IMG/VR virus record: IMGVR_UViG_3300020406_000028
Location: 1 to 23,147 of that record
DNA: 23,147 bases
Reading direction: 5' to 3' (one strand)
DNA from: a virus
In this document: positions 1 to 23,147 of the stretch, one piece after another
Layout: every line of letters begins with the position of its first letter
Position numbering within the stretch: position 1 is the stretch's first letter
Position numbers and translations under genes: made by a program
The notes under the pieces: generated by a model
The model's input: only the letters and a program-made list of their open reading frames with translations
Told to the model about the DNA's origin: nothing
The model's database searches: none

Positions 1-118
1 CTTCTTTTGAGATATTCATGTAAGAGGATTCTGCACCATAGCCTGAGATGCTGATACGATAATAAAATGGGCCTTTAAAAGATTCGATTAAATCTTCTTT
101 CTCTTTCTGTGTAGCCAT
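1..118 (-). CDS. Unrecognised phage protein, C-terminus cut by window edge
   Basis: Only the first 39 or so residues are in the window: an ATG at 118, a charged N-terminus (MATQKEKEDLIESFKG) and then PFYYRISISGYGAESSYMNI. An in-frame stop lies about 60 bases upstream, so the start is within this short leader; ATG 118 is the only ATG in this frame. The ribosome site is weak (a GAG about 6 bases upstream). A strong sigma70-like promoter lies just upstream at 152-180, so the gene probably begins its own early transcript after the DpdA-like gene. I do not recognise the family, and no function can be inferred from this fragment. Confidence 0.6.
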   Translation of the reverse strand, partial: MATQKEKEDLIESFKGPFYYRISISGYGAESSYMNISKE

Positions 119-151
119 TGGCTCATACTCATAGTTGTTAAAGATAATACT

Positions 152-180
152 AATATAACATTAAAATTGCTATGTGTCAA
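152..180 (-). promoter_or_regulatory. Sigma70-type promoter (TTGACA-17 bp-TATATT)
   Basis: Read on the minus strand, TTGACA (175-180) is followed by a 17-base spacer and TATATT (152-157). The -35 box contains the TGA stop codon of the DpdA-like gene (177-179), so the promoter is tucked against the end of the upstream gene. It would serve the partial gene at 1-118. The match to host RNA polymerase consensus is near perfect; activity is inferred. Confidence 0.7.
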
Positions 181-1655
181 GTCACTTCTTCAAATAGACT
201 TGCAAATTGTGTGCTTGCGTTTACAGTCTTTTTACCAATAGCACCGCGACTACCAATTACACGCATCCACAAACGACTGTGATCTTCTATAAGTTTCATT
301 TGTTTGTCAAGATCATCAAGTTCAAATATACGCTTGATTACGTCTTTTACTTCTGTGCGTTGAAAGTTGTCATCCACAAGTTCTTTAGGATAATTGCCTT
401 CATCATACAGTCTGTTTGTTTCCTGCACACTGCGAACATGTGTATAAATGTTGTGATTCATTAGCAGTGCATAACTGAAAGTATCCCAACTAGTTTTGCC
501 TTCTTTGCCAATCTTATTTAGGTCACCAGGTGCATATACACATATATCATTTACTTTCATTAGGTTTGTTATAGGACTTGGCATCCAATTATCATATATG
601 CCAGCACAGTGATCATCATAGCTCTGTGTATTTTTAGCAAATGCTCTATCGTCAGGCGCATCTTCCATTGCATACTTCCACTTGCCATTGTGTGGCATGC
701 GATAGTGTGTGTACTGTTGTCCATTACTAGTTGCTAGGAAAGGACTTGCACAGTCAAAACTAATGGTAAAGTTTTCATTATACAAACTACGAACACCACG
801 TTGTATAGCAGTAAGCACACCTGCCCATTCTAGTTTACCTGTGCCCAGAACATGCATCCAGTCATGCTGTCCTTTTTCTAGCAATCCGTCATGCATTAGT
901 GTTACAATACGTTTAAGGATAAGATGTACATCACAAGCATTTTGTCCGCCCATAGCATATCCTTCAAAGTGTACATCCGGATACTGTGCAGGATCACTGA
1001 ACTGTTTCATCTGATCATACCACAAGTCCGCTTGTGCGTGGTTCTCACCCTGAAATACGTTTAGGAACTTGCAGTCTCCTGTGCGATTGCGTATAAAGTA
1101 TTCATTGTTAAACGCTGTAGCATCTGCGGCTTCCTGATAGGAACTTATCTGTGCGGCTTCTGCACCCTCGGGCGAACGCGATAACCAAGCAGGAACATCC
1201 AGGATCATGCCATAGTCCATGTACGCATCCATCCACTTTAGCACACCATCACGTTTTGCTTGTGCTTTAGCACAACCACTGCCTGCTTTCCAATCACCAG
1301 GCCATTTGCCCTTACCAATCTGAAAGCCACCACTATCGCCCAGCATAAAACTTGTGTTACGATCTCTGTCACGATACATGCTTTCTCTGGGCAAGTCCTT
1401 GTCAACGTCTAAACTACTGTGTCCTGCACTGTGCAAACTCCATTTGTAGGTCCATAGTGCATCAGGACGTAAATAGTCCATCTCTCTTACATCTGCACTA
1501 ATAGGTTCAGGTATACGTTCAGACAGTACACTGGGCTCATTTGTACCAGCACTGTGTTTAATTTTGCCTGTTACGTTTACATAAAAACTACTAAGAGCAG
1601 GCAGAAATACTGCATAGTCACGTTGTAGTTCTGTTAGATTTGTTGGAAGAGTCAT
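177..1655 (-). CDS. TGT-fold transglycosylase-like protein (DpdA-like), candidate 7-deazaguanine DNA modification enzyme
   Basis: This 492-residue protein carries the landmark motifs of tRNA-guanine transglycosylases in the right order. They are LGDSGGFQIGKG (residues 105-116, candidate general-base D107), a TGT-like FQGE (201-204), GYAMGG (232-237, compare GGLAVGE), HVLGTGK (268-274, compare MGVGTP) and SFDCASP (299-305, compare FDCVMPTR), where D301 is the candidate nucleophile. The usual CxCxxC...H zinc site of bacterial Tgt is not evident, and the protein is longer than Tgt (about 370). In phages, diverged Tgt relatives called DpdA insert 7-deazaguanines into DNA, protecting it from host nucleases. 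The position immediately after the sliding clamp, coupled by TAATG and behind an early-type promoter, fits a DNA rather than tRNA role, but this is inference. A tRNA-modifying Tgt relative is the alternative. No queuosine-precursor synthesis gene is visible in this window. Confidence 0.75.
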   Translation of the reverse strand: MTLPTNLTELQRDYAVFLPALSSFYVNVTGKIKHSAGTNEPSVLSERIPEPISADVREMDYLRPDALWTYKWSLHSAGHSSLDVDKDLPRESMYRDRDRNTSFMLGDSGGFQIGKGKWPGDWKAGSGCAKAQAKRDGVLKWMDAYMDYGMILDVPAWLSRSPEGAEAAQISSYQEAADATAFNNEYFIRNRTGDCKFLNVFQGENHAQADLWYDQMKQFSDPAQYPDVHFEGYAMGGQNACDVHLILKRIVTLMHDGLLEKGQHDWMHVLGTGKLEWAGVLTAIQRGVRSLYNENFTISFDCASPFLATSNGQQYTHYRMPHNGKWKYAMEDAPDDRAFAKNTQSYDDHCAGIYDNWMPSPITNLMKVNDICVYAPGDLNKIGKEGKTSWDTFSYALLMNHNIYTHVRSVQETNRLYDEGNYPKELVDDNFQRTEVKDVIKRIFELDDLDKQMKLIEDHSRLWMRVIGSRGAIGKKTVNASTQFASLFEEVT

Positions 1656-2386
1656 TACTTACTTTGTGCTGGAAGTAGATAGTGATATTCTGCAAGTCCA
1701 CTATCAACAACTATTTCTGCAACACCATCATCACTTAGTTTAAACTGTGTATCACCACCAAGGCTAAGAATCTTACTTACTTGCTCTACAGGCCATGCCC
1801 AACCTTTTGTTACACTACCGGATACATCTGGCTGGAATACAAAGTTGCCTGCGTGTGTACTGTGATCACCAAAGTAGAATTTGAGATCTCCGCCTTCTGT
1901 TTTAGCAATAAATGTAGTTTCTTCACTGTTGGCACTGATCATAAACTTAAAACGTTGAATACTTGCCACACTAGGTTCAAATTCAATGCCCCATTTTACT
2001 GCCCGCATCTTAACAGTCTTTAGTTTTTCATTAATAATTTCACTTGCCATAAAGCGATAGTCATTCTTAAAATCACCGCTTGCGTTACTAAATGCAATAC
2101 CCACAGGCACTTGTTCACCATTGCGTTCCTGTGTATTAATACTAATATTTGCATTTTCTGCATATTCGGGGATACGCAGGATAACACCCAGTTTGTCAAG
2201 ATTAGGCATACCAAATGTGCCCATAAAGTCTGCTACTGGTGTTTTAGTTGTTGCTTGCAGGATAACACTACGATCCTCTGCAAGTCCTTCAATTGTTGTG
2301 GTTTCGTCTGTGCCTGTAACTTTTACAAGACTAATAAAGCCAAGCGAATATGTATGCTTAACTATGTCTAGTAGATAATCTTTCAT
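1655..2386 (-). CDS. 45: Sliding clamp, DNA polymerase processivity factor (T4 gp45-like)
   Basis: This 243-residue protein is close to T4 gp45 in length (228) and has the recognisable gp45-type pattern. It starts MKDYLLDIVKHTYSLGF, has FKFMISANSEETTF in the middle, and ends with a C-terminal YHYLLPA strand. The trimeric ring encircles DNA, tethers the gp43 polymerase, and in T4 also acts as the mobile activator of late transcription together with gp33 and gp55. The ribosome site AAAGGAA lies about 7 bases before the ATG. It is first in a two-gene transcript behind a strong sigma70-type promoter (2418-2446), and its stop overlaps the start of the DpdA-like gene (TAATG). In T4 the clamp neighbours clamp-loader genes 44 and 62; here those are not in the window. 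Confidence 0.88.
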   Translation of the reverse strand: MKDYLLDIVKHTYSLGFISLVKVTGTDETTTIEGLAEDRSVILQATTKTPVADFMGTFGMPNLDKLGVILRIPEYAENANISINTQERNGEQVPVGIAFSNASGDFKNDYRFMASEIINEKLKTVKMRAVKWGIEFEPSVASIQRFKFMISANSEETTFIAKTEGGDLKFYFGDHSTHAGNFVFQPDVSGSVTKGWAWPVEQVSKILSLGGDTQFKLSDDGVAEIVVDSGLAEYHYLLPAQSK

Positions 2387-2417
2387 AGGAAATTCCTTTA
2401 CTGTTTAGTGTGCCTAT

Positions 2418-2446
2418 ATTATATTTAGATTTTGAGATCAAGTCAA
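2418..2446 (-). promoter_or_regulatory. Sigma70-type promoter (TTGACT-17 bp-TATAAT) for clamp gene
   Basis: On the minus strand TTGACT (2441-2446) is separated by 17 bases from a perfect TATAAT (2418-2423). It lies in the 62-base gap between the methyltransferase-like gene and the clamp gene. No ATAAATA late box is seen in this gap. Host RNA polymerase recognition early in infection is inferred. Confidence 0.75.
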
Positions 2447-2448
2447 TA

Positions 2449-3369
2449 TTATTTTTTATGTTTGACTTCAACAAGAGGTGCGCCTAATTTTTGTGAGGTT
2501 AGTTTGCCAGGCCGTTTTACAATCATAAAACTGTGTGCGCCATTGCAGTAGTTTTCCTGTTTAACAATATCAAAGCCAAACATTTGAACCATGCTTGTCA
2601 TAAGTGTTTTTGTATTGTAGGCTCTATAGTCATTAGCACACAGATCCAAACTGCTAATTTGTTCGCAATCGTTGTATGTGAATATAAAGTGCCCGCCTGG
2701 TTTAAGTAAATTGAATACCTTTTGTATTTCTGTTTTGATAGGATCCATAGGCCAAAAATCATAACTGTTTATGCTTACTGCTAGACCCAGTTGTCCTTGT
2801 GGTAAATCCAACAGATCATTGTACATCATTAATCTTCTATCACTAAAAAAACTATTAAATTGTTCTTTTACTTTTTGTTTATCTACTACATTACCTGTAT
2901 ACAAATACAACGGATCGCATGCTAAAAATGATCTAGTTAACAAACCATTGCTAGGATTAAGTTCTATACCAGCGTGTTTCCAATCACTAAAATCTCCTAT
3001 TTGTAGTTTCATAAGACGTATAAATTCTGGATCCAAACTTTCAATACGACTAGTCATAAGTTCTAGGTCAGGATTTGTTTTATCGTGTGAATCATAGTCT
3101 CTGCGTAATATTTTTACTTCTTCATCGCGTAAGAGATTAGCAATATGTTTGTTAAGTTTAGTGTAAGTTGAGGAATACTTATTTCTTAGCGAGATCATTT
3201 CAGAAAGTGTTTGTACAATCTCTGTGTGGAAAGTTTTGTCTTTAAATAACTTTTCCTGTTCTTGGAAGTACTGTTCATGATTTGTTAGGTCAGACAAAAT
3301 GTTAAGAGGGAAATCCGCATTTTTTGCTTGCATTTTTGTAAGCAGAATCATTTTGTCTAGTTGTTTCAT
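2449..3369 (-). CDS. SAM methyltransferase-fold protein with N-terminal helical region and degenerate motif I
   Basis: This is a 306-residue protein. The first 95 or so residues are charged and helical (probable coiled coil around residues 30-85). From about 125 on it looks like a class I methyltransferase: GIELNPSNGLLTRSFLACD (134-152) in the motif I position and LLKPGGHFIFTYN (221-233) in the usual post-motif position. The glycine-rich loop ExGxGxG is altered to E136-L-N-P-S-N-G142, so SAM binding may be changed or lost. I choose ATG 3369 rather than an in-frame TTG two codons earlier because GGAG at 3377-3380 is 7 bases from the ATG. A T4-type late box lies just upstream (3386-3393), so this is a single-gene late unit between the polymerase and the clamp. 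The substrate is unknown; a structural role for a dead methyltransferase is possible. Confidence 0.6.
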   Translation of the reverse strand: MKQLDKMILLTKMQAKNADFPLNILSDLTNHEQYFQEQEKLFKDKTFHTEIVQTLSEMISLRNKYSSTYTKLNKHIANLLRDEEVKILRRDYDSHDKTNPDLELMTSRIESLDPEFIRLMKLQIGDFSDWKHAGIELNPSNGLLTRSFLACDPLYLYTGNVVDKQKVKEQFNSFFSDRRLMMYNDLLDLPQGQLGLAVSINSYDFWPMDPIKTEIQKVFNLLKPGGHFIFTYNDCEQISSLDLCANDYRAYNTKTLMTSMVQMFGFDIVKQENYCNGAHSFMIVKRPGKLTSQKLGAPLVEVKHKK

Positions 3370-3385
3370 CGACAATCTCCGCTTG

Positions 3386-3393
3386 TATTTATA
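3386..3393 (-). promoter_or_regulatory. T4-type late promoter box TATAAATA
   Basis: Minus-strand GCATATAAATAC contains the exact T4 late consensus TATAAATA. It ends 16 bases before ATG 3369 and overlaps the region just past the polymerase stop codon. Initiation about 5 bases downstream of the box would put the ribosome site GGAG almost at the transcript 5' end. Confidence 0.75.
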
Positions 3394-3401
3394 TGCGCAT
3401 A

Positions 3402-6065
3402 TTACTCAAATGAGAATAAATCGTCAAATGTGTTTGCTGTATTAGTAAGTGTTTGAAGATCCCAGTTCAGCACATCCAGTAAGTTTCCTATTTTCTGATC
3501 CACAATAGCATTACTCATTGCTTCATCATCAAAGGGTAAGTCTTTGAACCACTGTGGAAGATGTGTCTGATCAATAGGATATCCTACACTTGTGTATCCC
3601 AGAGGATTAGGCTTTAGTTTACAAACAATAGTTTTAGCACCATCAACAATACTCATGCTGTACTTGTCACCGTTCATTCTACACAAATTATTCCAGTTCA
3701 TTGCCGCTCGAACATGTCCTGGCATGTTTGCTTTACCCAAGCGTTTTTCTTCATTTGTAAATTTTGTTAAGTTGTTAACACGCTTGGGTGTACCTTTTTC
3801 CCAGCCTGGACGTTCCTTAAATGCATACTTGAACTCTTTTATTTTGTCTACAACGTAGTCTTTATCCTTGCCCGTTAGAACATCCAGTAACAGTTCACTT
3901 AAAAAGTCCTGCATAAAGCGCGGAGTATCACTGCGTTTTAGATCCAGACCCATTGCTTTTACTTTACCAGGCTTGCCGTCCATATCCAGACGGAAACCTT
4001 CAAGATCATATATTAATGCCGCATAACGCTTCTTTGTGATATACAAACCTTTACTTGCTACAATCTCTCTGCCGCCTTTTATTATTTCTCCGTTCTCACG
4101 TGGACAGTGAAAAGCACGTTCCATAAACACAGGAAATTCATCATTGACTTTGTCTGCAATATTATCATACAACTGTGTGCATACTTCCTTGCCCCACTTT
4201 GCACGATTGTCTTCAACTTCTGTTTGCATTACAGGCCATGCACTAAAGTACACACTGTCTGTATCACCATATATTATACAATCACCTGTGTGTTCTTCTT
4301 TACCTGTGAGGATACCATTTACAGTTTCAGCCATGCGTTTTGTAATACAACGTCCTGTAAGTGTTGTGCTTTGTCCTATCCGAAAGTCATAAAAGCGACA
4401 ACCAGGATTAAGGATAGCACCATATAAACTGTTAAGATTAATCTTCTTTACAAGTTGTCGCTTGTCCCAGTATTCAACATCTCCATCTTCGTCCTTTGCA
4501 CGTTTAAGTTCTTTCTGCATGTCCTTACGTTCTGAATACCAGCGTTCCAGTAGCCCAGGCACAACGCCCTTGCGTTCATATGTAAATATAGTTCCATTAG
4601 CACTAAGTGTCCAGGGTTGATTGCTGTCAAATATTAGTCGCCAAACATCGTGTGCGCTTAGTGTATCACTGTCACCGTTCTCCCAGTCAATAGTAATCTC
4701 TGTGCCGCGCTCCATGTTCATCACTGCTTGATATTCTCTACTGCCGAACTCCCCCTCCCAGGCCTGCGCAAAACTTGTGCCGCCAGCAGTCTTTTCGCGT
4801 AGCATGTATTCTGTCATTGTTTGACGCAGTTGTCCTACGACTGTTTCTGGACCCATGTTGAGAGCGCGAATAACACTGGGATATAGACTGTTTATGTCAA
4901 TAGCACCTATCCAGTCATGCATACCCTTCTTAGGATATGCAACATAAGCACCAGCCGCCACTACTTTAGGACCATCGTCTCTGCTTTTGCGATTGGGCAC
5001 AACCATGCCCCGGGCATGTGCATCATTTATAATTGCTTGTTCTGTTACTGCAACTGCGCCCATTGTTGTCATTAGCAACACTGTGTTTTCATGTGCAAGC
5101 ACATTTGCAAGATCAATAAAACGTAGTTTCTTATCCAGTTTGTTTATTAACAAAACATCCTGTCTGTTGTATTCAATAAACTTCTCGAAGTCCTGATTGT
5201 ATAATTGATCCAGGGTGCCTTCATATGCAGTCTTGCGTTCATCAAGTTCATATTCTCCGATAGCATCCAGACTGTAACTGTGACGTTCTTCATATGTGTA
5301 CTTGCGATACAATTGCATGTAATCCAAATGCACACGGCCTACTAGATCAAATGTACTTTCTTCTTTGCCGAATCTATCAAATGTTCGTTTACGAGGATGC
5401 TGTCCAAATAAACAGAAACGTCTTAAGTCTTCCTTGCTTAATACTCTTGTAATTCTATTGAACGTATAGGGTATATCATATCCTTCACTGTTCCAGCCAC
5501 TTAGTATATCAGCATCTTCAATTAAATCCATAAACGTGTTTAGTAAGTCCGCTTCATTGTCAAACAGAAATGTGTTATCAAACGCTTTGCATATATCCCG
5601 CGCTGTTTCCATGGTCATGCTTTTGGGAGGCAGTGCCAGTGTAACCAGTTGTTGTACCCAGTCCAAGTACACTGTAATAGCAGTTATTGCATTGAAAGGA
5701 TCCTCTGTTGGAGAATAACCACGCTCACTATCGAAGTCAACTTCAATATCGAAAAACGCTGTGTGCAGTTTAGGCGATTCAGCACCCAAATAGTTTTCTT
5801 CCAGACAGCGGAATACAGGATTTATATCACTTTCATATAGTTTCTTGCCGCTCTGTATTTTAAGTTCCTTGTGGAACTCCTTGCTGTTGCGTGTTGCAAA
5901 ACGACTTACTGGCGTATCAAATATTGTTTTGTATTTGCCGCGAGGATCATCATAGTAAAACACATAGTTTGCAGGATATTCACGATACTCACGCTGACCG
6001 TTAACACGTTCCACAACGTGTATACGATCTCGTTCTCTATCAAACCATGCGTCTACATAACTCAT
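3402..6065 (-). CDS. 43: Family B DNA polymerase (T4 gp43-like)
   Basis: This 887-residue polymerase has all expected motifs. The proofreading exonuclease has ExoI FFDIE (D106, E108), ExoII GWNSEGYDIPY (D197) and ExoIII YNRQD (Y299, D303). The polymerase domain has motif A DINSLYPS (390-397), motif B KxxxNSLYG (541-549), motif C YGDTDS (599-604) and the ITKKR element (676-680). Its length matches T4 gp43 (898). The C-terminus ends TFDDLFSFE, resembling the clamp-binding tail of RB69/T4 gp43, consistent with use of the gp45 encoded just downstream. It is the last gene of an early-type transcript starting at 6870 (DsbA-like, two membrane proteins, polymerase), with an ATGA overlap with the preceding gene. 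It appears intact, with no intron, intein or split as found in some T4-like gp43 genes. Confidence 0.97.
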   Translation of the reverse strand: MSYVDAWFDRERDRIHVVERVNGQREYREYPANYVFYYDDPRGKYKTIFDTPVSRFATRNSKEFHKELKIQSGKKLYESDINPVFRCLEENYLGAESPKLHTAFFDIEVDFDSERGYSPTEDPFNAITAITVYLDWVQQLVTLALPPKSMTMETARDICKAFDNTFLFDNEADLLNTFMDLIEDADILSGWNSEGYDIPYTFNRITRVLSKEDLRRFCLFGQHPRKRTFDRFGKEESTFDLVGRVHLDYMQLYRKYTYEERHSYSLDAIGEYELDERKTAYEGTLDQLYNQDFEKFIEYNRQDVLLINKLDKKLRFIDLANVLAHENTVLLMTTMGAVAVTEQAIINDAHARGMVVPNRKSRDDGPKVVAAGAYVAYPKKGMHDWIGAIDINSLYPSVIRALNMGPETVVGQLRQTMTEYMLREKTAGGTSFAQAWEGEFGSREYQAVMNMERGTEITIDWENGDSDTLSAHDVWRLIFDSNQPWTLSANGTIFTYERKGVVPGLLERWYSERKDMQKELKRAKDEDGDVEYWDKRQLVKKINLNSLYGAILNPGCRFYDFRIGQSTTLTGRCITKRMAETVNGILTGKEEHTGDCIIYGDTDSVYFSAWPVMQTEVEDNRAKWGKEVCTQLYDNIADKVNDEFPVFMERAFHCPRENGEIIKGGREIVASKGLYITKKRYAALIYDLEGFRLDMDGKPGKVKAMGLDLKRSDTPRFMQDFLSELLLDVLTGKDKDYVVDKIKEFKYAFKERPGWEKGTPKRVNNLTKFTNEEKRLGKANMPGHVRAAMNWNNLCRMNGDKYSMSIVDGAKTIVCKLKPNPLGYTSVGYPIDQTHLPQWFKDLPFDDEAMSNAIVDQKIGNLLDVLNWDLQTLTNTANTFDDLFSFE

Positions 6066-6289
6066 TTAACAAGTCCTACAAAGTATATTAATGTTAACAG
6101 AACATTCATTAAAAGTACACTATTTTCTCGCCATAAATATCCCACTAGTATCCACAGTGTATTTGCTATTATAAAAAACCAGTGATGTAAATACATTTCA
6201 GGAACAAAACTTGCAAGACTAGCGGCTATAACCAGTGTTGCAGTTGCTAACCATGCTAACCATTGATAGGGTTTCTGTTCTACCACCAT
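6062..6289 (-). CDS. Small membrane protein, about three helices
   Basis: This 75-residue hydrophobic protein has probable transmembrane segments near residues 9-29, 34-52 and 56-73. The pattern IANTLWILVGYLWRENS followed by a helix ending YFVGL loosely recalls one three-helix unit of PnuC/SemiSWEET-like transporters, but I cannot assign it. It starts ATG at 6289, inside the last codons of the preceding membrane protein gene (10-base overlap), and its TGA overlaps the polymerase ATG. The two adjacent three-helix proteins may act as a pair. It lies in the early-type transcript leading to DNA polymerase. Function is unknown. Confidence 0.7.
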   Translation of the reverse strand: MVVEQKPYQWLAWLATATLVIAASLASFVPEMYLHHWFFIIANTLWILVGYLWRENSVLLMNVLLTLIYFVGLVK

Positions 6290-6561
6290 TGTGCCGCTAC
6301 TCCATAACCAAATATATTAATACATGCAAAGTAAAAAGTAAGAAGCATAATCCAGGCCGCTCCTCTACGCCAACTTGCATACAGTTGCGTTATGCTACCC
6401 ACAAAGAATCCTGGATACACAAGTAGCATATTTGGATTATCTGCATTTATGGCCAGCATAAGACTAGCGCCTACTGTAAACACAAAACTTATAAGTTCAA
6501 ATGTAAATGCTGTAGTATCGCTGGTGTAACTGTTTATCCAGAATTGTTTTACTGATTGCAC
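6280..6561 (-). CDS. Small membrane protein with conserved-looking YPGFFVGS and RRGAAW segments, GTG start
   Basis: This 93-residue protein starts with GTG (6561), directly abutting the TAA of the DsbA-like gene, which suggests translational coupling; no clear ribosome site precedes it. About three membrane helices are visible: residues 18-38 (FTFELISFVFTVGASLMLAI), about 46-62 (VYPGFFVGSITQLYA) and 68-89. RRGAAW between helices 2 and 3 gives a positive loop. I associate this type of protein with marine T4-like phages but know of no function. Its end, ...AAQWW, is read from the same bases that start the next gene. Candidate roles include an inner-membrane transporter half or a superinfection or replication-anchoring factor; none is shown by the sequence. 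Confidence 0.7.
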   Translation of the reverse strand: MQSVKQFWINSYTSDTTAFTFELISFVFTVGASLMLAINADNPNMLLVYPGFFVGSITQLYASWRRGAAWIMLLTFYFACINIFGYGVAAQWW

Positions 6562-6819
6562 TTAGATTTTGCCCACTGTGGCAAGAATGTTTTCCAGTGT
6601 AGCGTAATCATCACTATGCTTGTCGAAGTCTGCCTTGTAAGCAGTCCTAATTGCTTTGCTTAGTACAGTAGGTTTAATCTGCATTTCCTCTGCAATTGCT
6701 TTTACTGTATCTTTTAGGCCACCATTTAGATCATCAACTTCCTGCATTACAGTTAGGCCTTCGTTGATTAGTTGTGTAAGTTTTGCTTTTTCTTCACTTG
6801 AAAAGACTCTATCAGTCAT
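6562..6819 (-). CDS. DsbA-like double-stranded DNA-binding protein (T4 late-transcription accessory type)
   Basis: This 85-residue helical, soluble protein starts MTDRVFSSEEKAKLTQLI and has the segment LKDTVKAIAEEMQIKPTVLS, then KAIRTAYKADFDKHSDD. The length and pattern match the small protein annotated in T4-like marine phages as DsbA (T4 dsbA is 89 residues), which binds dsDNA and enhances transcription from late promoters. A good ribosome site AAGGAG lies 7 bases before the ATG. It is the first gene of a four-gene transcript behind a near-consensus sigma70 promoter and precedes the DNA polymerase, so it would be made before late genes are needed. Similarity to T4 DsbA itself is weak by eye, so the name is provisional. 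Confidence 0.6.
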   Translation of the reverse strand: MTDRVFSSEEKAKLTQLINEGLTVMQEVDDLNGGLKDTVKAIAEEMQIKPTVLSKAIRTAYKADFDKHSDDYATLENILATVGKI

Positions 6820-6846
6820 GTAAATACTCCTTATAGATTATCCTGT

Positions 6847-6875
6847 ATTGTACTACTTTAATCCTTGACTGTCAA
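6847..6875 (-). promoter_or_regulatory. Sigma70-type promoter (TTGACA-17 bp-TACAAT)
   Basis: On the minus strand TTGACA (6870-6875) is followed by 17 bases and TACAAT (6847-6852). The -35 box lies inside the last codons of the upstream membrane-protein gene (stop at 6853-6855). It would drive the DsbA-like, two membrane and polymerase genes. The near-perfect consensus and correct spacing make this a strong call. Confidence 0.75.
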
Positions 6876-7314
6876 CACTAAAATCATAAGTTAAATATTC
6901 ACCACTGTTTTGTTCTCCAGGACGATGCTTGTTATACTTGCCTATCTGTTGGCTTACGCCCTTTTCGCTCCTGCCCTTTGCACGTTGCATTTGTTTCTTA
7001 TTGCTATCTGTTGCAGGAATACTGTAGTTTTTAGGCATCATACGTTCTGGCTCTAAGACCCATACATAGAGTTCAGTACCGTCATTGTTTTCTATGTGAT
7101 TAAGATATAGACTTTCTTCAGGTATTTCCTGCTTGATAGGATATCCAAGCATTTGTGTAATTGTGTTATATCCAGTAAAAGCACAGAACATTGCAACAGG
7201 TATAACAACAAACATTATTAGTGCGTTTCTATAAAAGTGAACTCCTATTGCTAAAACTATTATTATAAGTAATATCATACTAGCAAAAAATGGAAATAGA
7301 TTATAATCAAACAT
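6853..7314 (-). CDS. Third membrane protein of the MotA/ExbB-like operon
   Basis: This 153-residue protein has two hydrophobic helices at residues 8-27 and 31-49, then about 100 hydrophilic residues with ESLYLNHIENNDGTELYVW and a basic stretch KKQMQRAKGRSEKG. I recognise no family. Its ATG overlaps the stop of the ExbD/MotB-like gene (TAATG), so the three membrane genes at 8427-6853 are translationally coupled. The soluble part could lie in periplasm or cytoplasm; a two-helix hairpin would keep both ends on one side. It is probably an accessory subunit of the channel-like pair. Confidence 0.7.
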   Translation of the reverse strand: MFDYNLFPFFASMILLIIIVLAIGVHFYRNALIMFVVIPVAMFCAFTGYNTITQMLGYPIKQEIPEESLYLNHIENNDGTELYVWVLEPERMMPKNYSIPATDSNKKQMQRAKGRSEKGVSQQIGKYNKHRPGEQNSGEYLTYDFSVDSQGLK

Positions 7315-7994
7315 TACAAACCTCCTCCTTCAACAACATCTCTTCTGCCAGAACCACTGTGCATGCTCTTTCGTGTAATAAAGTCGCTGGGTGTTGTATT
7401 GTGTCCTAAATACGCATCATCATCTGCTACACTAAATCTTACTAAACTTATGTTTTGTCCTGTCTCAACGTAAGGATATGTTGCTATAAAAGTTTCCACA
7501 TATGGATTAATTTTAATTACTGATACAGTCATATTACCTGGCAAATCCTGTCGGGCTGTGCCTTCATAACTAGTGAATTTTCTATTGTATACATGCGCCA
7601 TTACTTCATATTCACCTGCTATTGTGCCTCTTAATGTAACTACTTCTCTATTTAAAAATATAGTTTTCTTTTGACCGTCTTTTGTTACACTGTCATTACT
7701 TGTGCCAAGATCATCCTTTTCCAAATGCATTAGACCTACACTTTTAGTAAGGAAACTTACAATGTTACCAGCAGGATCTTTTATCCATAAATCAACATCG
7801 TCATTAAGATGGTGATCCCATTCAAGCACTACTATGTATTCTGCTTTTTTCTCTACATCTCCCTGTTTAGCAATAGGATTAATTAGTATAAATGCAATTA
7901 CAAATAGATATACAAAGCCTATTACTAAATTAAATAATAGATCTGTAAATCCTATACTGCTTTTGTATTTGAGTCTGTTATCTGGATTCAACAT
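7314..7994 (-). CDS. ExbD/MotB-like membrane protein with DUF2135 (YfaP)-like outer domain
   Basis: This 226-residue protein has a short cytoplasmic N-terminus and one transmembrane helix, SIGFTDLLFNLVIGFVYLFV (residues 13-32, extending to about 39). D18 sits at the start of the helix, where MotB (AYADFVTAMM...) and ExbD/TolR have their essential proton-carrying aspartate. The remainder is a beta-rich domain with DDVDLWIKDPAGNIVSF (65-81) and GLMHLEKDDLG (87-97), resembling the DVDLxVxDPxGE...G...D.G signature of DUF2135/YfaP domains. There is no recognisable OmpA-type peptidoglycan-binding domain. The gene overlaps the MotA/ExbB-like gene by 17 bases. Together they look like a proton-driven stator or energiser pair. 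The family relationship is inferred from topology and motif; the function in the phage is unknown. Confidence 0.65.
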   Translation of the reverse strand: MLNPDNRLKYKSSIGFTDLLFNLVIGFVYLFVIAFILINPIAKQGDVEKKAEYIVVLEWDHHLNDDVDLWIKDPAGNIVSFLTKSVGLMHLEKDDLGTSNDSVTKDGQKKTIFLNREVVTLRGTIAGEYEVMAHVYNRKFTSYEGTARQDLPGNMTVSVIKINPYVETFIATYPYVETGQNISLVRFSVADDDAYLGHNTTPSDFITRKSMHSGSGRRDVVEGGGL

Positions 7995-8427
7995 TGACTA
8001 ACTGTACCTTAAGAACCTGACTGCATACCATACCCACTAGAGTTGTATACAATGCAGTACTCATGCCCAGTGCCATGTCCGTGAGTGCATTTTTAACACT
8101 GCCTGTGTCATTTACATTTAAACTTTCAAAACTGCCGCCCAGCATTAAAATAAATCCTATCACTGTGCCTATCATACCCATTGCAAGTAATAGTTCAGTA
8201 ATAAACCATCCAACATTTGTGCCGCCTGTAATATTATGGCCATTTGAACTTAAATGTGTTAACCAGCCTATATACATGCTACTAAAAAACCAAGTAATCA
8301 TTATGGCAAAACTTAATCGCGTTGTATCCTTTGCAAGTAATTCATCTATAAAACCAAAACTATAGGCAGTAAACAATACCGCACAACTGGTGCAGAATAG
8401 CAACCACCATCTCAAAAATCGTGACAT
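7978..8427 (-). CDS. MotA/TolQ/ExbB-like proton channel protein
   Basis: This 149-residue membrane protein has four probable helices near residues 7-27, 37-58, 73-97 and 117-142. The third contains GMIGTVIGFILML (84-96) and the fourth MALGMSTALYTTLVGMVCS (118-136). These correspond to the GxxGTVxG and A...G...AL.TT..G signatures of the ExbB/TolQ/MotA family, where threonines face the proton path. It is shorter than typical ExbB or TolQ (about 230-240) and lacks the large cytoplasmic loop. AAGGAG at 8433-8438 is a strong ribosome site, and an exact TATAAATA late box (8443-8450) is immediately upstream, so expression should be late. It is followed directly by its ExbD/MotB-like partner. Confidence 0.75.
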   Translation of the reverse strand: MSRFLRWWLLFCTSCAVLFTAYSFGFIDELLAKDTTRLSFAIMITWFFSSMYIGWLTHLSSNGHNITGGTNVGWFITELLLAMGMIGTVIGFILMLGGSFESLNVNDTGSVKNALTDMALGMSTALYTTLVGMVCSQVLKVQLVNVESR

Positions 8428-8442
8428 GTGCGCTCCTTAATG

Positions 8443-8450
8443 TATTTATA
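8443..8450 (-). promoter_or_regulatory. T4-type late promoter box TATAAATA
   Basis: Minus-strand GCATATAAATAC, identical over 12 bases to the box at 3386-3393, lies in the 28-base gap before the MotA/ExbB-like gene. The AAGGAG ribosome site begins only about 5 bases downstream of the box, so the transcript leader would be very short. Confidence 0.75.
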
Positions 8451-8455
8451 TGCTA

Positions 8456-8734
8456 TTATTTGAAGTGCTGAATTATCTCAACTATTAGTGTATTGTTGCC
8501 TTTTATAAGTCTATGATAGACTGCTTCAGGAATAAAATATTCTCTTCCCGGCACAAGTGCCATGGGTAAACGATTATCTAATTGTAAACTCCAACCCGAA
8601 CCTTCCAGTACACGAACAGTACGATCTTCTCTATCACGATGCCAGCACAAATCGCTGTTATCTGCGTCTTCTCTAAATGTTCTGTGTTTAATGTTAGGTG
8701 CGACTTGGTTTTCCTCGTAAGGTTTTACCACCAT
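8456..8734 (-). CDS. Small cupin-like phage protein
   Basis: This 92-residue protein contains WHRDREDRTVRVLEGSGWSL (31-50), then LPMALVPGREYFIPEAVYHR and a terminal LIVEIIQ strand. The spacing of H, the RxVxVLxGxGW strand, the G...IPxxxYHR turn and the final strand is that of a single-domain cupin barrel. I associate this type with marine T4-like phages, where its function is not established. The ATG at 8734 overlaps the stop of the preceding gene by 10 bases. It ends the late operon that starts at 13035. Confidence 0.65.
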   Translation of the reverse strand: MVVKPYEENQVAPNIKHRTFREDADNSDLCWHRDREDRTVRVLEGSGWSLQLDNRLPMALVPGREYFIPEAVYHRLIKGNNTLIVEIIQHFK

Positions 8735-10032
8735 TGTCCGCCTTTAACTCCCAATGCTTTATATCTTGGAGTACGACACATCCAATAGCGTGCCGTCATT
8801 TTATCATTTGCTTGTTTACATTTATGGCGTGCGACAAATGAACGCACTGCTCCAGGATTGCCTGCTTTAATTTTAAGTCCTGATGTATCGCCCCAGGTTA
8901 TGCGTTTAACACGCCCTGTCTTTTTATTCATTACATACACATAAAACTTTTTAGGACCGCCACGCTTTGGTGAATTAAGTTTTACTTTGCGGCCCTGATA
9001 CTCTGCTTCATCAAGTTCACCAATACTCTCTTTATACATATTTAACTCATATGGTTTTATTTTCTCGTCACTGTGGTAAACTTGGATTTGCATAACTCCA
9101 CCTTTACCCATGAGTCTGTACCTGTTTGTTTTACCCTCAGATGGTTTTCTAGGCCCAGTTGCAACTTTATTATCAATCTCTTCTGGATCAATCTCTACGC
9201 CATAAATTTTCTTTGCCATGTCATATGCGTGTTGCATTGCATTTGAAAAACTATTGTGAAATAGTTCGTAACCATCAACAGTTTTGGCTTCATCAAGTTC
9301 ATTTGTTACTTCTATAGGAACATCAAGCGGAACAACTTCACCGTCCACTATAATACATTCACCTATATCTGTGTTAAGTAGTTCTTGATCCTGCCAGTCC
9401 AAGTTTAGTTTGTCTGCTACTTCACGTACCTGTCTGTAAAACTCTGTAAACGCAGGTGAACCGGCACGGAACATACACTCTGTAAATGGTACACCCATTT
9501 TAACATGTTCACGAATAGCGTTTTGTATATCCTCAAACTGACTTTGTGTTAATTTTTGAGTAACACCACCTTTTTTATATGTCATTGAGGTTGTAGGTTT
9601 AGCACCGGGTCTTGCTATATTTTGTGTAGCACTTATTTTTTGATCATTGCCTAACGTATAACTAATTTTACGTTGTTGTGAACCATCATAGCGTTGTTTA
9701 TTTTGAACGCCAAAACCAGCCATTTTCCCCCCAACCGTTTTTGTAAAACCAGTTTCAGGACTACCTTTTACGTCAATTGAAGCACCGCTGCCTGTCCTGG
9801 ATGTTGCTTGTTGATAACCAGGAGTAGCATCAGGTCTAAATGTTTGCTTTGCTTGTATGCCTTGAATCTTAGGAGTTTGTACACTGCGAATACGACCACT
9901 GCGATCTTTTACAACTGTACCCATGTCACTGCGAGTTGTTACTCTATTTGCCGCTTTGTCTACAGTAGTTTGAACACCTTGTTTAGTAGTTGTGTTTACT
10001 GGTTGCTCTACAATGAAATCGCTTGCTCTCAT
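8725..10032 (-). CDS. Probable capsid-packaged internal protein with basic C-terminal Cys/Trp module
   Basis: The 435-residue protein begins MRASDFIVEQ, which matches the shape of the T4 capsid-targeting sequence (MKTYQEFIAEA, cleaved after IxE by prohead protease gp21); cleavage after IVE at residue 9 is predicted. Residues 10-160 are Thr/Gly/Gln-rich and low in hydrophobics (GSGASIDVKG, MTYKKGGVTQKL). The C-terminal 75 residues form a basic module: KKFYVYVMNKKTGRVKRITW, then VRSFVARHKCKQANDKMTAR and YWMC, ending GGQWW. This RHxC...ARYWxC tail is one I recognise in many marine T4-like virion-associated proteins. It is coupled by TAATG to the upstream gene in a late operon. A prohead-core or DNA-ejected cargo role is inferred; the middle domain is unrecognised. 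Confidence 0.6.
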   Translation of the reverse strand: MRASDFIVEQPVNTTTKQGVQTTVDKAANRVTTRSDMGTVVKDRSGRIRSVQTPKIQGIQAKQTFRPDATPGYQQATSRTGSGASIDVKGSPETGFTKTVGGKMAGFGVQNKQRYDGSQQRKISYTLGNDQKISATQNIARPGAKPTTSMTYKKGGVTQKLTQSQFEDIQNAIREHVKMGVPFTECMFRAGSPAFTEFYRQVREVADKLNLDWQDQELLNTDIGECIIVDGEVVPLDVPIEVTNELDEAKTVDGYELFHNSFSNAMQHAYDMAKKIYGVEIDPEEIDNKVATGPRKPSEGKTNRYRLMGKGGVMQIQVYHSDEKIKPYELNMYKESIGELDEAEYQGRKVKLNSPKRGGPKKFYVYVMNKKTGRVKRITWGDTSGLKIKAGNPGAVRSFVARHKCKQANDKMTARYWMCRTPRYKALGVKGGQWW

Positions 10033-10340
10033 TAGTTCTTAACATTCTTTGCTTTACCCCTACGATTCTTATTAGGGTCTTTACGCATCTTGCGTTTTAC
10101 TGCACGAGCAATGCCTGCCTTGCCATCCTTTTTACCGTCGCCGTCCTTGTCTGCATTTCGTAGTTTAGCGGCTGCACTCTTACTTAAACATTTTGGTTTG
10201 CCTTTGCCGCCACCGTCACCGCATTTACCTACACGATTTCCCTTAGTGTCATAGCGATCCCAGCCGCCGCCTCCAGCACCGCCTTTTTTGCCTTTGCCGA
10301 ACCATGCTCTTAGGTCTTCATCTAGTTCGACTAGTAGCAT
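10032..10340 (-). CDS. Small very basic Gly/Lys-rich protein with CG...KPKC motif
   Basis: The 102-residue protein starts MLLVELDEDLRAWFGKGKKG, followed by WDRYDTKGNRVGKCG, GKPKCLSKSAAAKL and a lysine/arginine-rich end (AVKRKMRKDPNKNRRGKAKN). The KCG...KPKC pair and the DPNxNRxGKxKNVK end resemble small basic proteins seen in several large phages. Strong positive charge suggests DNA binding or condensation in the head. LVE at residues 3-5 could be a prohead-protease site. It overlaps both neighbours by TAATG and lies within the late operon of candidate cargo proteins. Confidence 0.6.
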   Translation of the reverse strand: MLLVELDEDLRAWFGKGKKGGAGGGGWDRYDTKGNRVGKCGDGGGKGKPKCLSKSAAAKLRNADKDGDGKKDGKAGIARAVKRKMRKDPNKNRRGKAKNVKN

Positions 10341-11512
10341 TACTTTTTCTTCTTTTTCTTACTTTTGTTGCCCCAGTTAGCCGCACCTACTTTGCGACAC
10401 TGTACTAGTGCACCACTTGCATATGCACTGGGCCATACTTTATAGCGTGCTTTTACTTTACGATAGCAAGCGTCTTTCTTCTCTGCTAGTACATCAAATT
10501 CTTCTTCAGTAATTGCTTGTGGTTCTGAGCTTTCCTCTACTTTAACCTTAACATCATTACCATGTTCTTTTCGTAGTTTATGAAATGCAGATCTAGCATC
10601 TTTTTCAGATTTACCTCTGAACATTTCTTTACCTTTAAGACTTATAACATAATCACCTTTTTCTTCGTCTAGTTCTAGACTTTCTTTTAATGCACTTTTG
10701 TACATCTTTACTGCTTTGGCAAAGTCATCGTTTGTCATTAAACGTTTTGTCTCAGGAAGATCCGGATTATCCACAGCCATGCGCACACTACTGCCATCTA
10801 TGTCTTTTTCTTTCTTAAAGTCCATATAGGCTTGCATCTTTTTAGGATCTATTTCACGAGCTTCATTTGCTTTAAACAAATCAAGTTGCTTAGGAATCTC
10901 AATAGTCTTGGGTTTTTGTTTTTCTTTCTTTTTGTCCTGTAATCTCGCTAGGGCTGCAAACATTGCATCGTTGCGTAACTGTGCAGTGCTCTTATATTCC
11001 TCAAGTTCTTGTTCAGTAATATCATCTACAATTTTTGAACCAACAACTTTTTCCATTGCACGTTTTAGCATGCCAAGATTCTGGTTAACACCTACTTCAA
11101 GATCAGGATCCATGCTTTTTGCTTCAAGTTCACTTTTAGTAAGAGCAGTAATTTCCATTGCCTGCTGCATTCTGTCACCCTTGCCCATCATAACATCACG
11201 CACTAGTGAAACTATCTTGTCTTTGACTGCACTGCGTTCTGGTGAAAAGTTCTTTGCAATTACTTTTTCTGTATCTGCAAGTGCTTTGTTTTCTTCTAAC
11301 TTCATTTCAAAGCCACCAACTTTTATACCATAGCGATCTTCTAGTTCGTCAACAACCGCATCATAGATATCCTCGTTATCATCTCCTGGATTGACCATTA
11401 CTTTTACTGTAAGTTCTGTAGGCAGTTTGTCTAATGCTGGACCATCAAACGTCAAGTCACTGACTTTAACTCTTACTGCACGATCTTCTGTTACAAACTG
11501 ACTAAAACGCAT
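10340..11512 (-). CDS. Probable capsid-packaged internal protein with YKVWPSAYASGALVQC module and poly-Lys tail
   Basis: This 390-residue protein begins MRFSQFVTED, again matching the capsid-targeting pattern M[KR]xxxFxxE with predicted processing near VTE. The body is charged and largely helical (LVRDVMMGKGDRMQQAMEIT, LARLQDKKKEKQKPK). A short region DYVISLKGKEMFRGKSEKDA looks like a compact beta-alpha fold. The C-terminus carries DACYRKVKARYKVWPSAYAS, continuing GALVQCRKVGAANWG, a module I recognise as recurrent in marine T4-like phages and some large phages (DUF5872-like neighbourhood), and ends in six lysines. Three bases separate it from the upstream stop. Function is inferred to be virion-internal. 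Confidence 0.6.
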   Translation of the reverse strand: MRFSQFVTEDRAVRVKVSDLTFDGPALDKLPTELTVKVMVNPGDDNEDIYDAVVDELEDRYGIKVGGFEMKLEENKALADTEKVIAKNFSPERSAVKDKIVSLVRDVMMGKGDRMQQAMEITALTKSELEAKSMDPDLEVGVNQNLGMLKRAMEKVVGSKIVDDITEQELEEYKSTAQLRNDAMFAALARLQDKKKEKQKPKTIEIPKQLDLFKANEAREIDPKKMQAYMDFKKEKDIDGSSVRMAVDNPDLPETKRLMTNDDFAKAVKMYKSALKESLELDEEKGDYVISLKGKEMFRGKSEKDARSAFHKLRKEHGNDVKVKVEESSEPQAITEEEFDVLAEKKDACYRKVKARYKVWPSAYASGALVQCRKVGAANWGNKSKKKKKK

Positions 11513-11515
11513 TTC

Positions 11516-12040
11516 TTAATCCTCAGGCTGTTGTTCTGGCGTACTACCCAGTGCGTCTCTATGTGCTACTTCATATGCTTCATAAGCATCACTAAGTGCT
11601 TGTCTCATATCTCGAAGTGCGGCTGGATCTCCTCCTGCTTGTGCAATCTTCATTTCAAGCATACCGCCTTCACGCACCATCTTTTCTAATGTGTTAATTG
11701 TTTCTGCCATCTTACTAAATGCACGATCAGCATATTCATACTCGCTTGTGCCTTCTTCAATAGCAGTTTTCATAGTGTCAACATCACTACCTGCGGCTCG
11801 CTCTGCTTTTAAAAACTTTGCAAAACGATCCTGCATTGTTTCTTCTACTTCATCTTCTGCTTCAGTTACAACTGGCTGATAAGGATTAGCGTCCTGAATC
11901 TCATTAAACTTATCCAGTAGAGACTTTGTTTCCATAACTTGCTGACGCTTTGTGGTAGTTTCCTCACTGGAAGTAATATCCACCTGTTCGTCATTGTTAA
12001 TTGCGTTTAATTTTTGCACTAGGCTTGCGAAATCTGACAT
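11516..12040 (-). CDS. Acidic helical protein, possible prohead core or scaffold
   Basis: The 174-residue protein is acidic and predicted mostly helical: FASLVQKLNAINN, LLDKFNEIQDANPYQPVVTE, ADRAFSKMAETINTLEKMVR and a C-terminal helix ending HRDALGSTPEQQPED. There is no cysteine, no membrane segment and no motif I can name. Its start overlaps the upstream stop (TAATG). The composition and the neighbours (candidate cargo proteins in the same late operon) suggest a prohead-core-like or tail-accessory protein, but nothing in the sequence proves it. Confidence 0.6.
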   Translation of the reverse strand: MSDFASLVQKLNAINNDEQVDITSSEETTTKRQQVMETKSLLDKFNEIQDANPYQPVVTEAEDEVEETMQDRFAKFLKAERAAGSDVDTMKTAIEEGTSEYEYADRAFSKMAETINTLEKMVREGGMLEMKIAQAGGDPAALRDMRQALSDAYEAYEVAHRDALGSTPEQQPED

Positions 12041-13035
12041 TACTTTTTACCCCATTCTGAAAACTTACTGTCTTTAACCATCATTTTATTCATCATTTTT
12101 TGTTTTGCTTGATCGGGCATATTTGCCATTGCAGCAGCCTTCATATAATCTTCATCATCGCCAGCGCCGCGTGTTGCCCCAGTTTTCATGTTTGTTGACA
12201 TTTTAGGCTTTGGCTTTGGCATCATACCAGGAGTCTTCATCTTGCCTAAACTTGCAATGATATCACCAATTACATCTTCGTCTTTTTCGTCTAGTACATC
12301 CTCATCAACTGTTTGTTCTAGGATATAGTCGCCGTCTCTGTGCATTTTAATGCCCTTCATACCCTTTAACATTGCAGGTGTTAGATCAACACCCATGTCT
12401 TTTGCAATCTTTTCTAAAGGTTCGAATCCTGCAGCGCCACCTTCATCACTTAGTTTCTTCTTCAGTGCCTTAAGCATTTTGTCCATGTCAGGCTTTTCTT
12501 CTTTTTCTTCTTCTTCGTTAACTGATTCTTCTACATCTGACAAGAAGCCTTCTAATTGGTCTCGAGGAATATCCTTTAGTAAATCATCTATTGCTGTATA
12601 ATCTCCTATGGCGGCATCATCTTGCATTTGTTTAGCGACTTTCATTAACAATGCTGTAGGATGTCCTCCCATATCATCTTCTTCATCTACTGATTCCATT
12701 GACATAGCATCTGTCATATCACCAGCAACAGGAACAACTGCTAGTTCTACGTCTTGAAACTTCATGCCTTCTAGATAATGTTTTACACTGCCCAAGTAAT
12801 CACTTGCTTTAGTAATTTTACTTGCTACCCAGCCATCTATGCCTTCCATTTCACTGATGTCTTTCATCATTTTGTGAATACTCACTGCATACTTTGCTGC
12901 TTTGTAAAGATCGCTTCGTGCCATTTGCACTTCATGATCCAGTTCCATCATATGTGCTTCATCGCCCATATGACCTTCGTTGAGTTGTTCTTTCTCAACG
13001 TTTAGTTCTTCTAGTTTTGTAATAATATCACGCAT
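12040..13035 (-). CDS. Conserved marine T4-like phage protein with DHEVQMARSDLYKAAKYA motif
   Basis: This 331-residue protein starts MRDIITKLEELNVEKEQLNE, then a helical block DHEVQMARSDLYKAAKYAVS (33-52) and GIDGWVASKITKASDYLGSV, which I recognise as a recurrent module in T4-like marine phage proteins (function unassigned). The middle is very acidic (SVDEEDDMGG; ESVNEEEEKEEKPD), and the C-terminal third is Lys/Met-rich (MMPKPKPKMSTNMK, MMNKMMVKDSKF). The LNE at residues 18-20 could be a prohead-protease site. It leads the operon 13035-8456 behind a GATAAATA box, with AGGAAC as ribosome site. Prohead-core or cargo function is plausible but unproven. Confidence 0.65.
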   Translation of the reverse strand: MRDIITKLEELNVEKEQLNEGHMGDEAHMMELDHEVQMARSDLYKAAKYAVSIHKMMKDISEMEGIDGWVASKITKASDYLGSVKHYLEGMKFQDVELAVVPVAGDMTDAMSMESVDEEDDMGGHPTALLMKVAKQMQDDAAIGDYTAIDDLLKDIPRDQLEGFLSDVEESVNEEEEKEEKPDMDKMLKALKKKLSDEGGAAGFEPLEKIAKDMGVDLTPAMLKGMKGIKMHRDGDYILEQTVDEDVLDEKDEDVIGDIIASLGKMKTPGMMPKPKPKMSTNMKTGATRGAGDDEDYMKAAAMANMPDQAKQKMMNKMMVKDSKFSEWGKK

Positions 13036-13062
13036 TGTTCTGTTCCTGTTTTGTGTATTTTA

Positions 13063-13070
13063 TATTTATC
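13063..13070 (-). promoter_or_regulatory. T4-type late promoter box (variant GATAAATA)
   Basis: Minus-strand CGATAAATATAA lies 27 bases before ATG 13035 and overlaps the stop codon of the upstream small gene (13066-13068). It differs from the T4 consensus TATAAATA at the first base only. It is weaker than the two perfect boxes, but the position at an operon head supports it. Confidence 0.55.
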
Positions 13071-13263
13071 GTTTGATTACTGGCACGTTGTATACTGGAT
13101 CCTTGCGTTTCTTCTTGCCCTTTTTGTTTACTGTGTAACCAAAAGGATCCACTGCTTGACGCTGTTGCTTTTTGGTAGTACCGGGTGTCATAGGAAAACT
13201 AATTGTAGCAATGTTTCCGCCAGCACTTGCTTCCTCCCTAATTATAATATCTCTAATCTTCAA
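13066..13263 (-). CDS. Small basic phage protein with capsid-targeting-like N-terminus, TTG start
   Basis: I choose the TTG at 13263, giving 65 residues beginning MKIRDIIIREEASAGGNIAT, because AGGAG sits 6 bases upstream. The longer in-frame start at 13311 would overlap the neighbour by 59 bases and add an unlikely leader. The N-terminus fits the capsid-targeting pattern with a predicted cleavage after IRE. The C-terminal half is basic (GTTKKQQRQAVDPFGYTV, KKGKKKRKDP). I recognise this type as a recurring small protein of marine T4-like phages, without known function. It is the last gene of the late transcript starting at 17946. Confidence 0.65.
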   Translation of the reverse strand: MKIRDIIIREEASAGGNIATISFPMTPGTTKKQQRQAVDPFGYTVNKKGKKKRKDPVYNVPVIKR

Positions 13264-13498
13264 ACTGCGTCTCCTGTTTTGTAAAGTCATGCAGTGTAAC
13301 AGCGTAATCATCTTCCTGTCTTAATGATACAATCTTAAAATCGTAATCAGGAGCATCCTCTAGATGCACATACAACATATTACAATCTGTAGTAGCAAGC
13401 GGAATGCTATATAGACGTTCAGTAATTAGTTCGTCATTAATATATACCCTGTAGGGTGCAGCATCCTGTTTGCATTTTAATTTAGCTCTTAAATACAT
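13253..13498 (-). CDS. Small conserved phage protein of unknown function
   Basis: The 81-residue protein MYLRAKLKCKQDAAPYRVYI continues INDELITERLYSIPLATTDC and looks like a compact all-beta domain (alternating YRVYIND, LITERLY, NMLYVHLED, DFKIVSL strands). I associate this type with marine T4-like phages but no function is known. It starts in a TAATG overlap with the gene upstream and overlaps the next gene by 11 bases, so it is translationally coupled on both sides. A small virion component is a reasonable guess. Confidence 0.65.
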   Translation of the reverse strand: MYLRAKLKCKQDAAPYRVYINDELITERLYSIPLATTDCNMLYVHLEDAPDYDFKIVSLRQEDDYAVTLHDFTKQETQFED

Positions 13499-13803
13499 TA
13501 GTCTCTCATGTTAAACGCAAAACTTACTTGCCTTGCTAGTTGTATACCTCTGTCTCTTTCTGCTTTCTTACTGCTCTTCTTCATTTTATTTGCTTTAGCA
13601 CGCAAACGTTTTAGATCTGTCTTGCTTAGTGCTGATCCGGCGCCTTTTCCCAAATACTGTGCTGCCTTTCTCTTTAAACTTCCTGGGCGGCTGCCTGGTT
13701 TACTAGGTCTTTCCATTACTGGTCTGGAGAAATCCTCAGTTAGAGTCTGTAGTTCCTCCATCAGGTTCTTTATTTTGTTGTTGTTTGGCTGATCGTTCTG
13801 CAT
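13498..13803 (-). CDS. Small basic phage protein, possible packaged protein
   Basis: The 101-residue protein overlaps the upstream gene by 68 bases if it starts at ATG 13803. An alternative ATG at 13761 gives MEELQTLTEDFSRPVMERPS, a cleaner N-terminus with a possible prohead-protease site after LTE. Neither start has a convincing ribosome site, although 13803 has a partial GAG at good spacing. The rest is basic and proline/serine-rich (KPGSRPGSLKRKAAQYLGKG), then helical with Lys/Arg clusters (KANKMKKSSKKAERDRG) and ends ARQVSFAFNMRD. I recognise the general type from marine T4-like phages; it is probably DNA-binding. Confidence 0.6.
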   Translation of the reverse strand: MQNDQPNNNKIKNLMEELQTLTEDFSRPVMERPSKPGSRPGSLKRKAAQYLGKGAGSALSKTDLKRLRAKANKMKKSSKKAERDRGIQLARQVSFAFNMRD

Positions 13804-16000
13804 CGTTCTGCTCTTTTTGTTGCTGAATCCACGCTAGAGCTGCTTTCTTACTAGGTGGAGTGTTTAAAAATCTTTGTGTCTCGTTGTACACTTTGTCAAA
13901 GTTTTCTTTTCTATCAAGGTCTTCTAATCCTCCACTGTTATCAATAACGAAGAATCTATCAGGTCTAAAAATCTGTTGAAACTTCATTATGTTTTCTTGC
14001 ACTTCGTTCCATAATTGAGTAACCATATCACGCGGTAAAGTTCTTTCTCTTTTTTGGTTACGCTGTTGCGCAACCTCTAGGCTTGTGTTAACAAAAATCA
14101 TTGCAACGTCATATCCAACTTCTCTTAACTTGTTTACATGCTTGCTAATAATATTAGGATCTTTTCCTGTACCATCAATAACTAATCCTATTCTGCCATC
14201 AATATACTGTGCTTCTCTTGACTTTATTAACGTTTTTGCTCTTTGCCGAATCTCTTGACCCTGAGGTGATCCTATAGTAGCAGGATCCAGAGCAAGATCC
14301 TGTTTCTTCAACAAGTATTCATACATGTCATCACTGTTCACTGTGCGTAATCCTGTGCCGCCCAATAAATTTTGTGCTACAAAGCCCTTGCCACTGCCAG
14401 GCCCTCCTGCCATAAACACTGCTTTAAAAATATGTGGATCATTTATTCCTTCATCTAAATTAAATGCACTTGTAAATGTTCCCACTATCTTGTCATACAT
14501 GCTCTTAGGCTTTTGTTTTTTCTTAGGCTTTTTGGGTTCGTCTTTCTTTTCATATCCAGGAAAATTAATCTGACTACCCAGTGAGTCTGTTTCCTCTTCC
14601 TTAACACAGTTAGGAACCATTCTATTGCCTTTTTTCTTGAATCCTTTTTGTTGCAACAAAAATGATTCATTATACTGTGTTACTGGCGGCACACGACTGC
14701 GTGTTGCATCTTTGGGATCTGTTTCTCTTGCGCCTCGTTCTCGTGCATCCTTTGTGAGCCTGCCCTTTACAAGATTACCTGACTTTGTAAAGTATGTGCC
14801 TGGCGGTGCTTCCTTTGTTTCGTTACTCTTCTTTTTCTTACGTCCAGCACAGTGCGCACGTTGACTAAATCCTTTAGGATTATTACAGTCAATACTCTTC
14901 TTATATTTTGCACTCCACTTCTCAAATATGTTTTGCCACTTGTCCGCAAACCAATCCGCTATCTCCTCATCCAGTGTTTCATCATAGCGAAGTTTGCCGG
15001 GTGTGCTTTTCTTAATGCGCAGTGGGCGATGCGGAAACACACTGACTACTAGTCCACTTGCAAGTGGCACACCAATACTGCCTCGTGTTTCTCCCATTTC
15101 AACACTGTCATACATGTCTTTGTAGTAGGTCTTTTCAAATTTGTTAACTAGATCATACAATTCAAATGCGGGCATGTTTACACGCATTACATTTAGATCG
15201 CTTCCTGTGTTAAGTGCTACTAGCCATCTGTGATGTCCATCCATAATATAACCATCACTGCTTACAATTACGGCTTTAGTGTTAGGCCCTTGTTTAATAT
15301 TTTTGCGCATCTGTTTCATGATGCCTTCATCACTGAACTCTTTTTGCATTGCTCGTAGTTCACTAGCAGGCATTGTATCCTTAGTAAATTTTGCACCGTT
15401 CTTTTTTAAGTATGCGTAAAATAAATTATAGTCATCACTTTTAATTTGCGGCATGTCCTTGCGTTTTACGCCCAGTGTATCCTTAGGGTCTGGACGTTCA
15501 ATACGCAGTTCGTTCATCTTCTTAGTTTTCTTCTTCATAGCATTAATGTACTTGCGATACACCGCGGCGGCACTAACTTTGCCTGCTGCCTTTGCACGTT
15601 GTTCCATTGCTATGGCTGCTTGAATTTTATGTGCGTGTTTTTTGCCACTGCGTTTAATTTTGTTTACACTGGCCTTAGCATCCTTTACTGTAGCAAACTT
15701 TAGTCCATGTATTGTTCCTTTTGGATTTTCGTCTGTATACAAGTCACTATGCTTCTTACTGCCAGCGGGTTGACCTTTTTTACGAGGTACACGTTTACCT
15801 TCTGCCATATCCTCAGATATACCTAGGTTAAACAATTTGTTTGGAGTTGTATTCTTTGTTGCTTTCTTGTCGTGAAGTTTAGGCTTACCAGATCCGAGAC
15901 CCAGTTTCTTTACATTCATATACTCGCCACCTACAGGAACATCCTTAGTAGCGTTCTGTTTTGTAACGATGCCTACGCCGCCTACTTCACTTAGTTTCAT
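13736..16000 (-). CDS. Multidomain protein: ParB-like domain, Cys modules and C-terminal P-loop kinase (zeta-toxin/AAA_33-like)
   Basis: This 754-residue protein has at least four parts. Residues 1-165 are basic, with KGTIHGLKFATVKDAKASVN and a helical KAAGKVSAAAVYRKYI segment. Residues about 205-280 contain a ParB/sulfiredoxin-like core (VIVSSDGYIMDGHHRWLVAL, 245-264). Residues 350-470 carry short basic modules, KKSIDCNNPKGFSQRAHCAG (367-386) and QQKGFKKKGNRMVPNCV (450-466). Residues 525-715 form a P-loop kinase with Walker A GGPGSGKG (532-539, K538), VIDGTGKDP with D609 as Walker B, and arginines in the RNQKRERTLPRD lid-like region, most like polynucleotide-kinase or zeta-toxin enzymes. It is coupled by TAATG to the nucleotidyltransferase gene in a late operon, which suggests a virion-borne, injected enzyme. 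The substrate is unknown. Confidence 0.7.
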   Translation of the reverse strand: MKLSEVGGVGIVTKQNATKDVPVGGEYMNVKKLGLGSGKPKLHDKKATKNTTPNKLFNLGISEDMAEGKRVPRKKGQPAGSKKHSDLYTDENPKGTIHGLKFATVKDAKASVNKIKRSGKKHAHKIQAAIAMEQRAKAAGKVSAAAVYRKYINAMKKKTKKMNELRIERPDPKDTLGVKRKDMPQIKSDDYNLFYAYLKKNGAKFTKDTMPASELRAMQKEFSDEGIMKQMRKNIKQGPNTKAVIVSSDGYIMDGHHRWLVALNTGSDLNVMRVNMPAFELYDLVNKFEKTYYKDMYDSVEMGETRGSIGVPLASGLVVSVFPHRPLRIKKSTPGKLRYDETLDEEIADWFADKWQNIFEKWSAKYKKSIDCNNPKGFSQRAHCAGRKKKKSNETKEAPPGTYFTKSGNLVKGRLTKDARERGARETDPKDATRSRVPPVTQYNESFLLQQKGFKKKGNRMVPNCVKEEETDSLGSQINFPGYEKKDEPKKPKKKQKPKSMYDKIVGTFTSAFNLDEGINDPHIFKAVFMAGGPGSGKGFVAQNLLGGTGLRTVNSDDMYEYLLKKQDLALDPATIGSPQGQEIRQRAKTLIKSREAQYIDGRIGLVIDGTGKDPNIISKHVNKLREVGYDVAMIFVNTSLEVAQQRNQKRERTLPRDMVTQLWNEVQENIMKFQQIFRPDRFFVIDNSGGLEDLDRKENFDKVYNETQRFLNTPPSKKAALAWIQQQKEQNDAERSAKQQQNKEPDGGTTDSN

Positions 16001-17946
16001 TATGCAGTTTTGCCTTTTCCAAATAATTGTTTACGTTTTGCAAAATCCTGTTTTACTTTTTTTTTAATGTTATCCAGAATATTTTCTTGAACTTCAGGAA
16101 TAAGTCCTATATTATCACGAACTTTCTTGATCATAAGCATGATATCGCCATGCATAGGACTGCCCATGGGACACTCCATTTCTTTCTTATAAAGTTTCAT
16201 TAACAGTATACGTCCTGCTTTGTGATCAGGTGCCATTGGATCGCCACAGTGTTCACCAATTTTTTTACTACCCACTAGCATTCCTCTTGCAGGATGTGGT
16301 GATTCTTTTCCGCCTGGTTTGCTAGACTTTGTAAATTTATCTGTGCTTTTTAATTGATCTTTTGATTCTGATATATCCCTATCAATTCCTTTGCTTGCTG
16401 TGCCACCACGTGTACGCTGTGCCGCTAGTTCTCTGTATGCTTCCTGAATACTATTGTTGTAGGTTGCTAGTAGATCCATGTAGCGAGGTAAATTATCCTG
16501 CACATTTTTAGCATCCTTCATTGCACCAAGTTTAGCAACATCCATAGCCATTTCACTTACTTTTTCCAGCGCACTACTTATACTCATTGTCCCTATACCG
16601 CGAATAGCAATTACACTATTCATTGGATCATCTTTGTTAAAATCCGTAATCTCTTCTGTAACTGGTGTAAAATGTTCTCGTATACTCTCAGCATAGTAAG
16701 GATTATCCGGATCAGCATCCTTTGCCTCATCAGGCCACCATTCTAAGGAATACTTCATTCCACGTTTAAACATATCCTTCATTGCAAGAATACGCTTTTC
16801 GTATTCCTTAGGTGTTGCTTCTGTTCTGCCGTACACTACATCCAAGCAAAAATTAAGTGTAACAGCATTTGCAGTTAAACTTCCGCAACGTGCGCCTACT
16901 TCATTTTTAAGGTGGTCAATAAGTATACTGCCACTACACTTGGCTAGTTCGTCACTTAAATCCTCATCTACTTCTAGATCAATATAACTGTAAACAAAAT
17001 CATAGTGCGGTGCAGGCGATCCGTGTAGAATATATTCGTCTCTAACCACAATACGTTTAAATCCATCTTTGTGATGCCACACAGTTTGTTCGTCTGTTGC
17101 CTCATCAGGTTCGCCAAATGTTTTTTCCAGGAACTGGCTATAATCAGCCGCTTCAGGATGATCCCATTTGCTGTAATCTGCCTCGTGCAGTGTTTTATAT
17201 ACTTCTTCCGGTAACATGTGTCCACCTTCCATTATTGCTTGTTCTAATAGTGTATACTGTGTGTTATATTTAAGATGCTCCAGTCTCGCACAAGCCTCTA
17301 CAATATACTTGTCGTCCGCGCCTAGTTCAATTAATTGTTCTAGTATTTCATCTGCACGAATAAGTGTTTCACTAATTTTTTTAGTCATTGTGCTATGTAT
17401 TCTTGCATCATATTTTCCGAATAGATCTGTGATCATACGCTTTTGTGTATCATCATCAGCACGGGCAAAATTTGCACGAAACTCACTTGCACTTTGCATG
17501 GGTTTGCCAAGCACATCAAACTGTAGTGTAGGAACAGTTATGATATACGCATTTTTATCCAGTGTGTTCATATCCTTTTGCACTGGTTGGTAGTAACTGG
17601 GCTCACCGTCTTTGCGTGGTTGAAAAGAAAAGCGAGGATCTTCAGCCATGTCTTTGTCACTGACTGCAAACAACGCAATTGTGTTTTGGGGATCGTAGTT
17701 GTCTGTAATCTCAACTGCTTGGTATGGATTTTTTACCTGAACAACACGGCTTGGATCAACGCCCGTAAGCGCCATCATTGCTCGCTTCTCTTCAAATGTG
17801 AATGGGGATTTGGGGGGATCTACCTTATTACTGGTAGCAATAAACACACGATTCTTGCCAAAACGTTTGACAAGAGCATCGTAAACACTTTTATGTCCTT
17901 TGTGGAACGGATGAAACCGCCCCGGATAGATTACGAGTGTATCCAT
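16000..17946 (-). CDS. Nucleotidyltransferase (HxGH superfamily, NMNAT/cytidylyltransferase-like) with long C-terminal extension
   Basis: Residues 1-190 of this 648-residue protein form a cytidylyltransferase-like Rossmann domain: LVIYPGRFHPFHKGHKSVYD (4-23) with the HxGH motif at 15-18, SPFTFEEKRAMM (47-58), and SASEFR (152-157) in the position of the ISSTxxR signature. Such enzymes adenylylate NMN, nicotinate mononucleotide or pantetheine phosphate, or make CDP compounds. About 450 further residues follow, with no close match I can name; they include HYDFVYSYIDLEVDEDL, a helical GTMSISSALEKVSEMAMDVA segment, and a basic end (KVKQDFAKRKQLFGKGKTA). Free-standing NMNATs are about 180-350 residues, so this is an unusually large fusion. 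It heads a late operon (CATAAATA box; AGGGA ribosome site), unlike typical early metabolic genes. NAD salvage is one possibility. Confidence 0.7.
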   Translation of the reverse strand: MDTLVIYPGRFHPFHKGHKSVYDALVKRFGKNRVFIATSNKVDPPKSPFTFEEKRAMMALTGVDPSRVVQVKNPYQAVEITDNYDPQNTIALFAVSDKDMAEDPRFSFQPRKDGEPSYYQPVQKDMNTLDKNAYIITVPTLQFDVLGKPMQSASEFRANFARADDDTQKRMITDLFGKYDARIHSTMTKKISETLIRADEILEQLIELGADDKYIVEACARLEHLKYNTQYTLLEQAIMEGGHMLPEEVYKTLHEADYSKWDHPEAADYSQFLEKTFGEPDEATDEQTVWHHKDGFKRIVVRDEYILHGSPAPHYDFVYSYIDLEVDEDLSDELAKCSGSILIDHLKNEVGARCGSLTANAVTLNFCLDVVYGRTEATPKEYEKRILAMKDMFKRGMKYSLEWWPDEAKDADPDNPYYAESIREHFTPVTEEITDFNKDDPMNSVIAIRGIGTMSISSALEKVSEMAMDVAKLGAMKDAKNVQDNLPRYMDLLATYNNSIQEAYRELAAQRTRGGTASKGIDRDISESKDQLKSTDKFTKSSKPGGKESPHPARGMLVGSKKIGEHCGDPMAPDHKAGRILLMKLYKKEMECPMGSPMHGDIMLMIKKVRDNIGLIPEVQENILDNIKKKVKQDFAKRKQLFGKGKTA

Positions 17947-17968
17947 TGTAAATCCCTAAAACACAGTG

Positions 17969-17976
17969 TATTTATG
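17969..17976 (-). promoter_or_regulatory. T4-type late promoter box (variant CATAAATA)
   Basis: Minus-strand AAGCATAAATAC lies in the 32-base gap between the beta-rich protein and the nucleotidyltransferase fusion, 22 bases before ATG 17946. It shares ATAAATA with the other four boxes and is almost identical to the box at 21095-21102 (AAGCATAAATAT). Confidence 0.6.
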
Positions 17977-17978
17977 CT

Positions 17979-18425
17979 TTATAGATTTTCCAACAACCAA
18001 ATGTAAACAGGGTTAGTAAAGTGTAGTGTTGTTTGTCCGTTCCAACTTAGTTTAGTAGCATCAAAACCATATGCTTCCTGTGCTTCTGTATCTGTGGGCG
18101 TAAACACTAGTGTCTCTTCAGTGTCAAATGTAAACCAGTCCAGTGCAATATCATCAAATAGAATACTAGATATTTCCACACGCTTGTCAGCAACTATCTC
18201 ATCCTGTTCTATAATTACATCTGTTTTGGGATCTTTGTTAGTGTATTCAACAACCAGTGTGTGTTCACCGTCAGCAATGTCCGCATCAAATTCTATTGTT
18301 TGGCTATGTTCACAAAAACCGCTCCATTTAGATTCGCTGTCTAAACTAACTATGACATATGGATGTTCACGCACTGATTCATGTGTAACAATATCCAGTT
18401 CAATCTTTATGTTAACTGTTTCCAT
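17979..18425 (-). CDS. Beta-sandwich-like protein, possibly carbohydrate-binding or virion decoration
   Basis: I place the start at ATG 18425 (148 residues, METVNIKIELDIVTHESVRE) because TTGGAGCAAATCA provides GGAG 7 bases upstream; an in-frame TTG at 18464 lacks this. The protein is acidic and strand-rich: NIKIELDI, YVIVSLDSESKW, SQTIEFDADIADGEHTLVVE, EISSILFDDIALDWF and TTLHFTNPVYIWLLENL. The pattern of paired strands with DGEHTLVVEYTNKD resembles Ig-like or carbohydrate-binding modules of xylanase-associated type, without a firm match. It overlaps the glycosyltransferase gene upstream by 14 bases and is last in that late operon, so it may be the glycan-decorated or glycan-binding partner. 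Confidence 0.6.
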   Translation of the reverse strand: METVNIKIELDIVTHESVREHPYVIVSLDSESKWSGFCEHSQTIEFDADIADGEHTLVVEYTNKDPKTDVIIEQDEIVADKRVEISSILFDDIALDWFTFDTEETLVFTPTDTEAQEAYGFDATKLSWNGQTTLHFTNPVYIWLLENL

Positions 18426-19062
18426 TGATTTGCTCCAAGTCTGGTTGGAATTTGTGATATCCAACGTGTGCTAGTTTAATGCTAGTATCCGCCCATACTT
18501 TACCGCCCAAGCGTCTATGTTCTCTACAGAATGTCCAGTCCTCTGTTAAGTATCTACCCTGACTATCAACACTGCAACGGAAAAAATCATATGCATATCC
18601 TGATACACCATTTGCATCCCGATATTTTGTTACGCCCGCGTCAATCATTTGTTTGAATACACTACGCTGAATTAACATAAAGCCTGTGCCCATGGTGCCT
18701 ACTTCAGTAAGATTGCCTTCCACTGCACCATTTTTAAGTGTACTTACCACCATTTTTGGGGGCAATATTTTTTGTGGGTATATGCCTCCTACAAGTTCGC
18801 GATCGTGTTTAATTAACTTAATAACACTGTCAGGTGTCCACTGTATGTCAGCATCCACAAACATAAGATGTGTAGCATCTCCTGCTAGAAACTTTGCCGC
18901 ACAACTGTTGCGGGCTCTGTTAACATTGCTTTCATTGCTAAGTGTATCCAGATCAAAAGGTACTTCGTTCTTAACAGCAAACGCTGTCCAGTGTATATAA
19001 CTGTTAAAACATGCTTCTGTTATCTGTCCCCCATAGCAGGGTGTCATAAAATGTATTTTCAT
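18412..19062 (-). CDS. GT-A type glycosyltransferase
   Basis: The 216-residue protein starts MKIHFMTPCYGGQITEACFN and has ESNVNRARNSCAAKFLAGDA leading into HLMFVDADIQW, with the metal/sugar-nucleotide DxD at D70-A-D72. A loop GIYPQK and a later MGTGFMLIQRSVF, then EDWTFCREHRRLGGKVWAD, match small GT-A fold enzymes (Anp1/GT2-like) common in marine phages. It has no membrane segment, so it should act in the cytoplasm, on DNA, a virion protein or a lipid-linked substrate. Its ATG overlaps the TGA of the larger glycosyltransferase-like gene. Late-operon context favours virion protein glycosylation over DNA glucosylation; this is inference. Confidence 0.75.
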   Translation of the reverse strand: MKIHFMTPCYGGQITEACFNSYIHWTAFAVKNEVPFDLDTLSNESNVNRARNSCAAKFLAGDATHLMFVDADIQWTPDSVIKLIKHDRELVGGIYPQKILPPKMVVSTLKNGAVEGNLTEVGTMGTGFMLIQRSVFKQMIDAGVTKYRDANGVSGYAYDFFRCSVDSQGRYLTEDWTFCREHRRLGGKVWADTSIKLAHVGYHKFQPDLEQINGNS

Positions 19063-20267
19063 TGATATTTCAGTTTGTTTAGGAGTTCATTTATTCTGTT
19101 TACTTTTGGAGAAAGAAAATGTTGCTGATTGTGTTTTAGTACATCGCTGATAATGTGTTGTATTCTAATGTGATGCTTATCAGTTAGTTGTGTTAGATCA
19201 TAACTAATTTTAAGTAGGCTAGTCATGCGCTGTTTATGATCCTGTTCGTCGTCATAGGTTTCTCTAATAACATCATGAAATGTTTTGTAACCTAAATCAC
19301 GAAGCAGTTGTAGACTGCCTGGATTTCCTATTATTATAAATGGCTGTAGATTTAGAATAGGCTTAAAAGTTTTTTCTGTAATAAAACAGGTATTATTGTC
19401 AAAGTGTGTTTCCACAACAAAGTTAAAATATGCATCCCTAAAGAAATCGTGATTTACTAGTTTATGATTATTGTGTTCTGAATCAGAAAGATCATCACAA
19501 TAGAAAGGTACACTAAGTTCGAAACCCAATAGGTCCTGTTGTAAACTATCATCGAAATCAACCCATTGACTTATATCATCTAGACCCTTATGACTTGTGT
19601 GGTACTTGTAACCTGTATAACTGAAATAACCATGTTTTAGTATATCCATAGTATACATATAACTTGCGTAGATTTTTCTGTGTGCCTTGTCTGCTCTATT
19701 AAGACATGTAAACTTTTTACCTCTACGCTCTAGATTGTGTTCCTTAACAAACTTGTTTTCAATAACCTGAAGATATCTATAGTACAGTTCATTATTACAA
19801 AAGAATATAAATGGGTGTGTATCCTTAAGCAAATAATTACTAGTCACTATTCTTATGCTGTCAATACTAACGTTCCATGTACTGCACATGCGTTCTATGC
19901 TATTGTTTATTTCTGGATCTGGATTATCACCTTCTGAATAATAAAAAAGCACACGAAAGTCACCACCTATAAAACGATTACGACTGTAATCATCCATTAG
20001 TGCTATGTAATCTATTTCAGGATCCCAAAAGTTTAGTTCAATAGGATAGTATGCACTAGCAGTACCTGTAATATAATCCTTTACTAGTGTGCAGTTCTGT
20101 GCTACTTTATCCAGTTTGCAATATTTTAAAAAACGAAATTCAAAACTAAAAGGAGGATTCACGCAAAGATCCCACCACTGTGTAGTGTTGGGTACAAGTG
20201 TGTCGTCTTTTATTAGGTTCGGAAGAAATCCGTGCGAATTGCTCCTATCGAACAACCATTGTATCAT
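19059..20267 (-). CDS. Putative glycosyltransferase (GT10/GT-B-like C-terminal half)
   Basis: This is a 402-residue soluble protein. The N-terminal half (MIQWLFDRSNSHGFLPNLIK...) is unfamiliar. KKFTCLNRADKAHRKIYASY (184-203) resembles the start of a nucleotide-sugar-binding half. Residues 284-340 contain VVETHFDNNTCFITEKTFKP followed by PFIIIGNPGSLQLLRDLGYK and TFHDVIRETYDD, which correspond to the TEKxxxxxxxxxPFIxxG signature of GT10 fucosyltransferase-like GT-B enzymes. AAGG lies 8 bases before the ATG. It is coupled by ATGA to the GT-A enzyme gene that follows, so two different fold types probably act on the same glycan. The acceptor is unknown. Confidence 0.6.
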   Translation of the reverse strand: MIQWLFDRSNSHGFLPNLIKDDTLVPNTTQWWDLCVNPPFSFEFRFLKYCKLDKVAQNCTLVKDYITGTASAYYPIELNFWDPEIDYIALMDDYSRNRFIGGDFRVLFYYSEGDNPDPEINNSIERMCSTWNVSIDSIRIVTSNYLLKDTHPFIFFCNNELYYRYLQVIENKFVKEHNLERRGKKFTCLNRADKAHRKIYASYMYTMDILKHGYFSYTGYKYHTSHKGLDDISQWVDFDDSLQQDLLGFELSVPFYCDDLSDSEHNNHKLVNHDFFRDAYFNFVVETHFDNNTCFITEKTFKPILNLQPFIIIGNPGSLQLLRDLGYKTFHDVIRETYDDEQDHKQRMTSLLKISYDLTQLTDKHHIRIQHIISDVLKHNQQHFLSPKVNRINELLNKLKYQ

Positions 20268-20276
20268 TGATTTGCC

Positions 20277-20531
20277 TTATTGGCCTGTTGCTTCTACTGT
20301 AATATCTGAGACGTGTGGAGCAACACAATCTATTATTGCTTCTACAACACGCTCGTCTAAATCTTCTGCCAGGGTAAATTCAAAACTTTGTCCTAGTTCT
20401 GTTTCATAATATGTGCAATCACCGTCATCATTTTCATTAATAACTGTTTCACAGAATAGATCAACTGCACTGACAATTGTGTCTACTTGTTCTTCCGTTA
20501 GGTCATTTGCTGTGAAACGAATGTAACTCAT
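20277..20531 (-). CDS. Small acidic protein of unknown function
   Basis: The 84-residue protein MSYIRFTANDLTEEQVDTIV is strongly acidic (ENDDGDCTYYETELGQSFEF; AEDLDERVVEAIIDCVAPHV) and looks like a small alpha/beta fold with paired helices. I recognise no family. The start overlaps the upstream stop in TAATG and only 9 bases separate it from the next gene. It sits between a virion-like protein and the glycosyltransferases in a late operon; a chaperone or acidic adaptor is possible. Confidence 0.6.
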   Translation of the reverse strand: MSYIRFTANDLTEEQVDTIVSAVDLFCETVINENDDGDCTYYETELGQSFEFTLAEDLDERVVEAIIDCVAPHVSDITVEATGQ

Positions 20532-20905
20532 TAGTGTGCCATATAAATGTTGTTAATAGTGCCAGCAGTAAAATCACTTACTGCTATGCGTATCCAAACA
20601 AAATTTCCAGTAAAATTATTAAAGAAACTGTTTGTAATTGCTGTGCTACCATCACCTGTTATAACTGTAGCAATGTCTACAAAATCTGTTGCAGCAGGAT
20701 CTTTTCTAAGCGAGCCCTGTATTTTAACTGTACCTATTAGTCCAGTAACACGAGTCTGCACTGTGTGTACGCCATCACTAAATCCATAGTAACCATCACC
20801 TTTTACTTTATCACTGTTAAAACTTGCACTGCTACCATCATAGTTACCCGTGCTAGTGCCGAATGCAGTTGTTGGTAGTAGTGTGGTGCTGGTAGTTGCT
20901 GGCAT
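20531..20905 (-). CDS. Virion-like beta-rich protein
   Basis: The 124-residue protein is rich in Thr, Ser, Gly, Asn and Asp with few charged helices: MPATTSTTLLPTTAFGTSTG, then VQTRVTGLIGTVKIQGSLRK, VITGDGSTAITNSFFNNFTG and NFVWIRIAVSDFTAGTINNI. The segment IGTVKIQGSLRKDPAATDFV followed by an aromatic strand is typical of small phage surface or fibre-associated beta domains. The ATG directly abuts the TAA of the preceding gene. A structural virion role is inferred from composition and the late promoter at 21095. Confidence 0.6.
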   Translation of the reverse strand: MPATTSTTLLPTTAFGTSTGNYDGSSASFNSDKVKGDGYYGFSDGVHTVQTRVTGLIGTVKIQGSLRKDPAATDFVDIATVITGDGSTAITNSFFNNFTGNFVWIRIAVSDFTAGTINNIYMAH

Positions 20906-21076
20906 TTACTGTGTGTCCTGAATAAGTTCTACTATTTTACCTGGGCCTGCTAGTTCGCCTATTACTGCTTCTAGTTGGCTCATTATTTCTGCGTCAAGTG
21001 GCGGCTTTGCTTCTTGATTGTCTCTTAGTAGTTCGCTTACTTTAATAACAAACATCTGTTCATTGAGTTTAGCCAT
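20906..21076 (-). CDS. Small protein of unknown function (56 residues)
   Basis: This short gene begins at ATG 21076 with an excellent ribosome site AAGGAG and reads MAKLNEQMFVIKVSELLRDN, then QEAKPPLDAEIMSQLEAVIG, ending VELIQDTQ with a TAA that touches the next ATG. It is acidic, and two helices are likely. Its reality is supported by the ribosome site, the late box directly upstream (21095-21102) and zero spacing to the following gene. I know of no function. Confidence 0.7.
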   Translation of the reverse strand: MAKLNEQMFVIKVSELLRDNQEAKPPLDAEIMSQLEAVIGELAGPGKIVELIQDTQ

Positions 21077-21094
21077 AATATACTCCTTATCGTA

Positions 21095-21102
21095 TATTTA
21101 TG
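21095..21102 (-). promoter_or_regulatory. T4-type late promoter box (variant CATAAATA)
   Basis: Minus-strand AAGCATAAATAT, overlapping the stop codon of the upstream 90-residue gene (21098-21100), lies 18 bases before ATG 21076. AAGGAG follows about 8 bases after the box. It shares ATAAATA with the four other boxes in the window. Confidence 0.6.
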
Positions 21103-21370
21103 CTTCAGTCTTAGGTTTGCGTCCGCGCTTCTTATACTCTTTAAATGTGCCATCTGGCTTGATATTATATGCTTTTGCAAAACGTTCTGGTGTCATGCCT
21201 TCAATATCATAGATAGCGCCTGCAGGCATTCCAGGATAGTAGTACACATCTTTTTTCACAAAAATATCTTTGCCGCCAAGTCCTTTACTTCTTACGTTTG
21301 CGTATACAAGTGTATTTTCATGCACAAGTTTTTTTGCTACTAGAGTTTGCAATAGTTGTTCAGACATCAT
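21098..21370 (-). CDS. Small basic phage protein with KKRGRKPK tail
   Basis: The 90-residue protein starts at one of two consecutive ATGs (21370 or 21367), reads MMSEQLLQTLVAKKLVHENT, then an aromatic/gly stretch VYYYPGMPAGAIYDIEGMTP, and ends with a basic tail TFKEYKKRGRKPKTEA. The RGRKPK segment is AT-hook-like and could contact A+T-rich DNA. It overlaps the preceding gene by 11 bases. No family is recognised; a regulatory or nucleoid-type role is a guess. Confidence 0.6.
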   Translation of the reverse strand: MMSEQLLQTLVAKKLVHENTLVYANVRSKGLGGKDIFVKKDVYYYPGMPAGAIYDIEGMTPERFAKAYNIKPDGTFKEYKKRGRKPKTEA

Positions 21371-22055
21371 TTTTTATTGTTTCCCTTAATTGAAATTCCA
21401 CTATTTTATTAATACTTGACCCTAGTTTGAATTGTGCTAGTCTCAGCATGCTATCATTTAGAATGTAACCAAGGCTTTCTCCACACCAAGTCCCGTACAT
21501 TTTATAAACATCACTTTCAACTCTAATACTGTCTGGATAATTGTTAGCCCAGTTTTGCCAGTCTGTATATTGATCTGCTGTAAGTCTTTCACCTAATATT
21601 TGAAATTTGTACTTTCCATATGGTAAACGTTTTTTTCTATATCTAATATTACGCTCAAGAATACTACCAGGAAAATATTTAATACTATGGAGTTCAACCA
21701 TGCTCTCCGTAATATCTTCCTGTTTGTCCTGTAGACGTTTTACATAAGCAATTATTTTTTCGATTGTTTCTATATCATTGGTATAGTAGTTTAGTGTTTT
21801 GAACTCTACCCTTACTTTATCGCCAGATTTTTTTGCATACTTGCGCATGCCGCCTATAAAACTGTTGTGAATATGACTGTCTACCTTATATCCCCACATG
21901 TCCACAGTGGGCACACGCATTAATTCAGGATATCTATACTTGTATAACCATAGTTCTAAGCGATAAAGATATTTAGAATAGAATAATCTATCGTTATGCA
22001 GTAATGTTAGATTGTGCTGACTGCTCAGCGTCTCCAACTTCTGTAGTGCTTCCAT
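21360..22055 (-). CDS. Unrecognised 231-residue phage protein
   Basis: The start at ATG 22055 overlaps the end of the ClpA-like gene by 62 bases and has only a weak ribosome site; a shorter start is possible. The protein is basic and rich in Tyr/Trp/Arg: RLFYSKYLYRLELWLYKYRY, VDMWGYKVDSHIHNSFIGGM, VRVEFKTLNYYTNDIETIEK and ADQYTDWQNWANNYPDSIRV. There is no membrane helix or Cys cluster. The alternation of aromatic strands and helices suggests a globular alpha/beta nucleic-acid-binding protein, but I cannot name a family. Context next to ClpA does not identify a role. Confidence 0.6.
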   Translation of the reverse strand: MEALQKLETLSSQHNLTLLHNDRLFYSKYLYRLELWLYKYRYPELMRVPTVDMWGYKVDSHIHNSFIGGMRKYAKKSGDKVRVEFKTLNYYTNDIETIEKIIAYVKRLQDKQEDITESMVELHSIKYFPGSILERNIRYRKKRLPYGKYKFQILGERLTADQYTDWQNWANNYPDSIRVESDVYKMYGTWCGESLGYILNDSMLRLAQFKLGSSINKIVEFQLRETIKNDV

Positions 22056-23147
22056 CTGAATACCTAAATTTAATTAACAATTTATTGTTTACATTCCTAA
22101 CTTTTATTTTACAACCATCTGCATCTTTGTCAACTAGTTTCCTTGCAATTGGCATACGCAATAGGCTGTCAATAGCACGAGCCATTGGACGGGCACCCAT
22201 ACGATCATCATAGCCTTTTGCTAGTATTAGATCAACACTGGGTTCGTCAACATGTAGTTTTACACCCTTATCCTGTAGTTGTGTTTGTAGTTCCTGAATA
22301 AACTTTAGGCATACCTTGCGTTTTGCAAGATCATCCAGTGCGGAGAATCTACACACCGCATCAATACGATTACGAAACTCTGGTGCAAAGAACTTTTTGT
22401 ATGCATCATCTGCAGCATCATCGTGATGCTCCTGATCATTAAAACCTATGACACGTTTTTCTGCATCCGCCGCACCCAAGTTAGTAGTTAAAATAACATA
22501 ACAGTTACGGGCATCTGCACGTTTTCCGTTAGAGCCTGTAACAAATCCTTCATCCATTAACTGGAGTAGCACATTAGAGACATCCGGATGTGCTTTTTCT
22601 ATCTCGTCAAACAGTATTACTGCGTGTGGATTGCGTTCTATATCTCGAATTAGTAAACCGCCTCCCAAGTTATTATCTTCATATCCAACATATCCCGGTG
22701 GTGCACCTATAAAACGTGCTACTGTATGACGTTCCTGATACTCACTCATATCATAGCGTAAAAGTTTCATACTGTTTGCATCCGCAAGTTGTTTAGCAAG
22801 TTCGGTTTTTCCTGTGCCTGTAGGACCTGTAAACACAAACACACCCAGTGTTTTATCGCGCTTGTTTAGTCCTGCTTTGCTTACCCAAACTTTATCCAGC
22901 ACACTATCCACTGCAATATCCTGCCCATATACTTTACCCTTAATGCGTTCTTCTATATCCTCAGGCGATATCTTTACTTCTTCGTTGTCTAGTTGTGTAA
23001 TTGGAATACGAGCATATTTGCTTATTTCTTCCAGTATGTTTTGTTTATCAATTAAGGGTTTTTTTGTACCCAGTCTACGCTGTTTAGCCGCGGCACTGTC
23101 TATCATATCAAACGCTTTGTCAGGCAACCGCTTGTCTGTTAGATAAC
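21994..23147 (-). CDS. ClpA-type AAA+ unfoldase, C-terminal part (5' end beyond window)
   Basis: The reading frame is open to the right edge. The first visible residues, YLTDKRLPDKAFDMIDSAAA, are the end of the first AAA+ domain of ClpA/ClpC. The second domain follows. Numbering residue 1 at 23127, it has Walker A GPTGTGKT (101-108), pore-loop region YVG (146-148), Walker B ILFDEIE (171-177), sensor 1 LTTNLG (213-218), arginine finger in FRNR (251-254, R252 or R254) and sensor 2 GARP (311-314). A VIGF segment at 226-229 aligns with the ClpP-docking IGL/IGF loop of ClpA and ClpX. The C-terminus is hydrophilic (AEQSAQSNITA). The enzyme would unfold proteins with ATP, possibly feeding host ClpP. 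No phage ClpP is seen here. Confidence 0.9.
   Translation of the reverse strand, partial: YLTDKRLPDKAFDMIDSAAAKQRRLGTKKPLIDKQNILEEISKYARIPITQLDNEEVKISPEDIEERIKGKVYGQDIAVDSVLDKVWVSKAGLNKRDKTLGVFVFTGPTGTGKTELAKQLADANSMKLLRYDMSEYQERHTVARFIGAPPGYVGYEDNNLGGGLLIRDIERNPHAVILFDEIEKAHPDVSNVLLQLMDEGFVTGSNGKRADARNCYVILTTNLGAADAEKRVIGFNDQEHHDDAADDAYKKFFAPEFRNRIDAVCRFSALDDLAKRKVCLKFIQELQTQLQDKGVKLHVDEPSVDLILAKGYDDRMGARPMARAIDSLLRMPIARKLVDKDADGCKIKVRNVNNKLLIKFRYSDGSTTEVGDAEQSAQSNITA

Follow-up and report, generated by a model that had tools for sequence, protein, structure and literature searches.

Three overlapping membrane-protein genes, referred to here as A, B and C, appear from their sequences to encode motors, presumably ion-driven and of 5:2 stoichiometry, that form a new subfamily with its own periplasmic head and a third subunit. 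The genes were analysed in a window comprising the whole of a 23,147-base IMG/VR virus fragment (IMGVR_UViG_3300020406_000028), and the same trio recurs in other phages and on bacterial chromosomes. Its products very probably constitute a motor of the MotA/TolQ/ExbB class, and the whole explanation favored here, an inner-membrane motor together with a role in periplasmic turnover, is assigned a probability of about 0.42. The literature searched contained no account of a MotA/ExbB-class motor encoded by a phage, and the isolate records examined, that of the classic temperate phage 16-3 included, carry no functional name on the trio genes.

The three genes and their predicted products

All three genes lie on the minus strand, in the order A (8427-7978, 149 aa), B (7994-7314, 226 aa) and C (7314-6853, 153 aa), in agreement with the first-pass annotation, which had recognized three overlapping membrane-protein genes at this locus. 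A overlaps B by 17 nt, and B overlaps C by a single nucleotide, the stop of the former and the start of the latter being combined in TAATG, a junction that is preceded by a GGAGGAGG Shine-Dalgarno sequence. Short overlaps of this kind are typical of the trios of relatives, and chance reading frames are ruled out by the recurrence of the genes over 176 loci. Immediately 3' of C, the gene of an 85-aa protein (6562..6819, minus strand; PHROG 12534 / 639, PHROG 639 being annotated as transcriptional regulator) is a conserved neighbor of the trio within the window's clade; it is probably carried on the trio's transcript, and its product is probably not part of the motor. Further downstream lies the gene of a 93-aa hydrophobic protein (6280..6561, minus strand), conserved in 16 clade loci, which together with a 75-aa hydrophobic protein, weakly DUF6552-like, occupies the stretch (6062-6561) between the 85-aa gene and a T4-type DNA polymerase. 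A 492-aa protein encoded at 180-1655 resembles tRNA-guanine transglycosylase/DpdA by eye, has no Pfam match, and is found near the polymerase across the clade.

The profile comparisons argue strongly for the membership of A in the MotA/TolQ/ExbB family, as had been proposed for a four-helix protein at this place. A scores 29.9 bits against Pfam MotA_ExbB (PF01618; cut-off 22.9), and the same cut-off is exceeded by the A proteins of three relatives (L121, L002 and L005) and not reached by the homologue p038 of phage 16-3. Against the PDB, a profile of the A family matched MotA 8gqy (E 2.6e-7) and PomA (7e-4), with ZorA and TolQ also among the matches. The signatures GMIGTVIG and STALYTTLVG, on which the original proposal was built, are located at residues 84-91 and 123-132, and the conserved columns of the family align in the profile alignment with GMIGTLIG and ALITTLYG of MotA 8gqy. 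Residues G84, G87, T129 and G132 are kept in all 175 proteins compared, and T88 in 171 of the 175. AlphaFold prediction of the window protein with 43 relatives (mean pLDDT 84.9) gave helices at 3-23, 38-61, 67-101 and 108-147. In a Foldseek search, nearly all top rows were MotA, PomA, ExbB, TolQ or ZorA chains, the best TM-score among the rows listed belonging to a ZorAB chain (TMq 0.50); no E-value fell below 0.1, and the fold was not named from Foldseek alone because these E-values are weak and the sequence profile is the stronger evidence. PADLOC ZorA models matched A weakly (best E 1.1e-5) and over the helical core only. Few residues separate helices 2 and 3 in the phage proteins, and the chromosomal versions (~200-250 aa) carry a longer cytoplasmic segment at this position. 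The shortness of the protein, once regarded as a departure from known types, has a precedent in ExbB2, whose NCBIfam model has only 138 positions.

B is predicted to be composed of a sole membrane helix (residues 11-38), a short linker and a periplasmic beta-sandwich (53-199), with a mean pLDDT of 86.8. Aspartate D18, which was absent from every search pattern used to collect B, sits within this helix and is kept in 176 of 176 proteins. Homologues losing the aspartate or GxxGTVxG were looked for as evidence against a motor; D18 is lost in none and the channel residues of A are conserved as given above, so that the motor reading stands. In the head, W59, D66, D68, L91, D94, D95, G97, E117, R122 and G127 are invariant. 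Among 55 B proteins searched with Pfam, none showed an OmpA or ExbD domain, which bears out the earlier remark that a peptidoglycan-binding domain is lacking. The first description of B was sound in its single helix with D18 and less so in its DUF2135/YfaP-like head: a similar sequence pattern had been noticed, but window B has no Pfam match to DUF2135 (PF09906) and only 3 of the 55 proteins reach it, weakly (best E 0.0034), and this name was not adopted. Foldseek returned weak matches only, the best being DUF4425 at E 3.4e-3, and the fold was left unnamed since no solved structure matches well. For B and C alike, Pfam, PHROGs, NCBIfam and PADLOC offered no convincing family match. B is thus distinct from MotB, ExbD and ZorB, with neither an OmpA nor an ExbD domain and at best a weak trace of DUF2135, and it is this difference on which the proposal of a new subfamily is founded.

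C was expected to be a two-helix protein, and by hydropathy the versions inspected do have two hydrophobic helices, joined by a positively charged turn (HFYRN, NKLRW, GSRRQ or APRRL). According to the positive-inside rule, the turn would be cytoplasmic, and both ends, together with the C-terminal part that carries an LGYP motif, are predicted to be periplasmic. Neither Pfam nor the PDB offers a clear relative of C, and PADLOC, examined with the Zorya effectors ZorC/ZorD and ZorE in view, gives no match for it. C is not TonB- or TolA-like, having two helices and a short C-terminal part in place of a single N-terminal helix and a long periplasmic shaft. Because A, B and C stand together in 173 of 176 loci and are the sole conserved genes of the chromosomal ones, C is considered a true third component of the module.

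Motors of the MotA/TolQ/ExbB family with 5:2, ion-driven assemblies are known as generic ion transporters (GIT; PMC12505986). The trio resembles them in the conserved GxxGT of helix 3 and (T/S)T of helix 4 of A, in a single-helix partner with an invariant membrane aspartate, and in its adjacent, overlapping genes; it differs in that a predicted beta-sandwich takes the place of the ExbD/TolR or OmpA-type domain at the end of B, that phage A is nearly devoid of a cytoplasmic domain, and that the two-helix C nearly always follows. With ZorA/ZorB of Zorya (PMC11890865), it has in common the helical core, the weak ZorA profile matches and a partner with a critical aspartate, whereas the ZorA tail is missing from the 149-aa A, the peptidoglycan-binding domain of ZorB is missing from B, and neither B nor C is matched by PADLOC. 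The short ExbB2 of ExbBD systems (NCBIfam TIGR02805) is similar to A in size; however, chromosomal A matches this model at E 0.088 only, B is not ExbD, and no TonB is present.

With respect to expression, a T4-late-promoter-like element, TATAAATA, is present at 8443-8450 on the minus strand, 23 nt before the ATG of A. The exact box reported at the outset is hence real, but as an octamer it occurs at chance level (2 in the window versus 2.08 expected), so that it is not significant by itself and only its position is conserved. TAAATA is found at -18 to -34 of A in 12 of 16 non-redundant relatives from the window's clade (shuffle control: mean 0.46, maximum 4 of 16), and the fixed position makes a T4-late-type promoter before A likely in this clade. 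Late expression of the trio, initially put forward without restriction, is plausible for the window's clade on account of this motif and does not appear to be general: in rhizobiophages, the trio is found among replication and nucleotide-metabolism genes, its neighbors including topoisomerase, late-sigma, recombination-nuclease, clamp and DNA polymerase I genes.

Distribution in phages and on proteobacterial chromosomes

A tblastn search of 50,697 phage records with B gave 27 matching records, all from Rhizobium or Sinorhizobium phages, among them T4-like Pootjesviridae of ~155 kb, a 171-kb phage, 68-kb phages, and the temperate phage 16-3 with its kin. A search for the trio in other marine T4-like genomes had been recommended at the outset, and the trio recurs in hundreds of marine phages: a single alignment query against IMG/VR gave 378 relatives, the best 80 being taken for analysis. 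A scan of bacterial and archaeal genomes added 216 further relatives, and the best 80 of these, judged by record title, are mostly alpha- and gammaproteobacterial, with some from betaproteobacteria; the hosts include Azospirillum (two copies), Skermanella, Tistrella, Granulosicoccaceae and Thiobacillus. In the class to which Azospirillum belongs, the alphaproteobacteria, B is present in 24 of 190 sampled genomes, or about one in eight. Two divergent copies of B were observed in Azospirillum and Skermanella (L096 and L166 on the same contig; L105 in genome G005).

Counted gene by gene over the 176 loci, A is found in 175, B in 176 and C in 173, the missing members including those on contigs cut near the trio. 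At 81 chromosomal loci, the sole conserved genes are A (81), B (81) and C (80), surrounded by genes that are varied by eye. A-B-C is accordingly a conserved stand-alone module, and since it exists as such on proteobacterial chromosomes, the trio is not a phage peculiarity, as had been supposed. An unrooted tree of B is divided into two sides, each with support 100: one unites marine phages with the T4-like and 68-kb rhizobiophages, the other the chromosomal copies with the 16-3-like temperate phages. B of the 16-3 group is 39-42% identical to that of Azospirillum. At least two phage lineages possess the trio.

In three 16-3-like temperate phages, endonuclease-type genes are located inside the trio operon, at either the A-B or the B-C junction: a GIY-YIG-like gene by eye (L092, 5222-5959), one annotated as Seg-like (L094, 5228-5986), and one annotated as HNH (L093, 6544-7086). 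The trio looks in this respect like a conserved landing site for genes of the homing-endonuclease type.

Periplasmic proteases and a peptide importer as genomic partners

The trio of one marine group is linked to an SbmA/BacA importer (PF05992, E 2.9e-76) and to a membrane-anchored protein, P270, which has ClpP-like motifs with invariant ESPGG, S156 and H179. P270 has no Pfam or PDB match, and on these motifs it is regarded as a putative periplasmic serine protease. When the search was started from SbmA, 30 of 40 close relatives were found to carry all three elements (P270, SbmA and trio genes) inside a 6-kb stretch, arranged either as P270-SbmA-A-B-C or as A-B-C-P270-SbmA; among the remaining 10, five are truncated at contig ends, and the other five belong to one lineage, in which one 342-kb contig carries the trio ~30 kb away. 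The trio is found on 28 of 43 P270-bearing viral contigs, and P270 on only 14 of 33 trio contigs. On marine trio contigs without P270 (L025, L042, L043 and L045), an HtrA-type protease with an N-terminal anchor lies close to SbmA. A functional link is suggested by the fact that genomes with the trio have either of two unrelated proteases in the place next to this importer. Nothing relevant to SbmA in phages was found in the literature searched.

Several other genes accompany the trio in marine phages. An SbmA/BacA-family importer is encoded beside the ClpP-like periplasmic protein in L044 (5671-7514), L061 (9607-11529) and relatives. A ClpP-family gene (PF00574, E 5.3e-29) lies directly 3' of C in L044 (9171-9743), its relatives and many SbmA-type loci, with no ATPase of its own in view. 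HscB- and IscA-like proteins, recognized by eye, are encoded immediately 5' of A in five contigs of 58-343 kb (L042, L048, L059, L060 and L077), and in some contigs an acyl carrier protein is also found upstream of the trio (Pfam PP-binding in L042).

In rhizobiophages, a Trypsin_2 protease (HtrA-type) is present in eight of the nine that carry the trio, and in 16-3, NV1.1.1, X2_25 and TM3_3_14B, it immediately precedes A or is separated from it by one small gene; that of 16-3 is HtrA/DegP-like. No SbmA was found in the five rhizobiophages tested; rhizobial hosts possess BacA. The association has exceptions in both directions, as the protease occurs without the trio in the Sinorhizobium phage phiM9, and the trio without the protease in phage I1_18. 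The latter phage, of 171 kb, encodes a DUF2828/DUF7788 (VWA-like) protein ~2 kb downstream (L005, 8859-10292). A Fisher test of trio versus protease over the phage records yields p ~5e-49, a value not usable as a probability because the records are related and share hosts, and the co-occurrence counts of partners are likewise inflated by the shared ancestry of the phages.

The window's own lineage presents a different picture. No such protease or SbmA was recognized in the 23-kb window, and the 316-kb contig L012 (G238), with a trio closely related to that of the window, has no SbmA, P270, Trypsin_2 or S41 peptidase and only a ClpP of the usual family. An alternative periplasmic protease was considered and rejected, as S41 peptidases occur in none of 10 window-related contigs and ClpP in two. 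A turnover role would therefore reach the window by inference only. SbmA/BacA importers and HtrA/DegP proteases are recurrent partners of the trio in the same phages, and to our knowledge they are components of no known 5:2 motor.

A proposed mechanism and its alternatives

In the proposed mechanism, a ring of A subunits, presumably five, would enclose a pair of B helices. Ions would enter along the conserved threonines of A, protonate or bind D18 of B, and exit to the cytoplasm, and their passage would drive a relative movement that is delivered to the two periplasmic beta-sandwich heads of B. C, with both ends in the periplasm, would serve as a third subunit, probably for coupling or anchoring. 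In many of the phages possessing the trio, the likely downstream job of such a motor would be the turnover of periplasmic proteins or peptides, with an SbmA/BacA-type peptide importer as partner in marine phages; rhizobiophages may make use of the BacA of their hosts. The coupling of the trio to periplasmic proteolysis and peptide turnover is tentative when taken separately, and stands at clearly worse than even odds. The periplasm has no ATP. A more specific version, in which A-B-C would for that reason act as the energy unit of a machine for periplasmic protein degradation or peptide salvage, the proton-driven motor pulling or unfolding substrates for the periplasmic serine protease (HtrA-type or ClpP-like) and SbmA/BacA importing the resulting peptides, is decidedly on the unlikely side.

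The main rival, though an improbable one in itself at something like one chance in four, is an envelope force transducer similar to Tol-Pal or Ton, in which the motor moves or stretches a partner in the outer membrane or cell wall. It would maintain the envelope or energize uptake, both in infected cells and in the bacteria that own the module, and the proteases would be independent envelope-care genes. Such a role would fit the stand-alone copies in alpha-, beta- and gammaproteobacteria (24/190 alphaproteobacterial genomes), the presence of TolQ among the PDB profile matches and the lack of a protease in the window's lineage, but the module offers no TolA/TonB-like shaft, C being a two-helix protein with both ends predicted outside, and no ExbD/TolR domain in B. 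A Zorya-like system for superinfection exclusion or defence, with a motor that senses or disturbs the envelope entry of competing phages, is also unlikely, and rather more so. Phages do carry exclusion systems, A has its weak PADLOC ZorA matches (best E 1.1e-5), and ZorAB gave the best listed Foldseek TM-score; against these stand the missing long ZorA tail and OmpA-type ZorB domain, the lack of any PADLOC match for B and C, chromosomal neighbors that by eye resemble ordinary genes of metabolism and transport and not defence genes, and the position of the rhizobiophage trio among replication genes.

Two further readings are less probable still. A regulated ion leak, by which, at a late stage of infection, A-B dissipates the membrane potential and so times lysis, would agree with the late-promoter-like element conserved upstream of A and with the established ion conduction of MotAB, a motor of this class. 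It is very unlikely in view of the chromosomal copies in growing bacteria and of a strongly conserved periplasmic head and a third gene that a leak would not need; moreover, in Zorya, for which depolarisation had once been suspected, none was observed (PMC11890865). That the phage subunits act as decoys, mixing with and poisoning ZorAB, TolQR or MotAB of the host, is conceivable from the homology of A to the ZorA, TolQ and MotA rings and hardly credible otherwise, as practically all loci provide A with a B and a C of its own, chromosomal copies exist, and no similarity of B or C to host partners was detected. For lysis timing, depolarisation and exclusion, the functions suggested in the first-pass annotation, no evidence has emerged, the recurrent partners being periplasmic serine proteases and SbmA/BacA importers.

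If the version with A-B-C as the energy unit of periplasmic degradation or salvage is correct, phages would carry the trio so that envelope proteins could be stripped or recycled in the course of infection. The finding raises the question of whether ion flow can power protein turnover outside the cytoplasm, a question that can be put to the test because periplasmic proteases and peptide importers repeatedly accompany the trio, and the chromosomal trio in about one in eight of the sampled alphaproteobacteria means that a tractable host system exists.
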